Shown here: piece after piece, positions 1 through 64,000 of the stretch
How the letters are laid out: every line of letters starts with the position of its first letter
Numbering within the stretch: the stretch's first letter is position 1
NCBI RefSeq assembly: GCF_029714945.1
Contig: NZ_CP121634.1
Location: 496,001-560,000, forward strand
From: Bradyrhizobium sp. CIAT3101
GTDB taxonomy: Bacteria > Pseudomonadota > Alphaproteobacteria > Rhizobiales > Xanthobacteraceae
Reading direction: 5' to 3'
Length of the DNA: 64,000 nt
Notes under the pieces: generated by a model
What the model saw: only the letters and a program-made list of their open reading frames with translations
The model's database searches: none
What the model was told of the DNA's origin: nothing
Program-made: the position numbers and the translations under genes

Positions 1-1
1 G

Positions 2-304
2 TCGGTGGCGGCGAGCAAGGAGCCGGCGATCTCGCACGGCGAGGTCTGGATCTGCTCGATTGCGAAGTCGGTGCCGATCGAAATCAGCCGCGGCGAAAAT
101 CGCGGTCAGCAGATCACCTACCACAACGTCGTGCGCAATCTGCTCAAGGTCGGCGACTGGAACGGACATCCGGAAAGCTGGACGGTCCCGCTGGAGAATC
201 TCACCTCGCGCGATGGCGTCGACGGCGCGGTGGTCTATGTCCAGGACGGCAGCCGCGAGAAGCCCGGTGCGATGCTGGGCGCGGCGTACACGTCGCTGCA
301 CTGA
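2..304 (+). CDS. DUF1223 family secreted protein, C-terminal part
   Basis: This is the 3' end of a gene that begins before the window; the frame is open from the first complete codon and stops at TGA 302-304. The 100 residues match my knowledge of the C-terminus of DUF1223 proteins, which are exported thioredoxin-fold-like proteins common in alphaproteobacteria. Visible features are the segment EISRGENRGQQITYHNVVR, a conserved tryptophan segment (GDWNGHPESW) and the C-terminal GAMLGAAYTSLH. The N-terminal signal peptide and CxxC region typical of the family would lie outside the window, so neither export nor redox function can be checked here. The biochemical role of the family is not established. 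Confidence 0.75.
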   Translation, partial: SVAASKEPAISHGEVWICSIAKSVPIEISRGENRGQQITYHNVVRNLLKVGDWNGHPESWTVPLENLTSRDGVDGAVVYVQDGSREKPGAMLGAAYTSLH

Positions 305-344
305 AGCGCGCTTCGAACTTCTTCCTGATATACGATCAGTCTAG

Positions 345-458
345 CCCCTCATGGTGAGGAGCGCGCTCTTGCGCGCGTCTCGAACCATGCAGGCCCGCTG
401 ACGCATCTCGGGCCTCGATCCTTCGAGACGCCGCTTCGCGGCTCCTCAGGATGAGGGG
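345..458. repeat. Intergenic palindromic repeat, family A copy 1
   Basis: An imperfect long palindrome whose ends read CCCCTCATGGTGAGGAGCG and CTCCTCAGGATGAGGGG, with internal GCGCGCTCTTGCGCGCGTC and CTTCGAGACGCCGCTTCGCG hairpins. The same arrangement recurs at 44716-44829, and a half copy lies at 52783-52833. It follows the stop of the DUF1223 gene. No protein-coding reading is convincing. Confidence 0.7.
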
Positions 459-918
459 AGAGTTTTTCCTGCGCACATGTTCGGAGAGAGGGAGTGCGTC
501 GGCGGGAACACCCCGACACAAACAAAAAAGGACCAACTTGCGTTGGCCCTCCTTGTCGCGCGTACAGACCCGATCCTGTCCGACCCCGGGGGGCTGGGGG
601 CTGAGGAATCCGGAACCGAAAGGACCGGGTCAACGCACACAAGTCTTTTCGCAATGCAGGGCGGCGGGCGATGGGCGGAAAAGCGGCGATCCTGTGATTC
701 CTGCTAACGATCCCGTGACGGTTTGCCGCTGAGAAGTTCCACCGTTGCGTGTGTCATGATTCGCAACCCGGGCGAGCTGAGCAGCCGTCCCTCAAGAGGT
801 CTTTCAAGAGGCCCTTGCGGTGGGGAACGGTTGGCGCAATCATGCAATTGTCATGATCCGCGGCTCCGGGGACGGTCTTCGCGGAGGCGGGTCGTGCTGA
901 TGCGACAGGAGGCGCTGC
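459..918. other. Gene-free spacer between the DUF1223 and DUF2794 genes
   Basis: With the repeat at 345-458, this makes about 610 bases without a convincing gene. Short open frames occur on both strands but are Arg/Pro/Ser-rich, overlap each other and resemble no family I know. The only clear structure is a terminator-like hairpin at 522-552 reading leftwards. The stretch from about 560 to 760 could encode a small RNA ending at that hairpin. Confidence 0.5.
522..552 (-). terminator. Rho-independent terminator-like hairpin (minus strand)
   Basis: Read on the minus strand, the stem GGGCCAAC / GTTGGTCC closes a GCAA tetraloop and is followed directly by TTTTTTG. No protein gene ends just upstream on that strand, so it may end a non-coding transcript that starts to the right, somewhere around 650-760. 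Confidence 0.55.
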
Positions 919-1290
919 ATGAGTTTGACGCCGGAGGATGCCGATCCGAGCGAGCAGCGCGCAGTGGCGCGCCCCGCCGCTGCGAACGCCCAGCCGAACC
1001 GGGTGACGTTCAACCGGCTCGAGCTGAACCGAATTCTCAATCTCTATGGCCGCATGGTGGCCGACGGCGAGTGGCGCGACTATGCCATCGACTTCCTGAA
1101 GGACCGTGCGGTGTTCTCGGTCTATCGCCGCGCCTCCGAAGTGCCGATCTATCGCATCGAGAAGGATCCGCGGCTGGCCCGCAAGCAGGGCATGTACAGC
1201 GTGATCACGGCGACCGGCCTGATCCTGCGCCGCGGCCACGAGCTCGACCGCGTGCTGCTGGTGATCGACCGGAAGCTGGCGGTGGTCTGA
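919..1290 (+). CDS. DUF2794 domain-containing protein
   Basis: A 123-residue protein of the alphaproteobacterial DUF2794 family. The N-terminal 25 residues are Ala/Pro-rich and probably disordered. The conserved part runs from about residue 27 (VTFNRLELNRILNLYGRMV) through GEWRDYAIDF to the C-terminal HELDRVLLVIDRKL. There is no signal peptide or membrane segment, so it should be cytoplasmic. ATG 919 is preceded at a good distance by an AGGAGG-like ribosome site (CAGGAGGCGC). The function of the family is unknown. It appears to be transcribed alone: a repeat follows and the next gene is convergent. Confidence 0.85.
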   Translation: MSLTPEDADPSEQRAVARPAAANAQPNRVTFNRLELNRILNLYGRMVADGEWRDYAIDFLKDRAVFSVYRRASEVPIYRIEKDPRLARKQGMYSVITATGLILRRGHELDRVLLVIDRKLAVV

Positions 1291-1305
1291 CCACACGATC
1301 AGTGC

Positions 1306-1387
1306 CGTAGGGTGCGCAAAGCGCCGTGCCCACCCTCTTTCTCTATCGCCACAGATCGTGGGCACGCTTCGCTTTGCCCACCCTACG
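1306..1387. repeat. Intergenic palindromic repeat, family C copy 1
   Basis: An inverted repeat with ends CGTAGGGTGCGCAAAGCG and CTTTGCCCACCCTACG, and an inner GTGGGCAC segment. A second copy with the same ends and the same internal GAAATCGTGGGCAC-type core is at 24703-24792. It sits between convergent genes, so it may also act as a bidirectional transcription end. Confidence 0.65.
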
Positions 1388-1391
1388 AGAC

Positions 1392-1922
1392 CTACTTCCC
1401 CGGCACCGTCTTCGCGCCCTCGCCCAGATCGCGCTGCATCATCACCGTATCCAGCCAGCGGCCGAATTTCAGGCCGACATTCGGATGCGTGCCGATCATC
1501 TTGAAGCCGCCCCTGGTGTGCACGCCGATCGAGCCGGCATTGGCGGAATCGCCGATCACCGCGATCATCTGGCGGAAGCCGCGCCCCTCGCATTCGGTGA
1601 TCAGCCGCTCCAGCAGCATCGAGCCGATGCCGCGGCGATGGAAGGAGGGGTCGAGATAGATCGAGTTCTCGACCGTGAAGCGATAGGCCGGGCGGGGCCG
1701 GTAGGCGCCCGCATAGGCGTAGCCGGCGACGCGGCCGTCGAGGATGGCGACGAAATAGGGATAGCCGCCGTCGACCAGCGCGCGGTAGCGCCGCGTCATC
1801 TCGGCGAGGTCGGGCGGTTCCAGCTCGAACGTCGCGGTGCCCTCGCGGACGGCCTGCTGATAGATGGCGGTGATGGCGGGGAGGTCGGCCTCGGTGGTGG
1901 GCCTGATTTCGGGTGCGGACAT
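1392..1922 (-). CDS. GNAT family N-acetyltransferase (phosphinothricin acetyltransferase-like)
   Basis: A 176-residue single-domain GNAT. The N-terminus IRPTTEADLPAITAIY is the usual first strand and helix. The acetyl-CoA motif A is visible as IYLDPSFHRRGIGSMLLERL (about residues 90-110), with the R/Q-x-x-G-x-G/A pyrophosphate loop as RRGIGS. The segment YRPRPAYRFTVENSIYL closely follows the Pat/Bar-type branch that acetylates phosphinothricin, methionine sulfoximine or similar amino acid analogues. The substrate cannot be deduced further. The ATG at 1922 begins MSAPEIRPT. It is convergent with the DUF2794 gene and has no operon partners. Confidence 0.85.
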   Translation of the reverse strand: MSAPEIRPTTEADLPAITAIYQQAVREGTATFELEPPDLAEMTRRYRALVDGGYPYFVAILDGRVAGYAYAGAYRPRPAYRFTVENSIYLDPSFHRRGIGSMLLERLITECEGRGFRQMIAVIGDSANAGSIGVHTRGGFKMIGTHPNVGLKFGRWLDTVMMQRDLGEGAKTVPGK

Positions 1923-1981
1923 GGGGGAAGATTAGAGCGTTCCCGCCACGGCTGGAAGGGGCAGGGATGCTTCCTTACCCC

Positions 1982-2052
1982 TCATTGCGAGCGCAGCGAA
2001 GCAATCCAGAAATGCGTCCGCGTCGGGGCTCTGGATTGCCTCCGTCTTCGCC
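1982..2052. repeat. Intergenic palindromic repeat, family D copy 1
   Basis: Starts TCATTGCGAGCGCAGCGAAG and continues CAATCCAG, then returns as CTCTGGATTGCCTCCGTC, a common rhizobial intergenic repeat form. A shortened version with the same CATTGCGAGC start and a complementary GCTCCTCGCAATGACG end is at 48459-48498. Confidence 0.5.
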
Positions 2053-2106
2053 AAAGGCTTTTGCGGACAAGTCGTCGCTGGCATCGACGAGAGCCAGGCC
2101 CAAACA

Positions 2107-2133
2107 AAAACCCCGGCCTTTCGGCCGGGGTTC
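2107..2133 (-). terminator. Rho-independent terminator of the Bax-inhibitor gene
   Basis: On the minus strand AACCCCGGCC / GGCCGGGGTT closes a short GAAA loop and is followed by TTTTGTTTG. It begins about 25 bases after the stop codon of the Bax inhibitor-1 family gene. Confidence 0.9.
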
Positions 2134-2158
2134 GTGTCCGTTCTCTCGGGTCTGGCGC

Positions 2159-2950
2159 TTAGTCGCGCTGGCCGAGGAGCTGCAGCAGCAGCGTGAACAG
2201 GTTGATGAAGTTCAAGTACAGCGACAGCGCACCGGAGATCGCCGCACGCTCGGCGATGTCACCGCCGGCCGAGGCGTAGCCGTAGATGTAGTCGTTCTTC
2301 AGGCGCTGCGTATCCCAGGCGGTGAGGCCCGCGAACACGAGGACGCCGACCACCGACACGATGAACTGCAACGCCGTGCTGGCCAGGAACAGGTTGACCA
2401 GGCTCGCGATGATGATGCCGATCAGGCCCATGAACAGGAACGAGCCCATGCCGCTCATGTCACGCTTGGTGGTGTAGCCGTAGAGGCTCAGCGCGCCGAA
2501 GGTCGCCGCGGTGATGAAGAACACCCGCACGATCGAGGTGTGCGTGTACACCAGGAAGATCGAGGACAGCGAGATGCCCATCAGCGCCGAGAACACCCAG
2601 AACAGGATCTGGGCGGTCGAGGGGGCGAGACGGTTGATGCCGGCCGAGATCACGAACACCATGGCGAGCGGCGCCAGCATGAACAGATACTTCAGCGGGC
2701 TCACGAACATCGCGTAGCCGAACGGCGTCAGGAACAGCTTGCCGACGCGGACGGCTTCCGGGGTCGGAACGTCAGTCACGGCAGCCATGTAAACGCCGAG
2801 CGCGGCCAGACCGGTGATGGCCAGGCCAATGCTCATGTAATTGTAGATGCGCAGCATGTAGGCGCGCAGACCGGCGTCGACCGTCGCGGCGTCAACACGC
2901 CCGGCGGCCCGGCCGAAAGGAGAAGCGTAATTGCGGTCTAGGTCCGACAT
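2159..2950 (-). CDS. Bax inhibitor-1 family (YccA/YbhL-like) inner membrane protein
   Basis: A 263-residue protein of the Bax inhibitor-1 / UPF0005 family. After a soluble N-terminus of about 40 residues there are seven hydrophobic segments, including YNYMSIGLAITGLAALGVYM, FVISAGINRLAPS, GISLSSIFLVYT, FGALSLYGYTT, LFMGLIGIIIASLVNLFL and SVVGVLVFAGLTAWDTQ. The final one is followed by the family signature AWDTQRLKNDY and the Asp-containing C-terminus. Family members are calcium-leak or YccA-type membrane proteins linked to FtsH in enterobacteria; the role here is not known. I chose ATG 2950 (MSDLDRNYASPFG). Upstream in-frame starts to 3043 would add a charged, unconserved extension. It is monocistronic with its own terminator. 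Confidence 0.9.
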   Translation of the reverse strand: MSDLDRNYASPFGRAAGRVDAATVDAGLRAYMLRIYNYMSIGLAITGLAALGVYMAAVTDVPTPEAVRVGKLFLTPFGYAMFVSPLKYLFMLAPLAMVFVISAGINRLAPSTAQILFWVFSALMGISLSSIFLVYTHTSIVRVFFITAATFGALSLYGYTTKRDMSGMGSFLFMGLIGIIIASLVNLFLASTALQFIVSVVGVLVFAGLTAWDTQRLKNDYIYGYASAGGDIAERAAISGALSLYLNFINLFTLLLQLLGQRD

Positions 2951-3221
2951 GGTCGAATTCCCGTTGGTTGCCCGGTCCGGCACGAGGGTTGCCATGCCGC
3001 CGGGTCGTCTAATTCTATCTCGGATACCGATGTCTGCCGACATTAATTTTGGCTAACAATCGGGTCTCCGAACCCATCCGATATGTGGGAAACTAACACA
3101 TTCGCTGCAACCGTCCACGCGCGGCCGAATGTCGCCCTTGGCGCGCAATTCAGGCGAGCAGGCGTGGTTAATTGCAGGAATCGTGCGATTCCGCTCCAGC
3201 GTAGTCACCCGCTACCTTTTG

Positions 3222-5792
3222 TCACAAATTGCGCAACACTGTGGCGGGCTTTTTGTTCAACGCCAGCAGCGTGCCGGCGAGCCCGAGCCCGACGGTGACG
3301 ACCAGGGCGGCAACCACCACGCCGGCCGCGCTGCCGGCCTGCCAGACGAAGGTCAGGGTCATCAGCCGCGTCACGATCATCCAGGCCGCGATGCTGCCGG
3401 CGATCACGCCGAACACCGCGGTGGCAAGCCCGATCAGGAGATATTCGAGCGCATAGGCGCCGAGCAGCCGCAGCCGCGTGGCGCCGAGCGTCTTCAGGAT
3501 CACCGCGTCATAGACCCGGTGGCGATGGCCGGCGGCGAGCGCGCCGCCCAGCACCAGGATCGCCGAGATCAGGGTCACGGCGCTGGCGCCGCGGATGGCG
3601 AGTGCGAGATTGGTCACGACCGCGCCGACCGTCTCCATCACCTCGCGCACGCGCACGCTCGTCACCATTGGGTAAGCGTCCGCGACCTGCTTGATGATAT
3701 TGCCGTCGCCGGTCGCATCGCCGCCGGCTTCGGTCAGCGTCGCGATGTGGGTGTGTGGCGCGCCCTTGAACGCGTTCGGCGAGAACACCAGCACGAAATT
3801 GATGCCGAGCCCCTGCCAGTCGATGGTGCGGAGATTGCCGATCTTCGCCGGGATGTCGCGGCCGAGCACGTTGACGACGATTTCGTCATCGAGCTTCAGC
3901 CCAAGGCCGTCGGCGATCTTCTTCTCCATCGAGACCAGCGGCGGGCCGGAATAGTCGGCGCCCCACCATTCGCCCTCGACCACCTTGGAGCCCTTCGGCA
4001 GCTCGCCGGTATAGGTCAGGCCGCGGTCGCTCTGCAGCACCCATTCGGAATCGGTGGTGGGCTTGAGATCCTCGGCACGGACGCCGCGGGCGGCGACGAT
4101 GCGCCCGCGCAGCATCGGCACGTCCTCGACCTTCGCGCCGGGGGCGATCTGGCGCAGATAATCGTCGAACGGTGCGGCCTGGGTGCTCGGAATGTCGATG
4201 AAGTAGAACGCCGGCGCGCGATCGGGCAGCGCGGCCAGGAACTGCCGGCGCAGATTGCCATCGATCTGGGTGATGGTGACGAGCACGGCCAGCCCAAGGC
4301 CGAGCGAGAGCACGACCGAGGGCGTCAGCGCGCCCGGCCGGTGGATGTTGGCGATCGCCAGCCGCAGCATGGTGAAGCGCGTGCGCGGCAGCCGGCGCGC
4401 GATCGCCATCAGCACGGCGGCGACGCCGCGCAGCACGGCGAACACGACGACGGAGGAGGCCACGAACACCGCAGCGATGCGCTTGTCGAAGGACAGGCCG
4501 ATCACGACCGCAACCAGCAGGACGACCACGACGCCCATGAATGCGAGATAGCTCCAGCGCGGCCGGTGCCATTCGGAAGCAATGGTATCGCGGAACAGTG
4601 CGGCGACCGGCACGTCGTGCACGCGCCCGAGCGGCCACAGGCCGAAGGCAAGCGCGGTCAGCAGGCCGTAGACAAAGGACAGCGCGAGCTCGTCGGCATG
4701 CACCGCCGGCACCACCGGCAGCGGCAACAGCTTGCCGAACAGGCCGACGATGGCAAACGGCATCGCCGCGCCGAGCGCCAGCCCAATCACCGAGCCGATC
4801 CCGGCGAGCAGGACGACTTGCGCGAGGTAGATGCCGAACACGTCGCGGCCCGTGGCGCCGACGGCCTTGAAGGCCGCGATCACCTCGAGCCGGCGGTCGA
4901 TATGGCTCTTCACGGCGTTGGCGACGCCGACGCCGCCGACCAGCAGGGCGGCGAGGCCGACCAGGGTCAGGAATTGCGTGAAGCGGCCGATATTGCGCTC
5001 GAGCTGCGGCGAGGCATTGGAACGGCTGCGGACTTCCCAGCCGGCCTGCGGCGCGGCGTTGCGCGCGTCCGCGATGAAGGCGTCGGTGGCACGATCGCTG
5101 TTGGCGGTGTCCGGCAGTTTGACGCGGTAGACCCAGCGCACCAGGCTGCCGGGCTGGATCAGCCCGGTGGCGCGCAGGGCCACCTCGCTGATCAGGAAGC
5201 GCGGACCAAAGCCGATGCCGCCGGCGAGCTTGTCGGGCTCGGCCTCGACGCTGGAGCGGATCTGGAACGTCGCCGAGCCGATGGTGACGCGGTCGCCGAT
5301 CTTGAGCGACAGCCGCGCCAGCAGCGTCGGGTCGGCGGCGGCACCGAATGCGCCGTCGCGCATCGCGAGCAGATCGGTCAGCGGGACTTGCGGCGCCAGC
5401 GTCAATTGGCCGAGCATCGGATAGGTGTCGTCGACCGCCTTCATCTCGACCAGCGCCAGCTTGCCGTCGGCCGCGCGCGCCATGCCGCGCAGGGTGGAAG
5501 CCACGGAGACGGTGCCGCGCGAGCGCAGGAAGGCCACTTCTTCGGGCTTCGCCTCGCGCTGGAACAGCACGAAGGAGACGTCGCCGCCGAGCAGCGTGCG
5601 TCCCTCGCGGGCAAGGCCGTCGCTGAGGCTCGCCGACACCGAGCCGACGCCGGCGATCGCCATCACGCCGAGCGCGATGCAGGCGATGAAGACGTAGAAG
5701 CCGCGCAAGCCCCCGCGCAATTCGCGCAAGGCATAGCGCAGCGACAGCGCGACGCCGTTCGGCTTCGCAAACGGTTCGACAGCAATGCTCAT
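3222..5792 (-). CDS. ABC transporter permease, FtsX/MacB-like (YbbP family)
   Basis: An 856-residue permease of the YbbP type. A first transmembrane helix lies near residues 28-52 (GFYVFIACIALGVMAIAGVG). A large periplasmic MacB-PCD-like domain follows, then a first FtsX domain around residues 265-400 (GGVGVANAVKSHIDRRLEVI is its intracellular loop). A further extracellular part and a second FtsX domain at about 725-850 complete it (HRHRVYDAVILKTLGATRLRL as the matching loop). Family members are not classical importers but, with a small ATPase, move or release envelope substrates. The ATG overlaps the stop of the upstream ATPase gene in an ATGA overlap, so the two are translationally coupled. 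The divergent GDSL esterase gene repeats the ybbA-ybbP-tesA arrangement seen in many proteobacteria. Confidence 0.9.
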   Translation of the reverse strand: MSIAVEPFAKPNGVALSLRYALRELRGGLRGFYVFIACIALGVMAIAGVGSVSASLSDGLAREGRTLLGGDVSFVLFQREAKPEEVAFLRSRGTVSVASTLRGMARAADGKLALVEMKAVDDTYPMLGQLTLAPQVPLTDLLAMRDGAFGAAADPTLLARLSLKIGDRVTIGSATFQIRSSVEAEPDKLAGGIGFGPRFLISEVALRATGLIQPGSLVRWVYRVKLPDTANSDRATDAFIADARNAAPQAGWEVRSRSNASPQLERNIGRFTQFLTLVGLAALLVGGVGVANAVKSHIDRRLEVIAAFKAVGATGRDVFGIYLAQVVLLAGIGSVIGLALGAAMPFAIVGLFGKLLPLPVVPAVHADELALSFVYGLLTALAFGLWPLGRVHDVPVAALFRDTIASEWHRPRWSYLAFMGVVVVLLVAVVIGLSFDKRIAAVFVASSVVVFAVLRGVAAVLMAIARRLPRTRFTMLRLAIANIHRPGALTPSVVLSLGLGLAVLVTITQIDGNLRRQFLAALPDRAPAFYFIDIPSTQAAPFDDYLRQIAPGAKVEDVPMLRGRIVAARGVRAEDLKPTTDSEWVLQSDRGLTYTGELPKGSKVVEGEWWGADYSGPPLVSMEKKIADGLGLKLDDEIVVNVLGRDIPAKIGNLRTIDWQGLGINFVLVFSPNAFKGAPHTHIATLTEAGGDATGDGNIIKQVADAYPMVTSVRVREVMETVGAVVTNLALAIRGASAVTLISAILVLGGALAAGHRHRVYDAVILKTLGATRLRLLGAYALEYLLIGLATAVFGVIAGSIAAWMIVTRLMTLTFVWQAGSAAGVVVAALVVTVGLGLAGTLLALNKKPATVLRNL

Positions 5793-6511
5793 GCGTTGGT
5801 CGTCTGCGTGTCGATCCGGCCCGAGCGCAGGCGGATCACGCGATCGCAGCGATGCGCGAGCGAGGAATCGTGCGTGACCAGCACCAGCGTCATGCCGCGC
5901 TCGGCATGCTTGGTGAACAGGAGATCGACGATCTGCTTGCCGGTCGCCTCGTCGAGATTGCCGGTCGGCTCGTCGGCGACGAGGATGGCGGGATCGGGTG
6001 CGAGCGCGCGCGCCAGCGCGACGCGCTGCTGCTCGCCGCCGGAGAGCTGCGTCGGATAATGATGCAGGCGATCGCCGAGCCCGACCGATTGCAGCTCCTC
6101 GGCTGCGCGCTTGTTGGCATCGGGATTGCCGGCGAGCTCGAGCGGCACGGCGACGTTCTCCAGCGCCGTCATGGTCGGGATCAGATGGAAGGACTGGAAG
6201 ACGATGCCGACCTGGCGGCCGCGGAAGCGGGCGAGCGCGTCCTCGTCGAGGGCATTGAAAGGCGTGCCTGACACCACCACCTCTCCGCTATCAGGACGCT
6301 CCAGCCCCGCCATCACCATCAGCAGCGTGGATTTGCCCGAGCCTGACGGGCCGATCAGGCCGATCGTCTCCCCCGAGCCGACGCGCAAGCTGATATCCTT
6401 GAGGATGTGAACGCGTGCCGCCCCCGACCCCAATGAGAGATTGACGTTGGAGATGGCGATGGTGTCCGGCGCGGTGCCGGCGAGCGAAGAGGATTCGATG
6501 CGACTGTCCAT
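5789..6511 (-). CDS. ABC transporter ATP-binding protein (YbbA-like)
   Basis: A 240-residue LolD/MacB/YbbA-class ATPase. It has Walker A GPSGSGKS (about residues 54-61), the Q-loop in [20 protein letters not shown], signature LSGGEQQR, Walker B ILVADEPT and H-switch VLVTHD. It should energise the FtsX-type permease encoded immediately downstream, with which it overlaps by ATGA. I chose ATG 6511 (MDSRIESS). An in-frame TTG at 6529 would add six residues and cannot be excluded. The start lies within one base of the likely start of the divergent esterase gene, so the two promoters must each lie inside the other gene or be shared. Confidence 0.92.
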
Positions 6512-7202
6512 GGTCCGGTCATATGGCAACTCCGCACGCGCGGTCGAGAGGCGTTACGGTTTCTTCATGCACATAGCCGTGTTGATGCTCGCTTTGATGA
6601 CGGTCGGTGGCCCGGCTTGGGCAGAAACGACAAAGCCGATCAAGCTTGTCGTTCTGGGCGATTCCCTGAGCGCCGGTCTCGGCCTTCCGGCCCAGGAGGC
6701 GTTTCCGGCCAAGCTGCAAAAGGCCTTGCAGGCCAAAGGCATAGCGGTTGACATGATCAACGCGGGCGTCTCCGGCGACACCTCGTCCGGCGGCCGCGAC
6801 CGGCTCGACTGGTCGGTGCCCGAGGGAACCGAGGGCGTCATCGTCGAGCTCGGCGCCAACGACGCGATGCGCGGCATCGATCCCGACTTGACGCGCGCGG
6901 CGCTGACCGACATCGTTACGCGTCTCAGGGCGCGCAAGATCGCCGTGATGCTGTGTGGCATGCTGGCGCCGCCGAATTTCGGCGCAGACTATGGCGCGCG
7001 CTTCAATTCGATTTATCCGAATTTGGCAAAACAGTTCGATCTGCCGCTCTATCCCTTCTTCCTCGAAGGTGTCGCGGCCGATGCCAAGCTCAATCAGGCC
7101 GACGGCATTCATCCGACCGCTGAAGGCGTCGACATCGTCGTCAACAAGATGCTGCCCACGGTGGAGGCATTCCTGCGCACGATCGGCGAGCAGCGCCGTT
7201 GA
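6510..7202 (+). CDS. Exported GDSL arylesterase / lysophospholipase (TesA-like)
   Basis: A GDSL (SGNH) hydrolase. Block I is VVLGDSLSAGLG with the nucleophile Ser, block II is NAGVSGDTSSGG, block III is ELGANDAMRG, and block V carries the Asp/His pair in DGIHPTAEG. An N-terminal signal peptide is visible: the hydrophobic run MHIAVLMLALMTVGG followed by an AWA cleavage-like site, so the enzyme acts in the periplasm on thioesters, aryl esters or lysophospholipids. The start is uncertain: ATG 6510 gives an n-region with paired arginines (residues AVERRYGFF), whereas ATG 6567 leaves almost no positive charge before the hydrophobic core. It is divergent from the YbbAP-type ABC genes, its usual partners. 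Confidence 0.88.
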   Translation: MVRSYGNSARAVERRYGFFMHIAVLMLALMTVGGPAWAETTKPIKLVVLGDSLSAGLGLPAQEAFPAKLQKALQAKGIAVDMINAGVSGDTSSGGRDRLDWSVPEGTEGVIVELGANDAMRGIDPDLTRAALTDIVTRLRARKIAVMLCGMLAPPNFGADYGARFNSIYPNLAKQFDLPLYPFFLEGVAADAKLNQADGIHPTAEGVDIVVNKMLPTVEAFLRTIGEQRR

Positions 7203-7376
7203 AAAGCAGGCAATGCTAACCCTAACACCCAGGGTTTTCCCGGTGTAGCCTTGGCAACACTTCGCAGAGTCACACAACTGCGATAGGAATCAGGGTACCG
7301 GTGATTCGTCGCCGGCTCTAATTTGGATAGGGTCCTTGCTGAGAGGACCGTACCCAAGCATCGGGAGTGAGAAACG

Positions 7377-7913
7377 ATGCCGCGTTTGTTCACTGGTCTG
7401 GAAATTCCGGCCGAGATCGGCCAGTCGCTTTCCAATCTCAGGGGCGGCCTTCCCGGCGCCCGGTGGATCGATCCCGAAAATTATCACGTTACATTACGCT
7501 TCATCGGCGACATCGACGGCATCTCCGCCAACGAGATCGCATCGATGTTGTTTCGTGTCGACCGCAAGCCCTTCGAAGTGAAAGTGCAGGGCTTGCAAAG
7601 CTTCGGCGGCCGCAAGCCGCGCGCGGTGGTCGCCACCATCGCGCCGAGCAGGCCGCTGATGGAATTGCAGGCCGAGCTCGAACGCATGATGCAGCGGATC
7701 GGCCTCGATCCCGAAGGGCGCAAATTCATTCCGCATGTCACGCTGGCCCGGCTGCACGACGCCACCGACCGTGACGTCGCCGACTATCTCTCGATCCGCG
7801 GCTACTTCCCGAGCAAGGCGTTCATGGCGGAGCGGTTCGTGCTGTTCTCGTCGCGTGCGTCGACCGGCGGCGGCCCCTATGTGGTCGAGGACGCCTACGA
7901 GCTGTGCGAGTAG
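7377..7913 (+). CDS. thpR: RNA 2',3'-cyclic phosphodiesterase
   Basis: A 178-residue member of the LigT/ThpR 2H phosphoesterase family. Both catalytic HxT motifs are present: HVT at residues 37-39 and HVT at 120-122, in the expected ENYHVTLRF and FIPHVTLARL contexts. The N-terminus MPRLFTGLEIP is typical. The enzyme opens 2',3'-cyclic phosphates on RNA or tRNA-half ends, leaving 2'-phosphate products; the physiological role in bacteria is poorly defined. The ATG is preceded by GGGAGTGAG at a suitable distance. There is no co-directional close partner other than zapE, 120 bases downstream. Confidence 0.9.
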   Translation: MPRLFTGLEIPAEIGQSLSNLRGGLPGARWIDPENYHVTLRFIGDIDGISANEIASMLFRVDRKPFEVKVQGLQSFGGRKPRAVVATIAPSRPLMELQAELERMMQRIGLDPEGRKFIPHVTLARLHDATDRDVADYLSIRGYFPSKAFMAERFVLFSSRASTGGGPYVVEDAYELCE

Positions 7914-8034
7914 GTCGCTCGCGACGATGTACGAAACAGTGGGTCCCCGCTCTGCGCAGCGGGACGGGGAACGCATAGCGCCCCGCACCAATTGACGGCT
8001 TGCAATTTCCGCCGGTCTCTGGCGGTAAGGAGCG

Positions 8035-9222
8035 ATGCTCTCCACCCAGAATTCCTCCTTCAGCGAAGCATATCAGGCCCAGATCGCCTCCGGCGCGATC
8101 GAGCCCGATGCCGCGCAGGCCGACGTCGCCGAGGCCTACACGGCGCTCGACCTGCGGCTCGCGAACTACAAGCCGCAGCGCAAGCAGGGGCTGCTCGCCC
8201 GCTTGTTCAGCGGCGGCGACAAGGATGAGGCGCCGCGCGGACTCTACGTCCATGGTGAGGTCGGCCGCGGCAAGACCATGCTGATGGATCTGTTCTTCCA
8301 GCACTCCACCGTCGAGCACAAGCGGCGCGCGCATTTCCACGAATTCATGGCGGAAGCGCATGAGCGCATCTACGACTATCGCCAGGGCATCGCGCGCGGC
8401 GAGATCGCCGACGGCGACGTCATCGCGCTGACCGCGCATGCGATCTTCGAGGAAAGCTGGCTGCTCTGCTTCGACGAATTCCACGTCACCGACATCGCGG
8501 ACGCGATGATCCTCGGCCGCCTGTTCGCGAAGCTGTTCGAGCTCGGCACCGTCGTGGTCGCGACCTCCAACGTCGCGCCCGACGATCTCTACAAGGGCGG
8601 CCTGAACCGCGCGCTGTTCCTGCCCTTCATCAAGCAGATCACCGACCACATGGACGTGCGACGGCTGGATGCGCGCACCGATTTCCGGCTGGAAAAACTT
8701 CAGGGCGTGCCGATGTGGCTGACGCCTGCGGATGGCGACGCCGATGCTGCGCTCAACAAAGCCTGGGCGAAGATGACCGGCAACGCCAAGTGCAAGTCGC
8801 GCGACATCCAGATCAAGGGCCGCACCCTGCACGTGCCGTGCTCGGCCCATGGTGTGGCGCGCTTTGGCTTCGCCGATCTCTGCGAGAAGCCGCTCGGCGC
8901 ATCCGACTACCTCAGGCTGGCGCACGACTATCACACGATCCTGGTCGACCATATTCCAGTGATGGATTTCTCCCAGCGCAACGCCGCCAAGCGCTTCATC
9001 ACGCTGATCGACACCCTCTATGACAATGCCGTGAAGCTGATGGCCTCGGCCGATGCCAACCCGATCTCGCTCTACCTCGCCCACGAAGGCAACGAGGCGA
9101 TGGAGTTCAAGCGGACCTCGTCGCGTCTGATCGAGATGAGCTCGGAATCCTATCTGGCGCTGCCTCACGGCCGCAAGGATTCCACCGCCAGCGGCTCCAC
9201 CAAGGGTTTGGTCGAGACTTAA
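8035..9222 (+). CDS. zapE: Cell division protein ZapE (AFG1-like ATPase)
   Basis: A 395-residue AFG1-family P-loop ATPase. Walker A is GEVGRGKT (residues 74-81) and Walker B is LLCFDEFHVTDI (about 143-154), carrying the family hallmark DEFxVTDI. Then follow a sensor-like VVATSNVAPDDLY and the conserved PFI segment. In E. coli ZapE associates with the Z-ring; eukaryotic AFG1 works in mitochondrial protein quality control. In alphaproteobacteria the gene very often stands directly before mdh, as here. The ATG is preceded by GGTAAGGAGCG. The C-terminal Ser/Thr-rich tail is variable. Confidence 0.93.
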   Translation: MLSTQNSSFSEAYQAQIASGAIEPDAAQADVAEAYTALDLRLANYKPQRKQGLLARLFSGGDKDEAPRGLYVHGEVGRGKTMLMDLFFQHSTVEHKRRAHFHEFMAEAHERIYDYRQGIARGEIADGDVIALTAHAIFEESWLLCFDEFHVTDIADAMILGRLFAKLFELGTVVVATSNVAPDDLYKGGLNRALFLPFIKQITDHMDVRRLDARTDFRLEKLQGVPMWLTPADGDADAALNKAWAKMTGNAKCKSRDIQIKGRTLHVPCSAHGVARFGFADLCEKPLGASDYLRLAHDYHTILVDHIPVMDFSQRNAAKRFITLIDTLYDNAVKLMASADANPISLYLAHEGNEAMEFKRTSSRLIEMSSESYLALPHGRKDSTASGSTKGLVET

Positions 9223-9238
9223 GTCCTATTTGCCAGCG

Positions 9239-9329
9239 CTGTCATTCCGCCGCGCCGGCCTTCGCGGGCGAGCTCGAAATCTGGTGCGTGACTTTCGGGT
9301 TAACGCCCACGCGCGCCCGGGAATGACAG
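9239..9329. repeat. Intergenic palindrome between zapE and mdh
   Basis: Ends CTGTCATTCC and GGAATGACAG are exact inverted copies, with a GC-rich interior that is only partly complementary. It resembles the family B repeats at 20572, 46561 and 49437 in its general plan but not in its interior. It is placed where zapE transcription would end. Confidence 0.5.
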
Positions 9330-9403
9330 GGTTGCGCTCGGATGCGCAGCAAGCCCGACAATTGGGCATTGGGCGACTTGAACGGCGGAAGCGAAAGGGA
9401 TAA

Positions 9404-10420
<1,017 letters not shown>

Positions 10421-10433
10421 GGGCAAGCAATCC

Positions 10434-10472
10434 CCGCCGAAGATCGAAACCCGGTCTTCGGCGGTTTCATTT
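10434..10472 (+). terminator. Rho-independent terminator after mdh
   Basis: An 11-bp GC-rich stem (CCGCCGAAGA with GTCTTCGGCGG, allowing one mismatch) is followed by TTTCATTT. It lies 14 bases after the mdh stop, so mdh can be expressed apart from sucCD. Confidence 0.75.
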
Positions 10473-10622
10473 CCGGGCCCCGGCTAGCCGGGACGGGGGC
10501 CGGTTCCAAGATTTCCGATGTCAAAGAATCCGGGTTGCAGTTCTCGTGGTATATGGTATGCCAGCCACAAGACTGAGGTGGGCCCCTAGGGGTCTCCGCC
10601 CGCGGGTTCAGGGAGCGATCAT

Positions 10623-11819
10623 ATGAATATCCATGAATATCAGGCCAAAGCGCTGCTGAGCGAGTTCGGCGTAGCGATCTCGAAGGGCGTTCCGGTCCTG
10701 AAGGCCGCCGACGCCGAAGCCGCCGCCAAGGCGCTGCCGGGTCCGGTCTATGTGGTGAAGAGCCAGATCCACGCCGGCGGCCGCGGCAAGGGCAAGTTCA
10801 AGGAAGCCTCGGCCGGCGACAAGGGCGGCGTTCGCATCGCCAAGTCGGCCGCGGAGGTCTCCGAATTCGCCAAGCAGATGCTCGGCGCCACCCTGGTGAC
10901 GATCCAGACCGGCCCCGCCGGCAAGCAGGTCAACCGCCTCTACATCGAGGACGGCTCCGACATCGACAAGGAGTTCTACCTCTCGATCCTGGTCGACCGC
11001 GAGACTTCGCGCGTCTCCTTCGTCGTCTCGACCGAAGGCGGCGTCAACATCGAGGACGTCGCGCACAACAACCCGGAAAAGATCGTCACCTTCTCGGTCG
11101 ATCCCGCGACCGGCATCATGGGCCATCACGGCCGCACCGTCGCCAACGCGCTGAAGCTCTCCGGTGACCTCGCCAAGCAGGCCGAGAAGCTCACCGCGCA
11201 GCTCTACGCGGCCTTCGTCGCCAAGGACATGGCCATGCTGGAGATCAACCCGCTGGTCGTGACCAAGCAGGGCCAGCTCCGCGTGCTCGACGCCAAGGTG
11301 TCGTTCGACGACAACTCCCTGTTCCGTCACCCCGACGTGCTCGCGCTGCGCGACGAGACCGAGGAAGACGCCAAGGAAATCGAGGCGTCCAAGTACGACC
11401 TCAACTACGTCACCCTCGACGGCAATATCGGCTGCATGGTCAACGGCGCCGGTCTCGCCATGGCGACGATGGACATCATCAAGCTCTACGGCATGGCGCC
11501 GGCGAACTTCCTCGACGTCGGCGGCAGCGCCAGCAAGGAGAAGGTCGCGGCCGCGTTCAAGATCATCACCGCGGATCCCAACGTGAAGGGCATCCTGGTC
11601 AACATCTTCGGTGGTATCATGAAGTGCGACGTGATCGCCGAGGGCGTCACCGCCGCCGTGCGCGAGGTCGGCCTTAGCGTTCCGCTGGTGGTTCGCCTCG
11701 AAGGCACCAACGTCGAGCTCGGAAAGAAGATCATCCGTGAATCCGGCCTGAACGTGGTGCCGGCCGACAATCTCGACGACGCCGCGCAGAAGATCGTGAA
11801 GGCCGTCAAGGGAGGCTAA
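10623..11819 (+). CDS. sucC: Succinyl-CoA ligase (ADP-forming) subunit beta
   Basis: A 398-residue ATP-grasp subunit of succinyl-CoA synthetase, which couples succinyl-CoA cleavage to ATP or GTP formation. The N-terminus [17 protein letters not shown] is canonical. The nucleotide-binding Gly-rich loop is [13 protein letters not shown] (about residues 46-58), metal ligands lie in MLEINPLVV, and [16 protein letters not shown] near the C-terminus contacts the alpha subunit. A GGGAGCG ribosome site precedes the ATG. Unusually, the partner sucD is not adjacent: a DUF1579 gene lies between, starting 5 bases after the sucC stop. Confidence 0.97.
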
Positions 11820-11823
11820 GGCC

Positions 11824-12303
11824 ATGACCCAGGACCATCTCGCCGCATCATCCCCCCTCACCGAGCACATGCGCCTGTCGGCGTTCGCCGGCGAATGGAA
11901 TGGTGAAGAGGTGGTCTTTCCGTCGCGCTGGACGGAGGGTGGCTCCGCCACCTCTCATGTCGTGGCGCGCATGGACCTCAACGGCTTCTACCTGATCCAG
12001 GACGCGGTGCAGATGCGTGACGGCAAGCGGAGCTTCGCCACCCACGGCATCTTCACCTGGGACCGCGACGACCGGACCTACAAATTGTTCTGGTACGATT
12101 CACTCGGCTACACGCCGCCCGCGCCCGCCTCCGGCGGGTGGGTCGGCAAGACCCTGACGCTGGTGCGCGGCTCGCTCCGCGGCAATGCGCGCCACGTCTA
12201 CGAGATCATCGACGACAATTCCTACTCGTTGAAGATCCAGTTCTCGCCGGACGCGGAAGGCTGGGCTGACGTGCTCACTGGCGTCTACCGCCGCATCCAC
12301 TGA
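11824..12303 (+). CDS. DUF1579 family protein between sucC and sucD
   Basis: A 159-residue soluble protein of the DUF1579 type. Typical features are [12 protein letters not shown] near residues 19-30, [30 protein letters not shown], and a C-terminal strand set ending TGVYRRIH. The pattern suggests a lipocalin-like or START-like beta fold, but no catalytic residues are known for the family. It begins 5 bases after the sucC stop and ends 35 bases before sucD, so it must share their transcript. The position suggests co-expression with succinyl-CoA ligase rather than a demonstrated role in it. There is no signal peptide. Confidence 0.8.
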
Positions 12304-12337
12304 CCTCTCACTCGTTAGTTTCGCGAAAGCAGACCTC

Positions 12338-13222
12338 ATGTCCATCCTGATCGACAAGAACACCAAGGTCATCTGCCAGGGCTTCACCGGCAAGAACGGC
12401 ACCTTCCACTCCGAAGCCGCGATTGCCTACGGCACCAAGATGGTCGGCGGCACCTCGCCGGGCAAAGGCGGCTCGACCCATCTGAACCTGCCGGTGTTCG
12501 ACACCGTGCGCGAGGCGCGCGAGAAGACCGGCGCGGATGCATCGGTGATCTACGTGCCGCCGCCGGGCGCGGCCGACGCGATCTGCGAAGCCATCGACGC
12601 CGAGATCCCGCTGATCGTCTGCATCACCGAAGGCATTCCGGTGATCGACATGGTGCGCGTGAAGCGTTCGCTGGCCGGCTCCAAGTCGCGCCTGATCGGG
12701 CCGAACTGCCCGGGCGTCATGACCGCCGGCGAGTGCAAGATCGGCATCATGCCGGCCAACATCTTCAAGACCGGCTCCGTCGGCATCGTCTCCCGTTCGG
12801 GCACGCTGACCTATGAAGCCGTGTTCCAGACCTCCCAGGAGGGCCTCGGCCAGACCACCGCGGTCGGCATCGGCGGCGACCCGGTCAAGGGCACCGAGTT
12901 CATCGACGTCCTCGAAATGCTCCTGGCCGACCCCAAGACCGAATCGATCATCATGATCGGCGAGATCGGCGGCTCGGCCGAGGAAGACGCCGCCCAGTTC
13001 CTCAAGGACGAGGCCAAGCGTGGCCGCAAGAAGCCGATGGTCGGTTTCATCGCCGGTGTCACCGCCCCTCCCGGCCGCCGCATGGGCCATGCCGGTGCGA
13101 TCATCTCGGGCGGCAAGGGCGACGCCGGTTCCAAGACCGACGCGATGAAATCCGCAGGGATTACAGTGTCGCCGTCTCCCGCACGCCTTGGCCACACGCT
13201 TGCCGAAAAATTGAAGGGTTAA
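12338..13222 (+). CDS. sucD: Succinyl-CoA ligase subunit alpha
   Basis: A 294-residue CoA-binding subunit of succinyl-CoA synthetase. The CoA-binding Rossmann start reads [19 protein letters not shown]. The segments [19 protein letters not shown] and [10 protein letters not shown] are typical, and the phosphorylated catalytic histidine is in [11 protein letters not shown] (H251). Length and sequence are full and intact. It follows the DUF1579 gene by 35 bases and precedes sucA by 137 bases, with no obvious terminator between sucD and sucA. Confidence 0.97.
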
Positions 13223-13359
13223 TTCACTCCTTCGTGCTTTTCCGGGCGAAGTTTCGCAGCAAATAGGGTAAATGGTGCCAGTCGCGTCGGGCCTCTGCCG
13301 GGGAGCCCGACGCCAGCGCCGTTTGTTATGCGCGAACCGAAATCGCCAGGAACTCAAGT

Positions 13360-16317
13360 ATGTCTCGCCAGGACGCGAACGCAGCCTTTGCCCTCTCATC
13401 CTTTTTGCAGGGCACCAACGCCACCTACATCGACGAAATCTACGCCCGCTACGAGAAGGACCCGTCCTCGGTCGACGCCGAGTGGCAGGAGTTCTTCAAG
13501 AGCCTCAATGACCAGCCGGCCGACGTCCGCAAGAACGCCGAAGGCCCGTCCTGGGAGCGCGCCAACTGGCCGCAGACGCCAAAGGACGACCTGACCTCCG
13601 CGCTGGACGGCAACTGGGCCGAGGTCGAGAAGGCGGTCGGCAACAAGATCGCCGCCAAGGCGCAGGCCAAGGGCGCCGACATCTCCTCCGCCGACCTCCT
13701 CCAGGCCACGCGCGACTCTGTGCGTGCGTTGATGCTGATCCGCTCCTACCGCATGCGTGGCCACTTCCACGCCAAGCTCGATCCGCTCGGAATCGAAGCC
13801 CCGCGCAACCGCGAAGAGCTCGACCCGCGCACCTACGGCTTCAGCGAAGCCGATTTCGACCGCAAGATCTTTCTCGATCACGTGCTCGGTCTCGAATACG
13901 CCAATCTGCGCGAAATCACCGCGATCTGCGAGCGCACCTACTGCCAGACGCTCGGCGTCGAGTTCATGCACATCAGCAACGCTGCGCAGAAGGCCTGGAT
14001 CCAGGAGCGCATCGAAGGGCCGGATAAGGAAATCTCCTTCACCCGCGAAGGTCGCCGCGCCATCCTGATGAAGCTCGTCGAAGCCGAAGGCTTCGAAAAG
14101 TTCTGCGATACCAAGTTCACCGGCACCAAGCGCTTCGGCCTCGACGGCGGTGAATCCCTGATCCCCGCGCTCGAGCAGATCATCAAGCGCGGCGGCAATC
14201 TCGGCGTGAAGGAAGTCGTGCTCGGCATGCCGCATCGCGGCCGCCTCAACGTGCTGACCCAGGTGATGGGCAAGGCCCATCGCGCGCTGTTCCACGAGTT
14301 CAAGGGCGGCTCGGCCAATCCCGACGCGGTCGAAGGCTCGGGCGACGTGAAGTACCACCTCGGCGCGTCCTCGGACCGCGAGTTCGACGGCAACCGCATC
14401 CATCTGTCGCTGACCGCCAACCCCTCGCATCTCGAGATCGTCGATCCCGTCGTGCTCGGCAAGGTCCGCGCCAAGCAGGACCAGCACGGCGATCCGCCGG
14501 ATCAGCGCATCTCGGTGATGCCGCTCCTGATGCATGGCGACGCGGCGTTCGCGGGCCAGGGCGTAGTCGCGGAATGCTTCGGCCTGTCGGATCTGAAGGG
14601 CTACCGCACCGGCGGCTCCGTGCACTTCATCGTCAACAACCAGATCGGCTTCACCACCTATCCGCGTTACTCGCGCTCCTCGCCGTATCCGTCGGACGTG
14701 GCGAAGATGATCGACGCGCCGATCTTCCACGTGAACGGCGACGATCCGGAAGCCGTGGTGTTCGCGGCAAAGGTCGCGACCGAGTTCCGGCAGAAATTCC
14801 ACAAGCCCGTCGTCATCGACATGTTCTGCTACCGCAGGCATGGCCACAACGAAGGCGACGAGCCGGCGTTCACCCAGCCGGTGATGTACAAGAAGATCGC
14901 GGCTCACCCCTCGACGCTGGAGCTGTACGCCCGCCGTCTGGTCAGCGAAGGCGTGATGACCGAGGGCGAGGTCGACAAGGCCAAGGCCGACTGGCGCGCG
15001 CGGCTCGATGCCGAGTTCGAAGCCGGCACGTCCTACAAGCCGAACAAGGCCGACTGGCTCGACGGCAAGTGGGCGGGCTTCAAGATCGCCGACCAGGAAG
15101 AGGACGCGCGTCGTGGCGTCACCGGTGTCGACATCACCGCGCTGAAGGACATCGGCCGCAAGATCACCAAGGTGCCGGACGGTTTCCGCGTCCATCGCAC
15201 CATCCAGCGCTTCCTCGAGAATCGCTCGAAGGCGATCGACACCGGTGCCGGCATCGACTGGGCGACCGGTGAGGCGCTGGCGTTCTGCACGCTGCTCAAC
15301 GAGAACCACCACGTGCGCCTGTCCGGCCAGGACTCGGAGCGCGGCACCTTCTCGCAGCGTCACTCGGTCCTGATCGACCAGGAGGACGAGAGCCGCTACA
15401 CGCCGTTCAACCATCTCGGCCACGAGCAGGGCCATTACGAGGTCATCAACTCGCTGCTGTCGGAAGAAGCCGTGCTCGGCTTCGAATACGGCTACTCGCT
15501 CGCCGAGCCGAACACGCTGACGCTGTGGGAAGCCCAGTTCGGCGACTTCGCCAACGGCGCGCAGGTCGTGTTCGACCAGTTCATCTCCTCGGGCGAACGC
15601 AAATGGCTGCGCATGTCCGGTCTCGTCTGCCTGTTGCCGCACGGCTATGAGGGCCAGGGACCGGAGCACTCTTCGGCGCGTCTGGAGCGTTACCTGCAGA
15701 TGTGCGCGGAAGACAACATGCAGGTGGTCTACCCGACCACGCCGGCGAACTACTTCCACGTGCTGCGCCGTCAGCTTCATCGCGAGATCCGCAAGCCGCT
15801 GATCCTGATGACGCCGAAGTCGCTGCTGCGTCACAAGCGCGCCGTCTCGCGTCTCGAGGAGCTCGCGAAGGGAACGACCTTCCACCGCATCCTGTATGAT
15901 GACGCCCAGATGCTGCCGAACGAGGCGATCAAGCTCGTTCCGGACGAGAAGATCCGCCGCATCGTGCTGTGCTCGGGCAAGGTCTATTACGACCTCTACG
16001 AGGAGCGCGAGAAGCGCGGCATCGACGACATCTATCTGATGCGCGTCGAGCAGCTCTATCCGGTGCCGCTGAAGGCGCTGGTGGCCGAGCTGTCCCGCTT
16101 CAAGAAGGCGGAAGTAATCTGGTGCCAGGAAGAGCCGCGCAACATGGGTGCCTGGCACTTCATCGAGCCCTATCTGGAATGGGTGCTGAACCAGGTGAAC
16201 GGTGTGAGCCGGCGTCCGCGTTATGTCGGCCGCGCCGCTTCCGCCGCGACCGCCACTGGTCTGATGTCCAAGCATCAGGCGCAGCTGAAGGCGTTCCTGG
16301 ACGAAGCATTGAGCTGA
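13360..16317 (+). CDS. sucA: 2-oxoglutarate dehydrogenase E1 component
   Basis: A 985-residue thiamine-diphosphate enzyme that decarboxylates 2-oxoglutarate and hands the succinyl group to the lipoyl arm of SucB. The E2-binding N-terminal peptide is visible (SFLQGTNATYIDEIYARYEK). ThDP binding is in the region GDAAFAGQGVVAE to FIVNNQIGFTT (about residues 390-430), and RRHGHNEGDEP follows. The transketolase-like part contains GEALAFCTLL and VRLSGQDSERGTFSQRH. The ATG begins MSRQDANAAF. The GC-rich antisense strand carries a 959-codon open frame, which is only a codon-bias shadow. Confidence 0.97.
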   Translation: MSRQDANAAFALSSFLQGTNATYIDEIYARYEKDPSSVDAEWQEFFKSLNDQPADVRKNAEGPSWERANWPQTPKDDLTSALDGNWAEVEKAVGNKIAAKAQAKGADISSADLLQATRDSVRALMLIRSYRMRGHFHAKLDPLGIEAPRNREELDPRTYGFSEADFDRKIFLDHVLGLEYANLREITAICERTYCQTLGVEFMHISNAAQKAWIQERIEGPDKEISFTREGRRAILMKLVEAEGFEKFCDTKFTGTKRFGLDGGESLIPALEQIIKRGGNLGVKEVVLGMPHRGRLNVLTQVMGKAHRALFHEFKGGSANPDAVEGSGDVKYHLGASSDREFDGNRIHLSLTANPSHLEIVDPVVLGKVRAKQDQHGDPPDQRISVMPLLMHGDAAFAGQGVVAECFGLSDLKGYRTGGSVHFIVNNQIGFTTYPRYSRSSPYPSDVAKMIDAPIFHVNGDDPEAVVFAAKVATEFRQKFHKPVVIDMFCYRRHGHNEGDEPAFTQPVMYKKIAAHPSTLELYARRLVSEGVMTEGEVDKAKADWRARLDAEFEAGTSYKPNKADWLDGKWAGFKIADQEEDARRGVTGVDITALKDIGRKITKVPDGFRVHRTIQRFLENRSKAIDTGAGIDWATGEALAFCTLLNENHHVRLSGQDSERGTFSQRHSVLIDQEDESRYTPFNHLGHEQGHYEVINSLLSEEAVLGFEYGYSLAEPNTLTLWEAQFGDFANGAQVVFDQFISSGERKWLRMSGLVCLLPHGYEGQGPEHSSARLERYLQMCAEDNMQVVYPTTPANYFHVLRRQLHREIRKPLILMTPKSLLRHKRAVSRLEELAKGTTFHRILYDDAQMLPNEAIKLVPDEKIRRIVLCSGKVYYDLYEEREKRGIDDIYLMRVEQLYPVPLKALVAELSRFKKAEVIWCQEEPRNMGAWHFIEPYLEWVLNQVNGVSRRPRYVGRAASAATATGLMSKHQAQLKAFLDEALS

Positions 16318-16334
16318 TCTTTTCGAACTGCGTC

Positions 16335-16359
16335 ATGCCCCGCCCACAAGGCGGGGCAT
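16335..16359. repeat. Short palindrome between sucA and sucB
   Basis: ATGCCCCGCC-CACAA-GGCGGGGCAT is a perfect inverted repeat with 10-base arms. There is no U-tract on either side. It may be a small mobile palindrome or an mRNA-stabilising hairpin inside the sucAB transcript. Confidence 0.6.
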
Positions 16360-16482
16360 CCGGTAAGTCGTGACGACCTCGTGAATGCGATGCGTCCCGG
16401 CTTGCTGGATGGCTTGCTTTTCGCCGGCCGATGACACCCCCCGAATTCACGACCGCATTGGCGATCCCTTAAGGAAAAGACC

Positions 16483-17724
16483 ATGACTGAAATTCGTGTG
16501 CCGACGCTCGGCGAATCCGTCACCGAGGCCACCATCGGCCGCTGGTTCAAGAAGGCCGGCGACGCCGTCGCCGTCGACGAGCCCTTGGTGGAGCTCGAGA
16601 CCGACAAGGTCACCATCGAAGTCCCGGCGCCGTCCGCGGGCACGCTGAGCGAGATCATCGCTGCTGACGGTACGACTGTTGCAGTCGGCGCGCTGCTCGG
16701 ACAGATCACCGAAGGTGCCGCCGGCGCAAAGCCCGCCGCCGCGCCCGCCAAGCCCGCTGCTGCTCCGGCTCCCGCCGCTGCTGCCCCCGCTCCGGCTCCG
16801 GCCGCGAAGGCCCCGCCGGCCGATGCGCCGCTCGCCCCGTCGGTGCGCAAGCTTTCCGCCGAGACCGGCGTCGATGCCTCGACCGTTCCGGGCTCCGGCA
16901 AGGACGGCCGCGTCACCAAGGGCGACATGCTCGCCGCGATCGAGCGTGCGGCGTCCGCGCCGACCCCGGTCAACCAGCCCGCCGCCGCCGTGCAGGTGCG
17001 CAGCGCTTCGCCGGCCGATGACGCCGCCCGCGAAGAGCGCGTCAAGATGACCCGCCTGCGCCAGACCATCGCGCGCCGCCTCAAGGACGTGCAGAACACC
17101 GCGGCCATGCTGACGACCTTCAACGAGGTCGACATGACCAACGTGATGGCGCTGCGTGCTCACTACAAGGATGCGTTCGAGAAGAAGCACGGCTCGAAGC
17201 TCGGCTTCATGGGCTTCTTCACCAAGGCCGTCGTGCAGGCGCTGAAGGACATCCCGGCGGTCAACGCCGAGATCGACGGCACCGACCTGATCTACAAGAA
17301 CTACTACCACATCGGCGTCGCCGTCGGCACCGACAAGGGTCTCGTCGTGCCGGTCGTGCGCGATTGCGACAACAAGTCGATCGCCGACATCGAGAAGGGC
17401 ATCGCCGATTTCGGTCGCCGCGCCCGTGACGGCCAGCTCAAGATCGACGAGATGCAGGGTGGCACCTTCACCATCACCAATGGCGGCATCTACGGCTCGC
17501 TGATGTCGACCCCGATCCTGAACGCGCCGCAGTCCGGCATCCTCGGCATGCACAAGATCCAGGATCGTCCGATGGTGGTCGGCGGCAAGATCGAGGTTCG
17601 CCCGATGATGTATCTGGCGCTGTCCTACGATCACCGCGTGATCGACGGCAAGGAAGCCGTCACCTTCCTGGTTCGCGTCAAGGAGAGCCTGGAAGATCCG
17701 GCGCGTCTGGTGCTGGACCTCTGA
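16483..17724 (+). CDS. sucB: Dihydrolipoyllysine-residue succinyltransferase (E2 of 2-oxoglutarate dehydrogenase)
   Basis: A 413-residue E2 subunit. A single lipoyl domain (residues 1-78) has the modified lysine in ETDKVTIE (K42). A long Ala/Pro linker follows (about 80-112), then an E1/E3 peripheral-subunit-binding domain ([30 protein letters not shown]; about 116-152). The catalytic acyltransferase domain ends with [13 protein letters not shown], which holds the active-site His and Asp near 384 and 388. It transfers the succinyl group to CoA. The ribosome site is AAGGAAAAG before ATG 16483. Confidence 0.97.
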
Positions 17725-17791
17725 TCGCTGATGCTCTGCGAGCGCCGTCGCTCTTTCGGGTGACGGCGCCTGTCGAACCATGGAGGCGCGC

Positions 17792-18541
17792 GTGACGGAT
17801 AAGGTCGTTGTCATCACCGGCGGCAGCCGCGGCATTGGTCGCGCGACCGCGCTTGCGGCGGCCGCGCGCGGCTACCGCGTCGTGGTCGGCTATGCCAGCA
17901 ACCAGGCGGCCGCAGACGAGGTGGTCGCGCAGATCGAAGCCGGTAACGGCAAGGCGATCGCTGTGAAATGCGATGTCGCTGAAGAAGGCGACATCATCGA
18001 TCTGTTCAAGCAGGCCGACAAGTTCGGCACGTTGGCCGCGCTCGTCAACAATGGCGGCATTGTCGGCAAGAGCGGGGTGCGCGTCGACGAGATGTCGGCC
18101 GAGCGCATCCAGCGCGTGCTGGCGGTCAACGTCACCGGCTCGATCCTCTGCGCACGCGAAGCCGTGAAGCGGATGTCGACCAAGCACGGCGGCAAGGGCG
18201 GCGTCATCGTCAATCTGTCATCGGTTGCTGCCAAGCTTGGCGCGCCGAATACCTATGTCGACTACGCGGCGTCCAAGGGCGCGATCGATTCCTTCACCAT
18301 CGGCCTCGGTTACGAGGTCGCGGCCGAAGGCATTCGCGTCGCGGGCATTCGCCCCGGCCTGATCGATACCGACATCCACGCCTCCGGCGGCGAGCCCGAT
18401 CGGCACCACCGCCTGGCCCATATGGTGCCGATGAAGCGCGTCGGCACCGCGGACGAAATCGCCAATGCCATCGTCTGGCTGATGTCGGACGAGGCCTCTT
18501 ACGTCACCTCAGCCATTCTCGATGTGTCCGGCGGACGCTGA
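17792..18541 (+). CDS. Short-chain dehydrogenase/reductase (SDR) between sucB and lpdA
   Basis: A classical SDR of about 249 residues. The cofactor motif is [12 protein letters not shown] near the N-terminus, NNGGIVG corresponds to the NNAG stabilising motif, and the catalytic Ser and YxxxK lie in [10 protein letters not shown] and [12 protein letters not shown]. The C-terminus ends ILDVSGGR. The arginine in the VVVGYASNQ region does not settle NAD versus NADP. I prefer GTG 17792, because a GGAGG site lies 5 bases upstream; that GGAGG itself overlaps the alternative ATG at 17780. It has no known place in the 2-oxoglutarate dehydrogenase complex, yet it sits in the same transcript between sucB and lpdA. 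The substrate is unknown. Confidence 0.85.
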
Positions 18542-18597
18542 CGCGCCGGCGGACGCTGACACATCCTCATCACGCTAAACTTACGGGACTTTCTCTC

Positions 18598-19998
18598 ATG
18601 GCTACCTACGATCTCGTCGTCATCGGCACTGGACCTGGCGGTTACGTCTGCGCGGTGCGCGCAAGCCAGCTCGGCATGAAGGTCGCCGTCGTCGAAAAGA
18701 ACGCCACGCTCGGCGGCACCTGCCTCAATGTCGGCTGCATGCCGTCGAAGGCGCTGCTGCATGCCTCCGAGATGTTCGAGGAAGCCGGGCATTCCTTCGC
18801 GAAGATGGGCGTCAGCGTCTCCGCGCCGAAGCTCGATCTGCCGACGATGATGAACTTCAAGCAGCAGGGTATCGACGGCAACGTCAAGGGCGTCGAGTTC
18901 CTGATGAAGAAGAACAAGGTCGACGTGCTCAAGGGCACCGGCAAGATCCTGGGCACCGGCAAGGTCGAGGTCTCCGCCGACGGCAAGTCGCAGGTGATCG
19001 AGACCAGGAACATCGTCATCGCCACCGGCTCCGACATCGCGCGCCTCAAGGGCATCGAGATCGACGAGAAGCGCATCGTGTCGTCGACCGGCGCGCTGGC
19101 GCTGGACAAGGTCCCCGGCAAGCTGCTCATCGTCGGCGCCGGCGTGATCGGCCTCGAGCTCGGCTCGGTCTGGAAGCGTCTCGGTGCCGAAGTCGTCGTG
19201 GTCGAATTCCTCGACCGCATCCTGCCCGGCATGGACGGCGAAATTGCAAAACAATTCCAGCGCATCCTCGAGAAGCAGGGCTTTGCGTTCAAGCTCGGCG
19301 CCAAGGTCACCGCTGTCGACACCTCAGGCAAGACGCTCAAGGCGACGATCGAGCCCGCCGCCGGCGGTGCCGCCGAGACGCTGGAGGCCGACGTCGTGCT
19401 CGTCTGCATCGGCCGTGTGCCGTACACGGATGGCCTCGGTCTGAAGGAAGCCGGCGTCGCGCTCGATCCCCGCGGCCGCGTGCAAATCGATCCGCATTTC
19501 GCCACCAGCGTGAAGGGCGTCTACGCCATCGGTGACGTCGTCGCCGGCCCGATGCTCGCGCACAAGGCCGAGGATGAAGGCGTGGCCGTTGCGGAGATCA
19601 TCGCAGGCCAGGCCGGCCACGTGAATTACGACGTTATCCCAGGCGTCGTGTATACCACTCCGGAAGTGTCCTCCGTCGGCAAGACCGAGGACGAGCTGAA
19701 GCAGGCGGGCGTCGCCTATACCGTCGGGAAGTTTCCCTTTACCGCCAACGGCCGCTCCAAGGTCAACCAGACCACCGATGGCTTTGTGAAGATTCTCGCA
19801 GATGCGAAGACCGATCGCGTGCTCGGCGTGCACATCATCGGCATCGAGGCCGGCGAAATGATCCATGAGGCCTGCGTTCTCATGGAGTTTGGTGGCAGTG
19901 CGGAAGATCTCGCCCGCACCTGCCACGCGCATCCGACCCGCTCGGAGGCCGTCAAGGAAGCCGCGCTTGCAGTCGGCAAGCGGGCCATCCATATGTAG
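18598..19998 (+). CDS. lpdA: Dihydrolipoyl dehydrogenase (E3)
   Basis: A 466-residue FAD flavoprotein that reoxidises dihydrolipoamide with NAD, here the E3 subunit of 2-oxoglutarate dehydrogenase. The FAD motif is [13 protein letters not shown] (residues 7-19) and the redox disulfide lies in [13 protein letters not shown] (C42 and C47). The NAD motif is [13 protein letters not shown], the second FAD contact is [20 protein letters not shown], and the catalytic HPTxSE is near 445-450. It ends the TCA block; a small membrane protein gene follows 34 bases later on the same strand. Confidence 0.97.
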
Positions 19999-20032
19999 GT
20001 CCGCGCCCAGGGCTAAATCGGGCGGGAAACAC

Positions 20033-20563
20033 ATGCTGCGCCGCCTTCTTCAACCGGTCTGGGTCCTGCTGGCGATCATCTTCCTGATCGAAGCCTGGCT
20101 GTGGGACCACCTCGAACCGATCGTCGCGCGGGTTGTCGCACTGATCCCGCTCGCCCGGTTCAAGGCCTGGCTGTCGGAGCGCGTCGACGCACTGTCGCCG
20201 GCGATGACGTTGATCGTCTTCGCGGTCCCGATCATTCCGCTGTTTCCGCTCAAGCTGGTCGGCCTGTGGCTGCTCACGCATGAATACTGGACCAGCGCGG
20301 TGTTCACGATCCTGTTCGCCAAGATGCTCGGCGTCGGCGTCACCGCCTTCGTGTTCGACGTCACGCGCGACAAGCTTCTGGAGATGCACTGGTTCGAGCG
20401 GCTCTACGAGCTGGTGCTGAAAGTGCGCGCCAAGGCGACCGAGCTGGTCGAGCCGATCAAGCGGCGCATCCGCGAGCTGATCAAGGGCAACGGCGAAGGC
20501 TGGTCCTCGCGCACGCTCCGTCTGATCCAGCGCTTCCGCAAGAGCGTGCACGAGGCGCGCTAG
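20033..20563 (+). CDS. Small predicted inner membrane protein
   Basis: A 176-residue protein with no family name I can assign with certainty. Three hydrophobic stretches are seen: VWVLLAIIFLIEAWLW (residues 9-24), MTLIVFAVPIIPLFPLKLVG (58-77) and SAVFTILFAKMLGVGVTAFV (89-108). A basic amphipathic C-terminus follows, rich in Arg and Lys (KVRAKATELVEPIKRRIREL). ATG 20033 gives the membrane-anchored N-terminus MLRRLLQPV; in-frame starts further left would run into lpdA. It follows lpdA by 34 bases and probably shares the transcript. The family is common in alphaproteobacteria and uncharacterised. Confidence 0.75.
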   Translation: MLRRLLQPVWVLLAIIFLIEAWLWDHLEPIVARVVALIPLARFKAWLSERVDALSPAMTLIVFAVPIIPLFPLKLVGLWLLTHEYWTSAVFTILFAKMLGVGVTAFVFDVTRDKLLEMHWFERLYELVLKVRAKATELVEPIKRRIRELIKGNGEGWSSRTLRLIQRFRKSVHEAR

Positions 20564-20571
20564 CTCTCCTG

Positions 20572-20702
20572 TGTCGTCCCGGCGAACGCCGGGACCCATA
20601 ACCACAGGGAAGAATTTGGCGAAGACTCGTCGTTCGGTACCTCTACCGTCTGCAATCGATAGATCACGCGGTATGGGTCCCGGCGTTCGCCGGGACGACG
20701 GC
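20572..20702. repeat. Intergenic palindromic repeat, family B copy 1
   Basis: Ends TGTCGTCCCGGCGAACGCCG and GGCGTTCGCCGGGACGACG are inverted copies. The 70-base middle contains CATAACCACAGGGAAGAA and TTTGGCGAAGACTCGTCG. The copy at 46561-46690 shares ends and middle almost base for base; the copy at 49437-49573 shares the ends and part of the middle. Confidence 0.8.
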
Positions 20703-20713
20703 GGACTGCAACC

Positions 20714-21307
20714 CTACCCGTGCAGATGCAACAGATGCGGCGCCCATGCGCCGAGCACGGTCATGCCAAGGCCAGCGAGCGTCAGCAGGCCGGCGATCCA
20801 GGCGAGCGGCAGCATGCCGGTGATGATGGTGGCCGATGCCAGCACGATGCCGATCTGGAAGGCAGCCGACGCCAGCTCGAAGTGGTGATATTTCGCGGTC
20901 GCCTCGTCGCGCTGATGCTCGGCTTCCTTGGCCTTCTCGGCGAGCTGCTCGGTGCCTTCGCCGGTCTCGGGCTCGGAGCGGTAGCGCGCCGCGGTCTTCT
21001 GCCAGTCGTCGATCTGCTTCTGCACCGCGGCCTTCATGGCGTCGTCGGTGGCGGCGCCCAGCGTCAGCTTGCCCTGGTCGGCGGCGGTCTGGACCACGGT
21101 GCGGCGGATGCTCTTGGCCTGGAAGAAGGCCCAGAGATTGGAGGCCTCGACATTCTTGCTGATGGACTCGGTTTGCGCGCCCTTGCCGAGTGTTTCCGAG
21201 ATCGCCAGGAACAGCGCCAGCACCGCGATCAGCAGGGCGATCTTCTTGTTCTCGCCGGATGCGTGCTCGGCATGCTCGGCGTGCTCCATGCTTTCGTGTG
21301 CGCTCAT
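20714..21307 (-). CDS. DUF4337 family membrane protein
   Basis: A 197-residue protein. A His/Glu-rich N-terminus (ESMEHAEHAEHA) precedes a first transmembrane segment (ALLIAVLALFLAISE, about residues 24-38). A long soluble middle with heptad-like Lys/Glu/Ala composition follows, then two C-terminal hydrophobic segments (FQIGIVLASATIITGMLPLA and GLLTLAGLGMTVLGAW). This order is typical of DUF4337, a family of unknown function. I chose ATG 21307 because AGGAGGGGACTC lies directly before it. It is convergent with the upstream gene across a palindromic repeat. Confidence 0.82.
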   Translation of the reverse strand: MSAHESMEHAEHAEHASGENKKIALLIAVLALFLAISETLGKGAQTESISKNVEASNLWAFFQAKSIRRTVVQTAADQGKLTLGAATDDAMKAAVQKQIDDWQKTAARYRSEPETGEGTEQLAEKAKEAEHQRDEATAKYHHFELASAAFQIGIVLASATIITGMLPLAWIAGLLTLAGLGMTVLGAWAPHLLHLHG

Positions 21308-21398
21308 GAGTCCCCTCCTGTGTCGGTCCGGTAACGATTGACCGAACCGCGCGGCCTGCGCAAGAGGCATGGAGGCGATGACAGCTTGATGTCAGGGT

Positions 21399-22364
21399 TC
21401 AGCGTCTTGGATGCGCGCTCGCATAGACTTCCAGCAATCGTTCAGAATCGATGCCGGTATAGATCTGCGTGGTCGAGAGCGAGGAATGGCCGAGCAATTC
21501 CTGGATCGCGCGCAAGTCGCCGCCGCGCGAGAGCAGGTGCGTGGCGAAGGAGTGCCGGAGCGCATGCGGCGTGGCGCTGTCGGGTAGCCCGAGCGCGCCG
21601 CGCAGCCGCTCCATCGCGAGCTGGATGATGCGCGGGCTCAGCGGTCCGCCGCGTGCGCCGACGAAGATCGGTCCGTCCTGCGGCAGCGCATGCGGGCACA
21701 TCGATACATATTCCTGCACCAGCGCCAGCACGTTCTGCAGCACCGGCACCATGCGCGTCTTGTTGCCCTTGCCGGTGACGACGAGCACGTCGCCTTCGCC
21801 CGGCTTCGGCACCTCGCGGCGCTTCAGGCCGAGCGCTTCGGAGATGCGCAGGCCCGATCCATAGAGCAGCGCCATCACCGCGGCGTCGCGCACCAGAATC
21901 CAGGTCTCGCGATCCTCGCCGGCGCGCTCGTCGGCGTCGGCCAGGCGTTTGGCCGATGCCATCGGCAGCGGCTTCGGCAGGGTTTTTGCGACTTTCGGCG
22001 CGCGGATGGCGGAGAGCGCGCCGACCTTGCCCTTGCCCTCGCGTTCGAGGAAGCGGCCGAAGGAACGCAGGCCCGCGAGCGCGCGCATCAGTGAACGGCC
22101 GGCAATATCGTCGGCACGACGCATCGCCATGAAGGCACGGACGTCGGTCGCTTCCAGCGACGAAAACCGTTCAAGCGTCACGCGCTCGCCCCAATGGCTG
22201 CACAGGAAATCCAGGCACTGCCTGAGATCGCGGCCATAGGCCTCCAGCGTCTTCGGCGACAGCCGCCGCTCGGCGCCGAGATGCGCCAGCCAGCGCGTCA
22301 TCTCCTGCGCGATCGAGGGATCGGCGCTGGCGAGCTCGATAAGGGGGGCGGCTGCTTTGCTCAT
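21399..22364 (-). CDS. xerC: Tyrosine recombinase XerC
   Basis: A 321-residue site-specific recombinase that resolves chromosome dimers at dif together with XerD. The N-terminal SAM-like core-binding domain covers residues 15-110 (HLGAERRLSPKTLEAYGRDL). The catalytic domain contains the first Arg in YGSGLRISEALGL, then HALRHSFATHLL (H267, R270), LGHSSLSTTQIYTG (H293) and the nucleophilic Tyr at about 302. It is divergent from priA, as in many Rhizobiales, which supports XerC rather than a phage integrase. No integrated element borders it. Confidence 0.92.
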   Translation of the reverse strand: MSKAAAPLIELASADPSIAQEMTRWLAHLGAERRLSPKTLEAYGRDLRQCLDFLCSHWGERVTLERFSSLEATDVRAFMAMRRADDIAGRSLMRALAGLRSFGRFLEREGKGKVGALSAIRAPKVAKTLPKPLPMASAKRLADADERAGEDRETWILVRDAAVMALLYGSGLRISEALGLKRREVPKPGEGDVLVVTGKGNKTRMVPVLQNVLALVQEYVSMCPHALPQDGPIFVGARGGPLSPRIIQLAMERLRGALGLPDSATPHALRHSFATHLLSRGGDLRAIQELLGHSSLSTTQIYTGIDSERLLEVYASAHPRR

Positions 22365-22477
22365 GCGCTCTGGACGGAATGATTCCGCACAGTATATCGC
22401 ATCACACCAGTTTACTGTTCGCTAAGGCGGCTCCACGGCGCTAGCCTCACTGCCCCCGGGGTTCCGATTCTCCCTCC

Positions 22478-24688
22478 ATGGATCATTCGTCGCGCAGCCC
22501 AACCGCCCCCGCCAACGCGACCCGCATGGTCGACGTGCTGGTGCCGGTCGCGCTCGACCAGACCTATTCCTACAAGGTGCCGCGCGGCATGGAGCTGAAG
22601 GCCGGCGATCTCGTCGGCGTGCCGCTGGGCGCCCGCGAGGTGCTCGCCGTGGTCTGGGCGGAAAACGCCAATCCCGATCCGCGCCTGCACAACCGCCTCA
22701 AGGAGGTCAACGAGAAGCTCGATCTTCCGCCGCTCAAACCCGAGCTGCGCGCGGTCGTCGACTGGGTCGCCAATTACACGCTCAGCCCGCGCGGCATGGT
22801 GCTGCGCATGTGCCTGCGGATGGGCGAGAATCTCGGCCCCGAGCGCGTGCGCGCCGGCGTGCGCCTGGTTGGCGATCTCCCGCGGCGGCTGACGCCGGCG
22901 CGCCAGCGCGTGCTCGAGGTGCTGTCGGACCGGCTGCTGCACGGCAAATCCGAGGCCGCCAGGGAAGCCGGCGTGTCGGCCGGCGTGATCGACGGCCTGG
23001 TCGACGAAGGCACGCTCACGGTCGAGCCGATGCCGCCGCCGCCTCCGCCGCCGCCGCCCGATCCGGAGTTCGGCCGGCCGGATTTTTCGCCGCTGCAGCG
23101 TGCCGGCGTCGATGCGATGCGCGCGCTCGCGGCCAACGGCACCTTTCACGTCGCGCTGCTCGACGGCGTCACCGGCTCGGGCAAGACCGAGGTCTATTTC
23201 GAGGCGATCGCGGAATCGATTCGTCGCGGCAGGCAGACGCTGATCCTGATGCCGGAGATCGCGCTCACCGGCCAGTTCCTCGACCGTTTCGCGCAACGCT
23301 TTGGCGTGCGGCCGATCGAGTGGCACTCCGAGCTGACGCCGCGCACCCGCGCCCGCAATTGGGCGGCGATCTCGGAAGGCACCGCCCCTGTCGTGGTCGG
23401 CGCCCGCTCGGCGCTGTTTCTGCCTTACGCCAATCTCGGTCTGATCGTGGTCGATGAGGAGCACGACCAGGCCTACAAGCAGGACGAGGGCGTGCATTAC
23501 CACGCCCGCGACATGGCGGTGGTGCGCGCGCATATCGCAAAGATCCCGATCGTGCTGGCTTCCGCCACGCCGTCGGTCGAATCCGAGGTGAATGCGCGCA
23601 AGAACCGCTATCAGCGCGTCGCGCTGCCGTCGCGCTTCGGCGGCCAGCACATGCCGCATATCGAGGCGATCGACATGCGTCGCGAGCCGCCGGCGCGCGG
23701 CCGCTTCATCTCGCCGCGGCTGGCGTCCGAGATCAAAAAAGCGGTCGAGAAGCGCGAGCAGGCGCTGCTGTTCCTCAATCGCCGCGGCTATGCGCCGCTG
23801 ACGCTCTGCCGCGGTTGCGGCCATCGCTTCGCCTGCACCATCTGCGATGCCTGGCTGGTCGATCACCGTTTTCGCCAGCGCCTGGTCTGTCACCATTGCG
23901 GCTTCTCGATGCCGCGTCCGCACGCCTGCCCGCATTGCGCGGCGGAGGAATCGCTGGTCGCGGTCGGCCCCGGCGTCGAGCGCCTGCAGGAGGAAGCGGC
24001 CGCGCTGTTTCCGGATGCGCGCACCATGGTGCTGTCGAGCGATCTCATCACCTCGATCGAGACGATGCGCAGCGAGCTTGCCGAGATCGCGGAGGGCCGT
24101 GTCGACATCATCATCGGCACGCAGCTCGTCGCCAAGGGCCACAATTTTCCGCGGCTCAATCTGGTCGGCGTGGTCGATGCGGATCTCGGTCTGTCCAACG
24201 GCGATCCGCGTGCGGCGGAGCGCACCTGGCAGCTGCTGAACCAGGTGATCGGGCGTGCGGGGCGCGAACAGGGCCGCGGCGTCGGCTATCTCCAGACCCA
24301 TCAGCCCGATCATCCCGTGATGAAGGCGCTGATTGCCTGCGACCGCGAGGCCTTCTACGACAGCGAGATCGATCTGCGCGAGCGCACGCTCTATCCGCCG
24401 TTCGGCCGGCTCGCGAGCCTGATCATCTCGGCGGGCGATCGTCCGAGCGCGGAAGGCCTGGGCCGCCGCCTCGTTGCGCTCGCGCCGCGCGACGAGCGCG
24501 TGGTGGTGCTCGGCCCCGCCGAAGCCCCGCTCGCCGTCATCAAGGGCCGCTACCGCTTCCGCATCCTGGTGAAGGCGGCGCGGGGGTTCGATCTGTCGGA
24601 TTATTTGCGGAACTGGCTCGCGGTATGTCCGAAGCCGAAGGGCAATCAGAAGCTCGAGGTGGACGTCGATCCACAGAGCTTTTTGTAA
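22478..24688 (+). CDS. priA: Primosomal protein N' (replication restart helicase)
   Basis: A 736-residue superfamily 2 DNA helicase. The N-terminal 3'-DNA-end-binding domain starts near MVDVLVPVALDQTYSYKVP. A Pro stretch at about residues 188-197 links to the helicase core, with Walker A GVTGSGKTEVY and Walker B VVDEEHDQAYKQDEG. The zinc region holds the paired cysteines CRGCGHRFACTIC, CHHCG and CPHC. The C-terminal helicase lobe includes GTQLVAKGHNFP and VIGRAGREQGRG. The start at 22478 lacks a clear ribosome site; ATG 22526 is possible and would remove 16 unconserved residues. Confidence 0.95.
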   Translation: MDHSSRSPTAPANATRMVDVLVPVALDQTYSYKVPRGMELKAGDLVGVPLGAREVLAVVWAENANPDPRLHNRLKEVNEKLDLPPLKPELRAVVDWVANYTLSPRGMVLRMCLRMGENLGPERVRAGVRLVGDLPRRLTPARQRVLEVLSDRLLHGKSEAAREAGVSAGVIDGLVDEGTLTVEPMPPPPPPPPPDPEFGRPDFSPLQRAGVDAMRALAANGTFHVALLDGVTGSGKTEVYFEAIAESIRRGRQTLILMPEIALTGQFLDRFAQRFGVRPIEWHSELTPRTRARNWAAISEGTAPVVVGARSALFLPYANLGLIVVDEEHDQAYKQDEGVHYHARDMAVVRAHIAKIPIVLASATPSVESEVNARKNRYQRVALPSRFGGQHMPHIEAIDMRREPPARGRFISPRLASEIKKAVEKREQALLFLNRRGYAPLTLCRGCGHRFACTICDAWLVDHRFRQRLVCHHCGFSMPRPHACPHCAAEESLVAVGPGVERLQEEAAALFPDARTMVLSSDLITSIETMRSELAEIAEGRVDIIIGTQLVAKGHNFPRLNLVGVVDADLGLSNGDPRAAERTWQLLNQVIGRAGREQGRGVGYLQTHQPDHPVMKALIACDREAFYDSEIDLRERTLYPPFGRLASLIISAGDRPSAEGLGRRLVALAPRDERVVVLGPAEAPLAVIKGRYRFRILVKAARGFDLSDYLRNWLAVCPKPKGNQKLEVDVDPQSFL

Positions 24689-24702
24689 GGGCTGCGAGCC
24701 TT

Positions 24703-24792
24703 CGTAGGGTGGGCAAAGCGAAGCGTGCCCACGAATTCTTTCCATCGCGAGAAATCGTGGGCACGGCGCTCCGCGCCTTTGCCCACCCTACG
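24703..24792. repeat. Intergenic palindromic repeat, family C copy 2
   Basis: Ends CGTAGGGTGGGCAAAGCGAA and TTTGCCCACCCTACG are inverted copies, with an inner GTGCCCACGAATT / GAAATCGTGGGCAC. Its partner is at 1306-1387. It lies 14 bases after the priA stop. Confidence 0.7.
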
Positions 24793-24830
24793 GCAGCCGT
24801 CGCGGTGCAGCCGCGCTACGACGAGACAAA

Positions 24831-24863
24831 CAAAAAGCCCGCCGTCCCCCAAGACGGCGGGCT
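24831..24863 (-). terminator. Rho-independent terminator of the rlpA-like gene
   Basis: On the minus strand AGCCCGCCGTC / GACGGCGGGCT with a short G-rich loop is followed by TTTTTGTTTG. The stem is 25 bases beyond the stop codon of the RlpA-like gene. A U-poor mirror side means it could end priA transcription only weakly. Confidence 0.9.
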
Positions 24864-24887
24864 TATTTCGCGCAGCTAAACTGCGCC

Positions 24888-25379
24888 TTACGAGATCACT
24901 TCCGCGGTGACGCGGCCGACGCCGGCGCCGGTGAGGCCGATGGCGCGGGCAGCGCCCGTGGAGAGGTCGAGCACGCGGCCGCGCACGAACGGGCCACGGT
25001 CATTGATGGTGACGATGACGCTCGAGCCGCCATGGGTGACGCGCAGCTTGGTGCCGAACGGCAGCGAACGGTGCGCCGCGGTCATGGCGTTCTGGTTGAA
25101 GCGCGCGCCCGACGCCGTGCGGCTGCCGGACTCGTTGCCGTAATAGGAGGCCATGCCCGAGAAGCTGCGGCCCGTGCCCGACGTCGGCGTCATCGACGCA
25201 TTGGCGTTGCGCCAATCGGAGGTCGCGTTGGAATCGTTCTCGGCGTGGTGGCGGTGATGATGCGCAGAATAGCGGTGGTGATGCCGGGATTTGGCGGAAG
25301 CTTCGGTTGCGGTTCCCCCCACGAGGAGAGTCGCGGCGACGAAAGCGATCGCCGTACGCGGCCGGGTCAAAGACAGCAT
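24888..25379 (-). CDS. RlpA-like exported protein (double-psi beta-barrel)
   Basis: A 163-residue exported protein. The signal peptide occupies about residues 1-29 (AIAFVAATLLVGGTATEASA). A His-rich segment (SRHHHRYSAHHHRHHAE) follows, then the RlpA double-psi beta-barrel, with GMASYYGNESGSRTASGARF, AAHRSLPFGTKLRVTH and the catalytic-type NDRGPFVRGRVLDLS. RlpA proteins cleave or bind peptide-free glycan strands at the septum. This protein lacks a SPOR domain and any lipobox, so it is the short type found in several copies in rhizobia. The His-rich region could bind metal but may be only a linker. Confidence 0.87.
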   Translation of the reverse strand: MLSLTRPRTAIAFVAATLLVGGTATEASAKSRHHHRYSAHHHRHHAENDSNATSDWRNANASMTPTSGTGRSFSGMASYYGNESGSRTASGARFNQNAMTAAHRSLPFGTKLRVTHGGSSVIVTINDRGPFVRGRVLDLSTGAARAIGLTGAGVGRVTAEVIS

Positions 25380-26036
25380 TTATTGGTCCCTACACTAGTA
25401 TTGCCACATGTGTGGCTAATGGAGCCCCCATCAGTTTGTGAGCGGTTTGGCGTTTCGATTCTCAATGAGGCGTGAATTGGGCAGTAAACCCGTTCGGCGG
25501 CATGCTGAAATATCTTGTGATCTGAATCGATATTCAGCCGAAGTTCCGTAATCTTTCACTTTAATGATTTGTTAACGGATCGATTACTCACGAATACTGT
25601 AAAACGAAGTTGTTATGCTTTGCGTTTAGAATTAGGTAAGTATTCCGAGGTCGAGGCCCGGGCGGCTTCGGTCACGCCTCAGCGATCCGTGTTCATGGCC
25701 GCTATGCGCTGGAGGCAGGAACCAACGGGCCGGTTGCCGACGTAACGGTCGTGGCAATTCCGTGGCATGGCAGGTTCAGGGTAGCTTCATCGCAGCCGGC
25801 AATGGATGATCGCAGTGTGCGACGAACTGGCGAGAAACACCCAAGCCTTTAGGTTGCCGTCATGTTGCACGTGCGCGCCTGCTATGTTAGCAAAGCCGCG
25901 ATTTTAACGGACCCGGCACGTCCTGTGTCGGCCGAGAATCAAAGTCCCGCTTGAATTCCAAGGGCTTGGATCGCTAGGCGCCGCGTTGTGGCGACGGTTT
26001 TTCCCTTGCGAATTTGACAGCTAAAAGAGCGCGTCT
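25380..26036. other. Long gene-free region between rlpA-like gene and the atp operon
   Basis: About 660 bases with no convincing open reading frame. The part from 25490 to 25640 is clearly richer in A and T than its surroundings (for example AATCTTTCACTTTAATGATT). This fits promoters for the leftward rlpA-like gene and the rightward atp operon. The rest (25650-26030) returns to high GC. It probably holds the atp promoter and a long 5' leader, but no -10/-35 pair stands out clearly. Confidence 0.5.
25403..25416. promoter_or_regulatory. Inverted repeat upstream of the rlpA-like gene
   Basis: GCCACA-TG-TGTGGC, two 6-base arms, lies 24 bases before the start codon of the RlpA-like gene. That position would fall in the leader or operator. 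No known binding protein is assigned. Confidence 0.3.
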
Positions 26037-28126
<2,090 letters not shown>

Positions 28127-28134
28127 GCAGAGCC

Positions 28135-28158
28135 TCATGGCCGGATCTTCCGGCCATG
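28135..28158 (+). other. Hairpin in the atpA-atpG intergenic region
   Basis: CATGGCCGGA-TCTT-CCGGCCATG forms a strong stem-loop within the transcript, 9 bases after the atpA stop, with no U-tract. It may stabilise the atpHA segment or tune expression of the distal genes. A second GC-rich palindrome (GCCCGGCGCCCGGCCGGGC) follows at about 28194-28212. Confidence 0.45.
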
Positions 28159-28272
28159 ATCGCTTCGCGAGAGGCAAAACAATATCAAGCGTGCCCGGCG
28201 CCCGGCCGGGCATTGCGATAGGGACAGGCTAGCGGTCCGACGCATCAGTCGAACCGCCGGGGTGAACGAAGA

Positions 28273-30665
<2,393 letters not shown>

Positions 30666-30676
30666 GCTGGCGAAGT

Positions 30677-31162
<486 letters not shown>

Positions 31163-31205
31163 GCCCCGGAGCGCGGCTTCGGGGCTCACGCGAAATTCCT
31201 GAATA

Positions 31206-31248
31206 AGTTCAGCGCTCGTCACGGTTGTGGCGGGCGCTGAACTTTGTT
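31206..31248 (+). terminator. Terminator of the atp operon
   Basis: AGTTCAGCGCTCG pairs with CGGGCGCTGAACT around an ACGGTTGTGG loop and is followed by TTGTTG. It lies 44 bases after the atpC stop, before the cyclase gene. Confidence 0.75.
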
Positions 31249-31308
31249 GCACCGCGCCGGAGATAACGGCATTCTGCGCTCGCGGATTTTGTTCCAGGGC
31301 ATTTGCAG

Positions 31309-32976
31309 ATGAAACGCAAGATCGCAGCGATCTTTGCAGCCGATATTGCCGGCTATTCGAGGTTGGTCGCGGAAGACGAGGAAGAGACGCTGCGGCGTCT
31401 GGCGTCCTACCGCGAAGTCATCGACGATTTCATCGCAAAAGCGAACGGTCGCATCTTCAACACCGCAGGTGATGCCGTGCTCGCGGAATTCCCGAGCGCG
31501 GTCGACGCGGTGCGCTGCGCGATCGACATTCAGGAGAGCTTGCGGACCCGTAACATGGCCTATCCGCCGAGCCGGCAGATGTCGTTCCGCATCGGCATCA
31601 CCATCGGCGACGTGGTCGAGCGCGACGGCGATCTGCTCGGCGACGGCGTCAACATCGCGGCCCGGCTCGAGGGGTTGGCGGAGGTCGGCGGCATCTGCGT
31701 CTCGCGTGCCGTGCACGAGCAGGTCGCCAACAAGCTGTCGGTGCAGTTCGCCGACATCGGCGCGCAGGAGGTGAAGAACATCCCGACGCCGGTGCACGCC
31801 TACATGGTGGCGATGCGGCGCGAGGACGGGACTTACACGACGCCGCAGGTGAAGAAGGTCGCCAAGGCTGCACCCGCGCCGAACTGGATGTGGCCGCTGG
31901 TCGTCGGCGTGGTCTCGGTCGTCGCCATCGGCGTCGGCGGCTTCCTCTATTTCACCAAGCTCGAGACCGCCCAGTTGTCATCGACTGCGGCTGCGCCGTT
32001 GCCCAGCCCCGTCGCTGCGCCATCCCCGAGTCCCACGCCGACGATGGCCGCGAAGGCGCCGACGCCGTCGCCCGTGCCGACGGCGACACCGACACAAACG
32101 GCAGCCGTGACACCGCCACCGGCACCGATGCCGTCACCGCCGGCCGCGTCGGGCGGCAAGATTGCCGTGGACGCTGTGCCGTTCCTCGGCGAGCGCCAGC
32201 GTGCCTTCCTCAGCAACGAATATGCCGCCGCCGGCGATTACAAGGCCTTCGCCCTGAACATCGGCGGCTTCAACGGCTCCGCGCTCAATCAGCCGAACGA
32301 GGAGGCCGCGCGCAACATGGCGCTCGATCAGTGCCAGAAGCGCGCGGATGCCGCGCAATCGCCGCGGCGCTGCGAGCTCTATGCGGTCGGCAACAAGGTC
32401 GTCTACAGCCATGGCAATCCGCCGATGCCGCCGCAGCCCTGGGTGCGGCACGACACCATGACCGAGCGCCCGTTCGCATCGAAGGACTTTCCGATGCTGC
32501 GTGATCAGGCCAGGACTCGCGTCGAGAACATCTATGCGCCGGCGGCAAAATCGCGCTCGGTCGCGCTCGGACCGGGCGGGCAATATTTCATGGTGCTGGG
32601 GGCGTCGTCGGTCGACGAGACCGCGCGGCGTTCACTGGAGTCCTGCGGCGCGATCGCGGGCTCGGCTTGCATGATCGTGGCGGTCGACGACAATTTCGTT
32701 GTGCCGATCCCGACCCTGCTGAAGCCGAACGGCTTCTTCCACGCCGCGACCAATTCCTCCATCGTGGCCGATGCGCGGGACGAGGTGGTGCGCAAGCTCG
32801 GCGAGGGCATGGGCTGGAACGCGGTCGCCGTCGGCACCGCGGGCCGTCCCGGCCTCGGCCTGAAGGCCGCCGACGAGCAGACCGCCGTCAACGGCGCACT
32901 GGCCGACTGCGTCAAGCACGACAGCGACTGCCACGTCATCGCCATCGGCCCGTTCACGGTCGGTCCGACGAACTAG
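31309..32976 (+). CDS. Membrane-bound class III adenylate/guanylate cyclase with C-terminal repeats
   Basis: A 555-residue protein. Residues 5-170 are a class III nucleotidyl cyclase domain. The two metal-binding aspartates lie in IFAADIAGYSRL (D12) and NTAGDAVLAEF (D55), and the transition-state Asn and Arg lie in VNIAARLEG (N115, R119). One transmembrane helix (about 193-215, WPLVVGVVSVVAIGVGGFLY) leads into a Pro/Thr/Ala linker. Three similar segments of about 60 residues follow outside the membrane; each runs from a beta start (YKAFALNIGG, SRSVALGPGG, WNAVAVGTAG) to a helix and a Cys...Cys pair ending in a hydrophobic strand. They resemble DUF4189-like repeats. ATP versus GTP as substrate is not settled; K and D selectivity residues were not mapped. 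ATG 31309 was chosen; ATG 31303 is also possible. Confidence 0.85.
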   Translation: MKRKIAAIFAADIAGYSRLVAEDEEETLRRLASYREVIDDFIAKANGRIFNTAGDAVLAEFPSAVDAVRCAIDIQESLRTRNMAYPPSRQMSFRIGITIGDVVERDGDLLGDGVNIAARLEGLAEVGGICVSRAVHEQVANKLSVQFADIGAQEVKNIPTPVHAYMVAMRREDGTYTTPQVKKVAKAAPAPNWMWPLVVGVVSVVAIGVGGFLYFTKLETAQLSSTAAAPLPSPVAAPSPSPTPTMAAKAPTPSPVPTATPTQTAAVTPPPAPMPSPPAASGGKIAVDAVPFLGERQRAFLSNEYAAAGDYKAFALNIGGFNGSALNQPNEEAARNMALDQCQKRADAAQSPRRCELYAVGNKVVYSHGNPPMPPQPWVRHDTMTERPFASKDFPMLRDQARTRVENIYAPAAKSRSVALGPGGQYFMVLGASSVDETARRSLESCGAIAGSACMIVAVDDNFVVPIPTLLKPNGFFHAATNSSIVADARDEVVRKLGEGMGWNAVAVGTAGRPGLGLKAADEQTAVNGALADCVKHDSDCHVIAIGPFTVGPTN

Positions 32977-33020
32977 TGCTTCCGGTGCTTGGCCCGACTG
33001 AGCGCCCCGACGGCGGTGCG

Positions 33021-33062
33021 TTCCCTCCCCCCTTGCGGGGGAGGGCTAGGGAGAGGGGTGGC
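33021..33062. repeat. G/C-rich intergenic repeat, family E, copy 1
   Basis: Reads TTCCCTCCCCCCTTGCGGGG then GAGGGCTAGGGAGAGGGGTG. It is repeated in inverted orientation at 33125-33166, so the two together form a large inverted repeat of about 145 bases between the convergent cyclase and Nudix genes. Confidence 0.65.
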
Positions 33063-33124
33063 CCAGCAAAGACTCCCGATGATCAATGCACATAAGCGAT
33101 GCCGGCCCGACAGAATCCCTGTGT

Positions 33125-33166
33125 GGCACCCCTCTCCCTGCCCCTCCCCCGCAAGGGGGGAGGGAA
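33125..33166. repeat. G/C-rich intergenic repeat, family E, copy 2 (inverted)
   Basis: Reads GCACCCCTCTCCCTGCCCCT then CCCCCGCAAGGGGGGAGGGAA, the reverse complement of the unit at 33021-33062 with a few changes. The 295-base gap between the cyclase and Nudix genes contains nothing else that I recognise. Confidence 0.65.
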
Positions 33167-33271
33167 TGAGAGAGTGGTGCGTCCCTCACACGCGCACGCG
33201 CAAACTTCCGGCAATAATTCGCTCATGATTTCAACCCCCGTTCTACTGTGCATGGGGTTGATTTCGTCTAC

Positions 33272-33772
33272 TTACCCGGCGAAGGCCGCAAACTCTCGCG
33301 CCACCGCGCGATAGACCTCGCGGCGGAACGGCACCACGATGTCGGCGACGCGGTCGAGCCGCTCCCAGCGCCACGCGTCGAACTCCGCGGGCTGGCCGTT
33401 GCGCGGCGTCAGCGGATCGATCTCATCGTCCTTGCCGGTGAAGCGCAGCGCGAACCATTTTTGGCGCTGGCCGCGAAACTTGGCCAGCCGATGCGTCTGC
33501 GGGCCGTCATAGGGCGGGAATTCGTAAGTGAGCCAGTCGGTCTCGCCGAGATAATCGGCGCTGACGACGCTGGTCTCCTCCCAGAGCTCGCGCATGGCGG
33601 CATCGCGCAACACCTCGCCCTCATCGACGCCGCCCTGCGGCATCTGCCAGTCGAGTCCGGGCAGGATGATCTCGGGGCCGTCGCCCTTGAAGCGGTGCCC
33701 GATCAGCACGCGGCCGTCGGCATTGAACAGCGCGATCCCGACATTGGGACGGTAGGGTTTTTCGTTCGTCAC
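33272..33772 (-). CDS. Nudix hydrolase, RNA pyrophosphohydrolase-like (second copy)
   Basis: A 166-residue RppH-type Nudix hydrolase starting at a GTG codon. The N-terminus RPNVGIALFNADGRVLIGHR and the Nudix box GGVDEGEVLRDAAMRELWEE (G-x5-E-x7-RE-x2-EE) are intact, followed by TSVVSADYLGETDWLTYEFP. RppH removes pyrophosphate from 5'-triphosphate mRNA ends and starts decay. A paralogue of nearly the same length lies immediately upstream at 33836. The two differ mainly in the region between strands, so one copy may have a different substrate such as a dinucleoside polyphosphate. The C-terminal WRWERLDRVADIVVPFRREV is typical of the family. Confidence 0.85.
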   Translation of the reverse strand: MTNEKPYRPNVGIALFNADGRVLIGHRFKGDGPEIILPGLDWQMPQGGVDEGEVLRDAAMRELWEETSVVSADYLGETDWLTYEFPPYDGPQTHRLAKFRGQRQKWFALRFTGKDDEIDPLTPRNGQPAEFDAWRWERLDRVADIVVPFRREVYRAVAREFAAFAG

Positions 33773-33835
33773 GCGGAAGCTCTCGTTGTCAGCCCAGCCG
33801 GTGCCTTAGCATCAAAGCCGGGATGACAATTTGAT

Positions 33836-34342
33836 TTAGTCATCGGCGAGCGCGGAAAATTCCTTCACCACGCGCTCGTAGACCGGGCGCTTGAACGGGA
33901 TGATCAACCCGGGAAGGTTTTTCATCGGCTCCCAGCGCCAGCTGACGAACTCGGCCTTGTGGCCGCCGCCGCCGGGCTTCTCGACATTGATCTCGCTGTC
34001 CTTGCCGGTGAAGCGGACCGCGAACCATCTCTGGCGCTGGCCGCGGTAGCGGCCCTTCCAGGCGCGCCCGGCCACCGTGCGCGGGATGTCGTAGATCAGC
34101 CAGTCCGGCACCTCGCCGAGCCGCTCGATCGAGCGCACGCTGGTCTCTTCGTAGAGCTCGCGCTTGGCGGCATCCCAATTGTCCTCGCCGGGATCGACTC
34201 CGCCCTGCGGCATCTGCCAGACGTGGCTGTCGTCGACATGCTCGATCCCGCCGGCACGACGGCCGATGAACACCAGCCCCTTCGCATTGATCAGCATCAC
34301 CCCGACGCAGGTTCGGTAGGGCAGATCCTCGTAACGCGCCAT
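33836..34342 (-). CDS. rppH: RNA pyrophosphohydrolase
   Basis: A 168-residue Nudix hydrolase of the RppH/IalA type. The N-terminus is [20 protein letters not shown], and the Nudix box is [20 protein letters not shown] followed by [20 protein letters not shown]. The substrate-binding WQMPQGG precedes the box. The C-terminus keeps [13 protein letters not shown]. In this lineage the gene normally follows ctpA and the deacetylase, as here, so this copy is the more likely canonical rppH. ATG 34342 begins [12 protein letters not shown] second Nudix gene follows after 63 bases. Confidence 0.9.
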
Positions 34343-34407
34343 TCCGCCAAACCCCTCGCGTACTGCCGGCTGGGCCGTGGGGGCCCGCGCCGTACCAATT
34401 CGTTGAT

Positions 34408-35631
34408 TTAGCTGGATTTTGATTTCAGCATCGCGGTTGTCAATGGCACCAATAGGATACCCCGGTCGCTCAATGTCTTGATCCAGGCGCTGACCCGTTC
34501 GATCGAGACGGGGAGCGCAGAGGCGGTGCCGACGGCAACGCCGCGTTCCCTCGCCACCGATTCCAGCTTGTTGAGGGCGCGGTCGATCTCGGTCGGGGTC
34601 GGCACCGCGTCGAGCGCGATGTCGCCCTTGCCGAACGGCACGGCGAGGCTTCCTGCGGCCTGCGGCGCGATGCTGCGTGGCGAGGAGCCGTCGTCGAAGA
34701 AGCCGAGCCCGCGCTTGGACGCCTCGCGGATGATCGGCTGCATCGCCGCATCCGTCGCCACGAAGCGCGCGCCCATGAAATTGGTGATGCCGGCATAGCC
34801 CTGGATCCGGCTCAGGTGCCAGTACAGGCGGTCGGTGTTCTGGTCGGCGGTGAGCGAGGTCAGGAGCGTCTGCGGACCGGGATCATTGTCGGGGAAGTCG
34901 TAGGGCTCCATCGGGATCTGCAGGAAGATCTCGTGGCGCTGGGCGCGGGCGCGCTCGGCGAGCTTGCCGGGGTCGGCGCCGTAGGGCGTGAAGGCCAGCG
35001 TCACCGCGCCCGGCAGCTTCATGATCGCATCGGTGGTCTTGGCGGCGCCGACGCCGAGGCCGCCGATCACGATCGCCACCACGGGCATTTTCGCGGCCTT
35101 GGCGCGGTCGGCCTCCGCTGCGTAGACGTTGAACGGCTTGAGATCGCCCGAGATCGCGGGGATCATGCCGTAGCGGGATTTCTCCAGCAGTTTTGGATCG
35201 ATCCCGGCCATGACGGCGGGTGCTGCGGACGCCGCCTCGCCTTTATCGGCGCCGTCGCCTGCGCCGATCACCACGTCGTGGCGAGCGCCGGTCGAGCCGT
35301 CGATCATGGTGACGGTCTTTTGCTCGCCGGAAGCCGCTTCCTTCGGCGCTTCCTTGGTCGCGTGCTTGCTGTCCTGACCATGACCGGCCGCAACTGCCTC
35401 GGCGGCGGGCTTCTCGTCAGTGCCCTTGGAATCGCGGATCGCGATCCGCGTCATCGGCTCGCCGCCAAGCGGGTCCTTGTTGAAGATGGCGAAGCCGGCA
35501 AAGGCGACCAGGAACAGGCCGAGCATCACGGCCAGCGCCTGCATGGCCGTGAACGGCAGCCGCAGCCGCTGTTTCCGGCGCGGCTTGTCCTGTCCGAGCG
35601 GGGCGCTCAGATCATCGGCCGTTTCAGTCAT
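34408..35631 (-). CDS. Divergent polysaccharide deacetylase family protein (YibQ-like)
   Basis: A 407-residue protein anchored by one transmembrane helix (about residues 28-48, [20 protein letters not shown]). A Lys/Ala/Glu-rich linker follows, then a divergent polysaccharide deacetylase (DUF610) domain from about residue 175. It contains [54 protein letters not shown], and [14 protein letters not shown] chose ATG 35631 ([11 protein letters not shown]); the in-frame extension upstream is out of character. Members sit next to envC and ctpA in many alphaproteobacteria, implying a role in envelope or cell-wall turnover that has not been shown. Confidence 0.85.
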
Positions 35632-35735
35632 GCGAGATCCCGAATCACTCCACCGACGATACCACGCCGAGGTCAAGCGGCGGCAGGCCGGGATAGGCCG
35701 GGGATGCCAGGAGTCCCAACATGAGCTCCCAAGCA

Positions 35736-35765
35736 AAAAGGGCGGCTCCGGGAGCCGCCCTTTTC
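35736..35765. terminator. Terminator downstream of ctpA (bidirectional form)
   Basis: A 10-bp GGGCGGCTCC / GGAGCCGCCC stem flanked by AAAAA on the left and TTTT on the right, so it can act on both strands. On the minus strand it lies just after the ctpA stop and separates ctpA from the deacetylase gene. Confidence 0.85.
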
Positions 35766-35787
35766 CGTAGATGACTGTGCTTGCGAC

Positions 35788-37146
35788 TTAGTTCGCGGCC
35801 TTGGGCTTGTCGGCGGCCGCCTTGTCGGTGGTGCCGGGCGCGGGCGCCGCGGAGGCGCTGTTCTTGATGCCGTGGAGCAGATCGTCGGCGAGCTTGAGCG
35901 CCTTGTCGTCCTTGGCATCCGGCGGGACGTAGGACTGCGAGCCGGTCTTCTCGTCGCCGTCGTTCTTGAGATGGCCGCGCAGCGAAGCCTCGCCCTTGGT
36001 GTCGGTCCGCGACTTCAGCTCGTCCGGCACGTCCTGCAGCACTTCGATGTCGGGCACGATGCCCTTGGCCTGGATCGACTTGCCCGACGGCGTGTAGTAG
36101 CGCGCCGTGGTGAGGCGCAGCGCGCCGTTGCCCGAGCCGAGCGGGATGATGGTCTGCACCGAGCCCTTGCCGAACGAGCGCGTGCCGACGATGGTCGCAC
36201 GCTTGTGGTCCTGCAGCGCGCCGGCGACGATTTCCGACGCCGAGGCCGAGCCGCCGTTGACCAGCACGATGACCGGCTTGCCCTTGGTGAGATCGCCCGC
36301 ATGCGCGGTGCGGCGCTGGGTTTCCTCGGCGTTGCGGCCGCGGGTCGACACGATCTCGCCCTTCTCCAGGAACGAGTCGGAGACGGTGACGGCCTCCTCG
36401 AGCAGGCCGCCCGGATTGTTGCGGAGGTCGATGATGTAGCCCTTGAGCTTGTCGCCGATCTGGGTCGAGAGGTTGGCGACCTCCTTCTTCAGGCCTTCGG
36501 TGGTCTGCTCGTTGAAGGTGGTGATGCGGATATAGGCGATGTCGTCGGCCTCGACGCGCGCGCGCACCGAACGGACGCGGATGTTGTCGCGCACCAGCGT
36601 GACGTCGATCGGATTGTCCTGGCCCTTGCGGATGATCTTGAGCTTGATCTTGGTGTTGACGGGGCCGCGCATCTTCTCGACCGCCTGGTTCAGGGTCAGG
36701 CCCTGCACCGCTTCATCGTCGAGATTGGTGATGATGTCGTTGGCCATGACGCCGGCGCGCGAGGCGGGCGTATCGTCGATCGGAGAGACCACCTTGATCA
36801 GGCCGTCTTCCATGGTGACCTCGATGCCGAGGCCGCCGAACTCGCCGCGGGTCTGCACCTGCATGTCGCGGAAGCTCTTGGCGTCCATGTAGCTCGAATG
36901 CGGGTCGAGGCCGGTGAGCATGCCGCTGATGGCGGATTCGATCAGCTTGGTGTCGTCGGGCTTCTCGACATAGTCGGAGCGCACGCGCTCGAACACGTCG
37001 CCGAACAGGTTGAGCTGGCGATAGGTGTCAGCGGTCGCGGCTCGCGCGCTGGAGCCCATGAACACCGCACGCGGCTGGGTCACGAACAGCGTCAGCGCCG
37101 CACCGGTCGCAGCGCTGAGGAGGATAACTGAAGTCTTGCGCATCAT
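35788..37146 (-). CDS. ctpA: Carboxyl-terminal processing protease (S41 family)
   Basis: A 452-residue exported S41 serine protease. The N-terminus carries a signal or anchor segment (SVILLSAATGAALTLFV). A PDZ domain (about residues 95-175, with GGLGIEVTMEDGLIKVVSPI) precedes the protease core. The Ser/Lys dyad is in VNGGSASASEIVAGAL and RSFGKGSVQTI. The C-terminal 70 residues are Lys/Asp/Ala-rich and probably disordered. Family members trim periplasmic proteins and control peptidoglycan hydrolases. The start overlaps the stop of the EnvC-like gene as ATGA, which links the protease to that putative amidase activator. Confidence 0.93.
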   Translation of the reverse strand: MMRKTSVILLSAATGAALTLFVTQPRAVFMGSSARAATADTYRQLNLFGDVFERVRSDYVEKPDDTKLIESAISGMLTGLDPHSSYMDAKSFRDMQVQTRGEFGGLGIEVTMEDGLIKVVSPIDDTPASRAGVMANDIITNLDDEAVQGLTLNQAVEKMRGPVNTKIKLKIIRKGQDNPIDVTLVRDNIRVRSVRARVEADDIAYIRITTFNEQTTEGLKKEVANLSTQIGDKLKGYIIDLRNNPGGLLEEAVTVSDSFLEKGEIVSTRGRNAEETQRRTAHAGDLTKGKPVIVLVNGGSASASEIVAGALQDHKRATIVGTRSFGKGSVQTIIPLGSGNGALRLTTARYYTPSGKSIQAKGIVPDIEVLQDVPDELKSRTDTKGEASLRGHLKNDGDEKTGSQSYVPPDAKDDKALKLADDLLHGIKNSASAAPAPGTTDKAAADKPKAAN

Positions 37147-38540
37147 CCGCGAACCTTCTCGCCTTCATTTGCGGCCCACCATGGGCCTGGATCGATTGGA
37201 GTGCCGTCTTTGCGGAACTCGACATACAACACAGGTTGACTCGCGTTGGTGGCGAGAATGGAGGCGACTTGAGAGGTCGACCCCATGGTCGCGACCGGCT
37301 CCCCCGTGAGCACAAACTGTCCGATGTTTACCGAAATGCGCTCCATCCCGGCGATCAGGACATGATACCCGCCCCCGGCGTTGAGGATCAAGAGTTGTCC
37401 ATAGCTGCGGAACGGGCCGGCATAGACCACCCAGCCGTCGCACGGCGTTGTGACCTGCGAACCGGGCTTGGTTGCCAGCGAAATGCCCTTCTGGACCCCG
37501 CCGACCCCGTCGGAACCGCCAAAGTCCCTGATCTTGTTACCGTTAACCGGCAGCGGCAGGAGCCCCTTGGCCGAGGCGAACAGGATGGCCGGGCTGGTCC
37601 GGGAACGGTCCTTGAACACGGCTGGGCCGGGTTTGGCGTTGGCGGCCGCGGCTGCCTTGGCCTCGGCCTGCTTTGCGACCTCGGCCGCCTTCTCGGCCGC
37701 CTTGGCCGCGCTCTGCAGGTCCTGCTCCATTTTGGCGATCAGCCCCTGGAGATCACCGACCTGCTTTGACAGCGTGATGGCGCGCGAATTCTCGGCGTCG
37801 AGGTCCTTTTCGCGCGAGGACTGCTGGCGCTGCCGTTCGTCGACGAGCGCGGTGAGCCGGGTCTGTTCGCTGCGGACCTTGTCGCGATCGGAGGCGAGTT
37901 GGTCGCGCTCGGCGGCGATGTTCTTGCGCAAGCTCACGAGCTCGCCGAGCTCACCGGCAATCTTCTCGGCGCGGCCGCGCAATTCCGGCACGACGGCGCC
38001 AAGCAGCATCGCGGTGCGCAGCGATTGCAGCGCATCTTCGGGCCGCACCAGCAGCGCCGGCGGGGTGCGCCGGCCGGCACGCTGCAGCGCCGCCAGCACC
38101 TCGACGATGTCGGCGCGGCGCGAATCGAGCGAGGCGCGCGCCTGCTGCTCGCGGCCGTTGAGTGTGCGCAGCCGCGTCTCGGCCTCGTCGATCTTGGTCT
38201 CGACGGTGCGGACGTTGGCGGCGGTGTCGATCAATTGCTGATTGAGCTGGGTGCGGTCCTGGCCGAGCGAGGTGATCTCGGCCTTCAGCTTGGCCTGCGC
38301 CTCCTCCGCGCTCTTCTTGCTTGCGCGCGCGGCTTCCAGCTCCTGCTCGCGCTGCTTGATGGCGTCGGGCGAGATGGCTGCGGTCTGTGGCGCCGGTGCC
38401 GCCGACTGGGCTTGCGCGAGGCTTTCTTCGGCGAAGAGGCTTGCGCCGGCGCAGCTCGCAATCAGCAGCAAATTGAGGATCGGCGCTCGCATCTGTTGGA
38501 CAGGATTCTTGGGCAAAGTGCTCGTTGTGGCGCGAATCAC
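37143..38540 (-). CDS. EnvC-like murein hydrolase activator (degenerate LytM/M23 domain)
   Basis: A 465-residue exported protein. A signal peptide (MRAPILNLLLIASCAGASLF, ending SLAQA) is followed by a long coiled coil (about residues 60-290), rich in Glu, Lys and Ala. The C-terminal LytM-type domain carries GISLATKPGSQVTTPCDGWV, VYAGPFRSYGQLLILNAGGG and YHVLIAGMERISVNIGQ. The zinc ligands of active M23 peptidases (HxxxD and HxH) are not conserved, so this should be an amidase activator like EnvC, not an enzyme. A GTG start at 38540 overlaps the rlmH stop as GTGA. ATG 38492, directly before the signal peptide, is an alternative. Confidence 0.9.
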   Translation of the reverse strand: MIRATTSTLPKNPVQQMRAPILNLLLIASCAGASLFAEESLAQAQSAAPAPQTAAISPDAIKQREQELEAARASKKSAEEAQAKLKAEITSLGQDRTQLNQQLIDTAANVRTVETKIDEAETRLRTLNGREQQARASLDSRRADIVEVLAALQRAGRRTPPALLVRPEDALQSLRTAMLLGAVVPELRGRAEKIAGELGELVSLRKNIAAERDQLASDRDKVRSEQTRLTALVDERQRQQSSREKDLDAENSRAITLSKQVGDLQGLIAKMEQDLQSAAKAAEKAAEVAKQAEAKAAAAANAKPGPAVFKDRSRTSPAILFASAKGLLPLPVNGNKIRDFGGSDGVGGVQKGISLATKPGSQVTTPCDGWVVYAGPFRSYGQLLILNAGGGYHVLIAGMERISVNIGQFVLTGEPVATMGSTSQVASILATNASQPVLYVEFRKDGTPIDPGPWWAANEGEKVRG

Positions 38541-39019
38541 GCGCGATGGTAGGGGTGGCCGGCCAGAATGGTGGCGGCCCGATACAGCTGTTCCAGAAGC
38601 ATGACGCGGACCATTTGGTGCGGCCAGGTCGCAGAGCCGAACGCGATCGCGAGCTTGGCCTTACGGCGCAATTCGGGCGAAAGTCCGTCCGCCCCTCCGA
38701 TCACGAAGATAGTATGACCGGCGCCCTCGTCGCGCCAGCGTCCGAGATTCCGTGCGAATACGGTGGAATCGAGGTTTTGCCCGCGCTCGTCCATCGCCAC
38801 CAGAATCGATTTTTCGGGAATATGCGCGGCGATCGCCGCGGCCTCCTCGGCCATCCGTGTGGCAGTGTCGCGCGCGCGGCTCTCGGGGATTTCGTGGATG
38901 GTGAGTTCGCGGAATCCGAGCTTGCGGCCGGCCTCGTCGAACCGCTCGAAATACCGGTCGGCAAGCTCCCGTTCCGGCCCTTGCTTCAGCCGGCCCACTG
39001 CAATGACGGCAACACGCAT
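38537..39019 (-). CDS. rlmH: 23S rRNA pseudouridine(1915) N(3)-methyltransferase RlmH
   Basis: A 160-residue SPOUT methyltransferase that modifies helix 69 of 23S rRNA. It has MRVAVIAVGRLKQGPERELA at the N-terminus. The knot region is FVIGGADGLSPELRRKAKLA, then IAFGSATWPHQMVRVMLLEQ with the family C-terminus LYRAATILAGHPYHR. The length is exact for the family. It is located between rsfS and the EnvC-like gene, the standard alphaproteobacterial order. Confidence 0.96.
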   Translation of the reverse strand: MRVAVIAVGRLKQGPERELADRYFERFDEAGRKLGFRELTIHEIPESRARDTATRMAEEAAAIAAHIPEKSILVAMDERGQNLDSTVFARNLGRWRDEGAGHTIFVIGGADGLSPELRRKAKLAIAFGSATWPHQMVRVMLLEQLYRAATILAGHPYHRA

Positions 39020-39124
39020 GAGATCTTAGGGTCGCGTTTCCAGACCGCGCGCAATCCGCGCGCGCACGACGCTAGCATGCGCGTCGGCCGATTCGAAATC
39101 GGCCAGTCGCCTCTCGGACCGCGC

Positions 39125-39547
39125 CTAGATCGCCTTCGCCGCCCCTGGGCCCTGCGTGTACAATCTCTCGAGATTGTAGAACTCGCGGACCTCGGGTCTG
39201 AACACGTGCACGATCACATCGCCGGAATCGATCAGCACCCAGTCGCAGTTGGGCAAGCCCTCGACATGGATATTCTTGATGCCGGTTTCCTTGAGGCCTT
39301 TCGCGACGTTCTCCGCGATCGCGCCAACGTGCCGGTTCACACGGCCCGTGGTGACGATCATGTAGTCGGAGTATGCCGATTTGCCGCGAAGGTCGATGGT
39401 GACCGTCTCTTCCGCCTTCATATCCTCGAGGCGGGAGAGGATCAGGCTCAGCGTCTTGTCGGCGTCGGGTTGCGCCTTCAAGGCCGCAGCTTTGGTCGAT
39501 GTTTTACGCGTCGGTTTCGTAGCCTTGGGTAAAACAGACTTGGACAA
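39125..39547 (-). CDS. rsfS: Ribosomal silencing factor RsfS
   Basis: A 140-residue protein. A basic N-terminal extension of about 30 residues (Lys/Thr/Ala-rich) precedes the conserved RsfS/Iojap domain, with LEDMKAEETVTIDLRGKSAY, SDYMIVTTGRVNRHVGAIAE, GLPNCDWVLIDSGDVIVHVF and the C-terminal FRPEVREFYNLERLY. RsfS binds ribosomal protein L14 and blocks subunit joining in starvation. It follows nadD by 133 bases and precedes rlmH by 105 bases. Confidence 0.93.
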   Translation of the reverse strand: MSKSVLPKATKPTRKTSTKAAALKAQPDADKTLSLILSRLEDMKAEETVTIDLRGKSAYSDYMIVTTGRVNRHVGAIAENVAKGLKETGIKNIHVEGLPNCDWVLIDSGDVIVHVFRPEVREFYNLERLYTQGPGAAKAI

Positions 39548-39680
39548 TACAGACGTGGCCAGGGACCATTCCTTTCACTGTATCGCGAGGGCCGAATCCG
39601 TCCCTCACCGGTTACACTACATCATGTGGGGTTAAGGGTTTCAATATGCCAGAGAGCCCGTAGTCCCCCACAACTCTGTC

Positions 39681-40325
39681 TCACTTCGTACCTTTCCAGC
39701 TCCCGTCCGGGTTCCGTAAGCCCGTCGAGGACAGGTTGAGCTTCAAACCGGTCAGGAACACCCAGGCCGGTGCCCGCTGATCCGCAAGCAATGCTGCCTT
39801 ATTCTCGGGGAGGCGATAGCGCGCAAGCGCCTGCGCAGCGGGTGAGGCAAGGGCGCGAAAACTCTGCGGCGGGCGATCGATGACCGCCATCGGCACCTGG
39901 TCGGCGATGCGCCGCCAGTGCTGCCAACGATGGAATTGAGCGAGGTTGTCGGCGCCCATAATCCAGACAAAGCGCAGGCCACTGAGACGGCGGCGCAAGG
40001 TGTTGATCGTGTCGATAGTATAGCGGGTACGAATGACGGATTCGAGACAGCTCACCTCGATCCTGGAATCGTTGGCGACGTCGCGCGCCGCCTGCATGCG
40101 CGCGCCGAGCTCGTGCAGCGTGCCGTTCTCCTTCAGCGGATTGCCCGGCGTCACCAGCCACCACACACGATCGAGCTGAAGGCGCTTCAGCGCGAATTGG
40201 CTGATCGCGCGATGGGCCTGGTGCGGCGGATTGAACGAGCCGCCGAGCAGGCCGATACGCATGCCTTCCGTGTAGGGCGGTATGGCCTGCGCGAAGAAAC
40301 GTGGCGCGACGAAATTGTTACTCAA
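39681..40325 (-). CDS. nadD: Nicotinate-nucleotide adenylyltransferase
   Basis: A 214-residue NadD that adenylates nicotinate mononucleotide in NAD synthesis. The nucleotidyltransferase motif is [18 protein letters not shown], an HxxH variant of the HxGH motif; [12 protein letters not shown] and [16 protein letters not shown] are also typical. The start is uncertain: the longer frame starts at TTG 40325 (MSNNFVAP), while ATG 40262 (MRIGLLGGS) gives the canonical NadD N-terminus without the 21-residue extension. It lies 23 bases after proA and is likely co-transcribed. Confidence 0.93.
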
Positions 40326-40348
40326 TGCCCCACGCCTCGCGCCATGCC

Positions 40349-41644
40349 TTACGGCCGCGTCTGCCCTGTGCCGTGAACGCGATACTTGAAGCTGGTCAAC
40401 TGCTCGGCCCCCACGGGACCGCGCGCATGGAAGCGGCCGGTGGCGATGCCGATCTCGGCGCCGAAGCCGAACTCGCCGCCATCGGCGAACTGCGTCGAGG
40501 CGTTGTGCAGCACGATCGCGGAATCGACTTCGCTGAGGAATTTCTTCGCAGCCAATTCATTCTCGCTCACGATCGCATCGGTGTGATGCGAGCCGTGATC
40601 CTGGATGTGCGCGATCGCGCCGTCGACGCCGTCGACCACCTTGGCCGCGATGATCGCGTCGAGATATTCGGTGTCCCAATCGTCTTCGCTGGCAGGTTTT
40701 ACGCGCGCATTCGTCGCTTGCACTGTTTCATCGCCGCGCACCTCGCAGCCGGCCTCGATCAGCATCTCGATCAGCGGCTTCAGGGTCTTCGCCGCCGCGG
40801 CGCGATCGACCAGCAGCGTTTCGGCCGCGCCGCAGACGCCGGTGCGGCGCATTTTTGCGTTGAGCACGATCGACTTCGCCATGGCGAGATCGGCGCTGCC
40901 ATCGATGTAGACGTGATTGACGCCTTCGAGATGCGCGAACACCGGCACGCGCGCTTCCTGCTCGACGCGCGCGACGAGGCTCTTGCCGCCGCGCGGCACG
41001 ATCACGTCGACGGCGCCGTTGAGGCCGGACAGCATCATGCCGACCGCCGCGCGGTCGCGCGTCGGCACCAGCGTGATCGCGGCTTCGGGCAGGCCGGCTT
41101 CGCGCAGGCCCTGCACCAGGCATTCATGGATGGCACGGCACGAGCGGAAACTGTCGGAGCCGCCGCGCAGGATCACGGCATTGCCGGACTTCAAGCACAG
41201 CACGCCGGCATCCGCCGCAACATTGGGCCGGCTCTCGAAGATCACGCCGACGACGCCGAGCGGCACGCGGACGCGCTCGATGGTCATGCCGTTCGGCCGC
41301 TGCCAGCTCTCGGTCACGATGCCGACGGGATCGGCGATGCCGCGCACGACGGCGATGCCTGCGGCCATGCCTTCGACACGCGAAGGCGTCAGCGTCAGGC
41401 GGTCGATGAAGGAGGAGGTGGCATTGCCGGAGGCGCGAGCCTCCGCGACGTCCTCGGCATTGGCGGCGAGGATCGCTGCAGCATTGCTGCGGATCGCCCG
41501 CTCCATGGCTTCCAGCGCCCGGTTCTTCTGCTCCGGCGGCGCCAGCGCCAGCACGCGCGCGGCGGCGCGGGCACGGGTGGCGAGATCGGACATCAGCGCC
41601 TGAAGATCGGCATTGCCGTCAACGGCTTTGAGAGGGGCGGCCAT
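40349..41644 (-). CDS. proA: Gamma-glutamyl phosphate reductase
   Basis: A 431-residue NADPH-dependent aldehyde-dehydrogenase-fold enzyme; it makes glutamate 5-semialdehyde in proline synthesis. The catalytic Cys is in [15 protein letters not shown], the substrate region has [19 protein letters not shown] and [15 protein letters not shown], and [14 protein letters not shown] precedes it. Length is standard. It is separated from its partner proB (ends 42410) by the ParDE module on the opposite strand, which breaks the usual proBA adjacency. Confidence 0.96.
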
Positions 41645-41801
41645 GGGGAGTTCAACCTTCTGCTAAGGCAGTGTCCTAGCACGGAAATCCCGCGCCTGCG
41701 AAGGGCGGGGAGGGTATGGCAGGTCTCCCCGGTTGCGCCATCGGGTCGGCCAATGGCCGGGGTTGCGCGGGTAGTCGGACAAGGGCTTGCGAATAGCTCG
41801 G

Positions 41802-41827
41802 ATATCAATAAGTATCATTATTTGATA
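41802..41827. promoter_or_regulatory. Operator-like inverted repeat before parDE
   Basis: ATCAATAA-GTATCA-TTATTTGAT is an imperfect inverted repeat in an AT-rich patch. It ends 11 bases before the parD start, and overlaps where the promoter and ribosome site should be. ParD-type antitoxins autoregulate by binding such palindromes. Confidence 0.6.
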
Positions 41828-41838
41828 GGGAGCTTCCC

Positions 41839-42117
41839 ATGGCTAGCAGCTACAGCATTGGCAAGCATTTCGAGGACCTCATCGACAACCTGGTCGAGAG
41901 CGGCCGCTACGCCACCGCCAGTGAGGTGATGCGCGAAGGGCTTCGTCTGGTCGAGGAACGCGAAGAGCGGCGCAAGCTCAAGTTGGAGGTGCTGCGGGAG
42001 GAAATCCAGAAGGGATTTGATAGCGGGCCGATGGAAGAGGTCGATCCCAAAGAGTGGATGAACGACATCAAGGCGCGGGGACGGCAACGATTGGCCGCGC
42101 GCAAACGTGGCGAATAG
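41839..42117 (+). CDS. parD: Type II antitoxin, ParD family
   Basis: A 92-residue antitoxin. The N-terminal ribbon-helix-helix part contains SYSIGKHFEDLIDNLVESGR then YATASEVMREGLRLVEERE, the classic ParD segment. The charged C-terminus (EEIQKGFDSGPMEEVDPKEW) should wrap the toxin. AGGGAGCTTCCC precedes the ATG. The parE start codon overlaps its 3' end by 11 bases. An AT-rich palindrome in front is the likely autoregulatory operator. Confidence 0.88.
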   Translation: MASSYSIGKHFEDLIDNLVESGRYATASEVMREGLRLVEEREERRKLKLEVLREEIQKGFDSGPMEEVDPKEWMNDIKARGRQRLAARKRGE

Positions 42118-42403
42118 ATTCCGCAAAGCCCCGCAAGCCGATCAAGATCTCGATTCAATCTGGGATTTCATCGCATCGGACAGTGTTCGGGCCGCGGACC
42201 AGCAGATCGCGCGCATCGGCGAGATTTTCGAGATGCTTCTGGAAAGTCCGCTCGCCGGGCGAGAACGCAGAGAGTTGCGCCTGGACCTGCGCAGCTTCGC
42301 CGTCGGCAACTACGTGATTTTCTACGTCCCGTTGCCTGACGGCATCGAGGTCATCCGCGTCATGCATGGTCGTCAGGATATTGGCGCCGACGATATGCAA
42401 TAG
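42107..42403 (+). CDS. parE: Type II toxin, ParE/RelE superfamily
   Basis: A 98-residue RelE/ParE-fold toxin with a GTG start inside the end of parD. It shows FRKAPQADQDLDSIWDFIAS at the N-terminus, the Leu-rich middle IGEIFEMLLESPLAGRERRE, then LRSFAVGNYVIFYVPLPDGI and the C-terminal RVMHGRQDI, all diagnostic of ParE. ParE proteins typically poison DNA gyrase. It is convergent with proB, whose stop lies 7 bases beyond its end, so the module fits tightly between proA and proB. Confidence 0.88.
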   Translation: MANRFRKAPQADQDLDSIWDFIASDSVRAADQQIARIGEIFEMLLESPLAGRERRELRLDLRSFAVGNYVIFYVPLPDGIEVIRVMHGRQDIGADDMQ

Positions 42404-42409
42404 CCCGAG

Positions 42410-43531
42410 TTACCCGCCCACCACCAGATCGTCGCGGTGGATCATCTCGGACCGGCCGCTGATGCCGAGGATCGTCATCACGTCCGGGGAGGACCGGCCC
42501 TTGATCCGCTCGGCGACTTCGGCGTCATAGGCGATCAGGCCGCGGCCGATCTCGCTGGTGTCGGGGCCGCGGACGATCACGGCGTCACCGCGGGCGAATT
42601 GGCCCTCGACCTTGATCACACCGGCCGGCAGCAGGCTGGCGCCGGCGCGCAGCGCCGTCACCGCGCCGGCGTCGATGGTCAGCGTCCCCTTCGGCTCCAG
42701 CGTGCCCGCGATCCAGCGTTTTCGCGACGTGATGGGGTTCGCGGGCGTCAGGAACCAGGTGCAGCGGCCGCCATTGGCGATCGCTTGCAGCGGATGCTCG
42801 ATCTTGCCGGATGCAATCAGCATATGCGTGCCGCCGGTGGTGGCGATCTTGGCCGCCTCGACCTTGGTGCGCATGCCGCCGCGCGACAGCTCGGATTCGG
42901 CATCTCCCGCCACGGCCTCGATCTCGGAGGAGATGCTCTCGACCACCGGGATCAGCTTGGCGTTGGGATTGTTCTTCGGCGGGGCGTCGTAGAGCCCGTC
43001 GATGTCGGAGAGCAGCACCAGCAGATCGGCGCTCGCCATGGTGGCGACGCGCGCGGCAAGGCGGTCATTGTCGCCGTAGCGAATCTCGTTGGTGGCGACC
43101 GTGTCGTTCTCGTTGATCACGGGGATCGCGCGCCACTCCAGCAGCTTGCCGATGGTGGAGCGGGCGTTGAGATAACGGCGGCGCTCCTCGGTGTCCCCAG
43201 GCGTCACCAAAATCTGTCCGGCGCCGATGCCGTGCGCCCCGAGGACCTCCGACCAGATCCGCGCCAGTTCGATCTGTCCGACGGCAGCGGCCGCCTGGCT
43301 TTCCTCCAGCTTCAGCGGTCCGCGCGGCAGCTTGAGCCGGCTGCGGCCAAGCGCGATCGAGCCCGAGGAGACGACGAGGACGTCGCGGCCCTGCTCGTGC
43401 AGCTTGGCCATGTCGTCCGCGAGTGCGGCGAGCCAGGACGCACGTACCTCGCCCCTGTCGGAATCGACCAGCAGTGCGGAGCCGACCTTGACGACGATGC
43501 GGCGGAATTGATTGAGTTCGGGGCTGGCCAT
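42410..43531 (-). CDS. proB: Glutamate 5-kinase
   Basis: A 373-residue enzyme for the first step of proline synthesis. The amino acid kinase domain starts [16 protein letters not shown] and includes [36 protein letters not shown] and [18 protein letters not shown]-terminal PUA domain runs from about residue 280 ([20 protein letters not shown]) to [20 protein letters not shown]. It is normally next to obgE and proA. Here a Bug-family gene, a sulfatase gene and ParDE interrupt the cluster. Confidence 0.96.
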
Positions 43532-43730
43532 GTGCGTATGTGTCGGCGCGTGTGACGAATTGCTCTGGAAACGGCGGAGCGGAGAGCGGCGCCGGCTAAG
43601 GCCTGCTTTTGCAGCAGGACGATGGCCGGCGCAAGGCGGGCGGGACGGTAAACGGCGAAGGTCGGCCTTGTCTTGCGTGCCAGCCCGGTTCTAATGCCGC
43701 CAATCAATCGTGGGCTGGACGAGGAAACGA

Positions 43731-44696
43731 ATGGATCGCCGCAAATTCGTGGTCGGATGTTTCGGATTGCCGCTGCTGTCGCAGGTCGGCGAGGCCCGCG
43801 CGCAGGCCGGGCTGAGCAAAATCATCTTCCCGTTCGCGGCAGGCGCCGGCGGCGACACGCTGTGCCGGCTGATCGCGCAGGAGATCGCGCCCGTGCTGCA
43901 ACGGACCATCGTGGTCGAGAACCGCACCGGCGGTGACGGCCTGATCGGCATCAAGGCGGTGAAAGGTGCAAGCCCCGACGGCAGCATGGTGTTGGTGACG
44001 ACCGGGCCGACCATGTACCTGCTGCCGATGGTGGAAACGACGCCGAGCTTCGATACGGCGAAGGATTTCATGCCGGTGTCGCTCCTTGCGCGGTTCGAGT
44101 TCGCACTGGTGGTCGGCCCGGCCATGGATGTCGCCGACTTCAAGGGGTTCGTCGCGTGGCTGAAGGCGCATCCCGACAAGACCTCGTTTGGCGTCCCGAG
44201 CAACGGCACCATTCCGCATTTCGCCGGCTCGAAGCTGGAAAAGGATCTCGGCATTCCCCTGACGCGCGTGCCCTATCGCGGCAGTGCGCCGATCCTCAAC
44301 GACATCATCGGCGGACACATTTCCTTTGGGATCACCACGCTGGCGGATGCGCTGCCGCAGCATCGCGCTAAGGGCGTGAAGATCATCGGTGTTTCGAGCG
44401 CGGAGCGTTCGCCGTTCGCGCCTGACGTTCCGACGCTGAAGGAGAGCGGCATCGATCTCGTCGCGGACGCCTGGTACGGCATGTGGCTTCCCGCCGGCAG
44501 TCCGCCAGAGTTTGCGAGCAAGCTCGGCGCGGCCGCGAGTGCGGCGCTGGCGAAGCCCGACGTGAAGGAGAAGCTGACGGCGATCGGGCTGATTCCGGTC
44601 GGCAGCAGCGCGGATGGATTGACAAAAGAGCTCGCCGCCAACACGGCGTTCTGGCAGCCGATCGTGAAGGCGACGGGGTACAAGATCGAGAATTGA
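43731..44696 (+). CDS. Tripartite tricarboxylate transporter substrate-binding protein (Bug family)
   Basis: A 321-residue periplasmic solute-binding protein. A twin-arginine-like start MDRRKFVVGCFGLPLLSQVG precedes the mature protein. The Bug-family signature appears as KIIFPFAAGAGGDTLCRLIA, VENRTGGDGLIGIKAVKGA, PDGSMVLVTTGPTMYL and the later GAAPILNDIIGGHI-like segment (RGSAPILNDIIGGHISFGI). These proteins bind dicarboxylates, aromatic acids or amides with high specificity; the ligand here is unknown. No TctA/TctB membrane genes are near, which is usual for orphan Bug proteins. ATG 43731 is preferred over ATG 43710. It is transcribed against its neighbours proB and the sulfatase. Confidence 0.87.
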   Translation: MDRRKFVVGCFGLPLLSQVGEARAQAGLSKIIFPFAAGAGGDTLCRLIAQEIAPVLQRTIVVENRTGGDGLIGIKAVKGASPDGSMVLVTTGPTMYLLPMVETTPSFDTAKDFMPVSLLARFEFALVVGPAMDVADFKGFVAWLKAHPDKTSFGVPSNGTIPHFAGSKLEKDLGIPLTRVPYRGSAPILNDIIGGHISFGITTLADALPQHRAKGVKIIGVSSAERSPFAPDVPTLKESGIDLVADAWYGMWLPAGSPPEFASKLGAAASAALAKPDVKEKLTAIGLIPVGSSADGLTKELAANTAFWQPIVKATGYKIEN

Positions 44697-44715
44697 GACG
44701 CGCTTCGCGCTCTAT

Positions 44716-44829
44716 CCCCTCCTCCTGAGGAGCGCGCCCTTGCGCGCGTCTCGAAGGATGAAGGCCCGGCTGCTGCAGCGGGGGCCTGCATGGTTCGAGA
44801 CGGCGCTTCGCGCCTCCTCACCATGAGGG
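44716..44829. repeat. Intergenic palindromic repeat, family A copy 2
   Basis: CCCCTCCTCCTGAGGAGCG at one end, CCTCCTCACCATGAGGG at the other, and the inner GCGCGTCTCGAAGGATG and CATGGTTCGAGACGGCGC pair with each other. It matches the element at 345-458. It fills the gap between the convergent Bug and sulfatase genes. Confidence 0.75.
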
Positions 44830-44830
44830 T

Positions 44831-46465
44831 CTACATCTTCGCGCGCTGGGCGATGTCGTCCTTGATCGCAGCGAGCTCGGCTTCATCCCAGACGCCGATC
44901 AGGATCCCGCCTTTCACCTGCAATTGGTTGTCGGCATAGTTCGCGATCTTCTCGCGCGGCGTGGTGATGTGGTCGTTCGGATGCAGCGCCCAGTCGAACA
45001 GCTCGGCCTGGAGCCGCGCGATGATGCCGGCGCACTCCGGATCGTCGCCGCGATCGACATACTCCTGCGGATCGGCTTCGAGGTCGTACAGCATCGGGCG
45101 GAAGCCGGAGGCGTGGATATATTTCCAGCGGCCGTCGAACACCATGAACAGGCGGCAGCGCTCGATCGGCTGGTTCAGCTTCAGCCGTACGTCCTGCATG
45201 GCGTAGTCGTATTCCGAGAATGCCACCTTGCGCCAATTAGGCGGCGTCGGCCCGCGCAGCAGCGGCAGCAGTGAGCGGCCTTCGAGAATATGGCCCGGCA
45301 CCTTGCCGCCGAAATAGTCGACGAAGGTCGGCGCCAGATCGATTCCTTCCACCAGCGCATCGCTGCGCGTGCCGCGCGTGGCGTCGGCTTCTTTCGACGG
45401 ATCGATAATGATGAGTGGGATCTTCGCCGACTGCTCGTGGAACAGATCCTTCTCGCCCATCCAGTGATCGCCGAGATAATCGCCGTGATCGGAGGTGAAC
45501 ACGATCATGGTGGTCTCCAGGAGGTCGCGTTCCTCCAGAAACTTCATCAGCACGCCCATCTGGTCGTCGATCTGGGTGATCAGGCCCATATAGGTCGGGA
45601 TCACCTTCTCCCGCGCATCATCGCGCGCCATGTTGCGGGAGTAGCGCATGTCCATATAGGCGCCGAATACCGGATGCGGATTTTGCCGCTCGCGCTCGGA
45701 GCGGATCACCGGGATCATGTCATCTGTCGAATACATGCTCGCATAGGGCTCGGGCGCGATGTAGGGCCAGTGCGGTTTGATGTAGGACAGATGCAGGCAC
45801 CACGGCCGGCCGTCGGTCTCGGCTTCGCTGATGAAGTCCATCGCGCGCCGCGTCATGTAGGGCGTCTCGGAATGTTCGTCCGGCACGCGCGCGGCCTTGT
45901 CGGCGTGCACCAGCAGCCAGCCGTTCTGCAGCGAGCCGTCTTCCGCGGCGCCTGAATTGGCCCAGTGCTCCCACGGGTTCGTGGCTTCAAACCCTTGCTG
46001 GCGCAGATACTCGTCGTATTTCGGACGCGGCCGTCCGGTCGGGTGCAGGCCGTCGTCGCGCTCATAGGGTTCAAAACCGCACTCGGCGACGTGTACGCCG
46101 ATCATCGATTCCGGCGGGATGCCGAGCGCCTTCATGCCTTCGAGGTCGGGCGCCATGTGGGTCTTGCCGACCAGCACGTTGCGGACGCCGATTTTCTTGA
46201 GATGATCGCCAAGGGTGGGCTCGCCGACGCGCAGCGGCCAGCCGTTCCAGTGCGAACCGTGCGAGCGCATGTAGCGTCCGGTGTAGAACGACATCCGCGA
46301 CGGGCCGCAGATCGGCGATTGCACATAGGCCTTCGAGAACAGCACGCCACGCTTGGCCATGGCGTCGATGTTCGGCGTCTTCAGCGTGGGGTGGCCGGTG
46401 CAGCCGAGATAATCATAGCGAAGCTGGTCGCACATGATCCAGAGAACGTTTTTTGCGCGCGCCAT
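44831..46465 (-). CDS. Sulfatase / phosphonate monoester hydrolase-like enzyme
   Basis: A 544-residue type I sulfatase-fold hydrolase of the alkaline phosphatase superfamily. Metal ligands begin with IMCDQLRYDYLG (D13). The formylglycine site is SPICGPSRMSFYTGRYMRSH, a C-x-P-S-R motif at C53, which needs the formylglycine-generating enzyme. Further ligands are in VFTSDHGDYLGDHWMGEKDL. The overall length and sequence are like the phosphonate monoester hydrolase / arylsulfatase group that hydrolyses several classes of phosphate and sulfate esters. There is no signal peptide, so it is cytoplasmic. I chose ATG 46465 (MARAKNVLW); ATG 46480 is possible, and the longer frame to 46690 runs into a palindromic repeat. 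It interrupts the obgE-proB neighbourhood. Confidence 0.87.
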   Translation of the reverse strand: MARAKNVLWIMCDQLRYDYLGCTGHPTLKTPNIDAMAKRGVLFSKAYVQSPICGPSRMSFYTGRYMRSHGSHWNGWPLRVGEPTLGDHLKKIGVRNVLVGKTHMAPDLEGMKALGIPPESMIGVHVAECGFEPYERDDGLHPTGRPRPKYDEYLRQQGFEATNPWEHWANSGAAEDGSLQNGWLLVHADKAARVPDEHSETPYMTRRAMDFISEAETDGRPWCLHLSYIKPHWPYIAPEPYASMYSTDDMIPVIRSERERQNPHPVFGAYMDMRYSRNMARDDAREKVIPTYMGLITQIDDQMGVLMKFLEERDLLETTMIVFTSDHGDYLGDHWMGEKDLFHEQSAKIPLIIIDPSKEADATRGTRSDALVEGIDLAPTFVDYFGGKVPGHILEGRSLLPLLRGPTPPNWRKVAFSEYDYAMQDVRLKLNQPIERCRLFMVFDGRWKYIHASGFRPMLYDLEADPQEYVDRGDDPECAGIIARLQAELFDWALHPNDHITTPREKIANYADNQLQVKGGILIGVWDEAELAAIKDDIAQRAKM

Positions 46466-46560
46466 GCGTCGACCCTGCATTTTCTTGATTGTTTGATGCT
46501 GCGCTATCGCGCCAGCGAAGACAAGCCAGTGATGCGCATGCCCCGAGTCATACGCTCCAC

Positions 46561-46690
46561 TGTCGTCCCGGCGAAGGTCGGGACCCATAACCACAGGGAG
46601 TAGTTTGGCGAAGATTCGTCGTTCGGTACTGCAACCGCCCGCAACCGATAGATCACGCGGTATGGGTCCCGGCCTTCGCCGGGACGACAA
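46561..46690. repeat. Intergenic palindromic repeat, family B copy 2
   Basis: Ends TGTCGTCCCGGCGAAGGTCG and GGCCTTCGCCGGGACGACA are inverted copies. The middle has CCATAACCACAGGGAGTAG and AGATCACGCGGTATGGGTC, nearly as at 20572-20702. Its right edge is immediately adjacent to the obgE stop codon (46691-46693). Confidence 0.85.
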
Positions 46691-48299
<1,609 letters not shown>

Positions 48300-48458
48300 G
48301 TCTGCGGCTCTTTTCTCGGTGAGGCATCTATCGCTACCGCGGCGCGAAGAGTGCGACAATCCGTTCAATTCGGCTTGCGCGGGCTTGTCGCGGCGGCCCA
48401 CGTCATTAAAACGACCGCAAGCGACTCTATTCGCCGGTTTCCGACGCTCTCTCCGCCC

Positions 48459-48498
48459 GTCATTGCGAGCTTCGTCACAAGAGCTCCTCGCAATGACG
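48459..48498. repeat. Short intergenic palindrome, family D
   Basis: CGTCATTGCGAGC at the left pairs with GCTCCTCGCAATGACG at the right. Its CATTGCGAGC core is shared with the element at 1982-2052. It lies 21 bases before the DMT transporter start. Confidence 0.6.
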
Positions 48499-48518
48499 CG
48501 TTTCCACGATCGACAGCG

Positions 48519-49433
48519 ATGCCCTTCTTCAAAAATCTTTCCGCCTATGACGACCGCTCGGCGCGCCTGGCCGGCATCGCCCTCATGGTGCTGTCGATCT
48601 CCATGTTCTCGTTCGGCGACGCCATGGGCAAGTTCCTGGTCGGGACGTATTCGGTCGGGCAGCTCTTGTTCCTGCGCGCCTGCGCGGCACTGCTGCTGCT
48701 GGCGCCGCTGATCTGGCGGCAGCGTCATCAGTTCCTGCATCTGGAGCGGCCGTGGCTTCAGCTGTTTCGCGTCGTGCTGTCGACGCTGGAGGTCGCCGCC
48801 TTCTTCCTCGCCACCGTCTATCTGCCGCTCGCCGACGTCGTCACCTACTATCTCGCCGGGCCCATCTTCGTCACCGCGATGTCGGCGATCTTCCTGCACG
48901 AGCGGGTCGGCTGGCGGCGCTGGACGGCGATCCTGATCGGCTTTTGCGGCGTGCTGATCGCGTTGCGGCCGTCGGCGCAGACGGTGAGCCTGCCGGCGCT
49001 GATCGCGCTCGGCGGCAGTCTTTCCTTTGCAACCCTGATGCTGATCACGCGCAGCCTGCGCAAGACGCCCGACATCGTGATGGCGTCCTCGCAATTCATC
49101 GGGACGTTTTCATTGGGCGCAGCGCTGTCGGCGTTCCACTGGGTGCCGCCGACGCCGGGCAGCCTCGTATTCTTCGCGCTGGCCGGATGCATCTCGGTCA
49201 CCGCGCTGTTCTGCGTCAACCGGTCGCTGAAGCTGGCGCCGGCGAGCGTGGTGGTGCCGTATCAATATTCGATGATCGTCTGGGCCGTGATCTTCGGCTT
49301 CGTGGTGTTCGGCGATGTGCCACAGGTGGCCACGATCGTCGGCGCCGCGATCATCATCGGCGCCGGGTTCTACATCTTTCTGCGTGAGCGCGATCTCGGG
49401 CGTGCGAGCGAAGAGGTCAATCCGCCGGTGTAG
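48519..49433 (+). CDS. DMT superfamily transporter (EamA domains)
   Basis: A 304-residue membrane protein with two EamA repeats and ten predicted transmembrane helices. The repeats are recognisable in AGIALMVLSISMFSFGDAMG, TVYLPLADVVTYYLAGPIFV and WRRWTAILIGFCGVLIALRP (first half), and SLSFATLMLITRSLRKTPDI and PYQYSMIVWAVIFGFVVFGD (second half). Such transporters export metabolites or amino acids; the substrate is unknown. ATG 48519 (MPFFKNLSAYDDRS) is chosen because longer in-frame starts lie in the MaoC gene region. It is divergent from the MaoC gene and is followed by a family B repeat. Confidence 0.88.
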   Translation: MPFFKNLSAYDDRSARLAGIALMVLSISMFSFGDAMGKFLVGTYSVGQLLFLRACAALLLLAPLIWRQRHQFLHLERPWLQLFRVVLSTLEVAAFFLATVYLPLADVVTYYLAGPIFVTAMSAIFLHERVGWRRWTAILIGFCGVLIALRPSAQTVSLPALIALGGSLSFATLMLITRSLRKTPDIVMASSQFIGTFSLGAALSAFHWVPPTPGSLVFFALAGCISVTALFCVNRSLKLAPASVVVPYQYSMIVWAVIFGFVVFGDVPQVATIVGAAIIIGAGFYIFLRERDLGRASEEVNPPV

Positions 49434-49436
49434 CTC

Positions 49437-49573
49437 ACTGTCGTCCCGGACAAGCGAAGCGCAGATCCGGGACCCATACCCACAGGGCGTGGTTTGGCGA
49501 AGACTCGGAGTGGGAGTTTTGCCTCACACGCCGCCCTGTGGTTATGGGTCCCCGCGTTCGCGGGGACGGCAGT
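49437..49573. repeat. Intergenic palindromic repeat, family B copy 3
   Basis: Begins ACTGTCGTCCCGGACAAG, ends GTTCGCGGGGACGGCAGT. The middle contains CATACCCACAGGGCGTGG and TTTGGCGAAGACTCGGAG, partly shared with the copies at 20572 and 46561. It starts 4 bases after the DMT stop codon and ends 23 bases before the stop of the convergent GNAT gene. Confidence 0.75.
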
Positions 49574-49595
49574 GGAGAATGACGCAACGCCCGCC

Positions 49596-50189
49596 CTACC
49601 TCATCCGCCGCGCGCTGCTCCAGCTCTTCAGCGACGACCAGACGCCGCGCGAGAGGCGGAAGCAGTCGACCGGCGTCGAGGAGCCCAGCGCCAGGAAGCG
49701 GTGCAGCTGCACGCCGCTCCACTGGAAGCCGCACTTCTCCAGCACGTTGCGCGAGGCCGGATTGGTGACGCGCGCCCCCGCATAGAGATGGTCGTCCTCG
49801 AATTCCTCGAAGAAGAAGTCGATCGCGCCGCGTGCGGCCTCGGTGGCAAAGCCCTGGCCCCAATGTTCGACGCCGAGCCAGTAGCCGAGCTCGGCATTGT
49901 CGGGCGTGGAGCGGTCGATGCCGACCATGCCGACCGGCCCGCTGTCGTGCTCGATCAGGAACACGCTCTCGCTGCCGCGTGCGGCGGTGGCGCGGATGAA
50001 CGCGACGGCGTCGTCCTGAGAATAGGGATGCGGGAGGCGGCGGGTGTTTTCCGCGACACGGCGGTCGTTGGCGAGGAGGGCGATGGGCCTGACGTCGGCG
50101 AGGGTCGGCCGCCGCAAGGTCAGCCGCTCGGTGGCGACGACGCTCGGTCTCGCCTCCCGCAGAGTCACGCTCGAAAAGTCCTGCAACAT
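49596..50189 (-). CDS. GNAT N-acetyltransferase (RimJ/RimL type)
   Basis: A 197-residue GNAT. Its N-terminus, ATERLTLRRPTLADVRPIAL, and the middle GMVGIDRSTPDNAELGYWLG then WGQGFATEAARGAIDFFFEE (motif A with the G-x-G/A loop) are typical of the RimJ/RimL branch, as is TNPASRNVLEKCGFQWSGVQ near the end. The target could be a ribosomal protein or another amino group; this is not determinable. I chose ATG 50189 (MLQDFSSVT). It follows rpmA by 154 bases, in a position where a RimJ-like gene is often found next to rpmA in Bradyrhizobiaceae. Confidence 0.85.
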   Translation of the reverse strand: MLQDFSSVTLREARPSVVATERLTLRRPTLADVRPIALLANDRRVAENTRRLPHPYSQDDAVAFIRATAARGSESVFLIEHDSGPVGMVGIDRSTPDNAELGYWLGVEHWGQGFATEAARGAIDFFFEEFEDDHLYAGARVTNPASRNVLEKCGFQWSGVQLHRFLALGSSTPVDCFRLSRGVWSSLKSWSSARRMR

Positions 50190-50236
50190 GTCCGGCTCCG
50201 TCAAAGTCACTAAGGGAAAAGTGAACACGACAAACG

Positions 50237-50272
50237 AAAGGGGAGGCCGGTTTCCCTGCCTCCCCTGGAGCC
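50237..50272 (-). terminator. Terminator-like hairpin after rpmA
   Basis: On the minus strand AGGGGAGGC / GCCTCCCCT form the stem around a purine-rich loop, followed by TTCGTTTGTC. A second palindrome, GGAGTCCGCCGGG / CCGGCGGAGTCC, lies between it and rpmA at 50289-50327. Together they probably end the rplU-rpmA transcript. Confidence 0.6.
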
Positions 50273-50343
50273 GTCGATCTCTTGATCTCTGGACTCCGCC
50301 GGTTCGGTCAAGGACCCGGCGGACTCCAAATTAGATCCACCGT

Positions 50344-50613
50344 TTATTCAGCAGCCTCTGCGAGCGGGAGCACCGCTACGAAGGTGCGACCGTTGGCTTT
50401 GGCCTGGAATTCAACACGGCCCTCGATCTTGGCGAACAGAGTGTGGTCCGTGCCCATGCCGACATTAAGGCCGGGATGCCAGGTGGTGCCGCGCTGACGC
50501 GCAATGATGTTGCCGGGAATCACGCGCTCCCCGCCGAACACCTTGACGCCAAGGCGCTTACCCTTTGAATCGCGACCGTTGCGCGATGAACCGCCTGCTT
50601 TTTTGTGAGCCAT
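50344..50613 (-). CDS. rpmA: 50S ribosomal protein L27
   Basis: An 89-residue L27. The N-terminus [20 protein letters not shown] is the conserved sequence reaching towards the peptidyl transferase centre. [20 protein letters not shown] and [16 protein letters not shown] complete the family. It has no Firmicutes-type cleaved N-terminal extension. It follows rplU by 99 bases, the universal order. Confidence 0.98.
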
Positions 50614-50712
50614 GGCTCGTCTCCGAAATCCTGCGTATGTCTTAGGTCAATTCCTTGACGGAATCATTTCAAAATTTCTCACGCATCAATTCGTGAATTG
50701 GCGTGATCGATT

Positions 50713-51093
50713 TTATGCGGCGGCTGCTTCTTCTTTCGCGACCTTTTCCTTCTTCGGACGCGGGCCCTTGGTGGGCTTCGCATTGTCCGTCAGGATCTCG
50801 CTGATGCGAACGACCGTGATCTCGTCACGGTAGCCACGCTTGCGGCGCGAATTCTTGCGGCGGCGCTTCTTGAACGCGATGACCTTCGGTCCGCGCTTGT
50901 GGTCGAGCACCTCGACCGCCACGGTCGCACCGGCCACCGTGGGCAGGCCCAGCACCGGCGTGTCACCGCCGACCACCAGAACTTCGCTCAGCTGCACGAT
51001 CGTGCCGACTTCGCCTTCGATCTTGCCAATTTCCAGGACATCATCCGGAACGACGCGGTACTGCCGGCCGCCGGTTTTGATGACTGCGAACAT
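50713..51093 (-). CDS. rplU: 50S ribosomal protein L21
   Basis: A 126-residue L21 with the standard core MFAVIKTGGRQYRVVPDDVL, then KIEGEVGTIVQLSEVLVVGG and VIAFKKRRRKNSRRKRGYRD, QITVVRISEI-like (EITVVRISEIL). A Lys/Pro/Ala-rich tail extends the C-terminus by about 22 residues, common in Rhizobiales. The leader ahead of it contains a GC-rich hairpin and a GAAGGAAAA ribosome site. Confidence 0.97.
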   Translation of the reverse strand: MFAVIKTGGRQYRVVPDDVLEIGKIEGEVGTIVQLSEVLVVGGDTPVLGLPTVAGATVAVEVLDHKRGPKVIAFKKRRRKNSRRKRGYRDEITVVRISEILTDNAKPTKGPRPKKEKVAKEEAAAA

Positions 51094-51111
51094 CGTTGTT
51101 TTCCTTCGTGT

Positions 51112-51152
51112 TCAATCCCGGCCTCACGACTGTCACGTCAGGGGCCGGCTTT
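51112..51152 (-). promoter_or_regulatory. Structured 5' leader element of rplU (candidate)
   Basis: On the minus strand, GCCGGCCCC...GAGGCCGGG can form a stem in the leader, beginning with AAAAAGCCGG and ending about 20 bases before the rplU start. No gene on the plus strand ends here, so it is better read as a leader structure than as a terminator. It may be an autoregulatory site for L21, which is not established in this group. Confidence 0.3.
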
Positions 51153-51424
51153 TTGTCAGTCGCTATGGGTTTACTGAGTTTTGTGCGGGTGGGAGTTATC
51201 CCTTTGAAAACCCACGCAAAAACAAGCGGCGCGAGAAACGCCCCGCGCCGATTGTGGGACTTATAGCCGCCAAACCCGAAGAGTCAAGGAAAACTGCCGA
51301 AAACGGCCCGGATTGGAAGGATTTGGGCTCTTTCCCCGCCGGGCACCGAATCTCGGCCCGCGCTGCAACCAACGGGTTCCACCGCCGTTGTCCCCGCGAA
51401 TTGGCATTCGGGCAAGGGCTTTCC
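51153..51424. other. Divergent spacer between rplU and the ROK-like gene
   Basis: About 270 bases holding the upstream regions of both genes. The part near 51200-51245 reads on the minus strand CTTGTTTTTGCGTGGG and then CAAAGGGATAACTC, the best candidate for a -35/-10 pair for rplU (TTGTTT and GGATAA, 18 bases apart). The 150 bases next to the ROK gene encode an open frame in phase with it but without homology. Confidence 0.35.
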
Positions 51425-52573
51425 ATGGCAACAGACGAGCTGGTCAGGACGACGGGCATCGCCCATCACGGCGCCGGGCGGCTGCCGTCGGTGGATGTCG
51501 ACAGTTTCAACATCGAGATGAAGGACGAGGACGGCTATCTCGGCGATCGTGCCAGCAAGGGCGCGTTCCGCAAGATCCTCGACCGCTGGCGCAAGCCGCT
51601 GCGCAAGACCGGCGAGGATCCGTTCGGCAAGGAGCCGTCGGAGAGCATCAGCAAGAAGGTGCTCGACGCGATGCTGGTCGGCGACGACACCGAGGCCTCC
51701 GCCGTGGTGCACAGCGCGATCGAGGAATTCGCCCAGGAGCTCGCCTACGTCACGCGGCGTTTCCTCAAGACCAAGGCCTGGGCGAAGACCGAGCGCATCG
51801 TGGTCGGCGGCGGCTTTCGCGACTCGCGGCTCGGCGAGCTCGCGATCGCGCGCACCGACATCATCCTCAAGGCCGAGGATTTCAAGATCGACCTGGTGCC
51901 GATCCGCGCGCATCCGGATGAAGCCGGCCTGATCGGCACGCTGCATCTGGCGCCGTCGTGGATTTTCGAGGCGCATGACGCGATTCTCGCGGTCGATATC
52001 GGCGGCACCAATATCCGCTGCGGCGTGGTCGAGACGCGCTGGAAGAAGGCCAAGGATCTGTCGAAGGCGTCGGTCTGGAAGTCGGAGCTGTGGCGTCATG
52101 CCGACGATGAGCCGACGCGCGAAGGCGCGGTGAAGCGTCTCATCAAGATGCTGAAGGGACTGATCACGGAAGCCGAGACCGAAGGCTTCAAGATTGCGCC
52201 CTTCATCGGCATCGCCTGTCCCGGCGTGATCAACGAGGACGGCTCGATCGAAAAGGGCGCGCAGAACCTGCCGGGCAATTGGGAGAGCAGCAAATTCAAC
52301 CTCCCGGCGAGCTTGATCGAGGGCATTCCAGAGATCGGCGAGCACGACACCGCGATCCTGATGCACAATGACGGCGTGGTTCAGGGCCTCTCGGAGGTGC
52401 CGTTCATGCAGGATGTCGAGCGCTGGGGCGTGCTCACCATCGGCACCGGCTTGGGCAATGCGCGCTTCACCAATCGCCGCAAGGACAGCGGCAACGGCAA
52501 GGACGCTGCGGAGAACGGCAAGGACGCCGCCAAGAAAAAGGCCAAGGAAAACAACAAGAACGGCAAGGAGTAA
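51425..52573 (+). CDS. ROK family protein with apparently permuted lobes
   Basis: A 382-residue ROK (repressor/ORF/kinase) family member with unusual order. In normal ROK kinases the phosphate loop DIGGT is N-terminal and the GGG...DEAGLIGAA part is C-terminal. Here ERIVVGGGFRDSRLGELAI (about 123-141) and RAHPDEAGLIGTLHLAP (161-177) come first. They are followed by ILAVDIGGTNIRCGVVE (187-203), IGIACPGVINEDGSIEKGAQ (261-280), the sugar-contact-like NLPGNW (281-286), HND (314-316, the catalytic Asp position) and LTIGTGLGNARF (337-348). The Cys-rich zinc motif is absent. The tail (residues 351-382) is a Lys/Asn/Ala-rich low-complexity run. Sugar kinase activity is plausible but unproven. ATG 51425 begins MATDELVRTTG; longer in-frame starts overlap rplU. 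Confidence 0.85.
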   Translation: MATDELVRTTGIAHHGAGRLPSVDVDSFNIEMKDEDGYLGDRASKGAFRKILDRWRKPLRKTGEDPFGKEPSESISKKVLDAMLVGDDTEASAVVHSAIEEFAQELAYVTRRFLKTKAWAKTERIVVGGGFRDSRLGELAIARTDIILKAEDFKIDLVPIRAHPDEAGLIGTLHLAPSWIFEAHDAILAVDIGGTNIRCGVVETRWKKAKDLSKASVWKSELWRHADDEPTREGAVKRLIKMLKGLITEAETEGFKIAPFIGIACPGVINEDGSIEKGAQNLPGNWESSKFNLPASLIEGIPEIGEHDTAILMHNDGVVQGLSEVPFMQDVERWGVLTIGTGLGNARFTNRRKDSGNGKDAAENGKDAAKKKAKENNKNGKE

Positions 52574-52782
52574 CCTTGACTGGTTAGGTTAAGGAGCGGA
52601 TTGCGTTGCGGCGCAGCGGCTGCACGCTAGGGTCGAATCGTCGCCTCAAGCGGGCCTGCGAAGCCGCCCTTCCTGGCCAGCATTTCGATGAGCGGCACGG
52701 GACCGCCAGTGTTTACCGCGTCTGGCGGTCCCACCCGTTCTCTGAACGCCTCTGACGTCTGATATCTCGCCACACAACGCGA

Positions 52783-52833
52783 CCTCATCCTGAGGGCCCG
52801 CCAACGGCGGGCGTCTCGAAGGATGGCCGCAGG
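52783..52833. repeat. Half copy of the family A repeat
   Basis: CCTCATCCTGAGGGCCCGCC followed by AACGGCGGGCGTCTCGAAGG matches one half of the 345-458 element. It sits in the 286-base gap between the ROK-like gene and the convergent hydrolase; the rest of that gap shows nothing recognisable. Confidence 0.5.
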
Positions 52834-52859
52834 TGAGCATCTCGCCGCGCTTCCGCTGT

Positions 52860-53723
52860 TCAACTCCAGCCGATGCGCTGAAAGAACCCCGCGATTTCGG
52901 CCGCCGCCCGATCCGGATTCTCCCGATGCGGGAAGTGCCCGACGCCCGGAAACATCGCGAGATCAAGCTCGCTGAACGTCTCTCCCAGCCGGTCGGTCCA
53001 TTCATAGGGAAACAGCGGATCGTGCTCGGCCCAGCGCACGCAGGTCGGCAATTCGATTGGCGGAAGCTGCGGCGCTTCGCCCTTCATCATCGCGACGCGG
53101 CCTGCATGCGAGGCTCGATAATGCGCAAAGCCGCCGACGAGATTGCCGTCCTTGAAGTAGTTGTCGCCGAAGCGGTCGAGGACGTCATCGAAGGCGTCCT
53201 TGCGATGCGCCCAGTTCTTCAGGAAGTGCGCGATATAGAGCCGGCAGCTCTCGCGGCTCGCACCGACAAGCCGCGGCGCCATCTCCATCTGGTGGAAGGA
53301 TTGATACCAGATGTGGTTGAGCCGGTCGGGCGCGGCCATCCGCGGCCCGATGCCGGGATAGACGAAATCGAAGAAGAGCAGCCCGGCGAGCCGCTCGGGC
53401 GCCCGCCGCGCCAGCGGCTGCATCACAGCGCCGCCGACGTCATGGCCGACGACCCCGAATCGCGCGATGCCGAGCCCCTCCATCACGGCCAGCATGTCGG
53501 CCGCATGGCCGTCCGGCCCAAAGGGCCCGTCCGGCTTGTCGCTGTCGCCGAACCCGCGCAGGTCGGGCGCGATCAGCGTGAACCGGTCCGAAAGCCTCGA
53601 TATCACCGGCTCCCAGGTCAGCCAGAATTCCGGCCAACCATGCAGCAAGAGCAGCGGTTTGCCCGTTCCGGCGCGAACCACGTGGAATTCGGCGCCATTG
53701 GCCTTGATGTTGAGGTGCTCCAC
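52860..53723 (-). CDS. Alpha/beta hydrolase (epoxide hydrolase / haloacetate dehalogenase-like)
   Basis: A 287-residue alpha/beta hydrolase. The oxyanion motif is LLLLHGWPEFWLTWEPV. The nucleophile elbow reads VVGHDVGGAVMQ with Asp (D95) instead of Ser, as in epoxide hydrolases and haloalkane or haloacetate dehalogenases. The lid segment begins near residue 135, and the catalytic His is in FPGVGHFPHRENPD near the C-terminus. The Tyr ring-opening residues of epoxide hydrolases were not assigned, so either class remains possible. The start is GTG 53723, with GGAAGGA 7 bases upstream. The frame extending beyond it has no homology. No operon partner. Confidence 0.85.
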   Translation of the reverse strand: MEHLNIKANGAEFHVVRAGTGKPLLLLHGWPEFWLTWEPVISRLSDRFTLIAPDLRGFGDSDKPDGPFGPDGHAADMLAVMEGLGIARFGVVGHDVGGAVMQPLARRAPERLAGLLFFDFVYPGIGPRMAAPDRLNHIWYQSFHQMEMAPRLVGASRESCRLYIAHFLKNWAHRKDAFDDVLDRFGDNYFKDGNLVGGFAHYRASHAGRVAMMKGEAPQLPPIELPTCVRWAEHDPLFPYEWTDRLGETFSELDLAMFPGVGHFPHRENPDRAAAEIAGFFQRIGWS

Positions 53724-53947
53724 GGCAGTTCCTTCCAAGCAGAGCGTTTTCAAGCGAAGTGGACGCCGGTTCGCGTCAAGAAACGCGGCAAAATAAGAAT
53801 TGAGAGTCCCGTTCCCATGGAAACGGGGCTCCAGGCGAGGGGTGCAGAGAAAGAGGCAGCGATTTTCCCCTTTCGCGCCTTGTCTGTCCCGCCATCCTCG
53901 CCTAGAACACGCCCAACCGCGGGGGTCCGCCCCTGATTTGGCGCCTA

Positions 53948-54037
53948 GGAGAGGTGGCAGAGTGGTTGATTGTACCGCACTCGAAATGCGGCATAGGTGC
54001 AAGCCTATCGGGGGTTCGAATCCCCCCCTCTCCGCCA
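53948..54037 (+). tRNA. tRNA-Ser (anticodon CGA)
   Basis: A 90-nt tRNA. The acceptor stem GGAGAGG pairs with CCTCTCC. The D-arm starts TGGCAGAGTGG, and the anticodon loop CTCGAAA is closed by CCGCA / TGCGG. A long variable arm (CATAGGTGCAAGCCTATCG) marks class II, and the T-arm is GGGGGTTCGAATCCCCC. The 3' end is G followed by an encoded CCA. The anticodon CGA reads UCG serine codons. It marks the left edge of the catabolic cluster, although no duplicated 3' end was seen downstream. Confidence 0.97.
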
Positions 54038-54179
54038 AAACAAACGGCCTGAAAGCCCCGCCCTCGCATATTGAATGGTGTCGCGTCCCCTAGCGGACTG
54101 CAATCTGACGCCGCACTTGCGACCGACCGCCAAGCTTCTCCACAATGGCTCGTCTGAGACCCGCCCGAGGACCCTCCGG

Positions 54180-55133
54180 ATGACCGCCAAAATCGATCTC
54201 CTCACGCTGCAGCTCTTCGCCGCGATCGTCGAGGAGCAGAGTATCGCGAAGGCGGCGGAGAAGAAGAACATCGCTGCGTCCGCGGTCAGCCGCCGCATCT
54301 CGGATATCGAGGAGCGCTTCCAGGTCGAATTGCTGCACCGCCATTCGAAAGGGATCGAGCCGACACCTGCAGGCTTTGCCCTGCTCGAGCATGCCCGAAT
54401 CATCCTGGGAAACCTCAGCAAGCTCGAGGCCGAGCTGACGGGATTTCGGCAGGGCAAGCGCGGGCTGATCCGGGTCTGTGCCAACAAGTCCGCGATCCTC
54501 GAAGCGCTGGCCGACGAGCTCAGCCTGTTCCTGGAACGGCATCCGCTGGTCCATATCGACATCGAGGAGGATCTCAGCCCCGCGATCGTGCGCGCGGTGG
54601 TGGAGAACCGGGCCGACATCGGCATTTTCGGCGGCAACATCGACGGACAGGATCTGGAATTGCTGTCCTATCGCAGCGACAGCCTGGTCGCGCTGGTTAC
54701 GCGCGACCACCCGCTGGCGGCTCGGAGCAGCGTTCGCTTCCGCGAGCTGGTCGATTTCGACTTCGTCAGCCTGGAGAAGGGCAGCTCGATCGAGACGCTG
54801 TGCGTCAGGGCCGCCGCGGCGCTCGGGCAGCACATGAAGGTGCGCATCCGCGTCAGCAGTTTCGATGCGCTGTTCCGCGTCGTCGATGCCAGGATGGGGG
54901 TCGGAATCGTTCCGCTCGAGATCGTGCGCGACCGCTACGGCGTCGACAGTCTCGTCACCATCCCGCTCGATGAGTCCTGGGCGCGCCGCGAGCTGGTGAT
55001 GGGCGTGCGCGATTACAAGTCGCTGCCGCCGGTGACGAAGCTGCTGGTGGACCATTTGCGGAGCCACGATGATGCCGGTCTCGTCACGCGCGGCGTCTCC
55101 GACCGGCTGACGGTGGTGCGCGGCAGAAGCTGA
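54180..55133 (+). CDS. LysR family transcriptional regulator
   Basis: A 317-residue LysR regulator. The N-terminal winged helix-turn-helix is LTLQLFAAIVEEQSIAKAAE, IAASAVSRRISDIEERFQVE and LLHRHSKGIEPTPAGFALL. The effector-binding domain runs from about residue 90 and ends near residue 305. It is co-directional with the leuC-like gene 166 bases downstream and likely controls that group, perhaps through the perfect inverted repeat at 55155. It begins 142 bases after tRNA-Ser. ATG 54180 (MTAKIDLLTLQ) was chosen. Confidence 0.9.
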   Translation: MTAKIDLLTLQLFAAIVEEQSIAKAAEKKNIAASAVSRRISDIEERFQVELLHRHSKGIEPTPAGFALLEHARIILGNLSKLEAELTGFRQGKRGLIRVCANKSAILEALADELSLFLERHPLVHIDIEEDLSPAIVRAVVENRADIGIFGGNIDGQDLELLSYRSDSLVALVTRDHPLAARSSVRFRELVDFDFVSLEKGSSIETLCVRAAAALGQHMKVRIRVSSFDALFRVVDARMGVGIVPLEIVRDRYGVDSLVTIPLDESWARRELVMGVRDYKSLPPVTKLLVDHLRSHDDAGLVTRGVSDRLTVVRGRS

Positions 55134-55154
55134 CGTCGCGCGCGAGCGAGGCCT

Positions 55155-55175
55155 GCCATCGCCGGCCGCGATGGC
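55155..55175. promoter_or_regulatory. Perfect inverted repeat between LysR and leuC-like genes
   Basis: GCCATCGC-CGGCC-GCGATGGC has two exact 8-base arms. It lies 22 bases after the LysR stop and 124 bases before the leuC-like start. No U-tract follows, so an operator or a processing hairpin is more likely than a terminator. Confidence 0.4.
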
Positions 55176-55298
55176 TCCCTGCCCAACCGTCACTGCACAT
55201 TTCCGCGACGGACTTCTATCCTGCTTCCCAACATCGCTGTCGGCCGGCATGATCGGCAGCAACACGGCACGTCAGATGCCGAACAGGGAGGACGGATC

Positions 55299-56708
55299 GT
55301 GGACACGCGTGGTCGCACGCTGCTGGCCAAAATCTGGGACCAGCATGTCATCGCGCAAGTCAGCGATGACACTGATCTGCTTCATGTCGATCGCCATCTG
55401 CTGCATGACCTCGGCGGCTCCCGCGGCCTGATCGACCTCAAGAGCCGCAACATTCCGGTCCACAATCCCGAGCTGACCTTCGCGACGCCTGATCACGCGA
55501 TTTCGACCGCGTCCGGGCGCGCCGGCACCATCAAGACCGGTTGGGATCTGCTGGCGGCGTTGCGGGCCGAGACATCGGCAAGCCACATCCAGCTGTTCGA
55601 TATCGACCAGCCCGGGCAGGGCATCGTCCATGTCATCGGTCCGGAGCTCGGTCTCAGCCTGCCCGGCTGCCTGATCGTCTGCGGCGACAGCCATACCTGC
55701 ACCCATGGCGGGCTCGGCGCGCTCGCCTTCGGCATCGGCTCCAGCGAGCTCACGCATGTGCTGGCGACCCAGACCATCATCCAGCGGCGGCCCAAGACCA
55801 TGCGTGTCACGTTCGACGGCCGCATGCCGTTCGGCGTCACCGCGAAGGATCTCATCCTCGCTCTGATCGGCCATGTCGGCGCCGCCGGCGGCACCGGTTA
55901 CGCTGTCGAATATGCCGGCAGCGCGATAAGAGCCATGCCGATCGAAGGGCGGCTCACCATCTGCAACCTGTCGGTCGAGCTCGGCGCCAAGATGGGCTTG
56001 ATCGCGCCGGATGAGACGACGTTCGAGTACATCCGCGGCCGTCCCTATGCGCCGAAGGGCGAGATGTGGGAGCAGGCCGTCGCGGCGTGGCGAACGCTGC
56101 AAAGCGACAGTGACGCCAAGTTCGATCGCGAGGTGTCGATCGATGTCGCCACGATCATCCCCCAGATCACCTGGGGCACCAGTCCGGAACATGTCCTCGG
56201 TGTCGATGGCCGTATTCCGGATCCCGCAGATATTGCCGATCCGGCGCGCCGCGGCGCGATCGAGATCGCGCTCGACTATATGGGCCTGACGCCGGGCGCG
56301 CCGATTGCCGGCACCAAGGTGGATTGGGTCTTCATCGGCTCCTGCACCAACAGCCGCCTCAGCGATCTCCGCGCCGCGGCCGAGGTCGCGCGTGGCCGCA
56401 AGGTGGCGCCGGGCGTGCGGGCCTGGGTCGTGCCGGGTTCGGAGACCGTCAAGCGCGATGCGGTGGCTGAGGGGCTCGACAGGGTCTTCATCGAGGCAGG
56501 TTTCGAATGGCGCGAGCCCGGCTGCTCGATGTGCCTTGCCGCAAATGGCGAAACCGTACCGCCCGGCCAGCGCTCGGTGTCGACCTCGAACCGGAATTTC
56601 ATCGGCCGGCAGGGGCCGCGTGCCCGCACGCATCTGGCGAGCCCGGCCATGGCCGTCGCGGCGGCGGTCTCCGGTGCCATCGCCGATGTCCGAACGATGG
56701 AGCGCTAG
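55299..56708 (+). CDS. 3-isopropylmalate dehydratase large subunit-like (aconitase superfamily)
   Basis: A 469-residue LeuC-family protein with the [4Fe-4S] cysteines in the expected places: VCGDSHTCTHGGLGALAFG, FIGSCTNSRLSDLRAAAEVA and EPGCSMCLAANGETVPPGQR. The substrate-binding SVSTSNRNFIGRQGPRAR is conserved. It forms a two-subunit hydro-lyase with the adjacent LeuD-like protein. LeuCD homologues act in leucine synthesis, or as maleate, citraconate or dimethylmaleate hydratases in catabolism. The neighbouring transporter and monooxygenase make the second role attractive, but sequence alone cannot decide. GTG start with GGGAGGA 8 bases upstream. The leuD-like ATG follows the stop directly. 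Confidence 0.88.
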   Translation: MDTRGRTLLAKIWDQHVIAQVSDDTDLLHVDRHLLHDLGGSRGLIDLKSRNIPVHNPELTFATPDHAISTASGRAGTIKTGWDLLAALRAETSASHIQLFDIDQPGQGIVHVIGPELGLSLPGCLIVCGDSHTCTHGGLGALAFGIGSSELTHVLATQTIIQRRPKTMRVTFDGRMPFGVTAKDLILALIGHVGAAGGTGYAVEYAGSAIRAMPIEGRLTICNLSVELGAKMGLIAPDETTFEYIRGRPYAPKGEMWEQAVAAWRTLQSDSDAKFDREVSIDVATIIPQITWGTSPEHVLGVDGRIPDPADIADPARRGAIEIALDYMGLTPGAPIAGTKVDWVFIGSCTNSRLSDLRAAAEVARGRKVAPGVRAWVVPGSETVKRDAVAEGLDRVFIEAGFEWREPGCSMCLAANGETVPPGQRSVSTSNRNFIGRQGPRARTHLASPAMAVAAAVSGAIADVRTMER

Positions 56709-57344
56709 ATGGCGCAGGCCTTCACCAAGCTGACCGCGATTGCTGCGCCGATCATGCGCACCAATGTCGACACCGATGTCATCATCAGCATCAACCGGAT
56801 GATCGGAAACTCCGTCCGCGGCAGTCTCGGCAAATGGGCGTTCGGATCGCTCCGCTATCTGCCTGACGGTTCAGACAATCCGGCGTTCATCCTGAATCGC
56901 GAGCCTTATCGCGCGGCGGAAATCCTGGTCACGGGTCCGAATTTCGGCTGCGGCTCGTCGCGGGAGGCGGCGGTGTGGGCGCTGCAGGAGATGGGCGTCC
57001 GCGCCATCATCGGATCCGGCTTCGGCGACATCTTCTTCGCCAACTGTTTCCAGAACGGCATCCTGCCGGTGGTGCTGGACAAGGCCGTCATCGATGGCCT
57101 CGCGGCCGAGATCGAAGCGAGCCAGGGCGCCGGGCGCCTCAGTGTCGACCTTCAGGAGCAGACGGTCACCTCACCATCGGGCGTGCGGCACGTCTTCGAG
57201 ATCGATCCGCGCCGGCGCGCAGGGCTGCTCGAAGGCCTGGATGAGATTTCGCTGACGCTGCGGCGCGACCCCGAGATCCGCGCCTTCCAGGCTTCCGACC
57301 GCAATGCGCGGCCGTGGATTCATTTTTCAGGACAAACGGTATGA
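56709..57344 (+). CDS. 3-isopropylmalate dehydratase small subunit-like
   Basis: A 211-residue LeuD-family swivelling domain. The N-terminus contains IAAPIMRTNVDTDVIISINR. The substrate loop is FGCGSSREAAVWALQEMGVR, and GFGDIFFANCFQNGILPVVL is also conserved. A C-terminal extension reads DEISLTLRRDPEIRAFQASD. The leuC-like stop and this ATG are contiguous, so the two subunits are made together. The alternative substrates are the same as for the large subunit. The 3' end overlaps the leuB-like start by four bases. Confidence 0.88.
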   Translation: MAQAFTKLTAIAAPIMRTNVDTDVIISINRMIGNSVRGSLGKWAFGSLRYLPDGSDNPAFILNREPYRAAEILVTGPNFGCGSSREAAVWALQEMGVRAIIGSGFGDIFFANCFQNGILPVVLDKAVIDGLAAEIEASQGAGRLSVDLQEQTVTSPSGVRHVFEIDPRRRAGLLEGLDEISLTLRRDPEIRAFQASDRNARPWIHFSGQTV

Positions 57345-58480
57345 ACACGCTCTCGAACACGATCAAGGTCGCTGTAGTCGGTGGTGAAGGCATCGGTCCG
57401 GAGGTGACCGACCAGTCCCATCGCATTCTCAAATGGTTTTCGGACCGCCGCGGTGCTCCGGTGGTCCTGCGCGAAGCGCAATATGGTCTCATCCCCTATC
57501 TCGCGACGGGCAAGGTGTTGCCCGATGACACCGTCGAGGCCATGGAGGAGGCCGACGCGATCCTCTGGGGCGCGACGGGTGGACCGGAAACCACGGAAGT
57601 GCCTCCGGCGGCGCGCAAGGCGGGAAGCCTGCTGTCGCTGCGTAGCAAGTACGACCTCTATGCCAATCTGCGGCCCATCGTCGCCAATCCGGCGTTGGCG
57701 GACTCTGCGCCGCTCAAGGCCGCTGTGCTGAAGGACGTCGACTTCATCATCATCCGCGAGCTTACCAGCGGCATCTATTTCGGCGAGCCCCGCGGCATCG
57801 AAACGCTGCCTGACGGCCAGCGTCGCGGCTTCAACACCCAGCAATACACCACCAGCCAGATCCGCCGGGTGGCGCGCACCGCGTTCGAGCTGGCGCGGAC
57901 GCGCAAGGGCCGGGTCTGCTCCGTCGACAAGGCCAATGTGCTGGAAACCAGTGTGCTGTGGCGCGAGGAAGTCATCGCGCTGCATCAGGCGGAATTCCCG
58001 GATGTGGAGCTGACGCATCTCTATGTCGACAACGCCGCCATGCAGATCGTCCGCGCGCCCTCGCAGTTCGACGTCATGGTGACCTGCAATATCTTCGGCG
58101 ACATTCTCTCCGATTGCGCGGCGATGGCGTCCGGCTCGCTCGGCATGCTGCCGTCGGTCTCGCTCGGCCCGCCGGACCGGCTGGGCCGCCGCAAGGCGCT
58201 CTATGAACCGGTTCATGGCAGCGCGCCTGACATTGCGGGCAAGGGCATCGCCAATCCGCTCGGCTCGATCCTCAGCGTCGCAATGATGTTGCGCATCACC
58301 CTCAATCGGCCCGATGATGCCACGCTGCTGGAGAAGGCCGTGGATACGGCGCTCGCCGGCGGCGCGAGAACGGCCGATATCGCCGAACCCGGCGCAAAAA
58401 GACTGTCGACCCAGGAGATGGGCGATGCGGTGCTGAACGCGCTCGACAAAGTCGCGGGCAAGGAGAGGGAGCACGCGTGA
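57341..58480 (+). CDS. 3-isopropylmalate dehydrogenase-like (beta-decarboxylating dehydrogenase)
   Basis: A 379-residue member of the isocitrate / isopropylmalate dehydrogenase family. It has IKVAVVGGEGIGPEVTDQSH, AILWGATGGPE, SLLSLRSKYDLYANLRPIVA (Arg contacts) and RELTSGIYFGEPRGIE. The metal and cofactor regions read DNAAMQIVRAPSQFDVMVTC and EPVHGSAPDIAGKGIANPLG. The family oxidatively decarboxylates 2-hydroxy acids with a 3-carboxyl or alkyl group; D-malate dehydrogenase and tartrate dehydrogenase are close relatives, so the product of the LeuCD-like enzyme could be its substrate. ATG 57341 overlaps the leuD-like stop (ATGA). Its stop overlaps the next start. Confidence 0.88.
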   Translation: MNTLSNTIKVAVVGGEGIGPEVTDQSHRILKWFSDRRGAPVVLREAQYGLIPYLATGKVLPDDTVEAMEEADAILWGATGGPETTEVPPAARKAGSLLSLRSKYDLYANLRPIVANPALADSAPLKAAVLKDVDFIIIRELTSGIYFGEPRGIETLPDGQRRGFNTQQYTTSQIRRVARTAFELARTRKGRVCSVDKANVLETSVLWREEVIALHQAEFPDVELTHLYVDNAAMQIVRAPSQFDVMVTCNIFGDILSDCAAMASGSLGMLPSVSLGPPDRLGRRKALYEPVHGSAPDIAGKGIANPLGSILSVAMMLRITLNRPDDATLLEKAVDTALAGGARTADIAEPGAKRLSTQEMGDAVLNALDKVAGKEREHA

Positions 58481-59529
58481 TGAAGACCACGGTCACCAGA
58501 CGGTCCGCGCTGACGATTGTCGCCGGAGCAGGCGCTTCCATCGCGGCAGGACGGGCGTGGGCGGACAGCCCGTCCGGTCGGGCGATCTATCCGGTGGCCA
58601 TACCGATCTATCAGTCCCAATTCGTCGCCGACCGGGCCGGGTTCTTCAAGGACGCTGGTCTCGACTGCAAGCTGATCCAGGGCGGCAGTGGCGTGAAGAC
58701 GCGCGAGATCATCGCCTCGTCGCAAGGCGATATCGGCATCGGCGACATCACCCACCCGATGCAGCTCAGCAATCACGGTCGCAGTGCGCGCGTCCTGATG
58801 CCGGTCGATACGCGCAGCAACGCGGCGATCTTCATCATCCGCAAGGACCTGTTCGATCAGGGCATCACCACGCTGGATGCGCTGGTGAAGTGGAAAAGGC
58901 CTGACGGGCGCAAGCCGATCGTTTCGGTGTCGTCGCTGGGCGGCACCAACCACGTCTGGGCCTCCTACTACATGGAAACCATGGGGCTGGACGACAAGGT
59001 GACCTGGATCGGCACTGGCAATGTCGACACCATGATGGGCACGCTGAAAACGAAACAGGTCGATGTTCTCATCAACTCGCCATCGATCCTGAAGGATTCG
59101 GTCGAGCAGGGCTGGGGCGCGCTGTTGTTCGATGGAACGGACGAGGCGGTCTGGGCCAAATATATCGGCGGCAAGGTCCCGGTGACGTCGCACTTCACGC
59201 TGCAGTCGACCATCGACAAGGACCCGCAGAAGATGCAGGCGTTCGTCACGGCGTTGTGGCGCGCCACCCAGTGGATCAAGGGGCATTCTCCGGAAGAGAT
59301 CTATGATGCGATCGAGCCCTATGTCGGGAGTACGTCGCGCGAGGCGAATCTTCTCGACATCGGTGTCATGAAGAAGGTCACCGACTATGACTGCATCATC
59401 GATGCGGCGAGCTTTGCGCGCGGTGAGAAGGTCTGGTTCCGTGAAATGACCGGCATCAAGCCGCTCGCGATGGCCGACGTCGTCAACACCAGCTTCATCG
59501 AAGCGGCTCGCAAGGCCTATCCGGCTTGA
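58480..59529 (+). CDS. ABC transporter substrate-binding protein (NitT/TauT, NMT1/SsuA-like)
   Basis: A 349-residue periplasmic binding protein. A twin-arginine-type signal (VTRRSALTIVAGAGASIAAG, cleavage near AWA-DS) precedes the mature region. The NMT1/SsuA pattern shows in YPVAIPIYQSQFVADRAGFF, DAGLDCKLIQGGSGVKTREI, SLGGTNHVWASYYMETMGLD and AFVTALWRATQWIKGHSPEE. Ligands of this class range from nitrate, taurine and sulfonates to aromatic or dicarboxylic acids. The start overlaps the leuB-like stop (TGATG), so transport and enzymes are in one operon. Confidence 0.88.
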   Translation: MKTTVTRRSALTIVAGAGASIAAGRAWADSPSGRAIYPVAIPIYQSQFVADRAGFFKDAGLDCKLIQGGSGVKTREIIASSQGDIGIGDITHPMQLSNHGRSARVLMPVDTRSNAAIFIIRKDLFDQGITTLDALVKWKRPDGRKPIVSVSSLGGTNHVWASYYMETMGLDDKVTWIGTGNVDTMMGTLKTKQVDVLINSPSILKDSVEQGWGALLFDGTDEAVWAKYIGGKVPVTSHFTLQSTIDKDPQKMQAFVTALWRATQWIKGHSPEEIYDAIEPYVGSTSREANLLDIGVMKKVTDYDCIIDAASFARGEKVWFREMTGIKPLAMADVVNTSFIEAARKAYPA

Positions 59530-60359
59530 CCGTGCAGGCCATGCATGCGTCGGAGTTCGTTGCGTCGCCCGAGACGCAGCGCATCGACGTGCGCGGATTG
59601 TGCAAGACCTTCCAGCTGGCGGGGGCCGCCATCGAGGCCGTGCGCGACGTTTCCTTCAGTGTCCGGCGCGGCGAATTCGTCGCTCTTTTGGGACCATCCG
59701 GCTCAGGCAAGAGCACCGTGCTCAACATGATCGCGACGCTGCTCAAACCAACCAGCGGCGAGATCCTGATTGACGGAACGCCCGTCGTTCACGGGAAGGC
59801 GACGCCTGATGTCGGTTACGTTTTCCAGCGCGATACGATGTTTCCCTGGCGCACCGTCGCCGACAATATCGGTTATGGCCTCGAGCTGGCGGGCGTCCCG
59901 GCCGCTGAGCGGAAGGATCGGGTCAATGCCTGTCTGAAGCATGCCGGGCTCGAAGGCTTTGGTAACGCCTATCCGTCCGCCTTGTCGGGCGGCATGCGCC
60001 AGCGCGCGGCCTTGATGCGAACGCTGGTTGTCGAGCCGCAGGTTCTGCTGATGGACGAGCCGTTCGGGGCACTCGATACCCACACCAAGATTGATATGCA
60101 TGATGTGCTGCTGCGCATCTGGGAACGCGAGCAGCAGACCGTGCTGTTCGTGACCCATGATCTCGGCGAGGCCCTGACGCTGGCGGATCGCATCATCCTG
60201 TTTTCTGCGCGGCCCGGCCGGATCAAGGAGAGTTTTGCGGTGGATTTTGCCCGCCCGCGTAACGCGGTGAAGATCCGGGAAACCCCGCGTTATGCCGAGC
60301 TGTTTCAGCTGATCTGGCACTCGCTTGGGGAAGAATTCATCAAGGGCCGCAAGCCATGA
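59526..60359 (+). CDS. ABC transporter ATP-binding protein (NitT/TauT type)
   Basis: A 277-residue ATPase of the SsuB/TauB group. It shows Walker [12 protein letters not shown]-loop VFQRDTMFPWRTVADNIGYG, signature ALSGGMRQRAALMRTLVVEP, Walker B LLMDEPFGALD and switch VLFVTHDLGEALTLADR. The start is not certain: TTG 59526, GTG 59532 and ATG 59541 are possible, because the gene overlaps or abuts the binding-protein stop. It overlaps the permease gene by four bases (ATGA). Confidence 0.92.
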   Translation: MTVQAMHASEFVASPETQRIDVRGLCKTFQLAGAAIEAVRDVSFSVRRGEFVALLGPSGSGKSTVLNMIATLLKPTSGEILIDGTPVVHGKATPDVGYVFQRDTMFPWRTVADNIGYGLELAGVPAAERKDRVNACLKHAGLEGFGNAYPSALSGGMRQRAALMRTLVVEPQVLLMDEPFGALDTHTKIDMHDVLLRIWEREQQTVLFVTHDLGEALTLADRIILFSARPGRIKESFAVDFARPRNAVKIRETPRYAELFQLIWHSLGEEFIKGRKP

Positions 60360-61231
60360 GACGCGCGCGCCATCCCGGCAGAACATTGGCATGGCAGGCG
60401 CTGATCTGCCTCGGCCTGCTGTCGATCTGGCAGTGGGGCTACGATCTGCACGGCCGTCTTCCCTGGCTGGTGCCGGATCTGCTCGATCCCTATTTCATAT
60501 CCAAGCCATCGGACATCTTCGAGCACTTCCTGATCCTGAGCTGCCTCAAGTCGAAGCTCGGCGTGTTCAACGGCTGGTTCAATGGCGAATTCGGCCGCTG
60601 CATGGCGCGATCCGAAAACAATCTCTGGATCGCGACCGCCGTCACCCTGAAGAACACGTTTTTCGGTTTCGTCACCGGCGTCAGCAGCGGCTTTGCCGCC
60701 GGCCTCGTGCTCGGCCGTTCGGATCGGCTGAGCGCCATCTTCCAGCCGTTCATCACGGCGGTGAATTCGATTCCCCGCATCGCGCTGGCGCCGATCATCG
60801 TGCTGGCTTTCGGCATTGGCGATACCTCGAAGATCGTCACGTCGTGGATCGTGGTGGTGTTTCTCGTCTTCTTCAACACGTTCGAGGGTGCGCGCTCGAT
60901 CGACGAGGGCTTTGTCAATGCTGCGCGGCTGCTCGGCGCCAGCGAGTGGCAGATCACCCGCACGGTGGTCATCCCCTCGACCATGGCCTGGGTCTTCGCC
61001 TCGCTGACGCCTGCGATTTCCTTCGCCCTGATCGGGGTGATCGTCGGCGAGTTCATCGGCGCGGAGCGGGGCATCGGGCGCCTGATCATCGAGTCCGAGG
61101 CGCGCGCCGAAGCCTCGGGAATGATGGTCGCCGTCATCGTGCTGATGCTGGTCGGTGTTGCGCTGTCCGCGTTGATCTGGCGATTGCAGGCCTATCTGCT
61201 GCGCTGGCAGCAGCACAATCTCGCGGAGTAG
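60356..61231 (+). CDS. ABC transporter permease (NitT/TauT type)
   Basis: A 291-residue permease with about six transmembrane segments. The EAA-type loop is EGFVNAARLLGASEWQITRT, preceded by SWIVVVFLVFFNTFEGARSI and followed by AISFALIGVIVGEFIGAERG and IGRLIIESEARAEASGMMVA. It lacks any fused domain. It completes the importer. A region of about 60 residues after helix 1 (residues 60-95, near KLGVFNGWFNGEFGRCMARS) is longer than in most SsuC-like permeases. Confidence 0.9.
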   Translation: MRRARHPGRTLAWQALICLGLLSIWQWGYDLHGRLPWLVPDLLDPYFISKPSDIFEHFLILSCLKSKLGVFNGWFNGEFGRCMARSENNLWIATAVTLKNTFFGFVTGVSSGFAAGLVLGRSDRLSAIFQPFITAVNSIPRIALAPIIVLAFGIGDTSKIVTSWIVVVFLVFFNTFEGARSIDEGFVNAARLLGASEWQITRTVVIPSTMAWVFASLTPAISFALIGVIVGEFIGAERGIGRLIIESEARAEASGMMVAVIVLMLVGVALSALIWRLQAYLLRWQQHNLAE

Positions 61232-61234
61232 CGC

Positions 61235-62134
61235 TCACCCGGATCGCTGCGCCAGCACCGTTCGCGCCGTCGCCACAAAGGCCTGCGCTGCCGGCGACAG
61301 CGATCGACCCTGACGCTGAAGCAGCGACACCGGCCGCGTGATGGCCGGCCGCACCAGAGGCCTCGCGATCAGGGTCGGAAACTGATCGGCCGGCAGCATC
61401 GTGGCGGGAAGGATGGCAAGTCCCAGTCCCTGCGCCGTCATGGCGAGTGCGGTGTTGATGAGTGTCACTTCATGGGTGGGCGTGAGGCGCTTGCCCTGCG
61501 CGCTCAGCGCTTGATCGATCTGCATGCGGATGCGGGTCTCGCGCCGCATCGCGATCGTCGGCCGCTCCGCCAGCTCGTCCCATGTCAGGGAGCGCCGCGC
61601 GGCGAAGTCCGCCGTGCGCCGGCCGATTGCGCTCAGGCGCCCGCGGGTCAGGGTCTCGATCGTCATCTCGGGGAATTCACCTTCCACACTGCCGATCGCG
61701 AATTCCGCGTCCGTCGACATCATGCGTGGCACGAGATCGTCGGCCGCCATGTCGCGCATGTCGATTTCAATGTCGGGATGAGCGGTGCGGAATGTGGCTA
61801 GCACTCGCGGCAGCAGCGACGATGCGGCGCCGGCCGAGGCCAGAAACGCGACGCGGCCGGCGCGCGCCTGCGCGAGGTCGCGCATGCGACGTGACAGGCC
61901 GAGCGCGTCGCCCAGCATCCGTTCGGCGGAATGATAGGCCTCGTCGGCCGCGGGCGTCGGCTGCACGGAGCGCGTCGAGCGGTCAAACAGCCTGACGCCG
62001 AGCTGGACCTCGAGCTGCTGGATCAGGAGGCTTGCGGCGGATTGCGTGATTCCGAGCTCGCGCGCCGCCCGCGTGATGCTGCGCGTGCGGTACACGCCGG
62101 TGAAAGCCCGCAGCTGCCGCAGAGTGACATTCAT
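61235..62134 (-). CDS. LysR family transcriptional regulator (second)
   Basis: A 299-residue LysR regulator. The helix-turn-helix region is LRQLRAFTGVYRTRSITRAA and LGITQSAASLLIQQLEVQLG. The effector domain begins near residue 90 (RAGRVAFLASAGAASSLLPR). It is divergent from the FAD monooxygenase gene across 126 bases that hold two inverted repeats, the usual LysR arrangement. Its stop lies 3 bases after the end of the convergent permease gene. Confidence 0.9.
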   Translation of the reverse strand: MNVTLRQLRAFTGVYRTRSITRAARELGITQSAASLLIQQLEVQLGVRLFDRSTRSVQPTPAADEAYHSAERMLGDALGLSRRMRDLAQARAGRVAFLASAGAASSLLPRVLATFRTAHPDIEIDMRDMAADDLVPRMMSTDAEFAIGSVEGEFPEMTIETLTRGRLSAIGRRTADFAARRSLTWDELAERPTIAMRRETRIRMQIDQALSAQGKRLTPTHEVTLINTALAMTAQGLGLAILPATMLPADQFPTLIARPLVRPAITRPVSLLQRQGRSLSPAAQAFVATARTVLAQRSG

Positions 62135-62142
62135 AGGTCAAG

Positions 62143-62158
62143 CTCATGAATTGATGAG
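62143..62158. promoter_or_regulatory. Inverted repeat CTCAT-N6-ATGAG in the LysR/monooxygenase intergenic region
   Basis: A perfect 5-base inverted repeat with a 6-base AATTG-type spacer, 9 bases upstream of the LysR start. The spacing and location fit an autoregulatory LysR half of a T-N11-A type site. It is AT-rich in an otherwise GC-rich area. Confidence 0.45.
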
Positions 62159-62167
62159 TTCTTTCCG

Positions 62168-62182
62168 GCTTATCTTATAAGC
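62168..62182. promoter_or_regulatory. Inverted repeat GCTTAT-N3-ATAAGC in the same region
   Basis: Two exact 6-base arms around CTT, 9 bases from the first palindrome and about 78 bases upstream of the monooxygenase start. With the other repeat it could form a paired LysR recognition and activation site for the divergent promoters. Confidence 0.45.
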
Positions 62183-62260
62183 GAGCCTGCAATAAAATGC
62201 ATGCTGCGCCAGCGGCAAAGTCCGCGGCTCTGGGATCGCGGTCTTGGGATGGAGACGAGC

Positions 62261-63901
62261 ATGAGGACACAGGTCCTGATCGTGGGCGCCGGCCCGGTCG
62301 GATTGACCGCGGCCATGGATCTGGCCTCGCGCGGCATCGACGTCGTCGTCGCCGAGATCCGTCATGCCGGCGATCCGCCCAACGTCAAATGCAATCACGT
62401 CTCGGCGCGCTCGATGGAGGTGTTCCGAAGGCTCGGCGTGGCGGCCAAGCTGCGCGATGCAGGCCTGCCCGCGGACTTCCCGAACGATTGCTCCTACCGG
62501 ACCACGGCGACCGGCATCGAGCTTTGCCGCATCGACATTCCGTCCCGCGCGCGCCGCTACAGCGCGACCGGCGGCCCCGATACCTGGTGGCCGACGTCGG
62601 AGCCGCCGCACCGGATCAATCAGGTCTATCTCGAGCCGATCCTGTTCGCGCACGCCGCCGCCCAGTCGCGCATCACCATTCTGGCGCGCACGGAAATCAC
62701 CGAGATCGAGCAGGACGATGACCACGTGGTCGCGCATGGGCGCAATCTCGACAGCGGAGAGACGCTCCGAATCGAAGCCGGTTTTGTCATCGGGTGCGAC
62801 GGCAGCCGCTCGCTGGTTCGCAAGTCGATCGGCGCGAGCCTGTCCGGAACGCCGGTGATCCAGCGTGTGCAATCGACCTTTATCGAAGCGCCGCAATTGA
62901 AGGCGTTGATGGGCGCGCACAAGCCGGCCTGGATGGTGCTGTCGCTCAATCCGCGGCGCTCGGGCACCACGGTAGCGATCGACGGCCACGACCGCTGGCT
63001 GATTCACAACCATCTCAAGCCCGACGAGCCCGAGTTCGATTCGGTCGATCGTGACTGGTCGATCCGGGCGATCCTCGGCGTTGACGAGCGTTTCGAGTAC
63101 AAGATCCTGAGCAAGGAAGACTGGGTCGGGCGCCGTCTGGTGGCCGATCGCTTCCGCGACCGCAGGGTCTTCATCTGCGGCGACGCCGCGCATCTCTGGA
63201 TGCCCTATGCCGGCTACGGCATGAATGCCGGCATTGCGGATGCCGTCGATCTCTGCTGGCAATTGGCGGCGCATCTGAACGGCTGGGCGCAGGCCTCGAT
63301 CCTCGATGCCTACGAGGCGGAGCGCCAGCCCATCACCGATCAGGTGTCGCGCTTTGCGATGGATCACGCCATGAAGATGATGGCGCAGCGCGGCGGCGTC
63401 TCCGCGGAGATCGAGGACGATACGCCGCGCGGCCAGGCGGCGCGCGCGGCGCTGGCGAGAGCAGCCTATGATCTCAACGTGCAGCAATATTGCTGCGCCG
63501 GACTGAACTTCGGCTATTACTACGACACCTCGCCGATCATTGCCTATGACGGCGAGACCCCGCCTCCCTACGCGATGGGCAGCTTCACGCCCTCGACCGT
63601 GCCGGGCGCCCGCGCGCCGCACGTTTTCCTGCGCGACGGGCGATCGCTCTATGATGCCTTCGGGCCAGGCTACAATCTGTTGCGGTTCGATCCGGCGATC
63701 GATGTGGCGCGATTACGGTCCGCAGCGGACGCGCGTGGCGTTCCGCTCGCACTGATCGACGTCGCGCCAGACGAGGCCAACGGCGCCTATGCCGAGAAGC
63801 TCGTGCTGGTCCGGCCCGACCAGCACATCGCCTGGCGCGGGCAGGCGGCGCCGGAAGATCCACAAGCCTTGCTGGCGCGTCTCACCGGCGCGGCGGCGTA
63901 A
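62261..63901 (+). CDS. FAD-dependent aromatic-type monooxygenase
   Basis: A 546-residue class A flavoprotein monooxygenase (PHBH/MhpA/TfdB fold). The FAD motif is VLIVGAGPVGLTAAMDLASR, the DG motif is VIGCDGSRSLVRKSIG, and FICGDAAHLWMPYAGYGMNA is the GD motif. A C-terminal thioredoxin-like domain from about residue 440 (ending near DQHIAWRG) is typical of phenol-hydroxylase relatives. Such enzymes hydroxylate phenolic or heteroaromatic rings with NAD(P)H; the substrate is unknown. ATG 62261 (MRTQVLIVG) is preceded by GATGGAGAC. It is divergent from a LysR gene, and an exported-protein gene begins 31 bases downstream. Confidence 0.9.
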   Translation: MRTQVLIVGAGPVGLTAAMDLASRGIDVVVAEIRHAGDPPNVKCNHVSARSMEVFRRLGVAAKLRDAGLPADFPNDCSYRTTATGIELCRIDIPSRARRYSATGGPDTWWPTSEPPHRINQVYLEPILFAHAAAQSRITILARTEITEIEQDDDHVVAHGRNLDSGETLRIEAGFVIGCDGSRSLVRKSIGASLSGTPVIQRVQSTFIEAPQLKALMGAHKPAWMVLSLNPRRSGTTVAIDGHDRWLIHNHLKPDEPEFDSVDRDWSIRAILGVDERFEYKILSKEDWVGRRLVADRFRDRRVFICGDAAHLWMPYAGYGMNAGIADAVDLCWQLAAHLNGWAQASILDAYEAERQPITDQVSRFAMDHAMKMMAQRGGVSAEIEDDTPRGQAARAALARAAYDLNVQQYCCAGLNFGYYYDTSPIIAYDGETPPPYAMGSFTPSTVPGARAPHVFLRDGRSLYDAFGPGYNLLRFDPAIDVARLRSAADARGVPLALIDVAPDEANGAYAEKLVLVRPDQHIAWRGQAAPEDPQALLARLTGAAA

Positions 63902-63932
63902 GCAACTCATAAAAGGTACCAGGGAGGAGAGC

Positions 63933-64000
63933 GTGTTTCACGTTGCAAGGCGCCGTATTCTGGCCGTGCTGTCGGGCGCGGTTCTCGCCGCGCTGCCGTT
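63933..64000 (+). CDS. Exported protein, 5' end only
   Basis: A gene truncated by the window edge. GTG 63933 follows AGGGAGGAGAGC, a strong ribosome site. The 22 visible residues begin MFHVARRRILAVLSGAV and continue LAALP: an arginine-rich start and a hydrophobic core as in a Tat or Sec signal peptide. It is co-directional with and 31 bases after the monooxygenase gene. A periplasmic binding protein would fit the context, but nothing past the signal can be read. Confidence 0.6.
   Translation, partial: MFHVARRRILAVLSGAVLAALP

Follow-up and report, generated by a model that had tools for sequence, protein, structure and literature searches.

The gene described here lies in a 64-kb window (the whole stretch of Bradyrhizobium DNA that was analysed, 64,000 nucleotides) and encodes a ROK-related protein in which the two parts of the kinase fold occur in reversed order (Table 1). 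Directly upstream, translations read by eye resemble ribosomal proteins L21 and L27, so that the gene is divergent from rplU-rpmA; downstream, ORFs resembling an alpha/beta-hydrolase and a LysR-type regulator and, further on, one resembling aconitase/LeuC were recognised in the same way. The reading frame remains open upstream to a TTG at 50840, which would give an alternative product of 577 aa. The ATG fits better as the start, because it lies 3′ of a conserved promoter-like element (51365-51389) and because conservation of the protein begins only at about residue 15.

Table 1. Features at the locus of the permuted ROK-related gene (positions are those of the window; residues are those of the encoded protein)
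Feature	Position	Strand	Basis or remark
L27-like ORF	50344..50613	-	translation read by eye
L21-like ORF	50713..51093	-	translation read by eye
GCAAC-N16-CGTT, probable EcfG-type (general stress response) promoter	51365..51389	+	variant of GGAAC-N16/17-CGTT
Gene for circularly permuted ROK-related protein	51425..52573	+	382 aa; ATG at 51425, stop ends at 52573
Residues 15-21, HGAGRLP, conserved N-terminal segment	51467..51487	+	His15 kept; profile alignment
Residues 22-175, later part of ROK kinases (canonical ~141-300), with VVGGGF and closing DEAGLIG	51488..51949	+	profile comparison; structure of the half alone
Residues 183-351, first part of ROK kinases, with DIGGTN, CPGV, LPGNW, HND and GTGLGN	51971..52477	+	Pfam, structure
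Variable Lys/Asn-rich tail after GTGLGNARFTN	52478..52570	+	pLDDT <50 for residues 354-382
Alpha/beta-hydrolase-like ORF	52860..54038	-	translation read by eye
LysR-type regulator-like ORF	54075..55133	+	translation read by eye
Aconitase/LeuC-like ORF	55299..56708	+	translation read by eye

In canonical ROK proteins a DxGxT motif stands near the N-terminus, and VGGG and the closing motif stand near the C-terminus. In the window protein VVGGGF (residues 126-131) and DEAGLIG (165-171) come before DIGGTN (191-196), which is followed by CPGV, LPGNW, HND (314-316), GTGLGN (340-345) and the Lys/Asn-rich tail, in the places that an earlier note on this DNA had given. That note also reported that the zinc motif CxCGxxGC is missing and we concur, as the protein contains only two cysteines (Cys199 and Cys265) and the CxCG motif is therefore absent. 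Its central proposal, that the two lobes are reversed by an apparent circular permutation, is supported by profile alignments with controls and by the predicted structure.

A Pfam scan of the window protein returned the ROK family and no other domain, DNA-binding domains included, with a match (30.3 bits versus a cut-off of 22.9) that places residues 188-365 on positions 2-156 of the 294-position profile only. Rejoining the two halves in canonical order changed the single-sequence score from 30.3 to 28.0 bits for the window protein (P0001), from 37.8 to 37.9 for a relative (L009) and from 38.1 to 43.5, with full-length coverage, for a third protein (L005), so that a clear gain was seen in only one of the three, and no match was obtained with the first half on its own. 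The single-sequence Pfam comparison by itself would not settle the permutation; the profiles and the structure did. Profiles of the permuted proteins were built first from 8 members and later from 41 (alignments A1 and A2), and the canonical profile from 19 ROK kinases (20 taken from 30 loci, one messy sequence dropped). The earlier note had set against its own proposal a complete ROK alignment in the normal order; in native order the permuted profile aligned to the single ROK profile over one half only (columns 72-178 to ROK 201-300, score 47.1), while against a doubled ROK profile the alignment became continuous (columns 72-346 to 201-440, score 83.3) and the rejoined order aligned almost end to end with the single profile (columns 5-335 to 4-300, score 78.2). 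Taken by itself, the first half, which on the same proposal should correspond to the ROK C-terminal lobe (residues ~1-180), aligned to ROK 201-300 with a score of 46.9 versus 14.3 for the reversed profile and 22.7 for the best of 100 column shuffles, so that the order is not a product of chance. A profile of the C-terminal half picked up ROK proteins of canonical order (L163-L170; 14-33 bits over the best stretch), and one of the N-terminal half picked up none.

Structure prediction and superposition, likewise put forward in the earlier note, led to the same order, as the predicted model matched ROK folds in rotated order. With the whole model the first three Foldseek ranks were taken by tandem human hexokinases, an outcome that would follow from the model reaching across two kinase units in succession; in 2nzt, residues 34-353 of the model correspond to 288-692. 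With the first half alone Foldseek returned no match at E 0.001, and the best VIA-align Z score was 9.2, only moderate by the tool's own scale. By profiles and predicted structure together, the fold is covered once, in rotated order, by two ROK-equivalent parts. The window protein thus has the ROK kinase fold in a naturally occurring, circularly permuted form: the chain ends of canonical members meet near residues 176-186, and the protein instead begins and ends at a point that in those members separates the GTGxG loop from the sugar/zinc loop.

We collected 240 homologues as two top-120 lists, in which close relatives are over-represented because of how the lists were drawn, and all 240 share the permuted order. 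In one of the two lists almost every protein that carries a name comes from Bradyrhizobium. For 238 of them this follows from a pattern (VGGG before DIGG, GTG present), with 12-51 residues between GTG and the C-terminus, and for the other two from reading by eye, each having one motif letter changed (TGGGF; DIGGK). A match was found in every Bradyrhizobium genome examined (61/61), in 47 of 297 genomes of the order sample (two of these, G501 and G504, with partial matches only, being pieces of the gene) and in 9 of 240 genomes of the class sample. In the phylum sample 22 of 398 genomes carry a near-full-length permuted member, and the 55 of 398 with any match are an inflated tally because weak hits to canonical-order ROK proteins count towards it. 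Plasmids carry the gene as well: 207 of 72,556 records match (111 from Rhizobium, 79 from Sinorhizobium), 204 of them at ≥80% coverage, and a Bradyrhizobium plasmid copy exists (L198). The names Variovorax and Roseateles, which we take to be Betaproteobacteria, occur among the matches, and in a tree of 41 members a branch with support 99/96 separates the five that belong to another class from the rest. None of 30 pattern matches in viral contigs is a relative, and PHROGs gave no match. Comparison of the window gene with 80 of 80 relatives (L014-L093) gave a median dN/dS of 0.17 (maximum 0.26), which shows that purifying selection acts on the permuted clade.

Truncated or split pieces of the gene were seen in six genomes that each also hold a near-full-length copy (G870, G889, G888, G873, G896 and G451), and one further gene (L006) is broken; the truncated and split copies suggest repeated duplication and decay. 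Within this one clade the records are variously named 'glucokinase', 'ROK family protein', 'NBD/HSP70 family sugar kinase' and 'hypothetical protein'.

The residues expected to handle ATP are strongly conserved. Asp191, Gly193, Gly194, Asn281, Asn315, Asp316, Thr341 and Gly128-Gly130 are invariant in all 41 rows of the alignment, as are the motifs D191-I/V-G-G-T/S-N and G340-T-G-L-G; among the listed relatives, P0192 has Lys in place of the Thr of DIGGT. The Asn315-Asp316 pair is the counterpart of N516/D517 of GNE and of D105 of the ROK kinase PsNagK. Substitution of D6 or D105 left PsNagK inactive, and the T10V and T132V variants likewise lost activity (PMC10031466). We suggest that DIGGT/S, GTGLG and VGGG would still come together in three dimensions as the ATP site, with Asp316 of HND as the putative catalytic base.

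The acceptor side is different. The zinc motif GHx9-11CxCGx2G(C/H)xE has been called characteristic of all ROK members (PMC2742894), and its core CxCGx2G(C/H)xE occurs in none of the 240 relatives, the first half being free of any cysteine in 30 of 41 members. Of the five ROK sugar-site residues, which include E566, H569 and E588 in GNE numbering (PMC2742894), only the Asn-Asp pair was found and equivalents of these three could not be identified: the profile alignment, with low local confidence, pairs E566/H569 with residue 14, which is variable, and Ala17, and leaves E588 opposite a gap. The same type of alignment, again at low confidence, sets HGAGRLP against the ExGH sugar/zinc loop of ROK kinases, and its His15 is present in all 40 rows that have a residue there. 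The ATP/phosphotransfer part of the site is thus kept and the acceptor part appears to be rebuilt, as a zinc-free pocket that might be formed from HGAxxLP, GDRAS and QNLPGNW. Since the ATP-site motifs and the putative catalytic base are retained, the protein is probably an ATP-dependent small-molecule kinase. Its acceptor may be a sugar or polyol, a sugar being not assured because E566, H569 and E588 are without identifiable equivalents. On these sequence grounds the label 'glucokinase' is unsupported by the acceptor-site residues, because the zinc motif is absent and three of the five sugar-site residues cannot be recognised.

The genes around the permuted gene vary. In the fetched regions it was called in 18 of 20, and 30 of the 36 immediate neighbours in those 18 regions were scanned; of the fetched plasmid records, six of eight have annotation around the gene. 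No neighbour family occurs in more than five of 22 neighbourhoods, the one found in five being unannotated, and as no neighbour is conserved across the 22 they provide no operon argument. Genes of a stress type nevertheless recur. A trehalose-phosphatase gene adjoins the gene in Rhizobium johnstonii pRL10, R. etli p42c and the genomes L179 and L185; on the two Rhizobium plasmids (L191 and L194) the permuted gene is divergent from this otsB and lies near a sugar ABC transporter gene set. Other neighbours of a stress type are an NAGGN osmolyte peptidase gene on S. meliloti pSymB, the mechanosensitive channel MscS (L177), a glycine-betaine transporter (L187), DUF892 (L180), DUF2934 (L186), and ferritin-like and PRC-barrel genes on a Bradyrhizobium plasmid. 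Further neighbours have no link to stress (MlaC, carbamoyl-phosphate synthase, DNA ligase, sulphur transport and others).

The promoter-like element upstream of the window gene is the only match to GCAAC-N16-CGTT in the 64 kb, where 0.51 are expected, so that it is unremarkable alone. It resembles the EcfG1 motif of R. etli, GGAAC-N16/17-CGTT, EcfG being exclusive to Alphaproteobacteria (PMC3892343). We scanned the upstream regions of 45 members outside the Bradyrhizobium chromosomal-type set, which after removal of a duplicate (L154) comprise 39 alphaproteobacterial members, including the Bradyrhizobium plasmid copy and the broken gene, and five from the other class. The strict motif occurs on the gene's strand in 20 of the 39 alphaproteobacterial upstreams and is missing from 19, the 20 hits being not independent because seven stem from one genus (g265), and in 19 of the 20 the codon for residue 15 follows it at a distance of 95-161 bases. 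It was found in none of the five upstreams from the other class and in none of the 39 genes within their first 300 bases. Of 30 anchored upstreams 15 contain it, versus a mean of 0.02 and a maximum of 1 in dinucleotide shuffles. Six of the 39 upstreams carry the motif on the opposite strand, also above chance, and these copies may serve divergent stress genes.

None of the 88 Bradyrhizobium-type upstreams contains the strict GGAAC form. A relaxed GNAAC-N16/17-NGTT is present in 86 of them versus 1.9 in shuffles. Across the 88 aligned upstreams the second base is C (62), A (24) or G (2), and the seven key columns are 96% conserved versus 69% for the rest, a value reached by none of 20000 random samples. 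As these sequences are related, the result is to be taken as a G(C/A)AAC-N16-CGTT footprint and not as an independent count. Together the promoter data make control of the gene by EcfG quite likely, and with the neighbours they would point to transcription by this general-stress sigma factor in many Alphaproteobacteria.

Our main reading, to which we assign a probability of roughly 0.6, is that the gene encodes a permuted, zinc-free, ROK-derived and stress-induced ATP-dependent kinase, which would be transcribed by EcfG and contribute to osmoprotectant metabolism or to carbon metabolism under stress. It might, for instance, phosphorylate a hexose or polyol that is set free or required when trehalose or another compatible solute is turned over; for the metabolic role taken singly we put the chances at about even. 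The permuted fold could also be real in a protein that is no longer a kinase and instead regulates stress metabolism as an ATPase or as a sensor of ATP and/or a sugar-like ligand, much as sugars are bound by ROK repressors. The absence of the zinc motif, the three sugar-site residues that cannot be identified, the varying neighbours and the existence of the ROK repressors as known non-kinase relatives (PMC12696579) would suit such a protein; however, none of the 41 rows departs from Asp316 or from the phosphate-loop glycines and Thr, residues that a protein without catalysis would have no need to retain, and Pfam finds ROK alone and no DNA-binding domain, so we regard this alternative as unlikely.

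An ordinary glucokinase that has merely been permuted, converting glucose and ATP to glucose-6-phosphate, would agree with the records named glucokinase or sugar kinase, and the adjoining otsB in Rhizobium would be consistent with an enzyme that provides glucose-6-phosphate for making trehalose-6-phosphate, but only the Asn-Asp pair was found among the five ROK sugar-binding residues listed in PMC2742894, and we doubt this explanation too. That the first half came by fusion from another ASKHA family, such as pantothenate kinase, with no permutation having taken place, is very improbable. An artefact of frameshift, misassembly or chance motifs has a negligible probability and is refuted by the homologues, with the order shared by the entire set of 240 listed relatives, a match in each of the Bradyrhizobium genomes and a median dN/dS of 0.17.

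Building on the reading as a permuted, stress-induced kinase, we tentatively propose, at somewhat less than even odds, that one ancient permutation of a ROK protein gave rise to a zinc-free alphaproteobacterial kinase clade that was later shared with another class. As the new termini lie beside the canonical sugar/zinc loop, this loop would have been freed, making a new acceptor site possible, and the kinase would have been recruited to the EcfG general stress response for a core osmoprotectant step in rhizobia.

Compared with the ROK sugar kinases (PF00480; Streptomyces griseus glucokinase 3vgk, human GNE ManNAc kinase 2yhy), the permuted protein shares both parts of the fold, DxGGT/S, the Asn-Asp pair, GTGxG and VGGG, but has these parts in reversed order with moved termini, lacks the zinc core throughout and has no identifiable sugar-site Glu/His/Glu. 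It also matches the fold of the ROK repressors of the NagC/Mlc type (5f7q, 1z6r), but in contrast to them it has no detected DNA-binding domain, its catalytic and phosphate residues are invariant and its order is reversed. The permuted clade belongs with ROK by descent and fold, yet should not be filed as an ordinary member, since order and zinc motif are two defining features from which it departs. The Group A (non-ROK) glucokinases of Gram-negative bacteria belong to the same superfamily and are said to have lost the characteristic ROK domain while fully conserving the glucose active-site residues, and the available portion of that source mentions no permutation (PMC12696579). Circular permutation and segment-swap relations are allowed within a kinase fold group (PMC1079889), and a segment swap relates ADP-glucokinase and 2-dehydro-3-deoxygluconokinase (PMC2213659); like the permuted ROK protein these kinases have reordered segments and a retained architecture, but 'ROK' does not appear in the available text of the former and the example of the latter has another fold. 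The earlier note knew of no description of such a form, and we likewise found none in the open-access literature searched; 'permut' is absent from the main text, as available, of a 2025 review of the glucose kinase superfamily.

We judge a natural circular permutation that has become fixed inside a large and well-studied enzyme family to be unusual. It is widespread in nitrogen-fixing bacteria, where it is hidden under labels such as 'glucokinase' and 'ROK family protein', and its recognition would correct annotations for rhizobia. It is also a natural experiment on the extent to which new chain ends are tolerated by the hinge and acceptor site of hexokinase-type kinases. Finally, the permuted protein is a candidate for an unassigned step in the response to osmotic and general stress. 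Such a step would be relevant to nodulation, since the symbiotic defect of Bradyrhizobium diazoefficiens general-stress mutants has been explained by misregulated trehalose synthesis (PMC8092242).
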